Source: Saprospiraceae bacterium (lineage in GTDB: Bacteria > Bacteroidota > Bacteroidia > Chitinophagales > Saprospiraceae). From it: DNA of 64,000 bases. A program made the translations under genes and the position numbers. Below are positions 1 through 64,000 of the stretch, piece by piece. The notes below the pieces were generated by a model. That model was not told the origin of the DNA, made no database searches, and worked only from the letters and a program-made list of their open reading frames with translations. Each line of letters opens with the position of its first letter. Positions within the stretch are counted from its first letter, which is position 1. The stretch is from positions 1 through 64,000 of the forward strand of contig JAIBCG010000007.1 of assembly GCA_019694295.1 (NCBI GenBank), written 5' to 3'.

Positions 1-1
1 G

Positions 2-493
2 GTAACGGTATGGTATAATTCTACAACTGACAGCACTAATGTTTCAGTCACGCAGAATTTATTGTCTTTAATAATTCTGCCAAATCAGAACGCGAGCACC
101 AGCCAAATACTCAATATTATAAATGCACGAAATGCAACAGCACTCTATGATGCGGGCGGTCAGCTGGTAGAAAATAATCTAGTAATGCAGGCAACGATAT
201 TCAATCCATTCCAAAAAGAGACGATTATTAAAAACACTGAATCACAGTCATTCATTTATCCAAACCCGACATCAGGCACGGTTAATATGAAATTTGAATT
301 ACAGGAAGCTCAGCAAGTGGAATACTATGTGTTTGATACGGGTGGTAAATTGCAGATAGAGCAAAGACTGAAACTTGAAGCCGGAAAGCATGACCTGGCA
401 ATAGATCAGGTAAGCAATCTTGGAGCCGGTTTGTATGTAGTTATGCTGAAAACATCAGGCTCAGACCATTCACAAATATTTATTAAGCATTAA
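2..493 (+). CDS. T9SS cargo protein, C-terminal fragment (5' end outside window)
   Basis: The reading frame is open from base 2, so this is the 3' end of a larger gene that begins before the window; the first available start-like codon (TTG at 62) is not believed to be the real start. The last about 80 residues form a type A T9SS sorting domain: the YPNPTSG motif, a beta-rich stretch, then GAGLYVVML and a short basic tail ending in FIKH. Such domains take Sec-exported proteins through the outer membrane and are then cleaved. The function of the passenger is not visible. The next gene starts only 12 nt downstream and is also T9SS cargo, so the two are probably co-transcribed. Confidence 0.8.
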   Translation, partial: VTVWYNSTTDSTNVSVTQNLLSLIILPNQNASTSQILNIINARNATALYDAGGQLVENNLVMQATIFNPFQKETIIKNTESQSFIYPNPTSGTVNMKFELQEAQQVEYYVFDTGGKLQIEQRLKLEAGKHDLAIDQVSNLGAGLYVVMLKTSGSDHSQIFIKH

Positions 494-505
494 ATAAGTC
501 GTCTC

Positions 506-2800
506 ATGAAACATATTATACGGTTTGTAATCACGGCATATATTCTGGGTTTCGCCGGAGCTGTCATGGTTGATGCTCAAAATAAAATTATTTACATCAA
601 ACAAGATGCTAAAGGAAAAAATGATGGCAGTAGTTGGGAGGATGCCTTCAGTAACTTTGATTCATTGTTTACTAATCTTGAAGATGGGCTTGAAGTATGG
701 ATATCAAAAGGAGAATATACGGGAGGAGGTAAGATAGAATGGAAACTTTCAGGATATAATGTTTCAATTTTTGGAGGTTTTGATGGAACGGAGACAAGCA
801 TATTTGATCGGGATATTAAAAAGAATGAAACCAAGATAAATGGATACAAACAATTAAATACGCTTAAATTTCAGAACGGCAGATATTTATTGGACGGATT
901 GATAATACAAAACGGAAAGGCAAAAGGGCTAAACATTGGACCTGATTTGTATGATTGCGAATATTGGGGTCCTGCAGTATTCAGTTGCCGGGGTGGAGGA
1001 ATCCATGTTTATAGCGATTCAGTTGACAAGCCCTGCAACCTGACGATCAAAAACTGTATTATAAGGAAAAACTCAGCATTGTTTGGTGGCGGTCTATACA
1101 TTGATTCCACGCCTGGAGGTGTCTGTGGTTTATTGATGGATAGTTGTGAGGTGAGGGAAAACTATGCAGAGGAGCAAGGAGGTGGGATATACATAATAGG
1201 CGGGAAGGCCAAACAATTGCCTTTTATTATAAGTAATACGATAATAGAAAGTAATGCGTCGTCTAATACCGGAGGAATTTTATATGCGTCAAAGGATGCT
1301 AATGGAGAATTCGAACTCCGTAATTGTGATCTGTCAAAGAATTTAGCTAATGTCATAGGTGGTGCTGCGATAGGAGGGCACGATAACAAACGCTCCAAGA
1401 TTCTTAACTGTCGCTTTATGAATAACAAAGGGACAAATTACAACGGTGGAGGTTTGGGTGCTATGTTAATATCAACAGCAGACGTAAGAAATTGTGTTTT
1501 TAATGGTAATATAGGCTGGAGTGGTAATTTTCGGGCAAGAAGAACCAATTTCACAAACTGTGTATTTGCAAAGAATAAGTCTTACTATCCTGAAGACAAC
1601 TTGTTTGAGATATTTGAGTGGGGAAATCCACCGCCAGATGAGCGGAGCAATTTTTATAATTGCAGCTTTTATGATGAGACAAAGGGCGCAAAGCACCTTT
1701 TCCCGTTTATAGGGCAAAATGTCAATTTTAATAATTGTGCCTTTGAAGTAACGGATACGAATCTGATATTTTTCAAAACCGTGGTCGATACGGTAACATT
1801 CAATTATTGTAGTTTTAACCGTAAGGGATTGTCAGATAAATTTACCGCCAAACCGGTATCAGCTGACTTGCTACAGATCAACAACTGTCTGTGGGATACA
1901 CCTGCGGGCTTCAGAGACACAATCAGTAATGATTTTAGGCTGAGCAGTTGTTCGCCATTGATTAACAAAGGCTCAAACGAGTATATAGCGTATCTGGATT
2001 CGACAGACCTGTCTGGAGACGCCCGTGTACAGGAAGACCAGATAGACATAGGCGCTTATGAAACTACCGGAGTACAAATAAGTTACACGACACAGGCCAA
2101 TCTTTGTGCAGTTGATTCTACCGGAATGATAACAGTGACAGCAACAGGCGGCTTGCCGGTCTATGGTCTTGAGTATAACGGTGTACAACATGATACACTG
2201 ATCTTGAATAATATACAAAGCGGAGAACAAATTATCCGATTCTATGACGGCACACAATGCAGTATTGACATTGTGGCAAAGTTCGGACCTGAACACATTA
2301 GTTTCGACACACTGATAGTAGATGCTGGCAGCAAGACGAGCAAAGACGGAGCCATAAAGCTGAGCAACATACAAGGAGGCAACCCACCGTTGCTATTCAG
2401 TTGGTCTCCGGTGATATCTGCATCAGATTCGATAGGCGGCCTTGAACCTGGTAAATACACCTTGACTGTTACAGACAGTGCAGGCTGTACTGAAGCCTTC
2501 AGTTTTTATGTTTCATATCCTGACGCTGTTGATGAATGGTTGCTCCAAAGGAATATAAAGCTATATCCGAATCCAACCAGCACTATGCTGACCTTGGAGT
2601 TGAGTACAGGGCTTGCGCATACATCCTCCTACACCATCCACTGCTACGACCTGCTGGGCATGCGCTGTTATACGGGCACGCTACCGGCGTATTCGTACCT
2701 GCACACGATAGATGTATCGGCCTTCGCCCCGGGTATGTACTTCATAGAGCTGACGGACGGTGCAGGAAATATGCGGGTAGAGAAGTTTGTGCGGGAGTGA
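506..2800 (+). CDS. T9SS cargo protein with parallel beta-helix and SprB-like repeat
   Basis: 764 residues. It has a signal peptide (residues 1-24, ending VDAQ), then a long region of short repeated beta strands rich in N-N-C and G-G-G patterns (about 30-510), typical of right-handed parallel beta-helix proteins. The helix closes with DQIDIGAYE, the choice-of-anchor Q-type motif. An SprB-type repeat follows (about 595-670, GLEPGKYTLTVTDSAGC), and then a type A T9SS sorting domain (YPNPTSTMLTLEL near 690, ending EKFVRE). It is expected to be on the surface or released, possibly binding or cleaving polysaccharide, but no catalytic residues are recognisable. The last about 230 bp are much richer in GC than the rest of the gene (see findings). 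Confidence 0.82.
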   Translation: MKHIIRFVITAYILGFAGAVMVDAQNKIIYIKQDAKGKNDGSSWEDAFSNFDSLFTNLEDGLEVWISKGEYTGGGKIEWKLSGYNVSIFGGFDGTETSIFDRDIKKNETKINGYKQLNTLKFQNGRYLLDGLIIQNGKAKGLNIGPDLYDCEYWGPAVFSCRGGGIHVYSDSVDKPCNLTIKNCIIRKNSALFGGGLYIDSTPGGVCGLLMDSCEVRENYAEEQGGGIYIIGGKAKQLPFIISNTIIESNASSNTGGILYASKDANGEFELRNCDLSKNLANVIGGAAIGGHDNKRSKILNCRFMNNKGTNYNGGGLGAMLISTADVRNCVFNGNIGWSGNFRARRTNFTNCVFAKNKSYYPEDNLFEIFEWGNPPPDERSNFYNCSFYDETKGAKHLFPFIGQNVNFNNCAFEVTDTNLIFFKTVVDTVTFNYCSFNRKGLSDKFTAKPVSADLLQINNCLWDTPAGFRDTISNDFRLSSCSPLINKGSNEYIAYLDSTDLSGDARVQEDQIDIGAYETTGVQISYTTQANLCAVDSTGMITVTATGGLPVYGLEYNGVQHDTLILNNIQSGEQIIRFYDGTQCSIDIVAKFGPEHISFDTLIVDAGSKTSKDGAIKLSNIQGGNPPLLFSWSPVISASDSIGGLEPGKYTLTVTDSAGCTEAFSFYVSYPDAVDEWLLQRNIKLYPNPTSTMLTLELSTGLAHTSSYTIHCYDLLGMRCYTGTLPAYSYLHTIDVSAFAPGMYFIELTDGAGNMRVEKFVRE

Positions 2801-2862
2801 TGTATTGGATAATCTTACCTGAAACAGGAGAATGTTCTTATTATATATTTGTTGGATAAATG

Positions 2863-2877
2863 TATTGTAATACAATA
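2863..2877. repeat. Short perfect palindrome in intergenic region
   Basis: TATTGTA and TACAATA are separated by a single A, a 7-bp perfect inverted repeat, 63 nt after the stop of the beta-helix gene and 140 nt before the next start. It could be a protein-binding site or chance in AT-rich DNA. It is not followed by a T run, so it does not look like a terminator. The 216-nt gap holds nothing else recognisable. Confidence 0.3.
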
Positions 2878-3016
2878 TATTCGCATGATGTAGAAGTCAG
2901 GATAACAATGAGAGTGCATATTGCTGTTTTGGTTAAAAAACATTAACAAATCATTATAGATTAACAGCCAACATAAGTGTACCCTGGATCGTTATAGTAA
3001 ATATACAGCAAGTGAT

Positions 3017-3469
3017 ATGAAATCTTTTCAATACCGCCAAAACTCTACCAGTCTGAGCCCATGGGTTAGTGTGCTTATCCTGCTTGCATTACTGACTGCT
3101 TTCTTTTTCGTTGCACAGTATGTTTACAAATTCCTGTTTATCATTTCACCCATCGTCATTATAGCCACACTGATACTTGATTACACAGTATTTGTCAATT
3201 ACGGAAGATTGCTTATGGCATTTTTGAAGCAAAATGTGGTAGTAGGAGCAAGTATGATAGTATTGAGCGCATTTCTTTTCCCTGTCATTGCAGCATTTTT
3301 GTTAGGAAAGGCCATCATCAAGCGTAAGATTGGTAAAATGCAGGAACAGATATACAGGGATGAAAACACTTTCACCAACTATGAAGAAGTGGACGATCCG
3401 GTAATTAATGTCTCAAAAAACGAGAATGCCAAAAAATACGATTACAATAAATTATTCGAAGATGTGTAA
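3017..3469 (+). CDS. Small integral membrane protein, unknown function
   Basis: 150 residues with about three hydrophobic segments (near residues 15-37, 38-55 and 72-97), followed by a charged cytoplasmic-type tail (KRKIGKMQEQIYRDE) rich in acidic residues and asparagine. No domain is recognised. It sits 27 nt before a glycosyltransferase on the same strand, so the two are likely one transcript, and it may assist a glycan-related membrane process; that is inference from context only. The start is an ATG with the hydrophobic core beginning about 16 residues in. Confidence 0.65.
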   Translation: MKSFQYRQNSTSLSPWVSVLILLALLTAFFFVAQYVYKFLFIISPIVIIATLILDYTVFVNYGRLLMAFLKQNVVVGASMIVLSAFLFPVIAAFLLGKAIIKRKIGKMQEQIYRDENTFTNYEEVDDPVINVSKNENAKKYDYNKLFEDV

Positions 3470-3496
3470 CTTGCAGTTTACGGATAATAGTATGTT

Positions 3497-4639
3497 TTGT
3501 TAGTTGGCTCAATTTTCATATTTGTTGTTTTTCTCAGTTATTCAGTTCTGTTATTCAGGATTACAACTGCTTGGGATAGTTCGGGTAGGGCCAATTCTCT
3601 ACATTTTGGTTTAGAAAATCTGCCCGGAGTAAGCATTATTATTCCGGCACGGAATGAAGAAGATAATATAGGACATACCTTGCATTCGGTATTGTCTCAG
3701 GATTTTGCCACTTCGCTGGTCGAAATATTAATTATAGACGATCATTCTACCGACTCCACCACTCATATAGCTTCTGGTTTTGGAAGTAAAATAAGGATTC
3801 TACAATTGGCAGATATGATGCCGGATAAAGGCGGCAAAAAGATGGCATTACAATATGGTATTGCAAATTCAAAACGTGAGTTAATAGTAACGCTTGATGC
3901 CGATTGTCATCCCGTTTCTGATAATTGGCTGCAGACAATGGTTTCACAAATTAATGATGTACATACAAATGCCACTACAGGTCCGGTCAGGTACGAAAGC
4001 GATGGCAGTATATGGCAGAATTTTGTGGCACTTGACAATGCGGGAATGATGGTTGTAACGGCAGCCGGATACCGAAGAGGCTGGTTTCAGATGGCCAACG
4101 GTGCGAATATGTGTTTCAGAAAGGAAATATTCAATAAAGTAAACGGATATGCAGGTAATGTTCAGCTTGCCTCCGGTGATGATATGTTTTTGTTTGAAAA
4201 AATCGAAGCACGATTTCCCGGAACAATTCGGTTCATCCATACAGAACAAGCCATTGTATCGACACAACCTCCGACCGATCTGAAGCAATGGCTTAGACAA
4301 CGGATAAGATGGGGCACCAAGAACCGCTACTTGAAAAACACAAAATTAAAGCTGTTACTCGGATTCGTATTCCTAATAAACCTTCTGCTTATGTTTATTC
4401 CGGTACTCATCATTTTCAGTACTGACCCGTTTTTATGGGTGTTACTTTCTGTATCGGTTTGTCTTAAAATCGGCTCCGATTATCGCCTTCTAAAGCGGGG
4501 TGCAGTATTTCTTAAGCAAAATAGTGCTTTAAAATATTATCCGGTGAGCGCCATCCTGTATCCGTTATTGCTCAGTATATCAGGAGTATTATCTATGTTC
4601 AAATCCCGATACGAGTGGAAAGACAGACAAGTGAGGTAA
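3497..4639 (+). CDS. Family 2 glycosyltransferase, membrane-bound
   Basis: 380 residues. An N-terminal membrane segment is followed by a GT-A fold catalytic domain: VSIIIPARNEE opens the nucleotide-sugar-binding half, IIDDHSTDS and LDADC supply the acidic (DXD-like) residues, and QRIRW is the Q-x-x-R-W motif of processive or polyprenyl-linked GT2 enzymes. Three hydrophobic segments close the protein. It should transfer a sugar from a nucleotide donor at the inner membrane; donor and acceptor are unknown. An in-frame TAG lies at 3488 and the nearby ATG at 3492 is out of frame and stops at once, so the start is probably TTG at 3497. It follows a small membrane protein gene by 27 nt. Confidence 0.85.
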   Translation: MLVGSIFIFVVFLSYSVLLFRITTAWDSSGRANSLHFGLENLPGVSIIIPARNEEDNIGHTLHSVLSQDFATSLVEILIIDDHSTDSTTHIASGFGSKIRILQLADMMPDKGGKKMALQYGIANSKRELIVTLDADCHPVSDNWLQTMVSQINDVHTNATTGPVRYESDGSIWQNFVALDNAGMMVVTAAGYRRGWFQMANGANMCFRKEIFNKVNGYAGNVQLASGDDMFLFEKIEARFPGTIRFIHTEQAIVSTQPPTDLKQWLRQRIRWGTKNRYLKNTKLKLLLGFVFLINLLLMFIPVLIIFSTDPFLWVLLSVSVCLKIGSDYRLLKRGAVFLKQNSALKYYPVSAILYPLLLSISGVLSMFKSRYEWKDRQVR

Positions 4640-4709
4640 ACGAAACCACTCCCGACAAATTACCTCATGTAACAAAATATTGCTGACGAGTTTTATATTG
4701 TAATACTCA

Positions 4710-7700
4710 CTAATTACGTACCTTCAAAGGGTATTCTGTATCCTTCGCCACCGGACTGATCATAAAACCAAGCTCGGTATGTACTGCCTTTACCCGATCC
4801 TGCTCCAGTGGGCCACCTTGACCACAACTGTTGCCACCCAAGCCTGTAACAGCTGCATCTATCTCCAGATATGTATCAGTGGACTTTGGCAACAAATACG
4901 GATGCCTTGCCAAAATCAACTCAACAGGGCTGTACTGCAAGGCTGACGCTGCCATATTGTCTCTGGCCGGGATGAATACAGCTCCATCACCATGATCATC
5001 TGTAAGTGACAACCACCTGACATCCTCGCGGTTGCCCATGTCTTGAGGCTTCGGAAAATTAACGAACTGATCGGCTACTGTACTTTTGTACACGCCTACG
5101 AATGAAGAAGCCTTTCTGTCAGGATAATTGTCATGTGGTCCACGTCCGTAGTACGTATAATGGTTGTAACGTTGCGGTATATTCATCACAAAACCAAGTC
5201 TGCCAAGTACTAGCTCAGGTTTGTTGGAGTTAATCTCGGCTTTAAGTACAACCGAACCGTCGGCATACACCGTATATACTTGTTTGCTAGTAAATTTAAA
5301 ATCATCCGGGCCAAACTTTCTGTCTGTCAGCTCTTCTATTCTGCTGTTACCTGAGCTGGTGCCACCATGTATTTTTGCAGCATTGGGTGCCTGTGACTCA
5401 ACATGAAATACGGCGTTCATGCTGCCGTCAGTGTTCTGTGTAAATTCATAACGAATTACCTTATGGTGAAGATTGTGCAGACCATTCTCAAACCATGGTT
5501 GGTAAACCCAGTTGTCGTTGTTTACGAATGCTCGCAATGCGTTGATTCTAGGGCCTTTTCCTTCCGATATAATCTGGTTGTTACCATACTTCAGGCTATG
5601 TATGCTTCCGGTTTCGGTATCAAATAGTATTGTAAAATTATCTCCTTTTATGGTCTGTATTCTGCCTTTTGAATGCATTAATTCCGGCTTTGCATGGTTA
5701 GCTTTGGCTGCAATTGTTGAAACAAGAGGCCACCCACTAGCTTTTTTAATCAGGAACTGTTCTTCACACTGTGCATATCCTTTTTTTGCCCATGGTTTGC
5801 CTTCCTTTTGCAAAAACCTGATGTTGATGAAATACTCGGCATCTGCTGCCAGCTCCTGGAAATTATACGGGATGCTTATAGATTGTCTGTGGCGCGGCAA
5901 TATTTTTCCGGCATTTATTTTGCCACTCTGTATGGTCACACCATCTTTGATTATAATCCATTCAACATCAAAGTCTGAGAGGTCTTTGAAATAAAATTTG
6001 TTGAAAATTTCGAATTCGCCTTTCTGCACATCTTTTTCTTTTACCACAATATCTTGATATACTTTCTTTACTTCGTAATACTGTGGTTTTGGTTCATAGT
6101 CGCCGAAAATGAGACCATTCATCACAAACTGACCGTCATTCGGGAAATCGCCGAAATCACCTCCGTAAGCGAGAAATTTTTCACCCGTTTTCTCATCATA
6201 ATCATACATTGACTGATCTATCCAATCCCAGATGGCACCACCAAACAGGTGGTTTGTGCTTTCCATTGCGTCCCAGTAATCCTTTAGATTGCCACAAGCA
6301 TTACCCATCGAATGTGCATATTCTACAAGATGAAAAGGATATTTGATGTCGAAATCACCCTTTACTGCACCACGAACCCACTCTATAGAAGGATACATCG
6401 TTGAACCAAAATCAACGATATCATTGTTGCGCTCGTACTGTACAGGTCGCGATATATCAAATGCCTTTAGTGCATCATAAGCATACTTGAAATTCTTTCC
6501 CGGCCCTGCCTCATTGCCGAGCGACCAGATTACTATAGAAGGATGATTAACGTTTGCATGTGCCATTTCCATTACACGTGCCACGTGTGCTTCCTTCCAT
6601 TCTACAGGATGTGATAAGGATGCATCACCGTAGTAGTATTCGTGCGACTCGATATTGGCTTCGTCTTCCAGATATATGCCGTATTTGTCACACAGATGGT
6701 ACCAGTACGGATCATCCGGATAATGCGCATTTCTTACATGATTGATATTGGCACGCTTCATCAGAATAATTTCGTTTTCCATCATTTCACGCGTAATCGC
6801 GTGCCCTACCGAAGGGTTTGTCTCATGCCTGTTGACGCCGCGCAGTTTCACTGTTTTGCCATTTACATAATAATATCTTCCTGCAAGCTCGAACTCATCT
6901 TTTTCTGCTTGAGTGTCCTTGATTTCGACCTTTCGAAAACCTACAATAGCCGACACCGTTTCAATCGTTTTGCCCTTACTGTCTTTAAGCTCTGCTACAA
7001 GTGTATAGCGGTATGGTTCTTCAGCCGACCACTTATTAGGGTTATCGACTTTTATGACTGCATTGACAGTAGTCTTGATTTCTTTGGGTAAAATGTCTGT
7101 CAATGATGCCGATGCCGATACATTTGCCAATTTGGTAGTTTCGTCAGCATACAATTTATTGGCATACAATGTATATTCAATGTTGCACTTTTCTGCCTTA
7201 TCATTACTCAGATTTCGGACATCCGCCTGTATGTTGAGTGAACCGTTATTGTAATTTTCATCCAAGTCGGGTGTAACTCTCAGATCCCTTATATGTAATT
7301 TCGGAACGGAGTACAGCGAGACTGTTCGGAAAATTCCCGGCAGTCGGAACATATCCTGCGACTCTAAAAACGACCCGTCGGACAGGCGATAAACTTCTAC
7401 AGCCAGTGTATTTTTGTCCGGTTTCAGGTATTTTTGGATGTTGAATGTGGCTGCATTGCGCGAATTCTTCGAAAAGCCAACGTACCTGCCATTTACCCAA
7501 AGGTAGAAAAAGCAGTCAACACCATCAAAATTTAGGAATACCTCACGTCCATTCCAATCTGCCGGAATGTCAAAATCTCTCCTGAAGGATCCTACCTCGT
7601 TTCTGTATTCGTAAGTTGTCCATTCTTTTGGTGGTGTGCGCATTACACCGCCGCGCCAGTCATCCACTTCTATCTTGTGTTGAAAAATGACAGGTTGGTT

Positions 7701-8117
7701 TACGTATATCGGCACGCCATATTTAAGGCTTCCGTCTTTCTGGATGCCGTAGATATTCCAGCTCAATGGTACGGGCACATTGTCCCAGCCAGATACATCA
7801 AAAGTAAGTTTGTAAAAATCTTTCGGTCTTGTATCGGGTGTTTTGGCAAAATGGAATTTCCAGGTACCGTTCAGTGTTTTCCAATATTTTGAGTTTTCGG
7901 GCAATACCTTCAGGGCTGATGAGACATCCTGAAATGAGCTAAACCAGGCATGAGGCAGCTCTTTGTTCAATGCCAAATCCTGAGGCGATTCCCACTCTTT
8001 TCCTGAAGGCATCTGCTCATCACCATAGCGGTAGCCTTCTATCATTTTCTGGCCTGCCCCTTCATTTATACATAGCAAAGTCCACAATAGTGCCAATAAT
8101 AACTTTCCTTTTTTCAT
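4710..8117 (-). CDS. Beta-galactosidase-like GH2 glycoside hydrolase
   Basis: About 1135 residues, the size of LacZ-type enzymes plus a signal peptide (KKGKLLLALLWTLLCINEGAGQ). The order is GH2 jelly-roll sugar-binding domain (about 70-275), immunoglobulin-like domains, TIM barrel (about 410-700) and a C-terminal beta-galactosidase small-chain domain. The general acid/base glutamate is in WSLGNEAGPG (about residue 536) and the nucleophile in EYAHSMGN (about residue 599). Substrate is a terminal beta-linked galactose or similar sugar in the periplasm or outside the cell. The open frame begins at a TTG (8129), but ATG at 8117 gives a clean signal peptide and is preferred. The gene lies just downstream of the GH31 gene on the same strand, implying one operon acting on one glycan. 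No SusC/SusD pair is present nearby. Confidence 0.9.
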   Translation of the reverse strand: MKKGKLLLALLWTLLCINEGAGQKMIEGYRYGDEQMPSGKEWESPQDLALNKELPHAWFSSFQDVSSALKVLPENSKYWKTLNGTWKFHFAKTPDTRPKDFYKLTFDVSGWDNVPVPLSWNIYGIQKDGSLKYGVPIYVNQPVIFQHKIEVDDWRGGVMRTPPKEWTTYEYRNEVGSFRRDFDIPADWNGREVFLNFDGVDCFFYLWVNGRYVGFSKNSRNAATFNIQKYLKPDKNTLAVEVYRLSDGSFLESQDMFRLPGIFRTVSLYSVPKLHIRDLRVTPDLDENYNNGSLNIQADVRNLSNDKAEKCNIEYTLYANKLYADETTKLANVSASASLTDILPKEIKTTVNAVIKVDNPNKWSAEEPYRYTLVAELKDSKGKTIETVSAIVGFRKVEIKDTQAEKDEFELAGRYYYVNGKTVKLRGVNRHETNPSVGHAITREMMENEIILMKRANINHVRNAHYPDDPYWYHLCDKYGIYLEDEANIESHEYYYGDASLSHPVEWKEAHVARVMEMAHANVNHPSIVIWSLGNEAGPGKNFKYAYDALKAFDISRPVQYERNNDIVDFGSTMYPSIEWVRGAVKGDFDIKYPFHLVEYAHSMGNACGNLKDYWDAMESTNHLFGGAIWDWIDQSMYDYDEKTGEKFLAYGGDFGDFPNDGQFVMNGLIFGDYEPKPQYYEVKKVYQDIVVKEKDVQKGEFEIFNKFYFKDLSDFDVEWIIIKDGVTIQSGKINAGKILPRHRQSISIPYNFQELAADAEYFINIRFLQKEGKPWAKKGYAQCEEQFLIKKASGWPLVSTIAAKANHAKPELMHSKGRIQTIKGDNFTILFDTETGSIHSLKYGNNQIISEGKGPRINALRAFVNNDNWVYQPWFENGLHNLHHKVIRYEFTQNTDGSMNAVFHVESQAPNAAKIHGGTSSGNSRIEELTDRKFGPDDFKFTSKQVYTVYADGSVVLKAEINSNKPELVLGRLGFVMNIPQRYNHYTYYGRGPHDNYPDRKASSFVGVYKSTVADQFVNFPKPQDMGNREDVRWLSLTDDHGDGAVFIPARDNMAASALQYSPVELILARHPYLLPKSTDTYLEIDAAVTGLGGNSCGQGGPLEQDRVKAVHTELGFMISPVAKDTEYPLKVRN

Positions 8118-8152
8118 AAAATATCCCAATTACTTTTTATATTTATTACTTA

Positions 8153-11100
8153 CTAAAACTTCAACTGTATCAGTCTCTTATCTACCAGCAGACCATCTTT
8201 TGCTTTAAGCCCGAATGTAAGGTTCCTTTTAGCAACAAACCGGATGACGAACAGTTTGTCGCTTCCGCTCAATGTCTGCCTGTCACCTATATTGACAAAC
8301 ACAGGATACAGTACCTTATTGCCATCGGTGTGAAGACGGTCGCGTGTGAAATTTTCCAGATTTCCTGTATGAATGGCCTGAATACCTGCATATTCATAAT
8401 CTGCAGTATTGTATGGCAAGGCAAAACCAAGGGCATTGACCAAGCTGAATCCGGCTGAACTCACCGTGATATGCATTGTATCACCTTTGCTGTAATTTGC
8501 CTTATCATTTTGCAGTAATATTTTTCCTGACATGGTATCCTGACTTTCTTCCCACGCTCCGCCTTCAAGTGCTGTAGCCACGTTCGATATATCGTATGCG
8601 TCAATGACACCGTTGCGGTTTAGGTCGCCCTTGCTGATGTAGCCTTCAAAATCGGCATCTCCTTGGCGCAGTCCTGTATAATTCATGTACGAAGTCAGGT
8701 CATTCTGGTCTATCAATCCGTCGTGATTGATGTCGCCCGGTAGTTGCGACTCCGTACCCGATACCCTGTACACATATAGCTCACGGCCAGAGCCAAAATT
8801 GCCAACAGCCTCTGATACTTCTATCTTTAAGTATCGTGTCACCGGTTTTTCTGCGAATGAAAATTCCTTCACTTTATCATCTCGCTTCCAGGTAAAAGTA
8901 CCTGCTTGAAGCCAGTTGGCTTTATCTATGCTGTAAGAAATGTTTCCCTTGAGCCATGTGCCATTGCCGGCTCCGGTTCTAGGCAAATATTGCAATTTTT
9001 CGATCTGGCTGATGCTGTTGAGATTGATGATCATGTTAAACGGCACTGCCGGTGCATCCCAACGCGTGTGCCAAATGTTCGCTTCGTCAAAATCAAATAA
9101 ATTGGCTATGCCTTCACCCGGTTGGTTGCGGACACTTACTCGTGCGGTTAAGCCATGGATAGCATCCTGAAGCGGATTGGCAAGCGTTTTTGTCTCGATT
9201 ACTGTCCATGGCGATTCGGTAATATTTTTTGCTCTGATCTTGAAACGGTAGCTTGTTTCGGGCTGGAGGTCTTCGAACAGGAAAGTCGTGTCACGTATCA
9301 GTGTGTATAACATGCCGTTGAATTCTATTTCATAGTAATCTGCTCCCGGTACAGCTTTCCACGAAGGCAACAGGCTGAATGCATGCCGATTTTCTTCCTT
9401 CATCTCCGCAATTGGTTTTTCTGGTCCCTCTGAGCGTAGAGTGGTTTTATGTTTTGGTTCCTGGCGAAACTTTTTTATACTCAGAGTTAAGGTAGTCCGG
9501 CTTACGTCACCAGGCTCGAGTTTTACCCACAGTTGAGCATTGCGTTTGATAATCTTTTGTGAAAAATCACTTCCCTTAGTTGCGTAGCGGTTAAATTCGG
9601 GCTGAAGATAAATCCAGACATTTTCACCTGATTTATATTCTGCTTCGGTATATACCTGTTTCAGTTTTATTTTCTTTGCATTGATTTTCGCTTCAATATG
9701 GTTGGGTAATATGGGTGCATTTACTTTAAATTCAGTTGTTTTTATATGAGTGAAATTTTTAAAATCACCAACTGTGGGATGGATAATCAGTTCGGCTTTA
9801 TTGTTTGCCTCCTTGCTTTCAATCTGTGTTGTTGTATATTTTCCTGAAAGGTATTCTTGCGAAATGCCATCATCATCATATTCGGTAAATGAAGTATTTC
9901 CCTTTGGATAAAATTCGTAAATACGATGTTTTTTATCAATCTCTGACACGTTATTATTTGCATTGGCCAGTGGGATGATAGCCCCTGCTTTAACGAAAAC
10001 AGGAATTTTCCACAATGGTACACTGAACGAATTGATCACCTTGCCGCCTTCGTATTCTTCACCGGTAAAATAATCGACCCAGCTACCAGGTGGCAGATAA
10101 ATGTTATTGCGTATGTCATTGCCTTGGGCATCAGCAGCCGTATTCTGATATACAGGAGCAACCAAGAAGGAAGGTCCGTACATATATTGGTATTGTGTTG
10201 CAGTACCGAGTGTAAATTCGTTTGGATCTACAAGAAACATAGCCTGTATCATGGGTAGTCCGTTTACTGCCTGCCTTGCAATGCTGTAACTATATGGGAG
10301 GAGTTCGCTTTTTAGTTTGAGGTAGAGCCTGTTGATGGAGGTAGCCGGTTCCCCGAGTGCATGTGGGTATTTTTCGTTGGTGCCCCAGCCATCCATGTTC
10401 AGTTGCATCGGTGTAAATGTTTTCCACTGGAAATCCCGGACGTTAACCGGAAGGTTTTTACCTCCGAATATGCCATCCATGTCTGAAGTGATATTAGGCA
10501 TACCTGACAATCCCGCACCGATGTAGGTAGGTATATGGAATCGGATGTACTCCCAGTTACCGCCCGTCTGATCACCCGACCATACGCCTGCATAACGCTG
10601 TGTGCCTGCCCAGCCGTCAAGCGATATGATGAATGGCCTTGCACCAGAGCCGTATTCTGCAAAGACAGAAGCAGCATCTGCCACCCCATTGAGCCCGAAT
10701 GAATAACCGGCACCTACCCAAGCTACATCTGTCTTGAGTACACGTACACCGGCGTCTCTTACCTCCTTTACAATATCACGCTGAAGCAATGCACTGATGC
10801 CTTGTTTAGGATGGAGATCACTTTGGGTCCATAAGCCGATTTCTACTCCATTTTTTCTGGCGTAATCGCCAAATGACTTAAGATTCTGTATATTGCTGTC
10901 AAGTGTTGATGTTTGGCCGTAGCCGGCTCCGTAGCCATCATTTGGCAATATCCAGCCTAACGGCATATCGTGTTGCCTGTACCGGACTATCACAGCACGA
11001 GCCGAAAACTGGTAGTTGTTCTTTTCACCGTTCAATGATTCAAGGATACCACCGTTGTCTTTCTGACTTTCGGTGTAGTACTTGCCATCTTCAAACCGTA

Positions 11101-11968
11101 TTCCTCGTTTTCCGGTGGTATCTTCTTTCCAATAATCGCGGTTGTAAGCATTCAGGTGGCCTTGGTAGAATCCGAATTTTGGCAATAAAAGTGCTTGCCC
11201 CGTAAGTTGGTAATAGCCCTGAAGGAGCTGTACAGGTTCCTGGCTTATCATAATAAATACATCGAGATAAGAATCATTGTGAAAGAGCCTGACCGTTCCT
11301 CGTTCTTTTAAGCCAAAATCATACCTGCCTGGCTTGAATGTATGCCATAAAAGCCCGTAGCCTGAAGTACTCCAGTAAAATGGTACCGGCGAAGCCACAC
11401 CACCATCGGTCCAGCTGTTCTGGTTTTCTATTGAAATGGCTTTGCCTTTGTGCGAAAAGCGTCCGTTTTGAACACCACCACCATAAAAATATTCATCTGT
11501 ACCTTCAGATAGCGCTATGTTTGACTTGTCATTTTCTACAAATATCGGCTTATTTAGCTTGAAAGCCTGTTTATTGAAAGCAAGGTTGAAGGCAGTAAGG
11601 ATTCCTGATTTTTTATCGATAGTGAGTTTTATTTTTTTTGACTGAATGGATATTTCATTACCAGCATCTGAGATTTGCAATGCTCCTACGGGTTTTCTTG
11701 GGTTATCTGCCAGGATTTTTGCAGGTGGTTTTGCTACAGGAACATGTGGTTTATCGCCGTGAGGACTATAAAACATCCGGAAGGAATTTTCACTATAAAA
11801 ATCGATATATAGTACTTGTTGGTTACCAAAAACGAGCTCTGCCTCATGTGTTCCGGTCAGTTTGCCTCCGGTAAAATTTTTTAATTCTACTTGAGCCGGT
11901 AGCAGTAGGTAAAGAAAAAATGCCGGCAAAGCAATTAAAACCCGCTTAGAAAAATTATTGGGTGTCAT
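8153..11968 (-). CDS. GH31 glycoside hydrolase with FN3, discoidin, dockerin-like and cohesin-like modules
   Basis: About 1271 residues from ATG 11968, which gives a signal peptide ending LLPAQ; upstream in-frame ATGs at 11992 and 12019 would add a poor leader. The GH31 core shows the nucleophile in VLKTDVAW (about D414) and the acid/base in RYAGVWSGDQTGGNW (about D466), with C-terminal beta domains. An FN3 domain (about 855-930) and an F5/8 type C discoidin domain (about 930-1070) follow. Then come two EF-hand-like loops, DINHDGLIDQND and DLNRNGVIDAYD (about 1077-1138), matching type I dockerin. The last about 125 residues look like a cohesin fold. It is probably an alpha-glucosidase or alpha-xylosidase; substrate is not certain. 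It is the first gene of the operon with the GH2 enzyme. Confidence 0.87.
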   Translation of the reverse strand: MTPNNFSKRVLIALPAFFLYLLLPAQVELKNFTGGKLTGTHEAELVFGNQQVLYIDFYSENSFRMFYSPHGDKPHVPVAKPPAKILADNPRKPVGALQISDAGNEISIQSKKIKLTIDKKSGILTAFNLAFNKQAFKLNKPIFVENDKSNIALSEGTDEYFYGGGVQNGRFSHKGKAISIENQNSWTDGGVASPVPFYWSTSGYGLLWHTFKPGRYDFGLKERGTVRLFHNDSYLDVFIMISQEPVQLLQGYYQLTGQALLLPKFGFYQGHLNAYNRDYWKEDTTGKRGIRFEDGKYYTESQKDNGGILESLNGEKNNYQFSARAVIVRYRQHDMPLGWILPNDGYGAGYGQTSTLDSNIQNLKSFGDYARKNGVEIGLWTQSDLHPKQGISALLQRDIVKEVRDAGVRVLKTDVAWVGAGYSFGLNGVADAASVFAEYGSGARPFIISLDGWAGTQRYAGVWSGDQTGGNWEYIRFHIPTYIGAGLSGMPNITSDMDGIFGGKNLPVNVRDFQWKTFTPMQLNMDGWGTNEKYPHALGEPATSINRLYLKLKSELLPYSYSIARQAVNGLPMIQAMFLVDPNEFTLGTATQYQYMYGPSFLVAPVYQNTAADAQGNDIRNNIYLPPGSWVDYFTGEEYEGGKVINSFSVPLWKIPVFVKAGAIIPLANANNNVSEIDKKHRIYEFYPKGNTSFTEYDDDGISQEYLSGKYTTTQIESKEANNKAELIIHPTVGDFKNFTHIKTTEFKVNAPILPNHIEAKINAKKIKLKQVYTEAEYKSGENVWIYLQPEFNRYATKGSDFSQKIIKRNAQLWVKLEPGDVSRTTLTLSIKKFRQEPKHKTTLRSEGPEKPIAEMKEENRHAFSLLPSWKAVPGADYYEIEFNGMLYTLIRDTTFLFEDLQPETSYRFKIRAKNITESPWTVIETKTLANPLQDAIHGLTARVSVRNQPGEGIANLFDFDEANIWHTRWDAPAVPFNMIINLNSISQIEKLQYLPRTGAGNGTWLKGNISYSIDKANWLQAGTFTWKRDDKVKEFSFAEKPVTRYLKIEVSEAVGNFGSGRELYVYRVSGTESQLPGDINHDGLIDQNDLTSYMNYTGLRQGDADFEGYISKGDLNRNGVIDAYDISNVATALEGGAWEESQDTMSGKILLQNDKANYSKGDTMHITVSSAGFSLVNALGFALPYNTADYEYAGIQAIHTGNLENFTRDRLHTDGNKVLYPVFVNIGDRQTLSGSDKLFVIRFVAKRNLTFGLKAKDGLLVDKRLIQLKF

Positions 11969-12089
11969 TATTTTGGTGCAATGGTGGTTCATTACAAAGA
12001 TAGCTCTTCTTACCCACATTTTCTGACAGAAATTTTCAAGATCTGTCTGTGTTCTTTATGAATAATATTTAAACATTTTACCGTAAATA

Positions 12090-12923
12090 CTACAAGATCC
12101 TTCCTGGATGCGTATAAATATTAAATCGTTTCCCGTTCAGGAATCCGACAAGGGTAATTCCTGCTTCTTCGGCTAGTTCTGCTGCCAGACTAGAGGGTGC
12201 CCCTACGGCTGCCATCAATGGCACACCTATCATAGCCGCTTTTTGTACCAGTTCAAAACTTGCTCTGCCGCTTACGAGTAGGATTTGCTCTGACAATGGT
12301 AGCAGACCTTGTTGCAATGCTGCACCGGCTATCTTATCCAGTGCATTGTGTCGGCCTACATCTTCTTTGAGTAACAGCAGCTTGCCCGACTTGTCGAAGA
12401 TGGCTGAAGCATGGATGCCACCGGTTTTTTCGAATACACTTTGCAGTTGTGTCAGCAATGAGGGGAGACTGAGTATCACATTTCTGTCAAAAACCGGAAA
12501 ATCTGCCTTCAACTTCGGCATTCTTATTGTCTTCAGGGCATCAATGGACGACTTACCACAGACACCGCAACTCGATGTTGTATAAAAATGTCGATCCAAC
12601 CTGTGGATATCAGGATTTGCATCATCTGACAGTTGTATTTCAATTGTATTTTGGTTGAGAAATGAAGGTATGGTACTTTCCGTAGCAAGTATATCAGCAG
12701 GTTGGTTTATGATACCTTCGGTAAATAAGAAACCAAGAGCGAGTTCGCGGTCTTCTCCCGGTGTGCGCATGGTGATCGAAATGGTTTTGCTAATTCGGTT
12801 TTCCTTTGGTCCATACACTATTTTTATTTCGAGCGGTTCTTCGACTGCAAGAAAATCATCTGTAGCGAGTAAATTTTCAGGAGTCAGTTTGTGAATTTTT
12901 CTGGTATGGATATTCCTGTTCAT
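12090..12923 (-). CDS. fdhD: FdhD-type sulfur carrier for formate dehydrogenase
   Basis: 277 residues, usual length for the family. The TTSSCGVCGKSS segment holds the paired cysteines (C119 and C122) that accept sulfur from the IscS-type desulfurase and pass it to the bis-MGD cofactor. VGRHNALDKIAG and LLVSGRASFELVQKAA are also conserved family blocks. The role is sulfuration of the molybdenum cofactor of formate dehydrogenase in the cytoplasm. No formate dehydrogenase or molybdopterin gene lies in this window, so its client must be elsewhere. The flanking genes on the same strand (GH31 and the GH3-type synthetase) are unrelated, and it may have its own promoter. Confidence 0.93.
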   Translation of the reverse strand: MNRNIHTRKIHKLTPENLLATDDFLAVEEPLEIKIVYGPKENRISKTISITMRTPGEDRELALGFLFTEGIINQPADILATESTIPSFLNQNTIEIQLSDDANPDIHRLDRHFYTTSSCGVCGKSSIDALKTIRMPKLKADFPVFDRNVILSLPSLLTQLQSVFEKTGGIHASAIFDKSGKLLLLKEDVGRHNALDKIAGAALQQGLLPLSEQILLVSGRASFELVQKAAMIGVPLMAAVGAPSSLAAELAEEAGITLVGFLNGKRFNIYTHPGRIL

Positions 12924-13022
12924 TTGGTGAAATTTTGAGTGTGTGCTTTCCGAATTTCATTCAATATTGATTTATTGGACGTTTAACAAATTGGACAGCT
13001 ATTGTCTTGGATCATTGTTTTG

Positions 13023-14522
13023 TTATATGATAAAATCTTTCAGTTCATCAGCCAGTTTGCGGTCGTTTGACAGTCGGGGTACCTTGTTCTGACCTCCGAG
13101 TTTGCCCTGCGATTTCATATAATTCCTGAAAGCGTCCTTTTTTAGAACTCTCAGTTTCAGACTTTGTAAAATAGCTCCGGTAATCAGGTCTTCGTAATAG
13201 ATATTTTGCCTGACCATTTCAGCATCCAGACATGCTTCGAACTTCTTAAGATCAACCGGCATTTCATCAAATTCAATAAACCATTCGTGATAGGGTTTTT
13301 CATCATTGCCCGGATTGATTTGTGGTGCTACAGTAAACTCTGATACCTTGGCATGTACCTGTTGGCAAGCCCTCAGCATGGCGTCTTCGACTTCTTTTCC
13401 TATGACATGTTCGCCAAATGCTGAAATATAATGTTTTACACGTCCGGTGACGACGATTCTGTATGGATTCTTGCTTACAAACTCGACTGTATCACCTATG
13501 TTGTAGCCCCAAAGGCCGGCATTGTTGTTGATGATGAGTACATAATTGACTCCTGTCTCTACATCTGCAAGGCTGTAGCGCGTAGCATTGTCAGAGCCAA
13601 ACTCCGACACCGGAATGAATTCGAAGAAAATACCGGAATTGGTATTCAAAAGTAGCCCCTTACTATCCTGCTTGTCCTGGAAAGCTATAAATCCTTCTGA
13701 TGCAGGATATGTTTCTACGCTATCAATGCGTTTCCCAACCAGTTCTTCAAGCGTACTTCTGTATGGTTCGAAGTTAACACCACCGTAAACAAACATAGAA
13801 TAATTTGGAAAAATATCCTTGATGTATTTCTTGCCAGACCGTTCAAGCAAGCGCTCATAATACATCTGAACCCAGGGTGGAATGCCGCTGATGAGCCGCA
13901 TATCGGCATGGATTGTTTCTTCTACAATGGCATTTACTTTTTCTTCCCAGTCTTCCATACAATTTGTCTTGTACGAAGGCTTTTGGTTGGTGCGGAGCCA
14001 TGAAGGTACCTGATGATTGACTATACCAGAAAGACGGCCGGTGAGGATGTTGCCTACCTTTTCAAGTTCAGGACTTCCTGACAGGAAAATCAAATTTCCG
14101 TCAAAAAATGTTCCCTTACCTGTTGTACCGTAGTAATTGAATATGGCATTGCGTGCTGAACCAAAATGATTGGGCAGGCTTTCCTTGGTAAGCGGAATGT
14201 ACTTTACGCCGGAGGTGGTTCCGCTGGTTTTGGCAAAATAGGCAGGTACACCCGGCCAAAGAACCGATTCACCGCCTTGTTTAATTTTTTCTATATAAGG
14301 TTTGAGCCCTTCATAATCTCGGACAGGTACCTGATTTTGAAAATCTTCGTAGTTCCTGATATTCCTAAAATTGTGATCAATACCGAAATCGGTATTTACT
14401 GATCTTTCAATGAGTCTTTTGAATATTGATTCCTGAGTAAATACGGCATTGGCCGACCATTTGCGGATATCGGCAGCCACATACTTTGCAAAGCGATAAA
14501 TTATTCTCGATTTCCAACCCAT
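13023..14522 (-). CDS. GH3-type (auxin-responsive family) acyl-acid-amido synthetase homologue
   Basis: 499 residues. The ANL-superfamily ATP/AMP-binding signature KTSGTTSGVKYIPLT is at about 110, and YPASEGF and a later DVETGVNYVL block match the GH3 family, in which plant members adenylate plant-hormone carboxylates and link them to amino acids. Bacteroidota carry homologues of unknown substrate. It is a cytoplasmic enzyme predicted to form an acyl-adenylate and then an amide. It starts at ATG 14522 just inside a 309-nt divergent intergenic region shared with radA. Nothing in the neighbourhood suggests the substrate. Family assignment is firm; reaction partner is unknown. Confidence 0.88.
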   Translation of the reverse strand: MGWKSRIIYRFAKYVAADIRKWSANAVFTQESIFKRLIERSVNTDFGIDHNFRNIRNYEDFQNQVPVRDYEGLKPYIEKIKQGGESVLWPGVPAYFAKTSGTTSGVKYIPLTKESLPNHFGSARNAIFNYYGTTGKGTFFDGNLIFLSGSPELEKVGNILTGRLSGIVNHQVPSWLRTNQKPSYKTNCMEDWEEKVNAIVEETIHADMRLISGIPPWVQMYYERLLERSGKKYIKDIFPNYSMFVYGGVNFEPYRSTLEELVGKRIDSVETYPASEGFIAFQDKQDSKGLLLNTNSGIFFEFIPVSEFGSDNATRYSLADVETGVNYVLIINNNAGLWGYNIGDTVEFVSKNPYRIVVTGRVKHYISAFGEHVIGKEVEDAMLRACQQVHAKVSEFTVAPQINPGNDEKPYHEWFIEFDEMPVDLKKFEACLDAEMVRQNIYYEDLITGAILQSLKLRVLKKDAFRNYMKSQGKLGGQNKVPRLSNDRKLADELKDFII

Positions 14523-14605
14523 AGTGTAAATATATGAGTTTTGTGAAAAATGGAAACAATATTTAATCGCTGAAAATATTTTTTAGCTTATTTATCGAAA
14601 AAACT

Positions 14606-14642
14606 CAGGGCATTCAATCAAATCACTTCAATCGATGCCCTG
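14606..14642. repeat. Inverted repeat in the 309-nt GH3-radA intergenic region
   Basis: CAGGGCAT (14606-14613) and ATGCCCTG (14635-14642) form a perfect 8-bp inverted repeat with a 21-nt AT-rich loop. It lies between divergent genes and has no downstream T run, so it is not a standard terminator. It may be an operator or part of a leader RNA. Apart from this and the radA -7 box, the stretch 14523-14831 holds nothing I recognise and no plausible small gene. Confidence 0.4.
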
Positions 14643-14775
14643 CATAACCCCAAAAAACCAAATGAAAATATGTCTTTATAGCGTGCTGGTTGTCTGCTAT
14701 CTGATAATATGACGCACGGCTAGTGTAAATGTCACAAAATTTTAACAACAAAAATTTTAAGACAAAGAATTTAAT

Positions 14776-14783
14776 TAATTTTG
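14776..14783 (+). promoter_or_regulatory. Candidate -7 promoter box for radA
   Basis: TAATTTTG matches the Bacteroidota -7 consensus TAnnTTTG, 48 nt before the chosen radA start. No convincing -33 TTTG is seen at the usual distance, so confidence is limited. Confidence 0.4.
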
Positions 14784-14831
14784 AACCTTTACGCCAGAAT
14801 TTTAATTAAATATTACCCTGTAATTTACATT

Positions 14832-16211
14832 ATGGCCAAACTCCGCAAAATATTCGTCTGTACCGAATGTGGCAGCAATTCGCCTAAATGGATCGGCAAC
14901 TGTCCAACCTGTGGGGCATGGAATACTTATATCGAAGAGATAGCAGGTAACAAGACAGCTCAGGAATCAAAATCAGCTACCTGGCGAGTTTCTTCACCTA
15001 AAGATTTTGAAATAAAGCCGATTCCACTTACAGAAATTTCACCCGGCAGGCTTGTCAGAACCGACACGCGTGACAATGAGCTGAACCGCGTACTTGGTGG
15101 AGGCATTGTCCCCGGTTCGTTGGTGCTTATAGGCGGGGAGCCGGGCATTGGAAAATCAACACTTTCATTGCAGATGGCCACACAGATTGGCATTAAAGTG
15201 TTGTATGTGTCAGGTGAAGAAAGCGAAGATCAGATAAAGCTGCGTGCTGACCGGCTTTCCGGCAATACTCCTGAGTGTTTCATTTATACAGAGACCAATA
15301 CGTCTAAAATGCTCAACCTGGCAGCATCACTCCAACCCGGGCTTATGATTATTGATTCTATCCAAACCATCTCATCTCCAAATATCGAATCGATGCCGGG
15401 CACCATTTCGCAGGTACGCGAATGTACAGCCGAATTGCAGCGTTTTGCCAAGGAAACCAATATACCGGTCATTATTATCGGGCATATTACCAAGGAAGGC
15501 AGCATTGCCGGCCCAAAGATATTGGAACATATTGTCGATACCGTACTACAGTTCGAAGGTGACAGACAGCATAGTTACCGGATATTGCGCACGCTCAAGA
15601 ACCGATTTGGCAGCACAGACGAAATCGGAATTTACGAAATGCAAGCAGGAGGCCTCAGACAGGTATGTAATCCGTCAGAGTTGCTCCTAACCCAACGCGA
15701 TGATCACCTGAGTGGCAGTACTGTTTCGGCCACTATGGAAGGTATGCGCCCAGTATTGATAGAGACACAGGCACTGGTGGCAACGGCTATTTTTGGCACG
15801 CCCCAACGTAGCTCCACAGGCTTCGATCTGCGAAGACTACACATGCTCCTGGCAGTACTTGAAAAACGAAGTGGTATATTTTTCGGTCAGAAAGACGTAT
15901 TCCTAAACATTGCCGGTGGATTAAAGATTGTAGATACAGCAGTCGATCTGGGCCTGGTAGCAGCTTTGGTTTCTTCACTGCATGACATTTATGTGTCGCA
16001 GAAAGTGTGCTTTGCGGGAGAAATTGGCTTGTCGGGCGAAATACGGGCTGTCAGCAGAATAGAGCAGCGCATTCAGGAGGCAGACAGGCTTGGGTTTGAA
16101 GAAATGTTTGTTTCGAAATATAATATGAAGGGAATAGATCCAGACAGATACGTTCTGAAGCTTCGTCCTGTTGGTAAAATAAATGAAATGGTAGAAGTAC
16201 TCTTCAGTTGA
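14832..16211 (+). CDS. radA: DNA repair protein RadA
   Basis: 459 residues from ATG 14832 (MAKLRKIFVC), the family length; the longer open frame from 14781 has no family support and overlaps the promoter box. The N-terminal zinc finger uses C10, C13, C24 and C27. The RecA-like ATPase follows with Walker A GGEPGIGKST and the RadA-specific KNRFG motif, then a C-terminal Lon-protease-like domain. RadA is a hexameric helicase that extends D-loops and branch-migrates recombination intermediates. The downstream DCC-family gene begins 14 nt after the stop, so the two are probably co-transcribed. Confidence 0.96.
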   Translation: MAKLRKIFVCTECGSNSPKWIGNCPTCGAWNTYIEEIAGNKTAQESKSATWRVSSPKDFEIKPIPLTEISPGRLVRTDTRDNELNRVLGGGIVPGSLVLIGGEPGIGKSTLSLQMATQIGIKVLYVSGEESEDQIKLRADRLSGNTPECFIYTETNTSKMLNLAASLQPGLMIIDSIQTISSPNIESMPGTISQVRECTAELQRFAKETNIPVIIIGHITKEGSIAGPKILEHIVDTVLQFEGDRQHSYRILRTLKNRFGSTDEIGIYEMQAGGLRQVCNPSELLLTQRDDHLSGSTVSATMEGMRPVLIETQALVATAIFGTPQRSSTGFDLRRLHMLLAVLEKRSGIFFGQKDVFLNIAGGLKIVDTAVDLGLVAALVSSLHDIYVSQKVCFAGEIGLSGEIRAVSRIEQRIQEADRLGFEEMFVSKYNMKGIDPDRYVLKLRPVGKINEMVEVLFS

Positions 16212-16225
16212 ATATTAGACCAGAT

Positions 16226-16660
16226 ATGCCCGATTCAATAAATAAAGAACGACTTAAGGACAACATCGTTATATTCGATGGCGAATGTGTGTTGTGCAGT
16301 TATTTTTTTAGTTTTCTGGTGAAATATGACCATAGGAAGATATACAGTTTTGCTACCTTACAGTCTGATACCGGTAAAAAAATCATTGCTGCTGCTTGGA
16401 AAAAAGAAAAAATACCGGACTCGGTCATTTTGTATCAAAAAGGAAAGGTTTATGCTAAGTCAGCTGCTGCCATCAGGGTTGTTTCCGGTTTAGGAGGCAT
16501 ATTCAGGCTTGCCGGGTTATTACACATTTTTCCAAAGTTTTTGTCTGATAAGATCTATGATTTCGTTGCCAAAAGACGTTACAAATGGTGGGGACGGCAA
16601 ACATGCCTAATACCTGATGATGATATCAGGAGCCGATTTGTAGATGGTATGCGGTTTTGA
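16226..16660 (+). CDS. DCC-family thiol-disulfide oxidoreductase-like protein
   Basis: About 144 residues. The DGECVLC segment near residue 18 carries the DxxCxxC signature of the DCC (DUF393) family, followed by the family pattern of FATLQS and a basic C-terminal YKWWGR segment. The cysteine pair suggests a redox role, but no substrate is established for most members. An in-frame TTG at 16208 overlaps the radA stop by 4 nt, but ATG at 16226 is preferred. The gene ends just before a strong bidirectional terminator shared with the convergent M3 peptidase gene. Confidence 0.85.
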   Translation: MPDSINKERLKDNIVIFDGECVLCSYFFSFLVKYDHRKIYSFATLQSDTGKKIIAAAWKKEKIPDSVILYQKGKVYAKSAAAIRVVSGLGGIFRLAGLLHIFPKFLSDKIYDFVAKRRYKWWGRQTCLIPDDDIRSRFVDGMRF

Positions 16661-16662
16661 CC

Positions 16663-16710
16663 CAAAAAAAAGAAAGCCCTGTGCGAGATGACAGGGCTTT
16701 CTTGATTTTA
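16663..16710. terminator. Bidirectional rho-independent terminator
   Basis: AGAAAGCCCTGT (16671-16682) and ACAGGGCTTTCT (16691-16702) form a perfect 12-bp stem with an 8-nt loop. The A run at 16664-16670 becomes a T run on the minus strand, ending the M3 peptidase transcript, and the same stem would stop the radA operon reading rightward. Confidence 0.85.
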
Positions 16711-16726
16711 TTGCAATAATCTTTGA

Positions 16727-18892
16727 TTATTTCTTTTCGGGTACAAAACCACGGCTACGCATAAGAGCGTCAGGGTTAGGGTCGTGGCCTCTAAATTTTC
16801 GGTAAGCTTCTGCTTCATCCATTGTACCACCTACACTGAACACATAATCGTGCAGTCTTTTTGCTACCGTCTTGTCATAAGGTCCGCCAGCTTCCGTAAA
16901 AGCCTCATAAGCATCAGAACTAAGCACATCAGACCACAGGTAACTGTAATAGCCCGCAGAATATCCGTCATCAGCAAAAATATGGGCAAATTGTGGCATT
17001 CTGTGACGCATTACTATCTCTGCCGGCATGTGGTAGGCATCTAGTGTTTCTTTTTCGAAAACTGCTGGATCGATTCTTTTGGCACCTGCAAGGTGAAGTT
17101 TCATATCAACCAATGCACTTGCAAGATATTCTACCGTAGCAAATCCCTGATTGAACTTAGAGGAGTTTTCTATTTTGGCAAGCAATTCTTTTGGCAATGG
17201 TTTTCCTGTTTTGTAATGGAGTGCAAACTTGTTTAGAACTTCGGGAGTTGACAGCCATCTTTCGAGTACTTGAGACGGAAACTCAACATAATCAGTAGCT
17301 GTGTTGGTGCCTGACAACAGCGGATAAGTGACATCGGAATTGAGCCCGTGAAGTGCGTGACCAAATTCGTGGAACAAAGTCTCAGCATCATCCCATGATA
17401 TCAAAACGGGTTCGCCTGGTTTTCCTTTGATGAAATTGCAATTGTTTGATACGATGGTCGTTACATTTCCTGAGAGTTTCTCCTGCTCGCGGTAGGCTGT
17501 CATCCATGCACCGGATCTCTTACCTTTTCTGGCATAAGGATCGAAGTACCACAGACCAATTTGCTTCCCGGAATTTTTGTTCAACACTTTATAAACACTT
17601 ACATCAGGGTGGAATACGGGTACATCATGTACCTGCACAAATTGAAGATCGAACAGTTTGTCCGCCACAAAGAAAATGGCTTCACGCATTTTGTCAAGCT
17701 GCATATACTGCTTCACTTCATCTTGGTCGAGATCGTATTTGGCTTTCCGGACTTTTTCTGCATAAAAGCGGTAGTCCCATGGCGCAATCTTAATACCAGC
17801 ACCTTCTTTGTCGGCAATGGCCTGCATATCGCGCACCTCTTCCTTTACCCTTTCTACTGCCGGTGTCCAAACCGATTCGAGCAGTTTCATGGCATTTTCG
17901 GGTGTTTTTGCCATTTTATCAGCCAGGCGCCAGTGTGCGTGCGTAGCATATCCGAGCAGTTTTGCTCTTTCGGCTCTTAATAATAAAATTTCGGTAATCA
18001 ATGCTTTATTATCATTGGCATCATTGTTATCACCACGCTTTACAAACATATTCCATGCTTTTTCACGTAGGTTTCTGTCTGTAGCGTAGGTAAGGAAAGG
18101 TTCGATAGAAGACCTTGTATTGGCGATTACCCAAGTATTTTTTAGGTTTTTCGATGTTGCTTCTTCTGCAGCTGCTTCCTTAAAATCAGACGGCATTCCG
18201 TCCAGCTCTTTCTCACTATTGAGTGCCAGATATTTATCGCCTTCATCTGATAACAAATGCTGGCTGAATGTAGAAAATATAGATGCTAGTTTTTGGTTGA
18301 TGACGGCTACCTTCGCTTTATCACTTTCATTCAGTTTGGCACCTGCAAGCACAAAATTAGTATAATACCGCCATGTAACACGTTGTTGTTCAGGAGTTAG
18401 ATGTTTCATTTGCGGTGATTGATAAACCTGTTCAATCCTGCGGAACAATTCTAGGTTCTGATAAACAGAATCGCGAAAAGCGGCCAGTTTGGGTTCGAGT
18501 TCTGAAACAACAGTATTAAGTTCAGGGGAGCTCATGTTGCTTTTCCAGATTTCGTATATTGCTTCTACGCGCTTGTAGGTACGTCCTGCTTTTTCAAGAG
18601 CTTCAATAGTGTTTTCGAAGTCGGGCATAGAACGTACACGTGTGATGGCATTTATTTCCATATTCTTCTCATGCATGGCGGCTTCGAATGCCGGTTTGAA
18701 ATCTGAGATTTGCACTTTGTCAAAAGGTGGAACTCCGTTATAAGGACCTGTCCATTCTTGGAGAAGAGCATTGGCAGATGTTGCCTTGTTTGCATTACTT
18801 GTTGTTTTCATTTCACCGAGTTTTTTCGTGCACTGTGCGAATAACAACAGTACAATCAACATACTAAAGATTTGGATTAATTTACGAGACAT
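16727..18892 (-). CDS. M3 family metallopeptidase (peptidyl-dipeptidase/oligopeptidase), lipoprotein
   Basis: 721 residues, typical for Dcp/oligopeptidase A relatives. The zinc-binding motif HEFGHAL lies about two-thirds along, with a downstream glutamate-containing helix as in clan MA. The N terminus is a lipoprotein signal with lipobox FAQC (acylated C21), so the enzyme should be anchored in the envelope rather than cytoplasmic. It degrades short peptides, releasing dipeptides or small fragments. A -7 box (TACCTTTG on the minus strand) lies about 30 nt upstream, and it shares a terminator with the radA operon. Confidence 0.92.
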   Translation of the reverse strand: MSRKLIQIFSMLIVLLLFAQCTKKLGEMKTTSNANKATSANALLQEWTGPYNGVPPFDKVQISDFKPAFEAAMHEKNMEINAITRVRSMPDFENTIEALEKAGRTYKRVEAIYEIWKSNMSSPELNTVVSELEPKLAAFRDSVYQNLELFRRIEQVYQSPQMKHLTPEQQRVTWRYYTNFVLAGAKLNESDKAKVAVINQKLASIFSTFSQHLLSDEGDKYLALNSEKELDGMPSDFKEAAAEEATSKNLKNTWVIANTRSSIEPFLTYATDRNLREKAWNMFVKRGDNNDANDNKALITEILLLRAERAKLLGYATHAHWRLADKMAKTPENAMKLLESVWTPAVERVKEEVRDMQAIADKEGAGIKIAPWDYRFYAEKVRKAKYDLDQDEVKQYMQLDKMREAIFFVADKLFDLQFVQVHDVPVFHPDVSVYKVLNKNSGKQIGLWYFDPYARKGKRSGAWMTAYREQEKLSGNVTTIVSNNCNFIKGKPGEPVLISWDDAETLFHEFGHALHGLNSDVTYPLLSGTNTATDYVEFPSQVLERWLSTPEVLNKFALHYKTGKPLPKELLAKIENSSKFNQGFATVEYLASALVDMKLHLAGAKRIDPAVFEKETLDAYHMPAEIVMRHRMPQFAHIFADDGYSAGYYSYLWSDVLSSDAYEAFTEAGGPYDKTVAKRLHDYVFSVGGTMDEAEAYRKFRGHDPNPDALMRSRGFVPEKK

Positions 18893-18920
18893 ATTTTACC
18901 AGTTTTGTTGTTTTGGTTGA

Positions 18921-18928
18921 CAAAGGTA
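18921..18928 (-). promoter_or_regulatory. Candidate -7 box for the M3 peptidase gene
   Basis: CAAAGGTA on the plus strand reads TACCTTTG on the minus strand, matching TAnnTTTG, 29 nt before the start codon. A CAA (TTG on the minus strand) lies 23 nt further upstream, a little farther than usual. Confidence 0.4.
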
Positions 18929-18983
18929 ACATTTACAAACGCAATAGACTGCAACCCAAGCTATACTTAACAAAACGAAAACA

Positions 18984-19021
18984 AATCTGTAAGGAAAATA
19001 AAGTTGTTTTCCTTACAGATT
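18984..19021 (-). terminator. Terminator hairpin downstream of lon
   Basis: AATCTGTAAGGAAAA and TTTTCCTTACAGATT form a perfect 15-bp inverted repeat with an 8-nt loop, 22 nt beyond the lon stop codon. The minus strand after it is T-rich (TTTGTTTTCGTTTTG). It is long and AT-rich for a terminator, but its placement fits. Confidence 0.75.
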
Positions 19022-19043
19022 ATCCGTAAAAACAATGGTTTTC

Positions 19044-21455
19044 TTATTTTGTTAAAGCCAAGTCGAGTACTTCGTTCATCGTTGAAACGAAATTAAACTT
19101 CATGTCCTTTAGATATTCCTGGTTTATGTCTTCAACATGGCGGCGGTTTTCTTCACAAAGTATGATTTCTGTGATTCCGGCTCTTTTTGCGGCAAGTATT
19201 TTTTCCTTGATACCACCTACGGGAAGTACTTTTCCGCGGAGAGTAATCTCACCGGTCATAGCAAGGAATTGCTTCACAGGTCTTTTGGTATATGTAGAGG
19301 CAAGAGCTGTCAGCATAGTGATGCCTGCCGAAGGGCCGTCTTTAGGGATTGCACCTTCAGGTACATGTACATGCACATCCATTTTTTCAAAAACTGTAGT
19401 GTCGATACCCAAATCTTGATGATGGGCCTTGATGAATGAAAGAGCTGTTACGGCACTTTCCTTCATTACTTCTCCTAAGTTCCCGGTTAGTGTTAAAGTA
19501 CCTTTTCCCGGATGTGTACTTGATTCGACAAATAATATATCGCCTCCGGTACTTGTCCAGGCTAAACCGACTGTAACACCTGGTACATGGACACCTTGAT
19601 ATACATCCCGATCATAAATTACCGGGCCCAGGTATTGTCTCAGGTCTTCACTTTTTACTTCCTTGTCATAATCTTCTCCCATTGCTACCTTCTTTGCTAC
19701 ACCACGCATTACACCTCCTATCATTCTGGTAAGGCTCCTTACACCCGACTCACGAGTGTAACTTTGGGCTATTTGTTCTATCAGTTTTTTTGACAACGAC
19801 ACTTGTTCTGCTTTGAGTCCGTGTTCTTTGCGCTGTTCAGGTATCAGGTGCTTTCTGGCTATTTCTACTTTCTCCTGTATTGAATAGCCGCTGATTTCAA
19901 TGATTTCCATCCTGTCGAGCAGTGCCGGTTGTATGCCCTGCAAGGTATTTGCTGTAGCAATGAATAATACTTTAGAAAGGTCATATTCAATCTCCAGATA
20001 ATTGTCATGAAAGGTTCCGTTCTGTTCCGGATCAAGTACCTCGAGCAATGCTGATGATGGATCGCCTCTAAAATCTTTCCCAACCTTATCAAGTTCATCC
20101 AATATGAAGACCGGATTCGATGATTTTACCTTTTTTAAAGACTGAATAATTCTACCCGGCATAGCGCCTATATAGGTTTTGCGATGTCCTCTTATTTCTG
20201 CCTCATCATGTAGCCCGCCGAGTGACATTCGTACGAATTTTCTTTTGAGAGCCTTCGCTATTGATTTGCCAAGAGAAGTTTTTCCTACGCCCGGAGGACC
20301 AACCAAACAAAGGATAGGGGCCTTCATATCTCCCTTGAGCTTCAATACGGCAAGGTGTTCAAGGATTCTTTCCTTCACTTTTTCCAATCCGTAATGGTCT
20401 TGGTCCAATACTTTTTTTACACGCTGCAGGTCGAAATTGTCCTTGGTGTATTCGTCCCATGGCAACTCAAGAATCAATTCAAGGTAATTGATACTCACAC
20501 CATAGTCAGGTACCATCGGATTGAGCCGTTTTAGTTTATTTATTTCATTCTTGAAAACTCTGTCCACTTCTTTGCCCCACTTCTTTTTTTGGGCTTTGTC
20601 CATCAGGCGTTTAATGTCTTCTTCCTGTGGGTTTTGCCCAAGTTCATCTTGAATGGTTTTCAACTGTTGAGAAAGGAAATAATCTCTTTGCTGTTTTTCG
20701 ATATCACCGCGTACTTTAGCTTCTATCTGATCTTTGAGTTCGAGTAATTGAAGTTCGGCATCCATTTGCTCGAGTACTTTCTTTGCTTTTTCTGTCAGAT
20801 CATTTAGTTCAAGGATATCTTGTTTGACACCGATTTTCATGCCGAGATTGGAAGCCATGAAGTTGAGTAAAAAAGTATCGTTGGTGATGTTTTTTAGTAC
20901 AACCTTGGCTTCGGGTGGCATGTTGGGCGACAATTGTATGATTTCTCCGGCAACTTCTCTAATAGATTTGATTACCGCCTTAAACTCCATATTATTGGAT
21001 ATGGGTTTATATGCTACATATTTGATCTCGGCTACCAGATACGGATCTTCTGAAGTGACACTTGCTACATTAAAACGCCTTTTGCCTTGAAGAATGGCAG
21101 TAGTAGTGCCGTCGGGCATTTTTAGTATCTTCACTATTTTGGCTACAGTACCCAATTTATACAACTGTTCAAAACTCGGATCTTCGTCTTTCAGGTCTTT
21201 CTGTGTCAATACGCCTATCCATTTGTTGGTTTCGTGTGCCTTGTTGAGAGCCTTAATTGACTTTTCGCGGCTTATGGTAATAGGTACAAGGAGCCCCGGA
21301 AACAATACGGTGTTCTTCAATGCAAGTACGGGCAATCGTTCAGGCAGTGTTTCTGTTGTTTCACTTTCCTCACCTTCATCAAGTGATACAAGTGGCATAA
21401 ACTCAGCGTCTTCTTCTGTGTTCTGATTATTCATTATTACATCAAAAATGTCCAT
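19044..21455 (-). CDS. lon: ATP-dependent protease La (LonA)
   Basis: About 803 residues. The N-terminal LON substrate-binding domain ([14 protein letters not shown]) is followed by a long helical region, an AAA+ ATPase with Walker [12 protein letters not shown], and a C-terminal serine-lysine protease with DGPSAGITM (catalytic serine) and the lysine in [11 protein letters not shown]. It degrades misfolded and regulatory proteins in the cytoplasm. The start is uncertain: ATGs exist at 21485, 21455 and 21434; 21455 (MDIFDV) was chosen because a 13-nt palindrome lies between it and 21485. The parE-type gene ends 78-108 nt upstream on the same strand. Confidence 0.95.
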
Positions 21456-21468
21456 AGCTGTTATTTTT

Positions 21469-21481
21469 TGACAGTCTGTCA
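21469..21481. repeat. Palindrome in the lon leader
   Basis: TGACAG and CTGTCA flank a single T, a perfect 6-bp inverted repeat 14 nt upstream of the preferred lon start. Heat-shock or stress repressor binding would be a natural guess for a lon leader, but the motif is short and no regulator is identified. Confidence 0.3.
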
Positions 21482-21563
21482 GCATTAAGTAAAAAAAGTC
21501 TGGAATTCATTCAGGGCAAGTAATGTGCCATGCATTGTTTTAGGGCAAGTTCAGGACAAAACG

Positions 21564-23465
21564 TCAGGAAGCTGCTTCTGCCAGTTCTTCCGAAACAGTT
21601 AACTCTTCAGATGCATTCTCTGAAATATCCTTTTCTACCCTTAAGTTATCGATAATAAATTCCTGCCTATCGGGCGAATTTTTGCCCATGTAATACTCAA
21701 GTATCTGTTCGATGTTGGTTCCGTCATTTAAGATTACCGGTTCGAGTTTGATATTTTCATCGATGAATGTGGCAAATTCGTTGGGCGAAATTTCTCCAAG
21801 CCCTTTGAATCGCGTAATTTCCGGTTTGCCTCTGAGCTTGCGTGTAGCCTGTTGCTTCTCCTCTTCTGAATAACAATAAAAGGTCTGACTTTTGTCTCGC
21901 ACCCTGAACAGAGGTGTCTCAAGAATAAACAAATGCCCACCTCTTACCAAATCTGGAAAAAATTGAAGGAAAAATGTAAGCAGGAGTAGCCGGATGTGCA
22001 TACCATCAACGTCTGCATCGGTAGCTATTACGACTTGGTTGTACCGGAGATCGTCAATCGAATCTTCTATATTCAGGGCGTGTTGCAGAAGGTTTAGTTC
22101 CTCATTTTCATATACTATCTTTTTGGTCATGCCAAAACAATTCAAAGGCTTTCCTCGAAGACTGAAAACTGCTTGTGTGCCTACATTCCTGGCCTTGGTG
22201 ATTGACCCGCTTGCCGAGTCTCCTTCTGTTATGAAAATAGTAGTGCCTGACCTGATATCTTCATCTACTTTTGTTTCATTTAAATGATATCTACAATCGC
22301 GCAGTTTTTTATTGTGCAGATTAGCTTTTTTTGCTCTTTGGTTGGCGAGTTTCTGTATGCCGGCTATATCCTTTCTTTCTCTTTCAGATTGTAATATCCG
22401 CTTTAGTAGTTCTTGACTTATTTCCGGATTTTTGTGAAGGAAATTGTCGAGTTCTTTTGAAAGAAATTCACCAATGAAGTTTCTTACTGTTGGTCCGTCG
22501 GGTGCTATGTTGAGCGAGCCAAGTTTGGTTTTGGTCTGTGACTCAAATACGGGTTCTTCTACGCGTACACTTACTGCTGCCACTATAGATGCACGTATGT
22601 CTTTTGCATCATAATCTTTTTTGTAAAAATCGCGGATGGTTTTGACGAATGCTTCTCTGAATGCAAGTAAATGAGTGCCTCCCTGAGTGGTATTCTGCCC
22701 ATTGACGAATGAATGATACTGCTCACCGTATTGTGAGCCATGTGTAAAAGCTATTTCAATATCATTTCCCTTGAGGTGTACAATCGGATACCGTATCTCT
22801 TCTTGTTCGGTTTTGCGTGACAACAGATCGAGCAAACCATTTTTAGACTGATAAACAGAACCATTGAAGTTTACCTTTAAACCTGAGTTAAGGTAGGCGT
22901 AGTTCCACAGCTGCTGTTCTATAAATTCATTTCTAAACCGGTAATGTTTAAAAATATCGGCGTCCGGTTTGAAAACTGTAAGTGTGCCGTTCTGCTCTTC
23001 AGTCGTTTGAAGTTTGTCATCTTCTGTTATTTCACCATAATGAAAAACCGCCTTTTTGGTCTGTCCGTCTCTGAATGACTGCACCAAAAAATAATCGGAC
23101 AAGGCATTGACTGCCTTGGTGCCCACACCGTTAAGCCCAACTGATTTTTTGAATGCCTTGGAGTCGTACTTGCCACCTGTGTTGATCTGTGATACACAAT
23201 CCACCACTTTACCCAATGGAATACCCCGACCAAAATCACGAACCGACATGATTCCATCTTTGAGCGTAATCTTTATTTCTCTACCATAACCCATTACGTG
23301 CTCATCAATACTATTGTCAATAATCTCTTTCATGAGCACGTATATGCCGTCATCAGGTGAAGAACCATCGCCCAGCTTACCGATGTACATGCCTGGCCTC
23401 AACCGTATGTGTTCGCGCCAGTCTAATGAACGAATATTATCTTCGGTATATTGAGTGCCTTCCAT
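21564..23465 (-). CDS. parE: Type IIA DNA topoisomerase subunit B (ParE-type)
   Basis: 633 residues, shorter than typical GyrB and matching topoisomerase IV subunit B. The GHKL ATPase shows [16 protein letters not shown] and [15 protein letters not shown] transducer domain follows, and the TOPRIM domain shows ITEGDSASG and DADVDGMHI for magnesium-dependent DNA cleavage. With ParC it decatenates sister chromosomes. No parC gene is adjacent; lon follows instead. The C-terminal tail is acidic and alanine-rich. GyrB cannot be fully excluded, but length and the [12 protein letters not shown] start favour ParE. Confidence 0.9.
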
Positions 23466-23554
23466 GTGTTGTGAATGTGCTATTTAATGAAATCCGGATG
23501 TAAAGTTATAAAATTATTCGAAGAAATAAACAGATTTATAAACAATTTGTTTTT

Positions 23555-24508
23555 TTATGGGTGTATGTTGTAAATTTTACCCGATGAACTACATACTAGC
23601 ACAGCATTTCGGGCAAATGTTATGGAGTTTAGATGATCTTCAGTAAATCTTTTGTAGTGTTTCCAGTTTTTGCCTCCGTCGTTTGTCTTCATGAGTAGTC
23701 CGTACTGGCCACAGATATAGCCTTCGTTTGAGTCTTTAAATGCCATTCCCAGAAAACTGTCGCTTCCCTTTAGCAGATGTCCCGAACTCAGGAGTTGGCT
23801 CCAGTTTTTACCACCGTCTGTTGTTTTATACAAGGTTCCTGAAAAACCGGCAATGTATCCGGTACCGGGATCGGTAAATACAACTTTCCTGAAATAATCG
23901 CCATCCAACTTACTACGGTGCCAGCTTTTGCCGTTATCGTCAGAGTTGAAGACAGCACCATAACCTACTGCTACCAGAGAATGCTCACCGGCATAAGCCA
24001 AACTCCTTATTTCATTGGTGGTTTCGAAAATGGTATCAATCGAATAATCTGTCCGTAAGTGTATAATTTTTCCTGCCTGAAACGACATGCCGGAGCAAAG
24101 AAAAACCCCACCTTCTCTGTCACATAGTGTACCGGTCATTTCATTATAAATCGGTAATCTGTAATGATACCAATGCTGCCCCGGATTTTTTATCAGTAAA
24201 TTTCCTGAAAAGCCTGTTGCGTTTACTTCGTTGTTTTCATTTTTTGATATTGCCCAAAGTCCGTGACGGATAATGGTATCGGTTATCCAGGTATCACCAC
24301 CGTCTGATGTGCTCAGTATTATTCCGTTGTTATAAGCTTTGCCACCTACGGCATAACCTACCGAATCATTTATAAATAACATATCTTCGATCGGCATACC
24401 GGCATGGGTTTCAATACTTTTTACGTCCGCTTCAATTACATCTTTCTGACAAGCAGTAATCAACATACAGATTATGAATGTGAAACCAAAATATTTCAAT
24501 ATACTCAA
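23555..24508 (-). CDS. YCF48/BNR-repeat-like lipoprotein
   Basis: 317 residues with a lipoprotein signal (lipobox ITAC, acylated C20). The mature protein contains repeated segments of the form DGGDTW, DNGKSWH, DGGKNWSQL and DGGKNWKHY, each followed by G-x-x-G and hydrophobic strands; these are Asp-box/BNR-type beta-propeller blades like those of YCF48-related photosystem assembly factors and sialidases. No catalytic residues are evident, so it is likely a scaffold or binding protein on the envelope. It follows the gene at 24520-25053 by 11 nt and is probably translated from the same mRNA. Confidence 0.8.
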   Translation of the reverse strand: MSILKYFGFTFIICMLITACQKDVIEADVKSIETHAGMPIEDMLFINDSVGYAVGGKAYNNGIILSTSDGGDTWITDTIIRHGLWAISKNENNEVNATGFSGNLLIKNPGQHWYHYRLPIYNEMTGTLCDREGGVFLCSGMSFQAGKIIHLRTDYSIDTIFETTNEIRSLAYAGEHSLVAVGYGAVFNSDDNGKSWHRSKLDGDYFRKVVFTDPGTGYIAGFSGTLYKTTDGGKNWSQLLSSGHLLKGSDSFLGMAFKDSNEGYICGQYGLLMKTNDGGKNWKHYKRFTEDHLNSITFARNAVLVCSSSGKIYNIHP

Positions 24509-24519
24509 AACTGCTTACT

Positions 24520-25053
24520 TTAGTTTGAAATATTTTCCGGTAAAATCGGAAAAGCTACCTGACCGTAATGCGAAAATCCTGTCTTGCACTTAAGTGGTAT
24601 TTTGTTGTTTTTGATGAAAGATAACAGGAATGCTTTCATTTCTTTTTCCGGAATGTTGCGGCTGGCAGGCTGCAGATAATACGCCAGATAATCGATGGTA
24701 CCGTCTGGTGCGATGAATACATTCAGCCACAGTTTTGCACCTTTAAGCTCAAATCCGGTTTTGTCTGCAAATTTTTGTATTTCACTCAACACATCCATCC
24801 AAGTCCTGAATGCACGGTTTATGTCATCCTTGCATACCGTTAGCAATGATGTTGCGTACTTACTTTCGATAAGTTCGTATTGAGCCTGGTTTTCGCCAAT
24901 GATGAATATTCCCGGTTTTTTGACAGTATCGGATGATACGGTGTATTTTTCTTTCTCAGCTTTTGCCTCAGCGGCAAAAAGATTCTGTTTTGAGACAACA
25001 CCCAACAACATGATGGATAATATTATGAGTCTGTTTATAATCAAATTTATCAT
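24520..25053 (-). CDS. Small secreted protein of unknown function
   Basis: 177 residues with an N-terminal signal peptide (LIILSIMLLGVVS, then LFAAEAKAEKEK). The middle has KLWLNVFIAPDGTIDYLAYYLQP, a strand pattern vaguely like the TonB C-terminal domain, but without its diagnostic motif. No family is recognised with certainty. It is the first gene of a pair with the YCF48-like lipoprotein and has a -7 box (TAGTTTTG, plus-strand 25116-25123) 63 nt upstream. Confidence 0.65.
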   Translation of the reverse strand: MINLIINRLIILSIMLLGVVSKQNLFAAEAKAEKEKYTVSSDTVKKPGIFIIGENQAQYELIESKYATSLLTVCKDDINRAFRTWMDVLSEIQKFADKTGFELKGAKLWLNVFIAPDGTIDYLAYYLQPASRNIPEKEMKAFLLSFIKNNKIPLKCKTGFSHYGQVAFPILPENISN

Positions 25054-25115
25054 AGGTGCGGCATTTATTTTGTGAAATATAACGATTTATTTTAATAAAA
25101 AATACCTGACGGACA

Positions 25116-25123
25116 CAAAACTA
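25116..25123 (-). promoter_or_regulatory. Candidate -7 box for the 24520-25053 gene
   Basis: CAAAACTA on the plus strand is TAGTTTTG on the minus strand, matching TAnnTTTG. No -33 element at the proper spacing was seen. Confidence 0.35.
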
Positions 25124-25168
25124 AATAAAAATAATTCAAATTTGTGGCAATATTGTCCAAAACTGTCT

Positions 25169-25687
25169 ATGCTTATCGATATTGCGTTAGCTGTATGCCT
25201 GGTTTACGGTTTTTATACGGGTTACAAAAACGAACCCCTCAATAAAATCTTCCGTGTATTACCTTTTTTAGGAGGATTTTTGTTTGCTATTTATTTGGCA
25301 CCCTTATTCTATGACAAATTAGCAGCTATGTGGGGGAGTGATAGTATTATTTTGTTTGCACTGTCTTTTATTCTCTGCTTCTTTATTGGCTGGTCTTTTA
25401 GCAGGTATCTGGCCGATATTTTCACAGTAGGTGCAAAAAAAATGAAAATCAGCAAGCCCGAAAAATCACTCAATGGTGTAACTGTTTCATTCTTGTTAGC
25501 AATACTTTTCAGCGGACTACTTGCATTTTTTTCAAAGGCAGATATCATCTCAGAGAAGACAAGAAATAACTCACTCAGCCTGGAAACACTCGAATCATTT
25601 CCTGTAAAACTCAAAGGCAGTATTGAAAGGTTTAAACCGGGCTTTGCGAAATTTTATGAAAAATCGAATGAAATCATTGAAAAGTAA
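25169..25687 (+). CDS. CvpA-family membrane protein
   Basis: About 172 residues from ATG 25169. The open frame starts at TTG 25142, but MLIDIALAVCLVYGFYTGYKN is the usual CvpA beginning, with four hydrophobic segments through about residue 120 and a charged C-terminal tail. CvpA proteins are inner-membrane proteins of poorly defined function, named for colicin V production. It is alone on its strand before uvrA, 116 nt away, which has its own -7 box. Confidence 0.8.
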   Translation: MLIDIALAVCLVYGFYTGYKNEPLNKIFRVLPFLGGFLFAIYLAPLFYDKLAAMWGSDSIILFALSFILCFFIGWSFSRYLADIFTVGAKKMKISKPEKSLNGVTVSFLLAILFSGLLAFFSKADIISEKTRNNSLSLETLESFPVKLKGSIERFKPGFAKFYEKSNEIIEK

Positions 25688-25752
25688 ATTTCCAACCTAC
25701 TTTGGTCTATAATAATTGAAACAAACTTACCAACAATTGAGCTAAAAAACTA

Positions 25753-25760
25753 TAATTTTG
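25753..25760 (+). promoter_or_regulatory. Candidate -7 promoter box for uvrA
   Basis: TAATTTTG matches TAnnTTTG, 43 nt before the uvrA ATG. The nearest TTG upstream is only 13 nt away, so the -33 element is unclear. Confidence 0.4.
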
Positions 25761-25803
25761 TTAGTTTGTTATTTTTCATCACAGCAATACTACAGTGTAC
25801 TTT

Positions 25804-28626
25804 ATGGAATTAAAAGCAGCAAAAGAATTATCTGACACCACGCAAACAGCTACTAACAAAATCATTATCAAAGGTGCACGCTCAAATAACCTGAAAAATG
25901 TTGATCTCGAGATACCAAGAAATGAACTTGTAGTAGTAACCGGTGTTTCGGGCTCTGGCAAATCATCCATTACAATTGACACACTGTATGCTGAGGGCCA
26001 ACGAAGATATGTTGAAAGTTTGTCGGCTTATATACGCCAATTCCTTGGGCGGATGAAAAAACCGGAAGTGGACTACATAAAAGGAATATGTCCGGCCATT
26101 GCCATTGAGCAAAAAGTAAGCTCAGGCAATAATAGGTCAACGGTTGGCTCAATGACCGAAATTTATGATTTCATCCGATTACTGTATGCGCGTGTTGGTA
26201 AAACCATTTCACCGGTGTCAGGTCAGGTTGTAAAAAAACATCAGGTGTCGGATGTAGTTGACTTTATCATGTCTTTGCCTGAAGGCGAACGTGTGATGAT
26301 TTGCATGCCGCTTACAAGGAGATTCGCCGGGAAGTACCCGAAAATGGTGCTTGATATCATTATGCAAAAAGGTTTCGGTAGGCTTGTGGTGAAAAATGAA
26401 GTAATACAAGTAGAAGATATTTTGTCCGAAACCACATTCCTTCAATCTATTCCGGCTGATTTTCATGATATACAGGTAATTATCGACCGTATCGTGGTGG
26501 AAAGAGACAACATTGAAAATATGCAGCGAATGGCCGACTCAGTCAACCTGTCATTTCAGGAAGCTGAAGGCGAATGTGTAGTAATTGCTGGTGGTACATC
26601 AACTTTGTTCAACAACCGGTTCGAACTCGATGGTATCGAATTTGCTGAGCCGAATCCGCAATTATTTAACTACAACAATTCTTATGGCTGTTGTCGGTCT
26701 TGTGAAGGTTATGGTAAAATTATAGGGATAGATAAAGACAAGGTAATTCCGGACAAACATCTGTCAGTTTACGACGGTGCGGTGGCATGTTGGCGAGGTG
26801 AAAAATCGAACGAATATCTTATTGCACTCCTGACTACTGCACACCTTACGGGTTTTCCGGTACATAAGCCTTATAAAGACCTCACCAAAGCTGAAGAGAA
26901 GATGCTGTGGCACGGTACTCCACACTTCGAAGGCATAGATTCGTTTTTCAAAATGCTCGAAGAACAGCTATATAAAATTCAAAATCGTGTATTGTTGGCC
27001 AGATACCGTGGTAAGACCAACTGCCCGGAATGTGAAGGCACCAGACTCCGTAAGGAGGCATCTTATGTAAAAATCAACCATACAACCGTAGGAGAATTGC
27101 TCGAAATGCCGATTGACGAACTGGCAGAATTTTTTAAAATAATCGAATTTTCTGAACAGGAGAGGCAGATTTCATCTAGAATAATGCTTGAAATAAATAC
27201 AAGGCTCAACATAATGAACGATGTAGGCCTTGGTTATCTGATGCTCAACCGTGTATCCAATACATTGAGTGGTGGCGAAACACAGCGTATCAACCTGACC
27301 CGTACACTCGGCAGCAACCTTACAAGTTCAATGTATATACTTGATGAGCCAAGTGTAGGTTTGCATCCTCGTGATACAGCACGCTTGGTATCTGTATTGA
27401 AAAAGCTACGCGACCTTGGCAATACAGTCATCGTTGTAGAACACGAAGAGGAAGTCATTAAAAATGCCGATTATCTGATAGATATGGGACCCGGAGCCGG
27501 TATTCATGGTGGCGAAGTGGTATTTGCAGGGCATTACAATAAAATATTCACCGAAGGTGGCAACAGTCTTACAGCCGGATATATGAACGGTAGCCGCGTA
27601 GTACCATTGCCGTTACACAGACGAAAAGCCATAAACCGGATAGAGATCAGCAATGCCGGTATCAATAACCTGAAGAATATTTCGGTAATGATACCGTTGA
27701 ATGCATTTACTGTTATTAGCGGGGTTTCAGGTTCGGGCAAATCAACTTTGGTGCGCGATATATTGCACCCATTGCTTAAAAATGCTTTGGAAAGTAATGG
27801 CAACCAATTCGCAGCTCAACTCAAAGGCGACTACAAACGAATATCAGGCATAGAATTCGTCAACCAAAGCCCTATTGGCAAATCGTCCCGATCCAATCCG
27901 GTCACTTATGTCAAGGCTTATGATTCTATTCGTAAACTGATGGCCGAACAACCATTGTCACGCATTCGCGGATTCGAAGCCAGGCATTTTTCATTCAATA
28001 CCGAAGGTGGCAGATGTGAGACATGTCAGGGCGAAGGTTCGCAGCTTATTGAAATGCAGTTTCTTGCAGACGTGCATCTGATATGTGAAGACTGTAAAGG
28101 AAGACGGTTTAAGGAAGAAGTGCTGGATGTGCAATATAACGGGAAGAATATATCAGAAATACTCAAACTCAGCATTGAAGAAGGTGTCGAATTTTTTAAA
28201 ACCGAAAAAGATATTGTCAGAAAACTAAAGCCACTGATAGATGTTGGCCTTGGCTATGTAAGTATGGGTCAATCTTCATCTTCGTTATCCGGTGGTGAGG
28301 CCCAGCGTGTAAAACTTGCTTCATTTTTAGGCAACGATTCATCAGGAGAACACATATTCTTTATATTTGACGAACCAACAACCGGACTTCATTTTCATGA
28401 TAATCTGAAATTGCTGGATGCTTTGCAGGCTTTGGTTGAAAAAGGTCATACAGTACTGGTAGTAGAACACAACATCGACATCATCAAATCGGCCGATTGG
28501 GTAATAGATCTTGGTCCGGATGCCGGAAAACACGGCGGCGAAGTTGTATTTCAGGGTACACCAGAAGGTCTGGCGAATGAACCGCGATCTTTCACAGGAA
28601 AATTTCTTGCCGAAAAACTATCTTGA
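25804..28626 (+). CDS. uvrA: Excinuclease ABC subunit A
   Basis: 940 residues from ATG 25804 (a GTG lies three codons upstream), the family length. Two ABC modules are present: Walker A GVSGSGKSS near the N terminus and GVSGSGKST near residue 640, with signatures LSGGETQRI and LSGGEAQRV. Zinc-finger blocks CPECEGTRLR and CETCQGEG...CEDCKGRRF are intact. UvrA recognises bulky DNA damage together with UvrB in nucleotide excision repair. Its stop is 2 nt from that of the convergent thioredoxin-like gene, leaving no room for a terminator between them. Confidence 0.97.
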   Translation: MELKAAKELSDTTQTATNKIIIKGARSNNLKNVDLEIPRNELVVVTGVSGSGKSSITIDTLYAEGQRRYVESLSAYIRQFLGRMKKPEVDYIKGICPAIAIEQKVSSGNNRSTVGSMTEIYDFIRLLYARVGKTISPVSGQVVKKHQVSDVVDFIMSLPEGERVMICMPLTRRFAGKYPKMVLDIIMQKGFGRLVVKNEVIQVEDILSETTFLQSIPADFHDIQVIIDRIVVERDNIENMQRMADSVNLSFQEAEGECVVIAGGTSTLFNNRFELDGIEFAEPNPQLFNYNNSYGCCRSCEGYGKIIGIDKDKVIPDKHLSVYDGAVACWRGEKSNEYLIALLTTAHLTGFPVHKPYKDLTKAEEKMLWHGTPHFEGIDSFFKMLEEQLYKIQNRVLLARYRGKTNCPECEGTRLRKEASYVKINHTTVGELLEMPIDELAEFFKIIEFSEQERQISSRIMLEINTRLNIMNDVGLGYLMLNRVSNTLSGGETQRINLTRTLGSNLTSSMYILDEPSVGLHPRDTARLVSVLKKLRDLGNTVIVVEHEEEVIKNADYLIDMGPGAGIHGGEVVFAGHYNKIFTEGGNSLTAGYMNGSRVVPLPLHRRKAINRIEISNAGINNLKNISVMIPLNAFTVISGVSGSGKSTLVRDILHPLLKNALESNGNQFAAQLKGDYKRISGIEFVNQSPIGKSSRSNPVTYVKAYDSIRKLMAEQPLSRIRGFEARHFSFNTEGGRCETCQGEGSQLIEMQFLADVHLICEDCKGRRFKEEVLDVQYNGKNISEILKLSIEEGVEFFKTEKDIVRKLKPLIDVGLGYVSMGQSSSSLSGGEAQRVKLASFLGNDSSGEHIFFIFDEPTTGLHFHDNLKLLDALQALVEKGHTVLVVEHNIDIIKSADWVIDLGPDAGKHGGEVVFQGTPEGLANEPRSFTGKFLAEKLS

Positions 28627-28628
28627 TA

Positions 28629-29789
28629 TTATCTACTAAAGACAAAGTCGGTCAATCGGACGTTAACAATTTTCAGTCTGATTCCATATTCGGAAATTAA
28701 CTGTTTTTCCAGATTTTGGACATTGCTTATGTCAAGGTTCCAGTCATAAGTTTTTGTGCACAAGCCCGGGTAATAGAAATTGATGTGTATCATATCCGTG
28801 AGCAAATCAACGAGTGCCGGCAAGCTATAGTTATCTGCCTGTAAGTTTCCTTCATCAATTATGTAAACTGGAGTACCGTTATCACTATATTGATACACCT
28901 CATTACTCCATAGTAGCGTTGAATCTTCTACTACCAACTCTGAAACATCAGCCTGATGATCAACAGGTGAATACCTGAGGTCTTGCGCTTCTAAAAACAA
29001 TGAAAGAAGCAGTGGCCGGTTGTTGTTAGTCATTGTAGTGTTGAATGTGGCTGTTCCATAGCGGGCTTCTGCATTCAGGTGTAGTCTGGCTTTTGGCACA
29101 TTCATCAACGCGGATATAATATCAGATGTTTTGCCTGAAATGGTGGTAATTGTGTCTGAAATGCTTATTGAAAATCCAAAGTCGGTGAGAAGCCCATCAT
29201 ACGAAAGCCGGATATTATTTCTGTTTACTTCCTTATGTGTCCACAGATCTTCCTTCAGGGTGGGTTGTTCTGTTTGCTTCACGGATATTTTTTCAGAGAC
29301 TGGCATAGCCTTATATTTTACGGACATTAGCTTTTGCAATTCCAGCTCACCCAGATGGGTTGGTTTGCCTTGCCATATTATTTCACCGTTAGGAGCAATG
29401 AGTGCAGCACTTGGCAGACTTGTGATGTTAAAACCTGAGAAAGTGCGATTGTCCGAATCAACAGCAATGTAGGTTTGGGGCTCTCTTTTGTTAAAAAATC
29501 TTTTTACAACATCGTATGGTTCGTTACTCAGCCCAATTACTACGAGATTTTCACCACCTGCTTGTCTAAGCCGGCCTAAATGATCCATAGCCTGAATACA
29601 GGGACCGCACCAAGTAGCCCAAAAATCAACCAAAATAAACTGATTGTCTTTGATGTCCGGTGCTTCAGTTGGGTGTACAAAACCACTTATATGTATAATA
29701 GCTGCCGTAGAACTTCCGCTTATTATCAGCAGAACAAAACATATAAGCGACACCTTGATTTTATTATTCACCGATAGGAAAAAATTCAT
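28629..29789 (-). CDS. TlpA-like thioredoxin protein with an extra C-terminal domain
   Basis: 386 residues. A signal peptide or membrane anchor (IKVSLICFVLLIISG) precedes a thioredoxin-fold domain with DFWATWCGPC (C61 and C64) and the cis-proline block SLPSAALI. The C-terminal about 190 residues are a separate domain ending in YDWNLDISNVQNLEKQLISEYGI, which recalls the DUF3738 domain often found with TlpA-like proteins; this match is by eye. Periplasmic thiol-disulfide exchange is expected. A -7 box (TACTTTTG) lies 53 nt upstream. The 3' end is 2 nt from uvrA. Confidence 0.8.
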   Translation of the reverse strand: MNFFLSVNNKIKVSLICFVLLIISGSSTAAIIHISGFVHPTEAPDIKDNQFILVDFWATWCGPCIQAMDHLGRLRQAGGENLVVIGLSNEPYDVVKRFFNKREPQTYIAVDSDNRTFSGFNITSLPSAALIAPNGEIIWQGKPTHLGELELQKLMSVKYKAMPVSEKISVKQTEQPTLKEDLWTHKEVNRNNIRLSYDGLLTDFGFSISISDTITTISGKTSDIISALMNVPKARLHLNAEARYGTATFNTTMTNNNRPLLLSLFLEAQDLRYSPVDHQADVSELVVEDSTLLWSNEVYQYSDNGTPVYIIDEGNLQADNYSLPALVDLLTDMIHINFYYPGLCTKTYDWNLDISNVQNLEKQLISEYGIRLKIVNVRLTDFVFSR

Positions 29790-29841
29790 ATTTGATTGAC
29801 AGATTGGTCAGATACATTAAGCCATAACGGTAATCCATGCA

Positions 29842-29849
29842 CAAAAGTA
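29842..29849 (-). promoter_or_regulatory. Candidate -7 box for the TlpA-like gene
   Basis: CAAAAGTA on the plus strand reads TACTTTTG on the minus strand. The rest of the 291-nt divergent gap up to the OmpA-family gene (29790-30080) is very AT-rich and shows no hairpin or second clear promoter. Confidence 0.38.
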
Positions 29850-30080
29850 CTATACTGTGATACTTCATTTAGTTAAAATTATTTTAATAACATCTGAAAC
29901 AAGTAGAAACCGACATAATTGAGTAGAATTTAAAGGATTTTTAAACAGGAAAGTAAGTTTTTTATGGAATAATTATGTTAATGAATTTTTAAACTTTAAA
30001 TATTGTTACTTCTCTCGTATTTTACGTCATAAAGTTGTTCTTGAATTAAGATTTTTCTTCATTTCTAATATTAAAATAAT

Positions 30081-31187
30081 ATGAAAAAACTAAGTATTGC
30101 TATTGCCCTTGTATTGATGGGCGGTATCGCAACAGCACAAGAAGGACTACCTGCAAACCCAAAACCAGGTACATGCTATGTAAGATGTATATCACATGAT
30201 GAGTTCCGTGAAACGGAGCAGAAAATTATGGTCCGACCGGAGTACAACAAGCTAGAAATAGTGCCGGCTACCTACAAAACAGTAGAAGAAAGGGTAATAG
30301 TTAAAGAGGCAAGCAAAAAGTATATCTATGTGCCTGCCACTTATACAACTACAGAAGTTTCTTATGTGTCAAAGGAAGGTAGAACTGACCTTAGTATTAA
30401 TCCGGCTACATTTACTGACGGTTCTGAGACCATTACTACGCACCCTGCTACAAGTGGTTGGGAAGTGACTACTGCCAAAAACTGTAAGTCGCTTAACCCT
30501 GCTGACTGTCAGGCTATGTGTTTTGTAGAAAGACCTGCTTCAACTAAAACCGTTGCCCTTAAGAAATTAGGAAGCAATGCCAGTACAAATAATGTGCCTG
30601 TAGCAGAGCAAAAGGCTGCTTATAAGAAACAGGTTATCAAGACACCTGCCAGATATGATGAAATCGACATTCCTGCCGAGTACGCTACTATCAAAAGACA
30701 AGTTGTTGATAGGCCAGCAAGCACCAAAACTGTGACAGTACCTGCCGAATATGTAACTGTTAAAAAGACCGAGCTTGTAAAAGCAGGAAGCATTGGTCAT
30801 TACGAAGAAATTGACTGTAAACTTGTAAACTACAATGCTCTACCGATCAACTGGGATCTTGCAAGTGCTACGCTTACACCTGATGCCAAAAGAATAATCG
30901 ATGAACACCTCCTTAAAATGTTGGTGGGCAAACCGGGTGTATCTGTTGAAATAGCGTCACACACCGATTCACGTGCTTCAAGCTCTTACAACATGAACCT
31001 TTCTCAGAGAAGAGCTGATTCTGTTGTTAACTATCTTGTTTCAAAAGGAGTCAAGAGAAGCAGACTGGTAGCAAAAGGTTATGGCGAAACCATGCTTTTG
31101 AACAAATGCGCTGATGGTGTAGAATGTTCTGAAGCTCAACATGCAGTAAACAGAAGAACTGAGTTCAGAGTTATCAATGCTAACTAA
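30081..31187 (+). CDS. OmpA-family outer membrane protein with PATY/PAEY repeats
   Basis: 368 residues. A signal peptide (residues 1-20, GGIATAQ) is followed by about 230 residues built of repeated units of the form VPATYKTVEERV, VPATYTTTEVSYV, TPARYDEIDI, IPAEYATIKRQV and VPAEYVTVKKTE, often followed by a PAS or KAS step. A C-terminal OmpA domain (about 255-368) shows EIASHTDSRASSSYNM and SQRRADSVVNYLVSKGV, which bind peptidoglycan. The repeat region may form a stalk or fibre between outer membrane and wall. A strong terminator follows, so the gene is monocistronic. Confidence 0.88.
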   Translation: MKKLSIAIALVLMGGIATAQEGLPANPKPGTCYVRCISHDEFRETEQKIMVRPEYNKLEIVPATYKTVEERVIVKEASKKYIYVPATYTTTEVSYVSKEGRTDLSINPATFTDGSETITTHPATSGWEVTTAKNCKSLNPADCQAMCFVERPASTKTVALKKLGSNASTNNVPVAEQKAAYKKQVIKTPARYDEIDIPAEYATIKRQVVDRPASTKTVTVPAEYVTVKKTELVKAGSIGHYEEIDCKLVNYNALPINWDLASATLTPDAKRIIDEHLLKMLVGKPGVSVEIASHTDSRASSSYNMNLSQRRADSVVNYLVSKGVKRSRLVAKGYGETMLLNKCADGVECSEAQHAVNRRTEFRVINAN

Positions 31188-31205
31188 TTTCTGAATGACT
31201 ATAAT

Positions 31206-31241
31206 AAAAAAAGCACTTGCCTCGGTAAGTGCTTTTTTTTT
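31206..31241 (+). terminator. Rho-independent terminator of the OmpA-family gene
   Basis: AAGCACTT and AAGTGCTT pair around an 8-nt loop, extended by A5/T5 on each side and followed by a long T run. It probably also acts leftward for the convergent lipoprotein gene at 31267-31893. Confidence 0.88.
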
Positions 31242-31266
31242 GTGTAAAATTGACAGTTTGTCTTGA

Positions 31267-31893
31267 TTACTTCAGGATTTTCTTAACTCCCTTATCAATG
31301 CGTTCTCTTCTCTCCTGTTCCGAGAGTCTAAAATTGTAGGTATATCCTGTAAATATGTCTTGAACAACTCCTTTACTGTCAATGAAAAGAGCCATTGGAA
31401 AATTTGGATTAAGGCCAAATCCCGTTCGGAGTACTTCTATCCCGAATGTTATATTATACATACTTCCAAGACCGGTAGGCAAGGGAGGTGGCAATATGGC
31501 AGGGTCAAACATACTAAGTGCTACTACTTCAAGTTTTCCTTTGTTTTCGTCCCTAAGCTTTTTTAGATAAGAAAGATCTTGTGCAAAACCAGCTTGCCTA
31601 TCATTCCAAGTGTAGAAAATGTAACTTTTCCCTTTGAGCTTATCTGTTGAGAGGTCAGCCCCTTCATCTGTTTTGAATTGTACTGAGGGCACAATTGTAT
31701 TACAAAGACATTCTTCATACTTTACGAAGGATGATTTGTCAAGTTTGCCAGCCTCGGCCAGCTGGTCAAAATTATATAGACTGTCACACAACGCCAATTT
31801 TTCTGTAAATGGAACAGGAGGTTCCGTTCTTTTACAGCCAATGAAAGGGAAAAGACAAGCCATGACAACTATAAACTGAAAAAAATACTTCAT
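31267..31893 (-). CDS. Thioredoxin-fold lipoprotein lacking the active-site cysteines
   Basis: 208 residues with lipobox FIGC (acylated C20). The mature region looks like a redoxin: SYIFYTWNDRQAGF stands where thioredoxins have an aromatic-W-C-x-x-C motif, LEVVALSMFD is the following strand-loop, and NFPMALFIDSKG is the cis-proline segment. The two catalytic cysteines are replaced (WNDRQ), so oxidoreductase activity is unlikely and a binding or chaperone role is more plausible. No partner gene is adjacent. The fold call is by pattern only. Confidence 0.7.
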   Translation of the reverse strand: MKYFFQFIVVMACLFPFIGCKRTEPPVPFTEKLALCDSLYNFDQLAEAGKLDKSSFVKYEECLCNTIVPSVQFKTDEGADLSTDKLKGKSYIFYTWNDRQAGFAQDLSYLKKLRDENKGKLEVVALSMFDPAILPPPLPTGLGSMYNITFGIEVLRTGFGLNPNFPMALFIDSKGVVQDIFTGYTYNFRLSEQERRERIDKGVKKILK

Positions 31894-32006
31894 TTTACCG
31901 GATAATTTTCATTTTTTCTACGAATTTTTATTGGTTTAGGTTCATGGATGTTCATAAGCATTCAAAGAAAATTTTATCTACATACAACTATTTGTGTAGT
32001 TCAAAT

Positions 32007-32037
32007 TTTGTCAGACCTGATAACTCGTTTACTTTTG
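32007..32037 (+). promoter_or_regulatory. Bacteroidota-type promoter of the symporter gene
   Basis: TTTG (32007-32010) is separated by 19 nt from TACTTTTG (32030-32037), an excellent match to the TTTG-N19-TAnnTTTG consensus for the Bacteroidota primary sigma factor. The predicted mRNA would start about 10 nt before the ATG at 32054. Confidence 0.65.
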
Positions 32038-32053
32038 ACCCAAATATGCTAAA

Positions 32054-33523
32054 ATGACGAATCATCTTACGCCCATCATGCTTTTATTGGTTATCGTTGT
32101 TTATTTCGGCCTTTTGCTGCTTGTGTCATGGTTTACCGGCAAGAACAACAGCAATGAGGTGTTCTTCAAGGCTGAAAAACAATCGCCCTGGCTCCTGGTA
32201 GCTATTGGTATGATTGGCACCTCCATTTCGGGAGTCACGTTTGTGTCTGTACCCGGCAAGGTAGGTACAGAAGGACTCAATATGGCATTTTCGTATATGC
32301 AGGTCGTTTTTGGTTATCTATTGGGCTATGCAGTTATTGCACTGGTACTTATGCCTATATATTACAGGCTCAACCTTACATCTATATATGGTTATCTTGA
32401 GTCGAGGTTCGGCCGGAATTCGTACAAGACGGGAGCTGGTTTTTTTCTATTGTCGCGTACGCTGGGTTCTGCACTCAGGTTGTTTTTGATGGTCATTATT
32501 TTGCAAAAATTTATCTTTGACTCATTCGGCATACCGTTCTGGCTCACAGGTTTTATTACGCTGGCATTTATTTTTCTTTATACATACCGCGGTGGTGTCA
32601 AGACGGTTATCATTACCGATACCTTTCTTGCCCTTTGCTTTATTAGTGCCCTGTGCTTGACACTTTATTCGATGATGAGTAGGCTTGAGTTAAATGTGAG
32701 TTCACTTATACCTGCATTGAAAGAAAGCGGATACTCTAGAATGTTCTTCTTCGAAGGTGGCTGGAACGACCCGAACAATTTCTTCAAACAGTTTCTGAGT
32801 GGGGCACTCATTACCATCGTAATGACAGGGCTCGACCAGGATATGATGCAAAAGAATCTGACTTGCCGAACACTCGGGGATGCACAAAAGAACATGTTTA
32901 CATTCTCATTGATCATTGTGTTTGTCAATCTCCTATTTCTTGCATTAGGTGCGCTCCTTTATATTTATGCCGGCAAGGAGGGCATCGCTATACCTGAAAA
33001 CTCCGACTATCTGTATCCGGAAATAGCATTTCATTATCTCACGCCTTTTCTTGGTGTGGTGTTTATACTGGGAATTGTGGCCGCTACATTCAGTAGCAGC
33101 GATTCAGCACTTACATCTCTTACTACATCTTTTTGTGTCGATTTTCTTGATTTTGAGAAAAAGGAACAGAACATGGCTCAGCACCGTACCCGCATGGTCG
33201 TACACCTCAGCTTTGCTCTTGCTACGCTCGCACTGTTAGTTATTTTTAAGCTAACGAATAAAGATGCCATCATCAATTTTCTGTTTAAGGTAGCAGGCAT
33301 TACTTATGGTCCTTTACTTGGTTTGTTTAGTTTCGGTGTACTTACCAAATATAAAATCAATGACAGGTATGTGCTGCCGGTATGTATAATAGCACCATTG
33401 ATGGCTTGGATTATAGACTATAACAGTGTAGCATGGTTCAATGGCTTTCAATTCGGATTTCTTAACCTTGCGCTTAACGGTTTGCTTACTTTTTTCGGCC
33501 TCTTGGTCATCAGGAAGAAATAA
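32054..33523 (+). CDS. Sodium:solute symporter (SSS family)
   Basis: 489 residues with about 13 hydrophobic segments. The SSS pattern is visible: an early sodium-binding helix with GMIGTSISGVTFVSVPG, a central TGLDQDMMQKNLTCR loop typical of the family, and the AATFSSSDSALTSLTT segment with the serines and threonines that bind sodium in helix 8. It imports an organic solute with sodium; the substrate cannot be read from the sequence. It has its own promoter and no obvious metabolic partner next to it. Confidence 0.92.
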   Translation: MTNHLTPIMLLLVIVVYFGLLLLVSWFTGKNNSNEVFFKAEKQSPWLLVAIGMIGTSISGVTFVSVPGKVGTEGLNMAFSYMQVVFGYLLGYAVIALVLMPIYYRLNLTSIYGYLESRFGRNSYKTGAGFFLLSRTLGSALRLFLMVIILQKFIFDSFGIPFWLTGFITLAFIFLYTYRGGVKTVIITDTFLALCFISALCLTLYSMMSRLELNVSSLIPALKESGYSRMFFFEGGWNDPNNFFKQFLSGALITIVMTGLDQDMMQKNLTCRTLGDAQKNMFTFSLIIVFVNLLFLALGALLYIYAGKEGIAIPENSDYLYPEIAFHYLTPFLGVVFILGIVAATFSSSDSALTSLTTSFCVDFLDFEKKEQNMAQHRTRMVVHLSFALATLALLVIFKLTNKDAIINFLFKVAGITYGPLLGLFSFGVLTKYKINDRYVLPVCIIAPLMAWIIDYNSVAWFNGFQFGFLNLALNGLLTFFGLLVIRKK

Positions 33524-33603
33524 TGTGTAATATGTTATAATAAGCTTGGATGTAAAGAATCTGTGACGTTTTTTTAAGTTTTAATGTTTGAAAATTCTAT
33601 TTT

Positions 33604-34551
33604 TTAAAAAAAACTGCGTACGCGTAACAGCCATTTTACCCACCACGGAAGATTTTCTCTGTAAATCCGGTAAAAAGTAACTGAAATAGCCCCAAAGCCT
33701 TTGTTAAACCTTGCCACACCTTCAATCGAAGATCCCTCAAAGTCGAACACAATGTGCTTGCCTGAATATTCCCAGAAGATGGCATCCAGCAGCTTGTACA
33801 TGGCACTGGTCTCTCTTCCCTTTTGGGTTGAAAATGGCAATGCATAATAAATACGCCCATGCGATTGAAGAAAGAAACATGCACTCAACAATTGGCCGGT
33901 ACTGTCACCAAGTGCACGTATGAATCCGGCATCTTTGTTGAGTGATATCTTTATAAGCGAAATGAGACCATTTTTCTGCGCCTCACTATAATGCCTTATT
34001 TTTCCATTAAGTGCTGCAATGAAACAGTTTACAAATTTTTCCGGTGTCAGGTGGTCTATTGCCTTCAAGTCTGTACCTTTCGATTTTCGGATGTTGCGTC
34101 GGTGATGTTCTGAATAAGCTTGTTCTATTTCCTTATAAGAGGAAGACACCGATAAAATCATATTGGTGCGGTTACTTATGGTCCATCCTTCCAGCGCAGG
34201 CTTCGGAGTTTGATCATGTAATTGAAGATCGACCGACTTGAAGTGAGCTGGAATATTTTTAAAAAAATCTGCCATAAGGCTTTCTGTTACATCCCCATTT
34301 TTCATAAATAAACCCAACTGTTGGCACACTCTTGGCTGAAATATCCTCTTAACTCCCGGAATATTTTCAGTATAAGGCAATGGGAATATGGCTTCATAAT
34401 CGTCAAGTATAAGTGCGTCCCATTGTGGCGACATGCAGTCAAGATACCAAGAGAATGCATACACCCGGCCCTGAGGCGACGTACTCAGTGTGTTGTCCCA
34501 TTTTCGTTTGTCTATTTCAGCATTTGTCAGATATATTATTTGTCTGCTCAT
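33604..34551 (-). CDS. FemAB/GNAT-like acyltransferase
   Basis: 315 residues. The C-terminal block DFEGSSIEGVARFNKGFGA is characteristic of FemAB-like members of the GNAT fold, which transfer aminoacyl or acyl groups to cell-wall or glycan acceptors. The N-terminal half is a second GNAT-like lobe with no clear motif. The start codon overlaps the stop of the preceding gene by 4 nt (ATGA, 34548-34551), so translation is coupled. It is the last gene of the operon with a deacetylase and another GNAT protein, suggesting a shared role in modifying an envelope glycan or lipid. Confidence 0.75.
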   Translation of the reverse strand: MSRQIIYLTNAEIDKRKWDNTLSTSPQGRVYAFSWYLDCMSPQWDALILDDYEAIFPLPYTENIPGVKRIFQPRVCQQLGLFMKNGDVTESLMADFFKNIPAHFKSVDLQLHDQTPKPALEGWTISNRTNMILSVSSSYKEIEQAYSEHHRRNIRKSKGTDLKAIDHLTPEKFVNCFIAALNGKIRHYSEAQKNGLISLIKISLNKDAGFIRALGDSTGQLLSACFFLQSHGRIYYALPFSTQKGRETSAMYKLLDAIFWEYSGKHIVFDFEGSSIEGVARFNKGFGAISVTFYRIYRENLPWWVKWLLRVRSFF

Positions 34552-35672
34552 ACAAATACACAGTCACCATCACCATCCGCAAATATCAATGCTTCGGCAG
34601 GTATTATCTCGTCCAATATTTTGGTCACAAGATAATACCTTGTCGTCTTTTTACCAATGATTCTCTTATTGTCAAGGCTCAAAAGTCTTTCATTCAGCTG
34701 TGTATGGTAAGATACAATCAATTTCACCTTATGATCGCTGGCGTATCGGAGAATGCAGCTTGCCACATCGCTTTTATCCATTTCATTGATAAACAAATAA
34801 GGTATCTTCATTATGCCGTCGCGCAATGTAAGCATCACTATAGCTTTGATGTCTGACCTTTGATAAATTTCAAGAAAACATACTGTGAATTGCGCTGCAA
34901 AAACTGAAAAGTAATATTTTTTTGAATCTTCTTTTGCTTTCGGGTCACTTGCCAGCCAAGGATATTTAACTATCCAGTCCAATTCTGTCACCCGGCGGTT
35001 GGTAGAAGAATACGACCGATATTCATTGATAAATGCTTTTGCTTCATTTGAAAGCATTTCGCTGATAGTATATTTCACTTCATCCGGAAGCCTTATATTT
35101 CCATACATCATATTCCTCCCTTTTACTAAAGTATCAATGATGGTATCTGCTAATTTAAAAGCATAGCGGAATGGTCTGTACTTGTTGTATTTTTTAAGAA
35201 TAATATGTTCGATTGGCGATTTGTAAAATATGCGAACGCCTGGTTTTGAAATGGTCGGCCCAAACTGGCCTGAAGAAGTGATAGCCAAACCATTGGTAGG
35301 TGTATATTCAGTACCTAACAGCAATCCGTTCCATGCTTGAAAAATGATATCAAACATTTTTCTCGAAATGCCCAGTCTCCTGTATTGCGGAGCCACCCAC
35401 ACCCCGCTGAGCCATGCAAAGTGCACACTTCTTACACCCAGTTCAATATTATCGGGCAATACAGTGCGAAATGCAATTAATTCTCCGTTAAGTTTAACAG
35501 TTACAAGTATCAGATCTTCAGGTAATGCCCTTGGGTTATTGGTCTGCGATAGAAACCTAAGCCTCGAAATGGGTATTTTGGAAGCAGAAGGATCCATACT
35601 AAATGAGCCCAAACACATTTGCCGGTATGTGTAGGTTTCGAAGACAATACCATAGGGGAGTGACTCAGCCAT
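34548..35672 (-). CDS. GNAT-family N-acetyltransferase
   Basis: 374 residues. An N-terminal GNAT domain shows the acetyl-CoA-binding pattern VAPQYRRLGISRKMF (motif A, Q/R-x-x-G) around residue 110. The rest, about 240 residues, is a second domain of unclear type, so the protein is a two-domain transferase. It overlaps the deacetylase gene by 8 nt upstream and the FemAB-like gene by 4 nt downstream. Substrate is unknown; the operon context suggests N- or O-acylation of a sugar or peptide in the envelope. Confidence 0.75.
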   Translation of the reverse strand: MAESLPYGIVFETYTYRQMCLGSFSMDPSASKIPISRLRFLSQTNNPRALPEDLILVTVKLNGELIAFRTVLPDNIELGVRSVHFAWLSGVWVAPQYRRLGISRKMFDIIFQAWNGLLLGTEYTPTNGLAITSSGQFGPTISKPGVRIFYKSPIEHIILKKYNKYRPFRYAFKLADTIIDTLVKGRNMMYGNIRLPDEVKYTISEMLSNEAKAFINEYRSYSSTNRRVTELDWIVKYPWLASDPKAKEDSKKYYFSVFAAQFTVCFLEIYQRSDIKAIVMLTLRDGIMKIPYLFINEMDKSDVASCILRYASDHKVKLIVSYHTQLNERLLSLDNKRIIGKKTTRYYLVTKILDEIIPAEALIFADGDGDCVFV

Positions 35673-36651
35673 GCTTTACTATGTGTTTGCCAAGTATTTT
35701 CTTAATAAAAAACGCTCCTGTTTGCTTCAGAAGTATTGCACGCATACCGTAATCAAATTTTTCTACCGGAATGCGCTGAAAGTGCGACGCTGCTGTATCA
35801 AGTTTAAGTCCGGCACAGCCAAACGAAACATCAACATGTGTGTCGAGCCATTTGAAGAAATCTGCCGAAACGCCTGAATCTGTAAACGGAAAGGCAAACG
35901 ACATCACCGTAGGGTTGAATTTTTCCCTTACATATTGTACACTCCTTTCGGTCTGTTCTAGTTGCTCTTGCAGACTTAGTGTTGTGTATTCGGGGTGGTC
36001 CCAGCTGTGTGCTCCGATATTGAAGCCCGCTTCATGAATATTGTGTAGCTGCTCTTCTGTCATATAGAGCCGATTTCCGTACAGCAGGTCGCTCCAGGTC
36101 ATCCCGAGTCTTTCAGCACAATCATCCAGAATGGTACGGGACGGATATTTCAGGTCGAGGTAGAAACGCTTCAAACTGTTAAACTCTAAAGGTAGCTTCA
36201 GGAATCCGGACAAAATGTGCAAGGCGGCTTTATCTGTTTCAATGTGCGACAGCAGTAGATTTGCCTTATACCGGTGCATAATCTCAGCATCCCCGACGAA
36301 TGCCGGGTTGATAAAAAATGTAGCCGGAATGCCTTTTTTGTACAATACAGGAGCCATTATTTCTTGACAGACCGCAAGGCCGTCATCAACGGTGATGTGA
36401 AAAGCCGGTTTATTTCGATTTTTTCGCATCGGTGTAGCTATTTCTGCCAGTTCAACCGGTTCAAAATGTTTCAGAAGCCAGTCGAGTTCATGTTCGAATT
36501 CTTTTTCCGTACGGTTCTGGTATAGATGTCGTGTATATGGCTGATGGTTTGACAGGCCGGTAGTGTGATATAGTGGAATGACGAAAGGCACCCCGGTGGC
36601 ATGCAGCAATTTTTCTATGGGCAAAAGTATTTCGGGTAATTTTCTCATCAT
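35665..36651 (-). CDS. Polysaccharide deacetylase (NodB homology)
   Basis: 328 residues. NodB motif 1 is FHITVDDG (aspartates for catalysis and metal binding) and motif 2 is GAHSWDH, with its H-S/T-x-x-H metal ligands, followed by further helices. IPATFFINPAFVG is another conserved block. There is no signal peptide, so it may act on a cytoplasmic or lipid-linked precursor. It should remove N- or O-acetyl groups from a sugar. It is translationally linked to the two downstream transferases and lies 47 nt after the O-methyltransferase gene. Confidence 0.88.
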   Translation of the reverse strand: MMRKLPEILLPIEKLLHATGVPFVIPLYHTTGLSNHQPYTRHLYQNRTEKEFEHELDWLLKHFEPVELAEIATPMRKNRNKPAFHITVDDGLAVCQEIMAPVLYKKGIPATFFINPAFVGDAEIMHRYKANLLLSHIETDKAALHILSGFLKLPLEFNSLKRFYLDLKYPSRTILDDCAERLGMTWSDLLYGNRLYMTEEQLHNIHEAGFNIGAHSWDHPEYTTLSLQEQLEQTERSVQYVREKFNPTVMSFAFPFTDSGVSADFFKWLDTHVDVSFGCAGLKLDTAASHFQRIPVEKFDYGMRAILLKQTGAFFIKKILGKHIVKHG

Positions 36652-36698
36652 GTATATGACAAACTTTACTCAAGTATTGACAATTATTACGTATTTAA

Positions 36699-37340
36699 TC
36701 AATCAGATATTTTCCGTACGATGTTCAATCCATCTCTTAGGGGCAGTATGAAGCTTTCTGTTCTTGCGTCATTCAGCACTTTTTGGTTAAATGCATGGAT
36801 GGCTGCTGTGTCTTTGTCGTGTTTTTCGGCAGTTACTTTTCCGCTCCACAATACATTGTCGGCAATAATGTATCCTCCTTTCGTCACAAAAGGAAATACG
36901 AGGTCATAATATTGTGCATATTCGAGCTTGGCAGCGTCTATGAACACGATATCAAAGCTTTCGTTCAAGGCAGGAATAATCGTTTTGGCATCGCCTATGT
37001 GTAGGCGGAGTTTATTTCTCAAGAGAGATTTGTTAAAAAACTCTTGTATGATGGGTTCCATTTCTTCATTTACTTCTATGGTGTGAAGAATGCCATCATC
37101 CGTAAGACCCTCCGCCAGGCAGAGTGCAGCATACCCGGTGAAAGTGCCTATTTCGAGAATTCGAGCCGGAGCCATCATTCTACTGACCATGCTGAGGAAT
37201 GCCCCCTGTAGGTGTCCGCTGAGCATGTTGGGTAACAATGTTCGAAGGTGTGTCTGTCGGTCGAGTTCCTTGAGCAATTCTGGTTCGGGAGTTGAATATC
37301 TTTCACAGTATTCTCCGATTTTTTTTTCTACAAGATCCAT
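36699..37340 (-). CDS. SAM-dependent O-methyltransferase (CCoAOMT-like)
   Basis: 213 residues, the family size. Motif I is RILEIGTFTGYAALCLAEGL and the metal-binding block is FDIVFIDAAKLEYAQYYDL, both as in the cation-dependent caffeoyl-CoA O-methyltransferase family. The substrate is probably a catechol-like small molecule. It follows the EamA transporter gene by 3 nt, an operon arrangement. Confidence 0.9.
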   Translation of the reverse strand: MDLVEKKIGEYCERYSTPEPELLKELDRQTHLRTLLPNMLSGHLQGAFLSMVSRMMAPARILEIGTFTGYAALCLAEGLTDDGILHTIEVNEEMEPIIQEFFNKSLLRNKLRLHIGDAKTIIPALNESFDIVFIDAAKLEYAQYYDLVFPFVTKGGYIIADNVLWSGKVTAEKHDKDTAAIHAFNQKVLNDARTESFILPLRDGLNIVRKISD

Positions 37341-37343
37341 ATT

Positions 37344-38255
37344 TTAAAATTTTGCCAGTCGTTTCAAAAAAGGGTAGCTGAATACAGACGCAAGTATAAT
37401 CAGAACACCGAGATAAAAACCGCTGTCCACTTCTTTGTCTTCTTGTAGCAGTATCCAAGCGAGAAATATACCATACACCGGCTCAAGGTTAATGGTAAGA
37501 TTAGTAGCAAACACTGAAATATATTTAAGGGACATCAGCGACAATACATAAGGTATTGCCGTACAAGCTACGGAAAGCAGTATCAGGTAAAGCCAGTCAT
37601 TTTCTTTCGGTATGAAACTGAAATCCATACCGGCTGCAGCACTTACCAGCATGATGACAGACAGGAAAATCCAGGCACTGCCAAGTTCGAGGAATGTAAT
37701 TGCTACGGGGTCAGAATGTTCGATATATTTTTTGTTCAATGTAGAAAACCACGAGGCAAACAAAGCGGAAAATATACCATATACCAAACCCGTAATCATG
37801 CTTGCAGAGATATTCTGTGTCACCAGATACATACCCGGGATGACTACCAGGCTCAGCAAAATCTCGAACCACAGGATCCGACGTCTGAAGTACAGAGGTT
37901 CAATAAATGCAGTAAAAATTGGCGATAATGCCATACACAATACACCAACAGAAGCATTGGAGGCTTTAATGGATGCGTAAAATAAAACCCAATGCGTACA
38001 TACCAGGATGCCGATAAAGATATAGATGCCAACCTTACGGCGAGGTATTTCACGTATTTTGCTGAATAATCTTTTAACAAACAGCAGGCTCAGGGTAGTA
38101 AAAGCCACCCGCCACCATACCAGTGACAGAGCCGCTACTGAAATCAATTTGCCAAGAATAGCAGTAAACCCCCAGAGAAAAACACACAGATGTAGCTGCA
38201 GATATGCTTTGGTAACATTATTAAGATTGTGATATTTCTCTTTTGCCCTCTTCAA
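37344..38255 (-). CDS. EamA/DMT-family transporter
   Basis: 303 residues with ten hydrophobic segments arranged as two EamA repeats, the drug/metabolite transporter pattern (for example VCMALSPIFTAFIEPLYF in the first half and NLEPVYGIFLAWILLQE in the second). It is an inner-membrane exporter or importer of small molecules with unknown substrate. It starts the probable five-gene run with the O-methyltransferase, deacetylase and two transferases. It is divergent from the peroxiredoxin gene with 73 nt between them. Confidence 0.9.
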   Translation of the reverse strand: MKRAKEKYHNLNNVTKAYLQLHLCVFLWGFTAILGKLISVAALSLVWWRVAFTTLSLLFVKRLFSKIREIPRRKVGIYIFIGILVCTHWVLFYASIKASNASVGVLCMALSPIFTAFIEPLYFRRRILWFEILLSLVVIPGMYLVTQNISASMITGLVYGIFSALFASWFSTLNKKYIEHSDPVAITFLELGSAWIFLSVIMLVSAAAGMDFSFIPKENDWLYLILLSVACTAIPYVLSLMSLKYISVFATNLTINLEPVYGIFLAWILLQEDKEVDSGFYLGVLIILASVFSYPFLKRLAKF

Positions 38256-38328
38256 AATCCCGAAAAATTTTCCCGAAGTTAAGAACCTTATTATTAATAT
38301 TGTGTTTTAAGGCAAAAAACTAAACATC

Positions 38329-38799
38329 ATGTCATTAAAACCAGGCGATAAGGCACCCTTATTCAAACTATTTGCATCGGATAAATCTGAAGTAAAATTG
38401 TCATCTTTTAAAGGCCGAAATGTAGTTCTGTTGTTTTTCCCACAGGCTTTTACGGGTACCTGTACTACCGAGTTGTGCTCTGTAAGAGACAATATGAACA
38501 TCTATTCTTCATTGAATGCAGAAGTGTTGGCCGTATCAGTTGACTCAGTATTTACACTTGCCCGCTTTAAGGAAGAGCAAGGATTCAATTTCCCGTTATT
38601 ATCAGATTTTAATAAAAAAGTAAGCAAGGCTTATGGCGCACAGTACAAAGATTGGATCCTTGGCATGAAAGGCGTCGCCAAACGATCGGCTTTTGTAGTA
38701 GATAAGAAAGGAATAATCCAGTATGCCGAAGTGCTTGAGAGTGCCGGAGACCTGCCAGACTTCGATAAAATAAAGCAAGCACTTGACGCGTGTCAGTAA
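38329..38799 (+). CDS. Peroxiredoxin (BCP/AhpE-like)
   Basis: 156 residues, the family length. PQAFTGTCTTELCSVRDN holds the peroxidatic cysteine (C45) and a second cysteine (C50) in the BCP pattern. The GMKGVAKRSAFVVDKKG segment is typical. It reduces hydrogen peroxide and organic hydroperoxides in the cytoplasm. clpS follows 33 nt downstream, a possible stress-related transcript, although the two functions are not known to be linked. Confidence 0.92.
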   Translation: MSLKPGDKAPLFKLFASDKSEVKLSSFKGRNVVLLFFPQAFTGTCTTELCSVRDNMNIYSSLNAEVLAVSVDSVFTLARFKEEQGFNFPLLSDFNKKVSKAYGAQYKDWILGMKGVAKRSAFVVDKKGIIQYAEVLESAGDLPDFDKIKQALDACQ

Positions 38800-38832
38800 T
38801 TTATTTAATTTTACATAAAAATTGGTAAAAAA

Positions 38833-39132
38833 ATGAATGCATTTCCGCAATTTGACACACAGGAAGATGTATTGGTCGAAACTGAACTAGAGACGAGTCA
38901 TGGTAAAAATGCCGAACTCATTATCTACAACGACGATTACAATACTTTTGATTGGGTCATACATTGTCTGATGGAAATATGCGGTCATACATACGAGCAG
39001 TCTGAACAACTATCTCTTATCATTCATTTCAAAGGGAAAGCTACTGTTAAGACTGCTCCAAAACCAGAGTTGAGGCCACTCAAAGACGGCCTGATAGATA
39101 GAGGCCTGTCGGCAGTTATTGAAGAAAAATAG
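38833..39132 (+). CDS. clpS: ATP-dependent Clp protease adaptor ClpS
   Basis: 99 residues. The ClpS core is intact: LIIYNDDYNTFDWVIHCL is the N-degron binding face (with the conserved N-D-D-x-N-T-F), followed by EQSEQLSLIIHFKGKATV and a C-terminal strand. It delivers N-end rule substrates to ClpAP-type chaperone-protease complexes. No clp gene is adjacent. It may share a transcript with the peroxiredoxin gene. Confidence 0.93.
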   Translation: MNAFPQFDTQEDVLVETELETSHGKNAELIIYNDDYNTFDWVIHCLMEICGHTYEQSEQLSLIIHFKGKATVKTAPKPELRPLKDGLIDRGLSAVIEEK

Positions 39133-39212
39133 CAGGTGGTCATCCGTTGTAGCAAATATTTCCAGGCTTTGTAAAGACGGGTATTTCTTTTTGCAAATCA
39201 ACGCTTAACAGT

Positions 39213-39665
39213 TCAGCGAATATTGTGTGTTGTTTGCAGCAGGCCTTTAATACAATCCTGTAGCATTTCAAATACTTGTTCAAACCCATCGTTATCGTAA
39301 TATGGGTCAGGTATATCCTTGTCTTGAAATTTGTTAGAAAATGCTGAAATGAGCTTTATTTTGTAATGCAGATGAGGATCTTTCATGAAATAAGCCTTCA
39401 AGTCCTGAAGATTTTGCTTGTCCATTGCCAGTATAAGGTCAAAATGTTCGATATCTGTAGTGCGTATTTTTCTTGAGCGTTGGCTTGTTATATCAAGCTT
39501 ATGTTGTTTTGCTACATCAATGGATCTTTTGTCGGGCAGTTCGCCTGCATGCCAACCACTTGTGCCTGCACTGTCAACACTCCAGTCCAAGTCTTGGTGA
39601 AGTATTTCTTCAGCAAGGATTCCTTCGGCCAAAGGTGAGCGGCAGATGTTGCCAAGACATACCAT
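39213..39665 (-). CDS. Low-molecular-weight protein-tyrosine phosphatase
   Basis: 150 residues from the first usable ATG. The phosphate-binding loop VCLGNICRSP contains the nucleophilic cysteine and the arginine, and IPDPYYDND holds the general acid aspartate. The first beta strand of the fold (normally K-I-L before MVCLGN) is missing after this ATG, although the in-frame sequence upstream (HVRIL) would supply it; no ATG, GTG or TTG begins it before the TAG. The gene starts just after the stop of the small membrane protein gene, so it is likely translated by coupling or from an unusual start. It dephosphorylates tyrosine kinases or sugars linked to capsule control in other bacteria. Confidence 0.9.
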   Translation of the reverse strand: MVCLGNICRSPLAEGILAEEILHQDLDWSVDSAGTSGWHAGELPDKRSIDVAKQHKLDITSQRSRKIRTTDIEHFDLILAMDKQNLQDLKAYFMKDPHLHYKIKLISAFSNKFQDKDIPDPYYDNDGFEQVFEMLQDCIKGLLQTTHNIR

Positions 39666-39682
39666 TAATATACGTACGTGTT

Positions 39683-40075
39683 CTAATTGCTATTAATTTC
39701 TTCTACCCGGTTGACTATATATTTGGTTTCGCCGACCCAGGGAAGTCTGTAATATTTTTCATCAAAATATAGCTTCACCTTTTTGCCGTTATCGTTGGCT
39801 TTTTCGATTGCATCTGCTACCGATTTGTCTGCCACAGAGAAATCCCAGAGGTTGGATTGTGTATTTCCTTTGCCTCCAGGCGGGAAAAAATCGAGATTGA
39901 GTTGGCCTTCGTATGTTTTAAAGATATAGCCCTTTTTATTGAGTTTGATGACTGTGCCTATCCTGTACCCGTCAGAGTAGGTGCCCCAAAATACAAAATA
40001 GGAGCCTACCAACAGCCACAGAGCGATGATGATAGCACCGGCCCAGAGCACTTTTTTAAGTATATTCTTTAACAT
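39683..40075 (-). CDS. Small membrane-anchored protein of unknown function
   Basis: 130 residues with one N-terminal membrane segment (WAGAIIIALWLLVGSYFVFWG) and a conserved mature part, GYRIGTVIKLNKKGYIFKTYEGQL, which I recognise as a widespread Bacteroidota family, sometimes misnamed 6-phosphogluconate dehydrogenase. No catalytic motif is visible. It ends 17 nt before the tyrosine phosphatase gene, so the two form an operon. The 209-nt gap between it and tatC (40076-40284) contains only the tatC -7 box. Confidence 0.7.
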   Translation of the reverse strand: MLKNILKKVLWAGAIIIALWLLVGSYFVFWGTYSDGYRIGTVIKLNKKGYIFKTYEGQLNLDFFPPGGKGNTQSNLWDFSVADKSVADAIEKANDNGKKVKLYFDEKYYRLPWVGETKYIVNRVEEINSN

Positions 40076-40260
40076 CTGTATTGTATTTGATACAAAATTG
40101 ATATTTTAAACATGATTTTTTTCTTTTTCGTTCCCAAAAATTTAAAAATATTTTATCACTTGTACTAGATACAGACTTAATAACATTAAAATGTTTATAT
40201 AAAAGTACTTTGGGCATGTTAATAATCAGATGTTTTCTACTGCCTTACCAACTGAGATAT

Positions 40261-40268
40261 TAACTTTG
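40261..40268 (+). promoter_or_regulatory. Candidate -7 promoter box for tatC
   Basis: TAACTTTG matches TAnnTTTG, 16 nt before the tatC ATG. No TTTG was found at the -33 position. Confidence 0.4.
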
Positions 40269-40284
40269 CGCTTTTAAGTGAAAT

Positions 40285-41112
40285 ATGGCTTTAGATCAGG
40301 TAGATGTTGACAAGTTGGATGAGTCAGGAAAAGAAATGAGTTTTCTTGATCATCTCGAAGCATTGAGATGGCATATTTTCCGCTCTGCAATTGCTGTCTG
40401 TATTGCTGGAATAGTTGTTTTTTCTTATCAAGACTGGGTGTTTGCCAATATTATTCTTGCACCTAAAAACCCTGATTTTATAACATTTAAGCTACTGTGT
40501 AGGTTAGGTCCTACTTTTTGCTACCAACCACCTCGGTTTGATCTCGTGACACGTGAGTTGGGTGAACAGTTTACACAAAGTATGTATGTAGGTGTATGGC
40601 TGGGAGTCATTCTGGCTTCGCCATATCTGTTGTATGAGTTGTGGAAATTTGTAAAACCCGGATTGTACAAGAAGGAGCAGGATGCCATTCGCGGGATTGT
40701 GTTTATCTGTACTTTTTTATTTCTACTTGGTGTAGCATTCGGATATTTTATCATGGCACCTTTTAGTATTGCATTTCTTGCAAGTTATTCGGTTGGTGCG
40801 GTAAATATGCCCACACTATCTTCTTATATCAGCTATATGACGATGTTTACATTGCCCATCGGTCTTATATTTGAGCTGCCTGTGGTGCTATATTTCCTTA
40901 CAAAACTCGGAGTCATTACGCCCAATTTTCTGAAGAACTACCGCCGTCACGCCATCGTACTCATAGTAATACTTGCGGGTGTTATTACTCCACCTGACGT
41001 ATTGAGCCAGTTACTAGTGTGCTTCCCGCTGTTACTGTTGTATGAAATAAGTATAGTTGTGAGTAACAAAGAATATAAACGAAAACAAAAACTCGAAGCT
41101 GAAAGCGAATAA
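40285..41112 (+). CDS. tatC: Sec-independent protein translocase TatC
   Basis: 275 residues with six hydrophobic segments. The signature MSFLDHLEALRWHIFRS lies at the N terminus, before the first helix, where twin-arginine signal peptides bind. ASPYLLYELWKFVKPGLYKKE is another TatC block. It forms the receptor part of the Tat complex that moves folded proteins across the inner membrane. No tatA is adjacent. The next gene starts 6 nt downstream and is probably co-transcribed. Confidence 0.95.
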   Translation: MALDQVDVDKLDESGKEMSFLDHLEALRWHIFRSAIAVCIAGIVVFSYQDWVFANIILAPKNPDFITFKLLCRLGPTFCYQPPRFDLVTRELGEQFTQSMYVGVWLGVILASPYLLYELWKFVKPGLYKKEQDAIRGIVFICTFLFLLGVAFGYFIMAPFSIAFLASYSVGAVNMPTLSSYISYMTMFTLPIGLIFELPVVLYFLTKLGVITPNFLKNYRRHAIVLIVILAGVITPPDVLSQLLVCFPLLLLYEISIVVSNKEYKRKQKLEAESE

Positions 41113-41118
41113 ATTTTT

Positions 41119-41568
41119 ATGCATCAAATATCAAGTTCACTGAGCCTCTTCTGGAAAATCTTCCTACCTATTTTTACACTTGTTTTTCTTGGACTTGGGA
41201 TGGTTATATTCTGGTTTGGAGATGTAGAAAACAATGGCCCCGGGCAATTATTAGTTAACCGGATCATTTTTACCGGCTTATTTTTCATATTGGCATTTGT
41301 GTTTTACCGTACATTAATACAGATAAAGCGGATAGACATGGATGATCAGTTTGTTTATGTGTCAAATTATTTCAAAACAGCCAAGTACACATTCGATCAG
41401 ATAGAAAAAATTGAAGAAAAATCGTTTCTGCACCGAAAAATTGTAAGTTTCTACTTAAATGGCAAAGGTGCTTTTGGCCGTAAAATATTATTCGTACCAG
41501 ACCGCGTGCGTTATGAACATTTTTTCAAAAAACACGAAGTACTCTCTAATCTTTATACAACAGTTTAG
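41119..41568 (+). CDS. Membrane protein with PH-like C-terminal domain, unknown function
   Basis: 149 residues: two hydrophobic segments (about 10-30 and 50-68) and then a soluble part, IDMDDQFVYVSNYFKTAKYTF, which looks like a bacterial PH-type beta barrel; this is a visual judgement. It starts 6 nt after tatC, which suggests co-expression but not a shared function. Its stop is 4 nt from the convergent porX stop. Confidence 0.6.
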   Translation: MHQISSSLSLFWKIFLPIFTLVFLGLGMVIFWFGDVENNGPGQLLVNRIIFTGLFFILAFVFYRTLIQIKRIDMDDQFVYVSNYFKTAKYTFDQIEKIEEKSFLHRKIVSFYLNGKGAFGRKILFVPDRVRYEHFFKKHEVLSNLYTTV

Positions 41569-41572
41569 CGTA

Positions 41573-43132
41573 TTATTTGCCTGATAATTTCACTATGGGG
41601 CATATTATCTCTTCGAGTGATACACCACCATGTTGAAATGTATTCCTGTAATAATTCTGATAGTAATTGTAATTATTAGGATACACAAAAAACAAATCAT
41701 TCTTTGCAAAAATGAAGGTAGAACTCAGGTTAGGAGTCGGTAGTAATCCTTTTTTCGGGTCTTTCAATTCGAAAACTTCTTTTTTCTCATACTGGAGATT
41801 GCGACCTACCTTGTAGCGCAGGTTGGTGGTTGTTTCTTTGTCACCTACTACCCTTGCCGGATTCTTGACCCGTATGGTTCCGTGGTCGGTAGTTACAAAC
41901 AGCTGGATGTCTTTGCCTGCAAGCTTTTGTAAAGCTGCCCACAGTGGTGAGTGTACAAACCAAGACTTGGTAAGCGATCGGTAAGCTGTTTCATCACCTG
42001 CAAGCTCCTTGAGCACTTCCATCTCAGTACGAGCATGGCTGAGCATATCGATAAAGTTATAGACTATCACCGTCAGATTATTGTTCAGGTAGTTGAGTAT
42101 GTTGTCCTGTAGGGTTTTGGCATTGGCAACATTTGTTACCTTTACATATTCTGCTTTTATCTCCTTCCTGAAGCTCTTCTTGATGAGTTCTTGGAGCAGG
42201 TCTTCTTCATGCAAGTTTTTGCCGCCTTCGTCAATGTCGTTTTTCCACCATTGAGGGTGCCGTTTTTCGATTTCGAGAGGCATCATTCCTGAGAAAATGG
42301 CATTGCGACTGTATTGTGTAGATGTAGGCAGAATGCTGAAAAAAGTATCCTCTTCTTCCATTCGGAATTGTTCGGTAAGTATAGGTTGGATGGTTTTCCA
42401 CTGATCGAACCTAAGATTATCAAGCAAAAGTACGATGGTAGGTACATCGTCCTTCAAGTGAGGAAATACCTTTGTACGTAAAAGGGTATTGGACATAACC
42501 GGTGCTTCATCTGCCTTATCATTGACCCAGTCTTCATAATGGTCTATTATGTATTTCGTAAACTCAGAGTTGGCTTCCGACTTTTGGGTAGCAAGTATAT
42601 CGGCCATCTCAACACTATTGGCAGCATCCAGCTTGAGCTCCCAGTTGATGAGTTTTTTGTAAATTTCTGACCATTCACGGAAGTTGAGTCCACTGTTTAT
42701 TTCCATAAATATCTGACGAAACTCTTGCTGGTAGTCTGATGAAGTTTTGGTATGCACCAGACGTTTGTTGTCGATGATTTTTTTAAGCGTCAGCAATATC
42801 TGGTTAGGGTTTACCGGTTTAATCAGATAGTCGGTTATCTGCGATCCGATAGCTTCATCCATTATGGTTTCTGCCTCATTTTTGGTAATCATCACTACCG
42901 GTAGATGGGCGAAAACCTCCTTGATTCGTGAAAGGGTTTCGAGACCAGAAAGGCCCGGCATTGATTCGTCAAGGAAAACAATGTCAAAATCCCTCTGTTC
43001 GTTGCATTCTTCTATTGCATCATGTCCGTTGGTGACAGTGATTACTTCATAGCCTTTCTGTTCAAGAAACTTTTGTTGTGGTTTTAACAAATCAATTTCA
43101 TCATCAGCCCAGAGAATTTTTATATGTTCCAT
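41573..43132 (-). CDS. porX: PorX-type response regulator with PglZ phosphatase domain
   Basis: 519 residues. The receiver domain (1-125) has the acidic pair D10 and D11, phosphoacceptor D55 in FLDESMPG, T83 and K105. The C-terminal about 300 residues form a PglZ-type alkaline-phosphatase fold with the metal-site blocks LLLDNLRFDQW and TTDHGTIRV. This pair of domains defines PorX, the regulator which with the PorY kinase and SigP controls T9SS genes in Porphyromonas, and whose PglZ domain acts on cyclic oligonucleotides. It fits the T9SS cargo genes in this window. No PorY gene is next to it; the divergent neighbour is an HD-domain protein, as in other Bacteroidota. Confidence 0.93.
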   Translation of the reverse strand: MEHIKILWADDEIDLLKPQQKFLEQKGYEVITVTNGHDAIEECNEQRDFDIVFLDESMPGLSGLETLSRIKEVFAHLPVVMITKNEAETIMDEAIGSQITDYLIKPVNPNQILLTLKKIIDNKRLVHTKTSSDYQQEFRQIFMEINSGLNFREWSEIYKKLINWELKLDAANSVEMADILATQKSEANSEFTKYIIDHYEDWVNDKADEAPVMSNTLLRTKVFPHLKDDVPTIVLLLDNLRFDQWKTIQPILTEQFRMEEEDTFFSILPTSTQYSRNAIFSGMMPLEIEKRHPQWWKNDIDEGGKNLHEEDLLQELIKKSFRKEIKAEYVKVTNVANAKTLQDNILNYLNNNLTVIVYNFIDMLSHARTEMEVLKELAGDETAYRSLTKSWFVHSPLWAALQKLAGKDIQLFVTTDHGTIRVKNPARVVGDKETTTNLRYKVGRNLQYEKKEVFELKDPKKGLLPTPNLSSTFIFAKNDLFFVYPNNYNYYQNYYRNTFQHGGVSLEEIICPIVKLSGK

Positions 43133-43170
43133 GTTATTTATGCTTAATTTTATCGTTGGATATAAACGTA

Positions 43171-43201
43171 TTGATTACGTGCAATATTATTCATACATTT
43201 G
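43171..43201 (+). promoter_or_regulatory. Candidate promoter of the HD-domain gene, possibly leaderless
   Basis: TTG (43171-43173) is 20 nt from TACATTTG (43194-43201). The ATG at 43207 is only 5 nt beyond the -7 box, so if this promoter is used the mRNA begins at or next to the start codon. Confidence 0.5.
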
Positions 43202-43206
43202 AATCA

Positions 43207-44436
43207 ATGAAAAAAATAAAAATATTCAATGATCCTGTTTACGGTTTTATTACTGTGCCGGACAATATTTTGATGAAAATTATTGATCATCCTTATTTTC
43301 AGAGATTGCGTCGTATCAAACAACTCGGTATGACACACTATGTTTATCCGGGTGCGTTGCATACACGCTTTCACCATGCACTCGGAGCATTACACCTGAT
43401 GCAGCAGGCACTTGAGGTGTTGAAAATGAAGGGAACAGATATATCAGAAGAAGAATCGCTTGCTACTCAAATAGCCATTTTGTTGCACGATATAGGGCAC
43501 GGGCCGTTTTCGCATGCACTCGAGTATATACTTATTGACATGCACCACGAAGAAATTTCGGGATTGTTCTTCGACCAGCTCAATGAAGAATTTGACGGCC
43601 AGCTCAGTATGGCAATAGAAATATTCTACAACCGTTACCCGAAGCCATTCTTGCACCAGCTTATATCCGGACAGCTCGATATGGACAGGATGGATTACCT
43701 CAACCGCGACAGTTTTTTTACAGGTGTAAGTGAAGGGGTAATTGGCTACGACCGGATTATCAAAATGCTTTGTGTCAAAGATGGAAATCTTACAGTAGAA
43801 GAAAAAGGAATATACTCGATCGAAAAATTTCTGATGTCGCGTCGGCTCATGTACTGGCAAGTATATCTGCACAAAACAGTACTTGCCACTGAGCAAATGC
43901 TCATATCTGTGATAAAGCGTGCTAAATACCTGATGACACACTATCAAGAAAATGCAGTGCCTTCTGTAGTGCGTGGTATGTTTTTGGCCATGATTTCGCT
44001 CAGCAGCCGTTATCCGGAAGACAGGAAGGCATTTCTTGATGTTTTTTCGGCCTGGGACGACAGCGATATTTCATTTGCCATCAAGAGTTTTATGAAATCG
44101 GATGATTTTGTCCTGAGCTTTCTTTCATCCGGACTCATCAATCGTAAGCTTTTCAAACTCGAATGGAAGGATGAACCATTTGAGGAAGACTATATTGCCG
44201 GTAAGTTGCTTTCAGTGTGTGAATATTATGGCATAAAAGAGGAAGATGCCGATTTTTTGGTTCTGAGTGGATTTGAACAAAACCAAGCCTACACCATTGA
44301 AAAAGATGAAATCCTGATACTTACAAAAGAAGGTCTGGTAAAGCAGGTTTCGCAAATGGATCTCGGATATAATCAGGACAAGGTAAAGATAAGGTATTAT
44401 GTGTGCAGTCCGAAAATATATTTACCTGACATATAA
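43207..44436 (+). CDS. HD-domain phosphohydrolase (dGTPase/SAMHD1-like)
   Basis: 409 residues from ATG 43207 (MKKIKIFNDPVYGFI); the longer frame from 43078 overlaps porX antisense and is not supported. The metal-binding residues of the HD fold are in RFHHALGALHL and LLHDIGHGPFSHALE. HTRFHHALG and LDMDRMDYLNRDSFFTG are the standard family blocks. It should hydrolyse a phosphate ester of a nucleotide, possibly dNTPs. It is the divergent neighbour of porX, as in several other Bacteroidota, but no functional link is proven. Confidence 0.92.
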   Translation: MKKIKIFNDPVYGFITVPDNILMKIIDHPYFQRLRRIKQLGMTHYVYPGALHTRFHHALGALHLMQQALEVLKMKGTDISEEESLATQIAILLHDIGHGPFSHALEYILIDMHHEEISGLFFDQLNEEFDGQLSMAIEIFYNRYPKPFLHQLISGQLDMDRMDYLNRDSFFTGVSEGVIGYDRIIKMLCVKDGNLTVEEKGIYSIEKFLMSRRLMYWQVYLHKTVLATEQMLISVIKRAKYLMTHYQENAVPSVVRGMFLAMISLSSRYPEDRKAFLDVFSAWDDSDISFAIKSFMKSDDFVLSFLSSGLINRKLFKLEWKDEPFEEDYIAGKLLSVCEYYGIKEEDADFLVLSGFEQNQAYTIEKDEILILTKEGLVKQVSQMDLGYNQDKVKIRYYVCSPKIYLPDI

Positions 44437-44622
44437 TTTATTTTGATACTTTATTTTTGCTGAAGAATAAACATCGAACCGTGGTTGATTTCCATTGAGG
44501 ACTTCCGGATATTGTGTGCAACAACCCATAAGAATAAATATCAGATGTTGCCTAATACTTTTGCAGAATTTTTATGTCAAAACATTTACTTTACTTCATT
44601 GTTAAAAAAGCAAATTCAAAAC

Positions 44623-44928
44623 ATGAGCCAACCTACAAAATTTATGGTCAAATTTAATCTTACGGAAAACTTTACTGAAGCTCAGTATGACCTTGTGCCT
44701 CAGCAAAGGATGATGGTTGGCGAATTTTTCTCTGAAGGAAAACTTGCCTCCTACACATTATCGCTCGAGTACGGCAAACTTTGGGCAGTAATCAATGCAG
44801 GCAGTGTAATGGAAGTAGTAGAACTCATCAATAAACTTCCGCTCACACAATACATGCAGTACAAGATTTATCCACTCAGCTTTCATCAGACAATGGAAAA
44901 CTCAACTATGACTTTTTCACTTAATTAA
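44623..44928 (+). CDS. Small ferredoxin-fold (muconolactone isomerase/YCII-like) protein
   Basis: About 101 residues from ATG 44623 (MSQPTKFMVKFNL); upstream in-frame starts at 44485 and 44545 add residues that do not fit the fold. The sequence has the beta-alpha-beta pattern of muconolactone delta-isomerase-like or YCII-like proteins, but no catalytic residue is evident, so function is unknown. Its stop overlaps the stop of the convergent metallophosphoesterase gene (shared TTAA, 44925-44928). Confidence 0.65.
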   Translation: MSQPTKFMVKFNLTENFTEAQYDLVPQQRMMVGEFFSEGKLASYTLSLEYGKLWAVINAGSVMEVVELINKLPLTQYMQYKIYPLSFHQTMENSTMTFSLN

Positions 44929-46466
44929 GTTTTCAGGATTTTGTATTTCTGAATCAACTTTTTATTAGCTCGTATTATGAGCAGATATTTGCCGGGTGGT
45001 AGGCTCTTTAGCTCAAAATTGCGTTCGTACTTGCCGGGTGCTTGTGTGGGTAATGCCGTTTTTAACACTTCAACATGATTGTTGTTGTATAGCGAAAATT
45101 CGAGATTCGCCTGAGCGTCAAGTGTATATCCAAAACGTACCTTGCCATCAGCAGAAGCTTTGAGCAATGTGGTTTGTGAAGCATCATCACCTCGTGCTGC
45201 AAGGAGAGTCTCAGCTGATGGTCTTGATTTTTTATCTATTGTATAAACCACATTTCCGGCCATACTCCATAGGTCGACGCCCTCCGGAATTGCAAAAACA
45301 TTGTTAATGTTAAGAGGAACAACCTGATCAGCATTCAAGGTTTTTACTGTGCGGATCTGTATATCGTTTCTATCAACCCATAACCAGTTAAAATGGTTAA
45401 AGCTTCCACTTTCCATTGTCCAAGACTTGTTGCTGTCATTTTTGCGGAGCGGGGCGCCCCATCCACCTTCGCCGAGATAGACGGTACCACCCTGGTCGTC
45501 TCTTATAAATCCTTCATCGGAGCCGGGTCCGCTGTATGGTTTGATAGGGTAGGTGATTTTGGCAAGATGGGCATCAGACTCGATGGCTACACCTACATCG
45601 TATGTCTTAAACAGATTGGACCAATGAATAGCCTGATCGTTTTTATTAGTCTTGATTTTTACATGTGGCCTTATCGGGAAATGATACTGTGTCATTCGCC
45701 AGATAAAATCTTGATCAGCAGCCAGTTGTTCTTGTAGCCAGTCTTTTTGGTCTCCGGCAGCCGATATCAGTGAGTTGAGTGTATAGACACTCAGTAGATT
45801 GCCCCCGAATGCAAGCTTATAGTAAAGATTGGTAAATGGCAGGTCGAATAATTCGATCAGTGTCTTGTTGGAATATTCGTGATTGCCCCTTGATACAACT
45901 ATCGGTGTCATACGCCCATCCTCCGTAATGGTGAGTTGCCAGTCTTCGAGCCATGTTTTCCATTGTGCTGCATTGTCATTGTCGGTCATATCGCCGCCAA
46001 ATAGCACAAAATGCGGATGCAATTTTGAAACCAGCAGATTAGCCTTGCGGCATGCTTCACGCTGATTGCGGCTGTCACCTCCTGCTATGATACTAAGCCT
46101 TGTATCAGCATCATTGGGGGCAGTGCGGAACGATAAACGTCGTGATTGTCCTTCGCTGTCTTTTACTATCAAATAATAGACTGTATTGGGTACTAGATTA
46201 TTAAACCTTACGAACGTATTGCGCATTTCATGGAACACACGTGTGGTATCCGGCATTTTTTTGTACCTGTATTTTGCCACATCATTTCCATGGTCTTTAG
46301 TATCAAAATATACAACAGGCGAAGTGCCGCTGACCTGGTCCCAACCTATGGTCATTGAAGTTGCCGGATCCTGTCGCCACATACACCTGAACTTATCACT
46401 CTTGGCTGAGAGTCCCTTGGCTAAAATAATCGACAAAACAATAAACAAAAAAAATTTTATCCGCAT
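44925..46466 (-). CDS. Secreted metallophosphoesterase (purple acid phosphatase-like)
   Basis: About 513 residues from ATG 46466, which gives a signal peptide ending AKGLSA; the open frame reaches 46589 but would overlap the glyA start. The N-terminal FN3-like domain (about 20-110) is followed by a calcineurin-type phosphoesterase core with GGDSRNQ, FGGDMTDND, SRGNHEYSN and H-containing motifs further on, all as in the purple acid phosphatase family. The final about 60 residues (GKYERNFELKSLPPGKYLLII) resemble a T9SS sorting domain without the YPNP motif. It probably hydrolyses phosphate esters outside the cell. Confidence 0.85.
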   Translation of the reverse strand: MRIKFFLFIVLSIILAKGLSAKSDKFRCMWRQDPATSMTIGWDQVSGTSPVVYFDTKDHGNDVAKYRYKKMPDTTRVFHEMRNTFVRFNNLVPNTVYYLIVKDSEGQSRRLSFRTAPNDADTRLSIIAGGDSRNQREACRKANLLVSKLHPHFVLFGGDMTDNDNAAQWKTWLEDWQLTITEDGRMTPIVVSRGNHEYSNKTLIELFDLPFTNLYYKLAFGGNLLSVYTLNSLISAAGDQKDWLQEQLAADQDFIWRMTQYHFPIRPHVKIKTNKNDQAIHWSNLFKTYDVGVAIESDAHLAKITYPIKPYSGPGSDEGFIRDDQGGTVYLGEGGWGAPLRKNDSNKSWTMESGSFNHFNWLWVDRNDIQIRTVKTLNADQVVPLNINNVFAIPEGVDLWSMAGNVVYTIDKKSRPSAETLLAARGDDASQTTLLKASADGKVRFGYTLDAQANLEFSLYNNNHVEVLKTALPTQAPGKYERNFELKSLPPGKYLLIIRANKKLIQKYKILKT

Positions 46467-46513
46467 GCAAAGTAAATATAAAATAAATAACGTAAACATT
46501 ACTGATAAAAGTC

Positions 46514-46521
46514 TAAATTTG
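46514..46521 (+). promoter_or_regulatory. Candidate -7 promoter box for glyA
   Basis: TAAATTTG matches TAnnTTTG, 41 nt before the glyA ATG. No -33 element is clear. Confidence 0.35.
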
Positions 46522-46562
46522 ATGCCTAATTTTAAATTTATTAACATATCAACATACGACTT

Positions 46563-47840
46563 ATGCAACACGACTACGCGATAGAACAATTACTCAAAGA
46601 TGAACTCAACAGACAAAGGCATGGCCTGGAACTCATAGCTTCAGAAAATTTTACCAGTCTGCAGGTTATGCAGACTATGGGTTCGTGTTTTTCTAATAAA
46701 TATGCTGAAGGATACCCCGGCAAACGATATTATGGTGGTTGTGAAGTAGTTGATAAGGCAGAAACCCTTGCCATCGAAAGGCTAAAAAAGTTATTCGGGG
46801 CAGAATATGCAAACGTACAGCCACATTCAGGTGCTCAAGCCAATGCAGCTGTCTTTTTGGGAGTACTTAAGCCGGGCGACCCAATTCTCGGCTTCGACCT
46901 TTCGCACGGTGGGCACCTTTCTCATGGTTCTCCGGTCAATTTTTCCGGAAAAGTCTATCAGGCAAATTTCTATGGCGTAGAAGAACACAGCGGACTCATC
47001 GATATGGATAAAGTAGAGCAAAAGGCAATGGAGGTAAAGCCAAAGCTCATCATCTGCGGGGCATCTGCTTATTCACGCGATTGGGACTACCAGCGGTTCA
47101 GGTCTATAGCTGATAAGGTTGGTGCGCTGTTGTTGGCTGACATAGCACACCCGGCGGGTCTTATAGCTACCCAGCTACTAAACGATCCGTTGCCACATTG
47201 TCATATCATTACCTCTACCACACACAAAACACTCCGGGGCCCAAGAGGCGGGATCATCATGATGGGCAAAAATTTTGAAAATCCATGGGGGCGTACTACC
47301 AAAGCCGGTAAACCAATCATGATGTCGGACATCCTCAACAGTGCCGTATTCCCAGGTATGCAGGGAGGCCCACTCGAACACATCATTGCAGCCAAAGCAG
47401 TTGCATTCCATGAAGCATTGCAGGATGATTATAAAGATTATACACAGCGTGTTGTAAAAAATGCACAGGCTATGGTAAAGGCACTAATGGAAAAAGGTTA
47501 TAAAATAATATCGGATGGCACCGATAACCACCTCATGCTGATAGATCTTAGAAATAAAGGTGTAACAGGCAAAGTGGCAGAACAGGCATTGGTAAAGGCA
47601 GAACTCACTGTGAATAAAAACATGGTACCATTTGATGACCAGTCACCTATGATTACCTCCGGTATAAGAATCGGCACTGCAGCCATTACCACCCGTGGCC
47701 TTGATGAAAAAGATTGTCATCAGATAGTAAATTGGATCGATCAAGTAATTACCAACGTTGAAAATGATACAACCATCAACAAGGTAAAAGCTGAAATCAA
47801 CGAATTTATGCAACAATACCCATTATACCCTGAGCTTTAA
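46563..47840 (+). CDS. glyA: Serine hydroxymethyltransferase
   Basis: 425 residues, the family length. The PLP-binding lysine is K222 in [13 protein letters not shown], and [15 protein letters not shown] and HPAGLIA are typical substrate-site blocks. It interconverts serine and glycine, making 5,10-methylene-tetrahydrofolate in the cytoplasm. It has its own promoter and is divergent from the metallophosphoesterase. Confidence 0.97.
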
Positions 47841-47983
47841 TTATAAATAAGTCTTACTATCGGTGCGATTATATTATGTTAAAATATGTCTTTTTTATGC
47901 TTGAATATTGTTATTTTGATACTGTCGGCAACGATTTTTGAAACCAACTTATCTTTAATTTAATAAATGAAAAATTGCGACTT

Positions 47984-50143
47984 ATGAAAAGAATCTTTAC
48001 CTTATCTGTGTTGTATTTTGTTGTAAGTATAGCATTTTCTCAACCCGCATTTCAAAAAAGTGTATTACTGCAGGCAAGCGTACAAAATAACCCTCCGTCT
48101 ATTCAACTTAAATGGAATAAATATACTGAAGCAACCAACTATTATATATATCGCCGTACAAGCATTGCAGCTGCATGGGGCTCACCTTTGGCTACAGTGC
48201 CACCTTCTGATTCAACCTGGACAGATACAAATGTGGCAGTAGGTAAATCTTATGAATACCGTGTTTTTAGAAACGGTAGTGCATACCCTGCCAATGGTTA
48301 TCTAAATGCTGCTATCAACCTGCCGGCAAAGCCCAATAAAGGGAGAATTATCGTTCTGGCTGATTCTGTACTGGTTGCAAAGATTGAACAGGAAATAGCC
48401 AGATATCTTCGCGATTTAACAAGTGAAGGCTGGGTACCTGTTTATCACATAATACCGCGAGAAATGCCTGTACCTGATGTAAAGGCGATTATAACAGCAG
48501 AATATAATATTGACCCAACCAACACAAAATCTCTTTTCCTAATCGGGCACATACCGGTACCTTATAGTGGAGACCTCAACCCAGACGGACACCCGGACCA
48601 CCAGGGTGCATGGCCTGCCGATGTCTATTATGCAGATCTGAATGGTACCTGGACTGACGCATCAATAAATGATGTAAGTGCATCCGATCCAAGGAACAGG
48701 AATATACCTGAAGATGGCAAATTTGATCAAACCATCATCCCGTCTCCGGTCGAACTAGAAACCGGAAGGGTTGACTTTAACAATCTCCCTGCATTTCCTG
48801 ATGATGAGGCTGAGTTGCTCAGAAAATATTTCGACAAAAATCATGCATTTCGTACCAAGGCATTCACGGCCGAAAGACGAGGAGTACTTGAGGATAATTT
48901 CGGAAGTTTTGCTGAAGGTTTTTCTCAGAGTGGTTATAAAAATTTTTCAAGCATGTTTGGTATAAATAATGTGCATGTCAAACCATACAGAAACACACTT
49001 CAGAACGAAAGCTATATGTGGAGCTATGGCTGTGGCGGTGGCAATTACGTTTCTGCTTCCGGCATTAACTCTACCAGCAATCTGGTAACGGATAGTCTGC
49101 AGACAGTTTTCACAATGCTCTTCGGTAGTTATTTCGGCGACTGGGATACTAAGAATAATTTTCTTCGTTCTGCATTGGCCAGTGGCCAGACACTAACCAA
49201 TGCATGGTCGGGCAGGCCGATTTGGCAGTTTCACCACATGGCATTGGGCGAAAGTATTGGCTACTCTGCAAAACTTAGCATGAACAATAATGGCTCTACC
49301 TATGAAGGTGGTTATGGTGCACAGTTTGTACACATAGCACTCATGGGCGATCCTACATTGGTACAATATACTGCACGACCTGTTCAACAGTTGGACATTA
49401 CTGAGCAAAATGGTCATATTCTGTTAAGCTGGAGCAATTACGATGATGCACATTCGGGTTTTGAACTATTCAAACGTTATTCTTCAGCTGAAGCATTTGC
49501 ACTGGTCAGCAGTCTCGAAGCTGATGTTACATCATACATAGATTCTTGTGCCATAAAGGGACAGAATGTTGAGTATTGTGTGCGTGCTCTCATTGACGAG
49601 GCAAGTGCCAGTGGTACTTTCCAGATACTCAGCCCAGGTGCATTAAATAATATTACACCTACGACAGAGAGCCCGGCCGATTTAAGCGTAAGCTATTCTA
49701 TTGCCAATGAGCATGTTACTTTTACAACTACAAGCAATGCTTCCAGTTATCATTGGGATTTTGGTGATGGAAATACCTCGACTGACAAATCACCTTTACA
49801 TTCATACTCCAAGTCAGGTACTTATACAGTAATACTGACCACAACTTTCGAGTGTGTGTCTAAAAAAGACACATTCAGTATCAGTGTAATTCTTACTGGC
49901 GAAACCGACCTCTTAACAACAACGGCGCTCCAACTTTATCCTACAATAGCCAATGACCAGATTCAACTCCATTGGCAGGCATTGTCGGATGTAGAATATA
50001 GTATCATTTCTACGGATGGCAAGTTGGTAAAAAACGGCATTCTCAATCCGGGGCTAACTATACTTAGCGTCAAAGAATTTAATCCTGGCATATACCAAAT
50101 TGTAACTGAAAGCAGAACACTGAGATTTGTAATACAACGATAA
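47984..50143 (+). CDS. T9SS cargo protein with gingipain-like core, FN3 and PKD domains
   Basis: About 719 residues from ATG 47984; the open frame starts at a TTG three codons upstream. Signal peptide ends AFSQ. An FN3-like domain (about 30-105) is followed by a large core (about 110-470) with SLFLIGHIPVPY, YGCGGGNY, FGSYFGDWDTKNN and LMGDPTL, which resembles the C25 (gingipain) fold. A second FN3-like segment, a PKD domain (SYHWDFGDGNTSTDK) and a type A sorting domain (LQLYPTIANDQ) complete it. The usual catalytic histidine and cysteine positions are not recognisable, so it may be an inactive relative. Confidence 0.75.
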   Translation: MKRIFTLSVLYFVVSIAFSQPAFQKSVLLQASVQNNPPSIQLKWNKYTEATNYYIYRRTSIAAAWGSPLATVPPSDSTWTDTNVAVGKSYEYRVFRNGSAYPANGYLNAAINLPAKPNKGRIIVLADSVLVAKIEQEIARYLRDLTSEGWVPVYHIIPREMPVPDVKAIITAEYNIDPTNTKSLFLIGHIPVPYSGDLNPDGHPDHQGAWPADVYYADLNGTWTDASINDVSASDPRNRNIPEDGKFDQTIIPSPVELETGRVDFNNLPAFPDDEAELLRKYFDKNHAFRTKAFTAERRGVLEDNFGSFAEGFSQSGYKNFSSMFGINNVHVKPYRNTLQNESYMWSYGCGGGNYVSASGINSTSNLVTDSLQTVFTMLFGSYFGDWDTKNNFLRSALASGQTLTNAWSGRPIWQFHHMALGESIGYSAKLSMNNNGSTYEGGYGAQFVHIALMGDPTLVQYTARPVQQLDITEQNGHILLSWSNYDDAHSGFELFKRYSSAEAFALVSSLEADVTSYIDSCAIKGQNVEYCVRALIDEASASGTFQILSPGALNNITPTTESPADLSVSYSIANEHVTFTTTSNASSYHWDFGDGNTSTDKSPLHSYSKSGTYTVILTTTFECVSKKDTFSISVILTGETDLLTTTALQLYPTIANDQIQLHWQALSDVEYSIISTDGKLVKNGILNPGLTILSVKEFNPGIYQIVTESRTLRFVIQR

Positions 50144-50195
50144 AGAATTGCTGTATTTTACTACAAACAAACACTACAGCTTGTGGTTTATTCAG

Positions 50196-50203
50196 TACTT
50201 TTG
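50196..50203 (+). promoter_or_regulatory. Candidate -7 box for the 50231-50575 gene
   Basis: TACTTTTG matches TAnnTTTG, 27 nt before the start codon. No -33 element at the usual spacing. Confidence 0.35.
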
Positions 50204-50230
50204 TGCCCTTAGGTAAACGAAATAAAACGA

Positions 50231-50575
50231 ATGGATTCGAAAGAAAAATTATTGCAAATACAGTCCGAACTCGAAGTATTCAAACCATTACTGTCAAAGG
50301 CAACCGAAATGGTGCTGGATGAAGATATTTCGAAATACCCGATTTTTGTGGTACATACCGATACCATCGAAATAGGCATTCCTTTGGTAGAACGCGAACA
50401 GTCTGGCAAGTGGTCTATACATGTATCAACTCTCGAAGAATTTGCTGCCAAACAACTTATTCAGGCAGATAAGGTAGAAGAATTTATAAAAATATACAAA
50501 AACCCAACAGAGGCTCATTGTCTTTTTGTGTTGAGCGACCTTGGGGCACGGTTTATTTTTATTCCTTCACATTGA
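50231..50575 (+). CDS. Short conserved protein of unknown function
   Basis: 114 residues, soluble, with no signal peptide. The N-terminal helix (KEKLLQIQSELEVFKPLLSK) is followed by a beta-alpha-beta pattern (YPIFVVHTDTIEIGI, then WSIHVSTLEEFAA, and CLFVLSDLGARFIFIP). The type looks familiar from Bacteroidota genomes, but I cannot name a family. It stands alone between the T9SS protein and the convergent redox operon. Confidence 0.7.
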   Translation: MDSKEKLLQIQSELEVFKPLLSKATEMVLDEDISKYPIFVVHTDTIEIGIPLVEREQSGKWSIHVSTLEEFAAKQLIQADKVEEFIKIYKNPTEAHCLFVLSDLGARFIFIPSH

Positions 50576-50621
50576 TAGACGAGCTATGGTTTTTTCAATA
50601 GCCCGGTTTGCCTGCAATGGG

Positions 50622-52205
50622 TTAAATGTCATCAAGATTGAGCTTTATGGTTCTTTTAATATTTCCTCTTTGTGAAATATCTTCTGATGCATTCTCCAGG
50701 CTGAGAACGCCTCTTGGGCAGACAGCCACACATATACCACAGCCTACACAAGAAGCCCTCACTACATCCTGGCCATTTTGTGCGTAAGCACGTACATCAA
50801 TGCCCATCTCACAATAAGCGGAACAATTGCCACATGAAATGCATTGGTCACCGTTTACCGTTATCCGGAACCTTGACCTAAACTTCTGAATGATACCCAT
50901 ATAAGCAGCCAACGGACAACCAAACCGACACCACACTCTATTACCCATCAGTGGATAAAAACCAACACCAATAACTCCGGCAAATACAGAACCAATAAGG
51001 AATCCATACCACTTACGGACATCATAAGAATTGAGTGGGCCAATATTAGCCGATCCTGTAAAAAATGTGTACAGAACCAGTAAGGTCATGACAATGACAA
51101 AAATAAGAATAGCATAAATAAGATAACGCTCTATTCGCCAGGCAAACAGCTTTTTATTGGACAATTGCCTGAAAGGGTCACCTGCTGTCTCTGCAAGTGC
51201 ACCACAGCCACATACCCACGAACAGTACCATCGTTTGCCAAAGAACCAAGTGAACACCGGTACGGCTACAAGGAATAGTACAATGCCCCATACTAACATA
51301 AATACACCGATATGCCCACTCTGTAGTAAGGTGTTCAGATTCCATTCAAAGAAAAAATCATACTTCAGAGGCCACATATCTTTAAAGTCGAATCTCGGTT
51401 TGTTGAGGCTTGACAATATCTCAGGTATAATAAAAGCAAAGGCAGTTTGAAAAAACATGACCGAAATAGTCCGGAATATCTGATATCTGTCATGTCGGTA
51501 TCTTATGAGCATTCGTGTGCCCATGACCAAAATGGCGAGTGTGTACATGGCGCCATATAAAAACCATTGACCGGCATTATTGCCATTTAGGCTTCGGCTC
51601 AAAGGGTCTGCCAAGTGTATCCAGCTGGTGATGTATAAAGGAAACCAGTAAAGTACAATATAAAACCCAATCAGAAAACTACCTGTCAACAATCCGAATA
51701 GTCCACGGTTTTGAAAAGATTGTTGCCAAACGCCTGCGTTGTTAGATTCCGGGCTTTCATACAGACCGGTGAAGATATACAGCAAGGCTCCGAGCATCAT
51801 TAACCCGAATGTCATTCGTAGCCACCAACTGCTCTCTACAATAATGCCACCTAACTGTGATGCCAGTGTAAGTTCGAAGATGTATTGGTTGATATCATAC
51901 TCGCTAAGTGGAGCACCATTTTTTTGGATCTCTGATGATGTATTTTTTGTATTCAGGCCTTCAACAATTTTAACATCCCTGAACAGTCGTTCAAGCCGGT
52001 TTACGAATGCTTCACTTGATTCGTATTGCTCTTCAAGCATTTCATAATCGACACTTTTTATCAGTTGTTTATGGTAAGGGTTGACAATAACAGACTCTAC
52101 TACATGTGGCATCAGGGTAAATCTCTGTTCGCGAAGCGCCAGCAGGAAAATGACAAATCCTGTGAGAAAAATCAAAACACCTAATAATTTTATTATTTTC
52201 TTCAC
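50622..52205 (-). CDS. NosR/NapH-like membrane ferredoxin, 4Fe-4S
   Basis: 527 residues. The N-terminal membrane helix and a soluble loop (about 35-125) precede a polytopic membrane domain. Two cysteine motifs of the NosR/NapH type appear, C328-SWV-C332 and C426-RFG-C430-P. They are followed by two ferredoxin clusters (C455, C458, C461, C465 and C486, C489, C492, C496). This predicts transfer of electrons between quinone or NAD(P)H and a periplasmic or cytoplasmic partner. No nos, nap or nir genes are present. The start overlaps the stop of the flavoprotein gene by 4 nt, so the two are translated together. Confidence 0.85.
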   Translation of the reverse strand: MKKIIKLLGVLIFLTGFVIFLLALREQRFTLMPHVVESVIVNPYHKQLIKSVDYEMLEEQYESSEAFVNRLERLFRDVKIVEGLNTKNTSSEIQKNGAPLSEYDINQYIFELTLASQLGGIIVESSWWLRMTFGLMMLGALLYIFTGLYESPESNNAGVWQQSFQNRGLFGLLTGSFLIGFYIVLYWFPLYITSWIHLADPLSRSLNGNNAGQWFLYGAMYTLAILVMGTRMLIRYRHDRYQIFRTISVMFFQTAFAFIIPEILSSLNKPRFDFKDMWPLKYDFFFEWNLNTLLQSGHIGVFMLVWGIVLFLVAVPVFTWFFGKRWYCSWVCGCGALAETAGDPFRQLSNKKLFAWRIERYLIYAILIFVIVMTLLVLYTFFTGSANIGPLNSYDVRKWYGFLIGSVFAGVIGVGFYPLMGNRVWCRFGCPLAAYMGIIQKFRSRFRITVNGDQCISCGNCSAYCEMGIDVRAYAQNGQDVVRASCVGCGICVAVCPRGVLSLENASEDISQRGNIKRTIKLNLDDI

Positions 52206-53548
52206 CTCTTTACATTTTTAAGAAATTTGATGACAGCATTAAGGTTTTTGGCTTTTGCCGGAAGGATTTTCTTTCCTGTTTGCTGAAAATATTGTTCCAA
52301 AACCAAGGGTTCGTATTGTCTGAAAAATTCAGGATCGAAATTGGCTAATGAAAGATCTGCAAGAACGGTAGAGAGCTGTGTTTCTTCAAGTATCCATTTT
52401 TCGCATACTTCGTGTCGGTAACGGATACCCATGAGCCCAAATCCGACGACTTTTTCAGTGCTTTGTTCGTACATAATACGAACAGATTTTTGAGTATCAG
52501 GATGCTGCCAGAAGACGTTGTCATACTCAGTACTTTTTTTGTTAGGTACAAAGCCGTACACCTGATATTCCATCCCGAAAAATTTTGCAGAATTGAACCA
52601 GATGCCAGGCTTATACTTTACAGGATTTCGGCAAATATTGTTAGCTACCAGTTCTCCCATTATTCTTCCTGTGTACCAGACCGGTTCTATACTTTTCCTT
52701 CCGGAGTCAGGTGAGCGTATTTGTGCACAATCACCGGCGGCAAATATGTCGGGATTGTTCGTTTGGAGATATTCATCTACCAGGATACCTTTTTCGGTTG
52801 CTATTCCGGTATCATTCAGCAAGGATATTTGAGGAAGTACACCGGTGGCAATACCTACAAAATCACATTCAATAACATTGTCATCTGTAAGTACAACACT
52901 TTTGACTTTTCCTTCTGCATTGCCTTGTATTTCTCTGACTTCGGTATTCAGCAAGAGCTTTATTCCTTGTTTTTTGATCAAGCTGCCAACCATTTCAGAT
53001 TCTTCATACGGAAGTGTGTTTCTCCAATAACCAGCATCGCGCACTACCATAGTCACCGGTATATTTTTTGAATGGAACATTTCTGCCAGTTCAATGCCAA
53101 TGAGACCACCACCGATGATTACGGCATTACTGATACTTCTGTGGAGATTTGTAATATTTTCAAGATCGCCTTTATGATAAAATCCAGTAACACCATGCAG
53201 CGAAGTTCCGGGTATATCAGGCATATTTACTTTTGAGCCGGTGGCAATTATAAGTTTGTCATAAGAAATTTCAGGTGATCTTTTAAGGTACAGTCGTTTT
53301 TCAAGCACATCGATTCTGGTCACATGGTCAAATACCAGATCTATTTTGTTCTTTTTCCAAAACCAGTTTTCGTAAGGCAACAGATCGGAGAAGCGTAGGT
53401 GGCCCATGAAAGCATACATCATACCGGTTCGGGCAAAAAAGTATTCTGACTCAGCAGAAATCATGGTAATTCTGTGATGTGAATATTTCCTGAGAAATCT
53501 GGCTGCCGTGGTGCCACTTATACCATTACCGATAATTGCGATATGCAT
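52202..53548 (-). CDS. FAD/NAD(P)-dependent oxidoreductase (NDH-2/nitrite reductase NirB-like fold)
   Basis: 448 residues. FAD-binding GNGISG is at residues 7-12, the ATGS motif at 102-105, the NAD(P)-binding GGGLIG at 146-151, and the second FAD motif AGDCA near 270. No redox-active cysteine pair is present, unlike the disulfide reductases, so it resembles NADH:acceptor oxidoreductases. A C-terminal extension of about 100 residues has no recognised domain. It is the first gene of the pair with the NosR/NapH-like ferredoxin, which is its likely electron partner. Confidence 0.88.
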   Translation of the reverse strand: MHIAIIGNGISGTTAARFLRKYSHHRITMISAESEYFFARTGMMYAFMGHLRFSDLLPYENWFWKKNKIDLVFDHVTRIDVLEKRLYLKRSPEISYDKLIIATGSKVNMPDIPGTSLHGVTGFYHKGDLENITNLHRSISNAVIIGGGLIGIELAEMFHSKNIPVTMVVRDAGYWRNTLPYEESEMVGSLIKKQGIKLLLNTEVREIQGNAEGKVKSVVLTDDNVIECDFVGIATGVLPQISLLNDTGIATEKGILVDEYLQTNNPDIFAAGDCAQIRSPDSGRKSIEPVWYTGRIMGELVANNICRNPVKYKPGIWFNSAKFFGMEYQVYGFVPNKKSTEYDNVFWQHPDTQKSVRIMYEQSTEKVVGFGLMGIRYRHEVCEKWILEETQLSTVLADLSLANFDPEFFRQYEPLVLEQYFQQTGKKILPAKAKNLNAVIKFLKNVKR

Positions 53549-53658
53549 AGACAGGTGTTCAAAAAATGTAAAATTTCATTGATGATTAAGTTAATACGAG
53601 AAAAACAGGTAAATAAGCCGTATAAAAAGGTTAAAATTTCCTAAATATTTTCTTTTAA

Positions 53659-53690
53659 TTTGATTAATTCCAAATAGCTGTGTAATTTTG
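53659..53690 (+). promoter_or_regulatory. Bacteroidota-type promoter of a T9SS cargo gene
   Basis: TTTG (53659-53662), a 20-nt spacer and TAATTTTG (53683-53690), close to the TTTG-N19-TAnnTTTG consensus. The next ATG is at 53712, leaving a leader of about 15 nt. Confidence 0.6.
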
Positions 53691-53711
53691 GGGGACTAAT
53701 CAAATCCAATT

Positions 53712-54380
53712 ATGAAAAAAGTTCTACTTGCGTTAAGTTTAATTTTCTCCGGTTCTTATTTATTTGCACAATTGCAGATAAGCCCTTCCAAATTTGATAC
53801 GGTTGTAGATGTATCGATATTTGACATTGACCTTGAGTCGCATGTGACCAATACTGGTGGATCGCCTATTCAGGTCGAATGGACTCGTACCGTTATTGAT
53901 AAGGCAAAAGCTTGGGGTACTTATGTATGTACAGGTATCAATTGTTACCCGCCAAATATTGAATCAGGTGAGTTTGACCTTGCACCCGGAGCATCAGATG
54001 TGTTCCAAATGCATTTCACCCCGGCCAATGTTTCAGGGTATGCGATTGTAGAAATAAAAGTCGTAGAAAAAGGCAATCCGTCTAATTTTGCTATTGCTAC
54101 TTATGATGTCTCAGGCAAAGCAGTTGCTACTTCGAGTGTTAGGGCAGAAGCATTGAGAATATATCCAAACCCTACAACTGAATACTTCAAAATACAGAAC
54201 AATGGTTCGGTTGCTAAAGTGAACATTCTAAACCTTTTGGGCAAAAACATCAAGTCATACAATGGCAATACAGAAAGATTTGACGTGACGGATCTACCTG
54301 CAGGTATGTACATCGTACAAATGATGGATTCAAAAGGTAAGAATATCAAAACAAACAAACTAAGCATTAAAAAACCTTAA
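53712..54380 (+). CDS. Small T9SS cargo protein
   Basis: 222 residues: signal peptide ending YLFAQ, one immunoglobulin-like domain (about 20-140, with LESHVTNTGGSPIQVEW and a pair of cysteines in YVCTGINCYPP), and a type A sorting domain (IYPNPTTEYFKI to KLSIKKP). The passenger domain is too small to be an enzyme of a known type and may be a binding or adhesion module. It has its own promoter and terminator. Confidence 0.85.
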   Translation: MKKVLLALSLIFSGSYLFAQLQISPSKFDTVVDVSIFDIDLESHVTNTGGSPIQVEWTRTVIDKAKAWGTYVCTGINCYPPNIESGEFDLAPGASDVFQMHFTPANVSGYAIVEIKVVEKGNPSNFAIATYDVSGKAVATSSVRAEALRIYPNPTTEYFKIQNNGSVAKVNILNLLGKNIKSYNGNTERFDVTDLPAGMYIVQMMDSKGKNIKTNKLSIKKP

Positions 54381-54412
54381 TGCTCTTACAAATATTAGAA
54401 TTATTGTTTTAT

Positions 54413-54450
54413 AAAAAGGCTTCGGTTAAGAATCATACCGTAGCCTTTTT
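54413..54450 (+). terminator. Rho-independent terminator
   Basis: AAAAAGGCT and AGCCTTTTT form a 9-bp stem, extended by CGGT/ACCG after one mismatch, with a short loop and a T run. It ends the 53712-54380 gene. Confidence 0.8.
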
Positions 54451-54537
54451 ATTATTTTTATATATTAAGTAAGTATTTTTTTGAACATTTTGATGTTAAA
54501 TTTCTTGTATAATCAAAAGAACATCAATCTAATATAT

Positions 54538-54545
54538 TAATTTTG
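54538..54545 (+). promoter_or_regulatory. Candidate -7 box for the cleaved-adhesin/Omp28 gene
   Basis: TAATTTTG matches TAnnTTTG, 36 nt before the ATG at 54582. The -33 region has no good TTTG at the standard distance. Confidence 0.42.
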
Positions 54546-54581
54546 CACCTCATTTTTTATTTTTAATTAAACTCAATATCA

Positions 54582-56489
54582 ATGAAACGCATTTTTACAC
54601 TTTTAATGTTTGTGCTATTGTGTACGCTTAACACAAATGCACAGACCATTTATTACCTAGAAGATTTTGAAAACGGCATGCCTGCCGATTACAAGACCTA
54701 TGATCTTGACGGACTAACACCGGCAGCTTATCCGCAATTCAAAGGATTGGGTTGGATAGCCACCGGTGGTATTGCAGCTAGTACATCTTACTACAGCCCT
54801 TCGGGTGCTGCCAACGACTGGATGGTTACCAAAGGTATCAGTATTCCGGCGGCTTCAAATCCTGACAACCGAGTACAGTTGGTTTGGTTTGAGCAAACAA
54901 CAGATGCCAGTTACCCTGATGGTTATGAAGTTTATGTATCAGAAACCGGCCAGGCAGTGGCAGATTTTGAAACCAAATTGTTGACAGTTACTCCTGCTCA
55001 GACGGCAACTACAGCAGCAACAGGTACACTTAGAACTATTGACCTGAGTGCTTATGCAGGTAAGACAGTTTATTTTGCATTCAGAAACAACACATTCGAT
55101 GGTACAGTACTTATTATTGACAATATTACTGTAGTAGAACTTGGCAGATACGATATGGCTGCAGAAAGTGTTACCAACAAAATATACAACAAAAGCGGAA
55201 ACATTACTATTAAAGGTCGTTGGAGCAATTACGGTTGGGACCAGGTAAAGAACTTTAATTTTAACTACACTGTCGATGGTGGAGCCGTTACAACCGCTAA
55301 TGTTGGTTCGGCTACTATTAACCCATTGGATACTAAAGAATACAGTGCATCAATTCCTTGGGCAAGTACAGCAGTAGGTAAGCACGAAATCGCTATCTGG
55401 CCTACTAACATCAACGGCCAGAGTGATGGCGAAGTTCTTGGCGATACTTCTTACCTTACTGTGTATGTTTATGATACAGATGCAGAAGTAACCAGAAATA
55501 CCCTTCTCGAAACTTATACTTCATCAAGCTGCCCTCCTTGTAAACCGGGCAACGAAAAAATTGCATCTGTACTCAATGGTGTCAATGTACAGCCACTACA
55601 GGTTAAATTCCAGCAGGACTTCCCTGGAACAGGTGACCCATATTGTACTGCAGAAACTGTTGCCAGAAGAGGTTATTATGGTATCAATGCTATTCCTGAT
55701 ACAAGAATAGATGGAGATTTCCTTGCTCTTAATCCTAACGGTCTTGTTGCCAAAAACGTAACCGATGCACAGAACCGCGCAGGTTTGGTTAACTATGACA
55801 CCAAATATAAAATCTCTGCAGACAGCCAGAGTATAACAGTATTTGGAACATGGTCACCTACTGTTGATATGATGCCAGGTAACGTTTTCCATTTTGCAAT
55901 ATCAGAAAAACAGACGAACAAGAATAAAACATCTAATGGTGAAACTGTATTCTATCACGTAGTGAAGAAAATGTACCCTAGCCTTGAAGGTACAAATGTT
56001 GATGATATTAGTGCAGGTGACGTAGTATCATTTGAGTTTACATATACTTTCCCAGGCAAGTACCGCCTTCCTGCTAACGGACAGGCAGCTAACGTTATCA
56101 ACCTTGCTACAGAACACTCTGTAGAAAACTTTAACAACCTTGAGGTAGTAATGTGGATAGAAAACACTCGTGACCAGTACATCCTTAACTCAGGTTTGGC
56201 TCAGTTTACTACAGCTTCAAATGAAATTTCATCAATTCAGAAGTTTGTTGTTTATCCTAACCCATCAAATGAGTTTGCTAACGCTTCTATCAACTTGAAT
56301 GAAGCTCTCAATGGTCAGTTGATTGTTACAGACATGGCAGGTAGAGAACTTTGGTCAGCTGCACAAACTCTTAGCGCAGGTAACAACACAATTGAACTTC
56401 CTATTGTGAGCTCACTTGCTGCAGGTACTTACAATGTTACTTTCAAATCAGGTTACAAAGTCGCTTCACAAGAATTAATCGTGAAGTAA
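54582..56489 (+). CDS. T9SS cargo protein: cleaved adhesin domain plus Omp28-like domain
   Basis: 635 residues. The signal peptide ends NTNAQ. The first about 170 residues (DFENGMPADYKTYDLDG, then ANDWMVTKGISIP) match the cleaved adhesin jelly-roll domain. A beta sandwich follows, then an Omp28-like thioredoxin-fold domain with YTSSSCPPCKPGNEK (CPPC), and finally a type A sorting domain (VYPNPSNEFANAS, ending SQELIVK). It should be exposed on the cell surface, possibly as an adhesin. The gene is monocistronic, with a strong terminator. Confidence 0.88.
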   Translation: MKRIFTLLMFVLLCTLNTNAQTIYYLEDFENGMPADYKTYDLDGLTPAAYPQFKGLGWIATGGIAASTSYYSPSGAANDWMVTKGISIPAASNPDNRVQLVWFEQTTDASYPDGYEVYVSETGQAVADFETKLLTVTPAQTATTAATGTLRTIDLSAYAGKTVYFAFRNNTFDGTVLIIDNITVVELGRYDMAAESVTNKIYNKSGNITIKGRWSNYGWDQVKNFNFNYTVDGGAVTTANVGSATINPLDTKEYSASIPWASTAVGKHEIAIWPTNINGQSDGEVLGDTSYLTVYVYDTDAEVTRNTLLETYTSSSCPPCKPGNEKIASVLNGVNVQPLQVKFQQDFPGTGDPYCTAETVARRGYYGINAIPDTRIDGDFLALNPNGLVAKNVTDAQNRAGLVNYDTKYKISADSQSITVFGTWSPTVDMMPGNVFHFAISEKQTNKNKTSNGETVFYHVVKKMYPSLEGTNVDDISAGDVVSFEFTYTFPGKYRLPANGQAANVINLATEHSVENFNNLEVVMWIENTRDQYILNSGLAQFTTASNEISSIQKFVVYPNPSNEFANASINLNEALNGQLIVTDMAGRELWSAAQTLSAGNNTIELPIVSSLAAGTYNVTFKSGYKVASQELIVK

Positions 56490-56514
56490 TATTCCTTGAT
56501 TTCCTAATTATAGT

Positions 56515-56552
56515 AAAAAAGCTTGACTGTTGTTTTTCAGTCAAGCTTTTTT
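56515..56552 (+). terminator. Rho-independent terminator
   Basis: AAAAAAGCTTGACTG and CAGTCAAGCTTTTTT form a 15-bp stem with an 8-nt loop and T run, 26 nt after the stop codon. It may also serve the convergent pterin synthase gene. Confidence 0.88.
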
Positions 56553-56583
56553 ATTTGGATATTTGTTATGTATTAAATGTGTG

Positions 56584-56991
56584 TCAGGCCGGATATTCTA
56601 CATAGTTTCTGGCTGTTTCGTACAAACGGACATGCAGGTCAAACTGAGGATCTAGTAAGCCACGCATGATATTCCAGATGACGTAGCAAATATTTTCGGC
56701 TGTAGGATTCATATTCTTAAATTCCGGCAGATCAAGATTGAGATTTTTATGATCAAATTTTTCAAGTACATGTATCTCAATCATTTCCTTTAGTATATTC
56801 AGGTCTATCAGCATACCCGTTTCGTCGTCAAGCTCACCTGTTACTTTTATTTCCAACTCATAATTGTGCCCGTGATAATTAGGGTTATTACACACACCAA
56901 ATGTGGCCTTGTTTTTTTCTTCGCTCCAATGGTGTACATGCAATCTGTGTGCTGCGTTGAAATGCGCCGTTCTGAATATTGATATTCGCAT
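56584..56991 (-). CDS. 6-pyruvoyl-tetrahydropterin synthase family protein (PTPS/QueD)
   Basis: 135 residues, the family length. Zinc ligands H15, H40 and H42 and catalytic C34 are present in FGVCNNPNYHGHNYELE, and LYETARNYVEY holds the conserved glutamate. The spacing C-x5-HGH is that of 6-pyruvoyl-tetrahydropterin synthase, whereas queuosine QueD usually has C-x3-HGH. It may therefore make a biopterin-type product. No other pterin or queuosine gene is beside it. A -7 box lies 39 nt upstream. Confidence 0.88.
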   Translation of the reverse strand: MRISIFRTAHFNAAHRLHVHHWSEEKNKATFGVCNNPNYHGHNYELEIKVTGELDDETGMLIDLNILKEMIEIHVLEKFDHKNLNLDLPEFKNMNPTAENICYVIWNIMRGLLDPQFDLHVRLYETARNYVEYPA

Positions 56992-57029
56992 GGTGCTTAT
57001 TTTTTAAGGTAATATATTAGTAAAATAAC

Positions 57030-57037
57030 CAAAAGTA
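57030..57037 (-). promoter_or_regulatory. Candidate -7 box for the PTPS gene
   Basis: CAAAAGTA on the plus strand reads TACTTTTG on the minus strand, matching TAnnTTTG, about 40 nt before the start. No -33 element is evident. Confidence 0.38.
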
Positions 57038-57178
57038 CAATCACATTAAATATTCTGTCAGGCACAGAGATGCAAAAAATGAAGTACTAACTCTATCGGC
57101 ATAAATAAGCAAAGGCAGTAATTTTTTAAGAAATGTTTCTGAAAATTACTGCCTCACTTTTATACAGTAGTTAAATAA

Positions 57179-57517
57179 TTATTTATCTCGGTATTTACAG
57201 CAACCGGGAAGTTTGCCATAGGCTGCATCGTCACCATGTGCTTTGTCTGTATCATATCCGGCAGCAGCAATACTCTTGTGTACAGCCATGATGTCAACTT
57301 TAGATGGTGCGTACTTAACAGTTAATGAATTTGCTTTCTGATTCCAGACTGCTGTAGCAACGCCTGGTATCTTTGCAGCTTTTTCGATATTTGTTTTGCA
57401 CATACCACAGCTGCCATTAACAGTAAATGTGTCGGATACATAAGTCAGGTTGGATGCCGGCTTTGAACATGCAGCAAACAATGCCAGTGACAATGCGAAA
57501 AATAAGATTTTTTTCAT
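57179..57517 (-). CDS. Heavy-metal-associated domain lipoprotein
   Basis: 112 residues from ATG 57517, which gives a lipoprotein signal with lipobox FAAC (acylated C17); the longer frame begins 11 codons earlier. The mature domain is an HMA fold with GSCGMCKTNIEK (the metal-binding C-x-x-C) and a beta-alpha-beta pattern, plus an extra CC near the C terminus (LPGCCKYRDK). It should bind copper or a similar metal in the periplasm. No metal pump is adjacent. The 310-nt gap to 57828 is very AT-rich and holds no gene. Confidence 0.87.
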   Translation of the reverse strand: MKKILFFALSLALFAACSKPASNLTYVSDTFTVNGSCGMCKTNIEKAAKIPGVATAVWNQKANSLTVKYAPSKVDIMAVHKSIAAAGYDTDKAHGDDAAYGKLPGCCKYRDK

Positions 57518-57827
57518 AAGTAATGTGATTTTAATGTTTATATTATTCAACCTGAAAACTCATAAATTGTTCGGAATTTCTAAGTTTTGTTTTAGTATAT
57601 AAAAATACAAAAATTCATAGCAGAAGATAAGTTCTACTTAGGGTTTAATTAAAATTTAACAATACATTTCTCAAATGCGATAACGTTAGTGTATTCAAGC
57701 TTCAAAGCCTAAAATAGGTATTGAGTTAATAAGCAATTTGTCTTTGTGCATTTAACCGGTTCTTTTTACACTTCAAAATGGATTTTTTCGTTATTTTTAC
57801 ATTGCATATTACCCAAGTATCAGTTTG

Positions 57828-59918
57828 ATGAGAAAAATTTTATCATTTATATTTTTAATTTGTTTTGCATTAAGCCCTGTTATTCTATCAGCGCAGCCAG
57901 CAAATGATGACTGCTATAATCCCATTATTATTAAGGATGTCAAGAACTGGTGTTCACAGGTAGGTGAATTTACGAATGTCGGAGCTACACCATCCTCTTA
58001 TGGTAAGCCTAATTGTTTTACCAATGTGTCACATGATGTCTGGTTTGCATTTACTGCTCTGGCCACCGACGTAGTTATTACCATTACAGGTAAGTCTTCC
58101 AAAAACCCTGGTGGCACCTTGCTGTTTCCTGAAGCCGCTCTGTATAACGGATATTGCGGAGGTACGATTGGAGAGCTTGAATGTATTACAGATACTAAGG
58201 CCAACAGCGTTATAGAAATGTACCAAGGAGGTCTTTTTGTCGGCGCTACATACTTGATACGTGTTGACGGACGAGCGACATCTGAAGGAACATTCCAGAT
58301 CTGTATCAACAATTATAATCCACCTGCTGACCCACAGTCTGACTGCTCGCAGGCTGCCATCCTATGCGACAAGACTCCTTTTGTGGTACAAAGTGTACAG
58401 GGGGCAGGCAAAGATACAAGTGAGTTAAATGGTGCGCCGTGCTTCAGTGGAGGTGCAAGTCTTAACAATGAGATGAATTCGACGTGGTTTACGTGGAAGT
58501 GCCAAAAGGCCGGATCTCTAACTTTTACACTCAAACCAAATAAAATTGATGACGACCTTGATTTTGTCCTCTACGAGCTACCCAATGGCCTTGGTAATTG
58601 TACCGGTAAGAAAATAGTACGGTGTATGGCTTCAGGAGACAATGTTTATCCGAGCAAATGTATGGGGCCGACAGGTCTAAGAGAGGGAGAAACAGACGTT
58701 GAAGAACCGGCTGGTTGTGGTCTTTCCAGTCAGAATAATTTCCTGGCACCTTTACAGATGGAGGTAGGAAAGTGTTATGCATTGGTCATCAACAACTTTA
58801 CCAGTACAGCCACTGGGTTTTCAGTAGAGATGGGTGGTTTAGGAGAATTTGAAGGCCCTACTCCCGGATTTACCTGGGATTCTGATACTGTTAAATGTCT
58901 TGAGCCAATAAATTTCATTGATCAGTCGAGTTATTCGATTGGAAATATTACCAACTGGGAATGGTCGTTTGGCGAAGGTGCTTTACCTCAAACTGCTATT
59001 GGGCAGGGGCCTCACAATGTAGTGTTCCAGTCCTATGGTATAAAATACCCGACCCTTACCATTACCACAGACTTAGGCTGTAAGGTGACGCTTACTAAAG
59101 AAACGTACATAGATGTTTGTTGTCTGCCTGGCGACAATTTTGAAGTAGGGCTTGATAGTATCGTAGAGCCCAGCTGTCATGGTCTGTCAGATGGTGCTAT
59201 GTTTTTTTCTGCTACCGGTGGTACGCCATGGTACAAATATAGTATAGACGGTGAAAATTTTACCGGTGCCACAGCTATCGGCGGACTAGCAAGCGGCAAT
59301 TATACTGTGCAGGCAATTGATTCACATGGTTGTGAGGATGAAATAGATGTAAAAATTAACCAGCCACCCATTCTGCTTGTGGATGCCGGTGAGGACCAAA
59401 CCATTGATCTTGGATATGGCGCCCTTATTACGGCTACAACCTTTCCATTTGACAGGCCGGTGGCTATAAGCTGGTCATCATTGAATGATACTTCAGCCTT
59501 CTGTAAAACCTGTTTTAGTTTTGACGTTATTCCGCCGGGTACTACTACCTATGTTGCCAATATCATTGATTCAACCGGGTGTGTGGCGAGTGATGAAATA
59601 ACCATATTTGTCAACGACAAGAAACCAATATTTGTACCGAATGCTATTTCACCAAATGGTGATGGTTATAATGATGGCTTCACATTATACGGTGGTGTCG
59701 CTGCCAGAAAAATCAATCTGCTGCGAGTGTACAGCAGGTGGGGTTCATTGATATTCGAAGCGCAAGATATCGACCTCAACCAGCCAAAATTAGGTTGGGA
59801 TGGTACCTTTGAGGGGAAAATTTGTAATCCCGGAGTATATGTATTCTATGCCGAGGTAAGTTTTGTGGATAACAAAACCAAAATATTTAAGGGAGACATC
59901 AATTTGCTCAGATTATAA
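57828..59918 (+). CDS. T9SS cargo protein with type B (gliding-associated) sorting domain
   Basis: 696 residues from ATG 57828; the frame also has a TTG one codon earlier. The signal peptide ends ILSAQP. Two repeated jelly-roll-like domains (each with TWFTWKC or DVWFAFT-type blocks) are followed by a PKD-like domain, an SprB repeat (GLASGNYTVQAIDSHGCED) and the type B C-terminal domain with FVPNAISPNGDGYND and YSRWGSLIFEA. Such proteins stay attached to the cell surface or are released, often as adhesins. The 3' end overlaps that of the XRE regulator gene by 6 nt. Confidence 0.9.
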   Translation: MRKILSFIFLICFALSPVILSAQPANDDCYNPIIIKDVKNWCSQVGEFTNVGATPSSYGKPNCFTNVSHDVWFAFTALATDVVITITGKSSKNPGGTLLFPEAALYNGYCGGTIGELECITDTKANSVIEMYQGGLFVGATYLIRVDGRATSEGTFQICINNYNPPADPQSDCSQAAILCDKTPFVVQSVQGAGKDTSELNGAPCFSGGASLNNEMNSTWFTWKCQKAGSLTFTLKPNKIDDDLDFVLYELPNGLGNCTGKKIVRCMASGDNVYPSKCMGPTGLREGETDVEEPAGCGLSSQNNFLAPLQMEVGKCYALVINNFTSTATGFSVEMGGLGEFEGPTPGFTWDSDTVKCLEPINFIDQSSYSIGNITNWEWSFGEGALPQTAIGQGPHNVVFQSYGIKYPTLTITTDLGCKVTLTKETYIDVCCLPGDNFEVGLDSIVEPSCHGLSDGAMFFSATGGTPWYKYSIDGENFTGATAIGGLASGNYTVQAIDSHGCEDEIDVKINQPPILLVDAGEDQTIDLGYGALITATTFPFDRPVAISWSSLNDTSAFCKTCFSFDVIPPGTTTYVANIIDSTGCVASDEITIFVNDKKPIFVPNAISPNGDGYNDGFTLYGGVAARKINLLRVYSRWGSLIFEAQDIDLNQPKLGWDGTFEGKICNPGVYVFYAEVSFVDNKTKIFKGDINLLRL

Positions 59919-61373
59919 TGTAAGCAGATCATCTATAGCTTTTGTTATCTTCTTTCTTCGTTCCTTTTCTATCAGAATAGTAGGGTCAAATGCCCTTTCC
60001 TGGCAGTCTGCTATTGAACATCTTTCGCATGTGACATTGACTACTACACGTTTAATATCTGAATCGTGGATGAATTTGAGTTTTGACATAGAGTGTTCAT
60101 CAAGGTATAATCCTGCTGTAATACTGATCATTTTATCCGGATTGTCGGAATATTTTTGTGCCACGGATAGACAGATATATTCATTCGACGAATTAAAATA
60201 GACTGATCGTTGAACATCCACTACCAGATTTTTGTCAGATTCTTTGAGTTTTTTGAAAACCGAAACAGACAGTGCCCTGCGGCAATAATGTTCCTTCAAT
60301 CTGTTGGCCTGCGGGTCATGCCTACGTGACAGGTGAAGCTCCTTGTCTATTTCAAAGGTATTGGCCGATACGCTGTGTACTACTCTAAGAAAAAATATTT
60401 TATCAAGTCCGAGATATTGTGGCAAAAGATTGAAACGGTGCATCAACAACTCAGGCGATACCTGGTATTTGTTGATCCAGGCTTCGATAAATGTTGAATC
60501 AAAATTTTCTTTTTCTATAAAGCGCTTCAGGTCATTAAGGAAAGAATCGGCAGGTACAAGAATGCATGAAGCAAAATAATGTGCTTTAAAATTGTTCAGA
60601 ACTTGTTCAAAGGAATTGATTCGCCATAACTTATCTGTTGCTGACCTTTCCTGTAGGTTAAGAAAATGATAAGCTGTCTCTTTTAATAGCAAGTAGTTGA
60701 TCTGACTTGTATGTAAATTTTCCCTTAGAAGTAACTCTCTGGTATTTGCTTTAAACACCGACCTAAAATTTTTTAAATTGCTATATTTTGACAAAAGCCC
60801 TGTTTGGATGTTGATTCCATAATTTTCTTTGAGGAAATTCAGATAAGTTTCTGTATCGTGTGCATGTCCTATGCTTGTGAGGTATTGGAGTGCAGCTGAT
60901 TCTATTTCTTCAAAGTAATTGTTGTACATTTCCTGATAAGTACGCATAGCGCCAATGTAAAAATGTTCAGCTTCCTGGCCGTGTAGTCTTGACATTTCAA
61001 CAAGCGTAGAAATAAATGCCCCAATTCTGGAAGGTGCTTCGGCAACCATTTCTATTATCTTAACTTTATCGATACCGAAAACGTCAAGGGGTAGTTCGTG
61101 CAGAAAATTTGAATCTAAAAGATCTGCGACCGGAGTATATTTGGCTGATAATTCGGTTGAAATAAAATCTGCCATCGGGATATCAAGTGCGGTGGCGAGT
61201 TGTTCTATTTTTTCCGGTCTTGGGTACTTTTTTGCTTTTTCAATTTCATTCAGATACGATACCGAAATGCCGGATATTCTCGCAAGGTCACTCAGCAGCA
61301 TTTGTTTTTCTTTCCGAAATTCTTTGAGTTTTAGTCCAAAAATTATTTTTTCATTGAGCGTTGGTTGCTTCAT
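59913..61373 (-). CDS. XRE-family regulator, ScfR-like
   Basis: 486 residues. An HTH_XRE domain (about 14-68, LSDLARISGISVSYLNEIEKAK) is followed by a region resembling the ImmA/IrrE-type segment, but without a clear H-E-x-x-H, and by a C-terminal domain with VTCERCSIADCQERAF, the cysteine motif of ScfR/RamB-type short-chain fatty acyl regulators. Such regulators sense acyl-CoA metabolites and control propionate, glyoxylate or lipid pathways. The match is by pattern and its targets are not visible here. Convergent with a T9SS gene. Confidence 0.8.
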   Translation of the reverse strand: MKQPTLNEKIIFGLKLKEFRKEKQMLLSDLARISGISVSYLNEIEKAKKYPRPEKIEQLATALDIPMADFISTELSAKYTPVADLLDSNFLHELPLDVFGIDKVKIIEMVAEAPSRIGAFISTLVEMSRLHGQEAEHFYIGAMRTYQEMYNNYFEEIESAALQYLTSIGHAHDTETYLNFLKENYGINIQTGLLSKYSNLKNFRSVFKANTRELLLRENLHTSQINYLLLKETAYHFLNLQERSATDKLWRINSFEQVLNNFKAHYFASCILVPADSFLNDLKRFIEKENFDSTFIEAWINKYQVSPELLMHRFNLLPQYLGLDKIFFLRVVHSVSANTFEIDKELHLSRRHDPQANRLKEHYCRRALSVSVFKKLKESDKNLVVDVQRSVYFNSSNEYICLSVAQKYSDNPDKMISITAGLYLDEHSMSKLKFIHDSDIKRVVVNVTCERCSIADCQERAFDPTILIEKERRKKITKAIDDLLTL

Positions 61374-61430
61374 CTGATTAAATTATTTGGCGAAATTACG
61401 CTAACTTGCGAATAAGATACAAGATTGCAT

Positions 61431-61457
61431 AAAAAAAGCCACCCAAATTGAGTGGCT
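61431..61457 (-). terminator. Rho-independent terminator of the LEA-like gene
   Basis: AGCCAC and GTGGCT form a 6-bp stem with a 9-nt loop; the A7 run on the plus strand (61431-61437) gives the T run on the minus strand. Confidence 0.8.
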
Positions 61458-61504
61458 AAGTATATCAGTTTCTTTTAGATGATGTGTAAATCCTTTACTT
61501 CGGA

Positions 61505-62053
61505 TTAAGATTTTACTTCGTCAGAAGGATCCTCTTTATCACCGGATACAGCATCGATAGCTTTTTGGCCCATTTCGGTAGCTGCATCGGCTACATCAGA
61601 AGCTTTTTCTTTGACTGTATCTACGATATCCGAGGTTTTGTCTGCAACCTTATCAGCAATTTCACTGGTTTTGCTAGCAATAGCACCACCGATGGTCTGA
61701 GCTTTATCCATTGCCACATCTGCTGCATGGCTGAGTTTTTCGCCTGCATTTTCTGCGAGATCGGCTGCGCCTTCGACAAGATCACCTGCCTTATCCATAA
61801 CGGTTGCGCCGAGGTCCTGTGCTTTATCAGCTGCTTTTGATGCGAGTTCGCTTGCATTGTCAAGGATATCACTACCTACGGTCTTTGCTTTTTCATAAGC
61901 CGCTTGAGTCATATCGCCTGCTTTGTCAATGGTATCTTCAAGCATGTCTTTTGCTTTATCGAGGAATGAGCCTTCCTGGTTTGAAGCTTGTCCGGCATTT
62001 TGAGAAGCAGATTCTTTACTTCCGAACAATTTTTTTAAAAAATTAAATGCCAT
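61505..62053 (-). CDS. LEA-like repetitive helical protein
   Basis: 182 residues. After a basic start (FNFLKKLFGSK) the sequence is made of repeated A/K/D-rich segments such as DKAGDMTQAAYEKAK, DKAQDLGATVMDKAGD and DKVADKTSDIVDTVKEK, an 11-residue-like pattern of late embryogenesis abundant or apolipoprotein-type proteins. It should form long amphipathic helices and may protect proteins or membranes during desiccation or stress. There is no signal peptide. The tRNA-Met gene lies just upstream on the same strand. Confidence 0.8.
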   Translation of the reverse strand: MAFNFLKKLFGSKESASQNAGQASNQEGSFLDKAKDMLEDTIDKAGDMTQAAYEKAKTVGSDILDNASELASKAADKAQDLGATVMDKAGDLVEGAADLAENAGEKLSHAADVAMDKAQTIGGAIASKTSEIADKVADKTSDIVDTVKEKASDVADAATEMGQKAIDAVSGDKEDPSDEVKS

Positions 62054-62087
62054 TTTGAATTTAGATTAAAAGGTTAAAAAAAATAAG

Positions 62088-62161
62088 TAGCGCGGGGGAG
62101 GCTTGAACTCCCGACCTTAGGATTATGAATCCTACGCTCTAACCAGCTGAGCTACCGCGCC
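62088..62161 (-). tRNA. tRNA with CAT anticodon (probably elongator Met)
   Basis: 74 nt. Acceptor stem GGCGCGG pairs with CCGCGCT (one G-T pair), D arm GCTCAGCTGGTTAGAGC, anticodon stem TAGGA/TCCTA with loop TTCATAA (anticodon CAT), and T arm CGGGAGTTCAAGCCTCCC. No CCA is encoded. The 1-72 pair is G-T rather than the C-A mismatch of initiators, so elongator Met (or lysidine-modified Ile) is likely. Confidence 0.95.
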
Positions 62162-62263
62162 ATCATCTTGTATGCCCAACTGTTGAGGGCGTTTTTTCAC
62201 TAAAAACCAACGTCAAAACAAGGTTTTTTAAGTGTTTATTTTTTAGGTTTTCCAAATGTGACA

Positions 62264-62271
62264 CAAATTTA
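62264..62271 (-). promoter_or_regulatory. Candidate -7 box upstream of tRNA-Met
   Basis: CAAATTTA on the plus strand reads TAAATTTG on the minus strand, matching TAnnTTTG, about 100 nt before the tRNA. The 158-nt gap 62162-62319 otherwise holds nothing recognisable. Confidence 0.3.
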
Positions 62272-62319
62272 CAACAATTCTGATTTTTATTTAAATAAAA
62301 AATTAATTTTGTGAAAGAA

Positions 62320-63834
62320 TTATTTCTGTTTTAATCTCAAAAGACCTGCCTTTGCCTTACCATGAAGGCTGTTTTTATAAGTGGCCGGATTTATACGCAG
62401 GCATTCGTTGTAGTAAAATTCTGAGTTGGCGGGTTGGTTTGTTTTTTCATAGATGACGGCTATTTGAAGTGCGGCATTACAGGCAAAATATTCCGAACGT
62501 GACCTGCCGGTAGTAATGACTTGTCGGTAGAGCCTAATAGCATCTTGTATGTTATTCATTTGCTGAAGTATCCTTGCGTAACGATAGTTGTACTCAAGCA
62601 ATAGCGACGGGTTATTTTTAATGCCTGATTTTGCAAGTATGAGCTCTGTCAGTGCACGCTGTGAATAACCGCCATCATATAGTAACCTTGCCCGGAGGAA
62701 GACCTGGCTGTTAACATGATTAGCTTTTAATTCCTGCATGGCGGCATTGTCTGAGTCAGCATTCGTATTGCCGTCTGAAAAAACTGCCTGATAATGTTGT
62801 TCTCTCTTTTTTTGATCAGGAAAGAGTGTGTAATACCAATGCAGAAGCAGGTGTGCCTCTTTGCGAAATGTAGTGCCTTTGTATTGTTTGAGAAAACGCT
62901 CTAGAAATATATTGGCATCCTTGTCCATACGGTTAAGTTTGGCTCTGCCGAGTATGAGGTTCGAAATGGTGATTGGGTAATAATCAGTTCCATAATTATT
63001 TTCTGTCAACAGCCGGATACATTCATCATTTCGCTTGCTTCTGTAGGATGCACCTGCATGTATAAAGGCTAGCAAAGGTTGTGCATGATAATTGACTTTT
63101 GTCTGTCTGAGTAATGCCCAGGCTTCATCCGGTTCATCGTTGATATACAATTGTATGAAGGAATACAACACCTTCGCCTCAAAGGCAAATATGTATGACT
63201 GTCTGCTTTTTTCGTTCATTACTCTTTTTACATCCTGAGAACCGATTACAACAGAACCACTGATGCCCGTAAAGAAAGAAAATCCACCCTTGAAAGATGG
63301 GGGCATAGAGCCAACAATAATTTGCATCAAACCAAGATTTTTGAGATTGGGGACAAAATCCGGGAACAAAGTTCTGTTCGTTTCCAATAATTTGTATGCC
63401 TTTAATGCAGCTGTAAATGCAAGGATATTGTTTCCAAATCTGAAATCAACGGCTGCCCGGTGCATGGTCATCTCAGATTTGATGAATAGGTAATAAGGAG
63501 AGTGCTTAAAACAATTTTTATCTATTAAAGCTAATCTGTTGTTAAAATTAATTTGATAATTCCGTAATAATGCTTTGTCTTCTGAAAGCATAAGGCACAG
63601 AAAGTCAATATAATCTTCAATAAATATAGGGGCAAGGTTGTTTGGTTGCGTTTGTTTTAGCTGGTGGAGAGCATTACGAGCTTCATCCAATCTTAGTGCA
63701 GTAACCAGATTGTAGGCATTGTTTATGTCTTCATTAAAGTCAAAGTCATAATCAGTACTGACAATTGCTTGCAATTGGATGTTTGCTGTAGCCATGGTCA
63801 TGGCAATCATAAGGAATGATTTAATACCGAACAT
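62320..63834 (-). CDS. Secreted TPR-like protein of unknown function
   Basis: 504 residues with a signal peptide (SFLMIAMTMATANIQLQA). The body is helical; the C-terminal about 110 residues look like tetratricopeptide repeats (YRYARILQQMNNIQDAIRLY, then AALQIAVIYEKTNQPANSEF), and earlier helices are probably divergent repeats of the same kind. No catalytic motif is visible. Such proteins scaffold complexes in the periplasm. The start lies only 12 nt after a strong terminator hairpin, so its promoter is not obvious. Confidence 0.75.
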   Translation of the reverse strand: MFGIKSFLMIAMTMATANIQLQAIVSTDYDFDFNEDINNAYNLVTALRLDEARNALHQLKQTQPNNLAPIFIEDYIDFLCLMLSEDKALLRNYQINFNNRLALIDKNCFKHSPYYLFIKSEMTMHRAAVDFRFGNNILAFTAALKAYKLLETNRTLFPDFVPNLKNLGLMQIIVGSMPPSFKGGFSFFTGISGSVVIGSQDVKRVMNEKSRQSYIFAFEAKVLYSFIQLYINDEPDEAWALLRQTKVNYHAQPLLAFIHAGASYRSKRNDECIRLLTENNYGTDYYPITISNLILGRAKLNRMDKDANIFLERFLKQYKGTTFRKEAHLLLHWYYTLFPDQKKREQHYQAVFSDGNTNADSDNAAMQELKANHVNSQVFLRARLLYDGGYSQRALTELILAKSGIKNNPSLLLEYNYRYARILQQMNNIQDAIRLYRQVITTGRSRSEYFACNAALQIAVIYEKTNQPANSEFYYNECLRINPATYKNSLHGKAKAGLLRLKQK

Positions 63835-63845
63835 AACAGGATGAA

Positions 63846-63878
63846 CAAAAAAGCCGGATCAAGACGAACCGGCTTTTC
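63846..63878 (-). terminator. Terminator of the zinc-ribbon gene
   Basis: AAAAAGCCGG and CCGGCTTTT form a stem with an 11-nt loop, followed on the minus strand by TTTTTTG. It lies directly in front of the start of the TPR-like gene. Confidence 0.82.
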
Positions 63879-63893
63879 TATTTTTAAGAACTA

Positions 63894-64000
63894 TTATTCA
63901 GGAGTATTCACAGGTGCCACTTCAGCTTCAAGGATGTGTTCATCAACCAGTATGCGGCCGCAATGTTCACATGCAATAATCTTTTTTCTTAGAGCAATCT
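63894..64000 (-). CDS. 3' end of a C4-type zinc-ribbon protein (truncated by window edge)
   Basis: Minus-strand frame running in from beyond the window, ending at TAA (63894-63896). The visible tail contains LRKKIIACEHCGRILVDEH, one half of a C4 zinc ribbon as found in DUF164-type zinc-ribbon proteins with an N-terminal coiled coil. Only about 34 residues are visible, so the full architecture is unknown. A terminator follows. Confidence 0.7.
   Translation of the reverse strand, partial: IALRKKIIACEHCGRILVDEHILEAEVAPVNTPE

Follow-up and report, generated by a model that had tools for sequence, protein, structure and literature searches.

A predicted intramolecular dockerin-cohesin clasp on a putative mucin-type α-N-acetylgalactosaminidase of Bacteroidota

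Pairs of cohesin and dockerin are known for gluing separate proteins together, and clostridial non-cellulosomal cohesins dock the dockerins of other enzymes. In Clostridium perfringens, a glycoside hydrolase family 31 (GH31) enzyme bears both a cohesin and a dockerin; this cohesin failed to bind any dockerin tested, and AlphaFold3 predicts GH31-Coh in complex with GH31-Doc and also with GH2-Doc (PMC12997984). These data would fit, rather than prove, a self-occupied pair. The C. perfringens genome encodes several other enzymes with cohesins or dockerins, whereas most of the Bacteroidota carriers tested here encode none. The GH31 α-N-acetylgalactosaminidase of Enterococcus (6m76, 6m77, 7f7q, and 7f7r) shares the catalytic part and both candidate catalytic aspartates with the enzyme described below, but its solved chain ends after a fibronectin type III (fn3)-like part, the protein name refers to an LPXTG wall anchor, and that chain has no dockerin or cohesin. 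BT3169 and a Bacteroides caccae enzyme are α-GalNAcases of the same GH family and phylum, of which BT3169 acts on desialylated bovine submaxillary mucin; their description makes no mention of a dockerin or cohesin and does not discuss C-terminal modules (PMC11992087). GH31 α-GalNAcases matter for mucin breakdown and for the removal of Tn-type sugars.

Here, we analyzed a stretch of 64,000 nucleotides from a Saprospiraceae bacterium (referred to as the window). It encodes a GH31 enzyme which, compared to the type I cellulosomal pairs 5nrk, 2vn5, and 2ccl, has no scaffoldin and combines a single dockerin and a single cohesin in the same polypeptide. The features of the locus are as follows.

8153..12019, minus strand: GH31 enzyme open reading frame, 1288 amino acids counted from the first ATG (stop codon, 8153-8155)
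11891..11968, minus strand: probable Sec signal peptide (about residues 18-43, MTPNNFSKRVLIALPAFFLYLLLPAQ), as read by eye
9440..11842, minus strand: GH31 catalytic part, with N-terminal mutarotase-like, TIM-barrel, GH31 C-terminal, and DUF5110 domains
10727..10729, minus strand: Asp431 (LKTDVAW), candidate nucleophile, opposite residue 434 of the 6m76 chain
10571..10573, minus strand: Asp483 (WSGDQTGG), candidate acid/base, opposite residue 487 of the 6m76 chain
9185..9439, minus strand: fn3-like module (residues 861-945; Pfam E 0.0017, under the curated cutoff)
8759..9184, minus strand: F5/8 type C/CBM32-like module (residues 946-1087)
8564..8740, minus strand: type I dockerin (residues 1094-1152)
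8699..8734, minus strand: dockerin calcium loop 1, DINHDGLIDQND
8591..8626, minus strand: dockerin calcium loop 2, DLNRNGVIDAYD
8531..8563, minus strand: dockerin-cohesin linker of 11 residues, variable in sequence (32% pairwise identity)
8156..8530, minus strand: cohesin (residues 1164-1288, 125 amino acids), the C-terminal end of the protein
4710..8129, minus strand: GH2 β-galactosidase-like gene, 23 bases downstream of the GH31 gene

The true start of the enzyme may be Met18 (∼11968), where the alignment of its best homologue begins, and the enzyme is predicted to be exported. A type IX secretion system (T9SS) sorting domain of the PF18962 or TIGR04183 type was not found in it, and the last cohesin strand forms its C terminus. 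The last 125 residues were also considered as such a sorting domain themselves, which was ruled out by the domain searches and by the Foldseek matches to cohesins (see below).

Residues 68 to 945 aligned with almost the whole chain of 6m76 (E 4e-264), including D431 and D483, which we take, from general knowledge of GH31, to be nucleophile and acid/base, respectively. From this alignment, we infer that the enzyme is an α-N-acetylgalactosaminidase, predicted to cut GalNAc off mucin-type proteins. The best fold matches of the F5/8 type C module were C. perfringens CBM32s, with the CBM32 of a GH31 enzyme ranking first, and other close matches were structures solved with galactose or Tn antigen; the module probably holds Gal/GalNAc. 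The GH31 and GH2 genes are probably cotranscribed, and the GH2 enzyme is a possible functional partner, as a galactosidase followed by an α-GalNAcase would suit core 1 O-glycans. The same adjacency was present in a Chitinophagaceae metagenome-assembled genome (MAG) harboring the best homologue. However, a GH2 homologue adjoined only 3 of 82 relatives (74% identity in the Chitinophagaceae MAG and 62 and 36% in the others). A shared operon as a general rule was therefore rejected, and GH2 is not a fixed partner of the GH31 enzyme.

The module at residues 1094 to 1152 is a genuine type I dockerin. PF00404 matched residues 1094 to 1151 (window positions 8567-8740) with E 8.7e-6 and 26.3 bits in the full protein and E 5.5e-7 and 30.1 bits in the fragment, compared to a curated cutoff of 22.9 bits, and the dockerin of 5nrk aligned with it without gaps. 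Both 12-residue EF-hand loops are intact: scored at positions 1, 3, 5, 9, and 12 of each loop, the calcium ligands D1096, N1098, D1100, D1104, and D1107 of loop 1 and D1132, N1134, N1136, D1140, and D1143 of loop 2 were invariant or conserved to 99% in 83 sequences. Among 82 aligned homologues, conservation was highest in the dockerin, with 81% pairwise identity compared to 72% in the catalytic part and 58% in the cohesin. A search of the PDB with the single C-terminal sequence yielded weak dockerin or EF-hand matches and no convincing cohesin.

Residues 1164 to 1288 constitute a divergent yet genuine cohesin. On the single sequence this would be a guess, since the cohesin of the window's enzyme scored only E 0.19 against PF00963 and was missed by Pfam; likewise, a family profile of the cohesin alone retrieved one cohesin from the PDB sequences at a nonsignificant E of 0.18. 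The identity is firm because homologues match the family and because the predicted fold finds cohesins. PF00963 was matched by 22 of 24 homologous C termini (best E 2.9e-10), and in whole-genome searches five GH31 homologues passed its curated cutoff; the cohesin of the Phocaeicola coprophilus homologue scored 39.8 bits. When an AlphaFold2 (AF2) model of dockerin plus cohesin was compared to the PDB with Foldseek, ranks 1 to 45 were all cohesins or cohesin-bearing scaffoldin chains (best E 9e-6), the 10 best having TM scores of 0.54 to 0.68 by target length and rmsd values of ∼3.4 to 4.4 Å. The cohesin of 5nrk was the best match, and the non-cellulosomal cohesins 2vo8 and 2jh2 (C. perfringens) and 2xdh (Archaeoglobus fulgidus) ranked 5, 7, and 18, with only 13 to 18% sequence identity. 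With a longer model (fn3, CBM32, dockerin, and cohesin), the output was dominated by CBM32 matches. The initial annotation of the window had proposed a type I dockerin with two EF-hand loops, followed directly by a cohesin of ∼125 residues, and had named a different β-sandwich family without calcium loops as the finding that would speak against self-binding; both modules were borne out, with a cohesin fold and two intact loops.

In known complexes, cohesin strands 3, 5, and 6 meet the dockerin, and strand 8 also usually belongs to the docking face. Strands 3, 5, and 6 were the most conserved in the GH31 cohesins (0.93, 0.85, and 0.79), with strand numbers set by order and pattern rather than superposition and with strand 3 also being partly core. 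Strand 8, at 0.67, was not specially conserved.

The fusion of GH31, dockerin, and cohesin is widespread and not special to the Saprospiraceae source. A scan of a genome collection revealed 418 stretches encoding a relative, of which the best 80 were kept and joined by two from whole genomes. All 82 of these homologues (2 of them cut or broken N-terminally) carried the dockerin and then the cohesin, and their end points differed by a few residues at most, although the set was picked by score and is hence biased to full-length proteins. They were 56 to 65% identical to the window's enzyme, and despite the variable linker sequence, the dockerin-cohesin pair hardly varied in length (63 of 82 had 195 residues). 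As a less biased test, we used a sample of 392 Bacteroidota genomes, six of which encoded the GH31 enzyme; the pair was present in exactly those six, at the same loci. The enzyme was found in no other listed genome of the window organism's family, and within its order in 3 of 199 genomes, including its own. The distribution of the gene is thus patchy, and it may have been acquired by transfer. A survey of human gut genomes published in 2026 found dockerins and cohesins together in 78 Bacteroidetes MAGs, a co-presence that its authors called surprising and in need of further investigation (PMC12997984). The GH31 fusion is a candidate explanation for it.

Potential partners were searched for in the genomes of 16 named relatives, including Bacteroides fragilis and Elizabethkingia miricola. 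In these genomes, a full-length dockerin match and cohesins above the cutoff occurred only in the GH31 enzyme; a few other cohesin matches were weak (E 0.045 and up). Other dockerin matches were partial, mostly covering 20 to 40 model positions in frames of ∼1000 to 1175 residues. Three of them (two in Niabella and one in Sphingobacterium) passed the cutoff, and a match in Zhouia covered model positions 3 to 52 but stayed under it. We interpret the partial matches as isolated EF-like loops of other proteins; the frame lengths would suit SusC-like receptors. A profile of the dockerin-cohesin pair retrieved only GH31 enzymes in 15 of the 16 genomes, and in Empedobacter one additional match at chance level (E 0.03), so that nothing besides GH31 was found at E < 0.01. 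None of the 16 relatives had a multi-cohesin scaffoldin together with several dockerin enzymes, by which a cellulosome or mucinolysome is recognized. One conserved enzyme family thus appears to own the whole pair, being its sole clear carrier in most of the relatives' genomes tested. Since no other clear dockerin or cohesin is present there, the pair would serve the GH31 enzyme itself in most carriers. In Bacteroides faecalis, the profile detected two GH31 copies (G211:C1:263015 and 344056), which lie ∼81 kb apart and have equal dockerin and cohesin scores, possibly due to a recent duplication or an assembly effect.

AF2 modeled the dockerin-cohesin pair with a mean pLDDT of 90.7 and a pTM of 0.87. 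By simple arithmetic, an unplaced dockerin would give a pTM near 0.65, and one placed within ∼3 Å a pTM near 0.86. On this basis, the observed value requires that the dockerin be placed relative to the cohesin to within ∼3 Å of expected error, bearing in mind that pTM is an indirect measure of placement and that a covalent tether can bias AF2. The two modules are thus predicted to adopt a fixed mutual placement, with a contact that presumably corresponds to the canonical dockerin-cohesin interface and would form within one chain. Taken together, the conserved dockerin, the conserved cohesin strands, the near-constant length of the pair, and the pTM lead us to favor, with moderate confidence, a self-contained, non-cellulosomal, intramolecular clasp on a mucin-type α-GalNAcase. 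Further support comes from the constant fusion of the modules across Bacteroidota, the lack of other clear partners in the relatives, the C. perfringens cohesin that bound no dockerin tested and is predicted to pair with GH31-Doc, and the missing T9SS tail of the GH31 enzyme. According to this model, the exported enzyme would remove core GalNAc from mucin-type O-glycoproteins, while its dockerin folds back and docks on the following cohesin of the same chain. The docked pair would form a calcium-dependent terminal clasp, which may benefit the enzyme by fixing or protecting its tail and perhaps by holding the CBM32 in a set orientation beside the catalytic domain, rather than serving as a recruitment tag for a cellulosome-like complex. 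Four points count against the clasp. One is that strand 8, part of the usual docking face, lacks special conservation, and another is the presence of other cohesins and dockerins in the organism's own genome. A third is the predicted interaction of GH31-Coh with GH2-Doc in C. perfringens. Moreover, dockerin-cohesin coevolution was not enriched: by mutual information, 17 of the top 200 pairs linked dockerin and cohesin, equal to the rate for CBM32 and cohesin. This test is weak, as the dockerin hardly varies and the alignment amounts to ∼72 effective sequences. We consider the chances about even that a widespread lineage within Bacteroidota, including gut Bacteroides, uses the pair, as the only dockerin and cohesin of the genome, to latch a mucin-active enzyme within its own chain in a calcium-dependent manner.

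The same pattern of module conservation would fit equally well if the dockerin of one GH31 molecule docked into the cohesin of another, yielding dimers or chains. As each chain bears both halves and most genomes hold no other clear partner, the stoichiometry allows such self-association, but AF2 already places the modules confidently in a single chain, and on general reasoning a tethered partner is present at very high local concentration; we therefore regard docking between chains as unlikely. Somewhat less probable still is that dockerin and cohesin have become structural spacers, which have lost canonical docking and are perhaps packed on the CBM32 or the catalytic domain. Such a role would be in line with the divergence of the cohesin, as seen in its TM scores, rmsd values, and the Pfam E of the window's member, and with the lack of a coevolution signal, but it is at odds with the invariant calcium ligands and with the docking-face strands 3, 5, and 6 being the most conserved of the cohesin, and the pTM suggests that the modules pack on each other. 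That the enzyme takes part in a mucinolysome-like dockerin-cohesin complex with other proteins seems very improbable: its genome does encode further dockerins, cohesins, and multi-cohesin proteins, and C. perfringens and, by prediction, Limousia pair mucin enzymes in this way (PMC12997984), but the relatives have no other clear partner, the other proteins of the genome mostly carry T9SS tails, which the GH31 enzyme does not, and most of the remaining dockerin matches begin only at profile position 10 (positions 10-57 covered), so that the start of the model is missing from them.

The initial annotation had left open whether the protein binds itself, forms chains, or locks onto other dockerin or cohesin proteins. 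Of these options, binding within the chain, our preferred reading, is best supported by the AF2 model, chains are less likely, and locking onto further proteins is improbable as a general role, given that the 16 relatives have no other full-length dockerin or above-cutoff cohesin. It had further suggested a non-cellulosomal use of the pair, in agreement with the results for the 16 relatives, and had noted no other cellulosome part. The latter holds for the window but not for the whole genome, which has 11 dockerin matches (the GH31 enzyme and 10 further, dockerin-like ones) and 11 Pfam cohesin matches, the GH31 cohesin not being among them. A profile of the GH31 cohesin matched two of these cohesins (E 7.5e-7 and 5.2e-6). 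The carriers are long proteins, mostly with T9SS-type tails as read by eye; in several, a dockerin-like stretch is followed by a cohesin, and others hold several cohesins. Since the GH31 enzyme has no T9SS tail while most of the others do, it probably sits apart from them and does not join the T9SS-tailed system, which is a separate and perhaps more interesting one.

Scaffoldin-like surface proteins of this genome are encoded on contigs C97 (87562-91140, 86707-87498, and 11124-15158; loci L023 and L024) and C137 (19170-22199; L027). Each contains between one and about four cohesin-like repeats and ends in a T9SS-type tail; SprB-like repeats occur in the long ones, and two of the proteins are encoded next to each other. 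These proteins resemble the cohesin-bearing half of a surface dockerin-cohesin network in the window organism's family, whose other members also have many cohesins. Further long T9SS-tailed proteins, encoded on contigs C15 (40504-47583, 48090-52490, and 52803-56594; L025) and C45 (25382-32179; L026), contain a dockerin-like stretch, in which the first loop is degenerate, followed by a cohesin and a sorting tail, with the module order as in the GH31 enzyme but in another setting. Near the GH31 gene itself, the window encodes a T9SS cargo protein of 764 amino acids (506-2800, plus strand; Por_Secre_tail, E 1.9e-11). A Bacteroidota-type GH31 enzyme with the pair is also encoded on NZ_FXYA01000204.1 (6001-9846), a sequence titled Akkermansia muciniphila and possibly derived from a mislabeled or mixed metagenome bin. 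Of the 392 sampled Bacteroidota genomes, 135 contained a cohesin match with E ≤ 0.001, in many cases several, and mostly lay outside the window organism's class; cohesins seem far more common in Bacteroidota than the literature on cellulosomes would lead one to expect.
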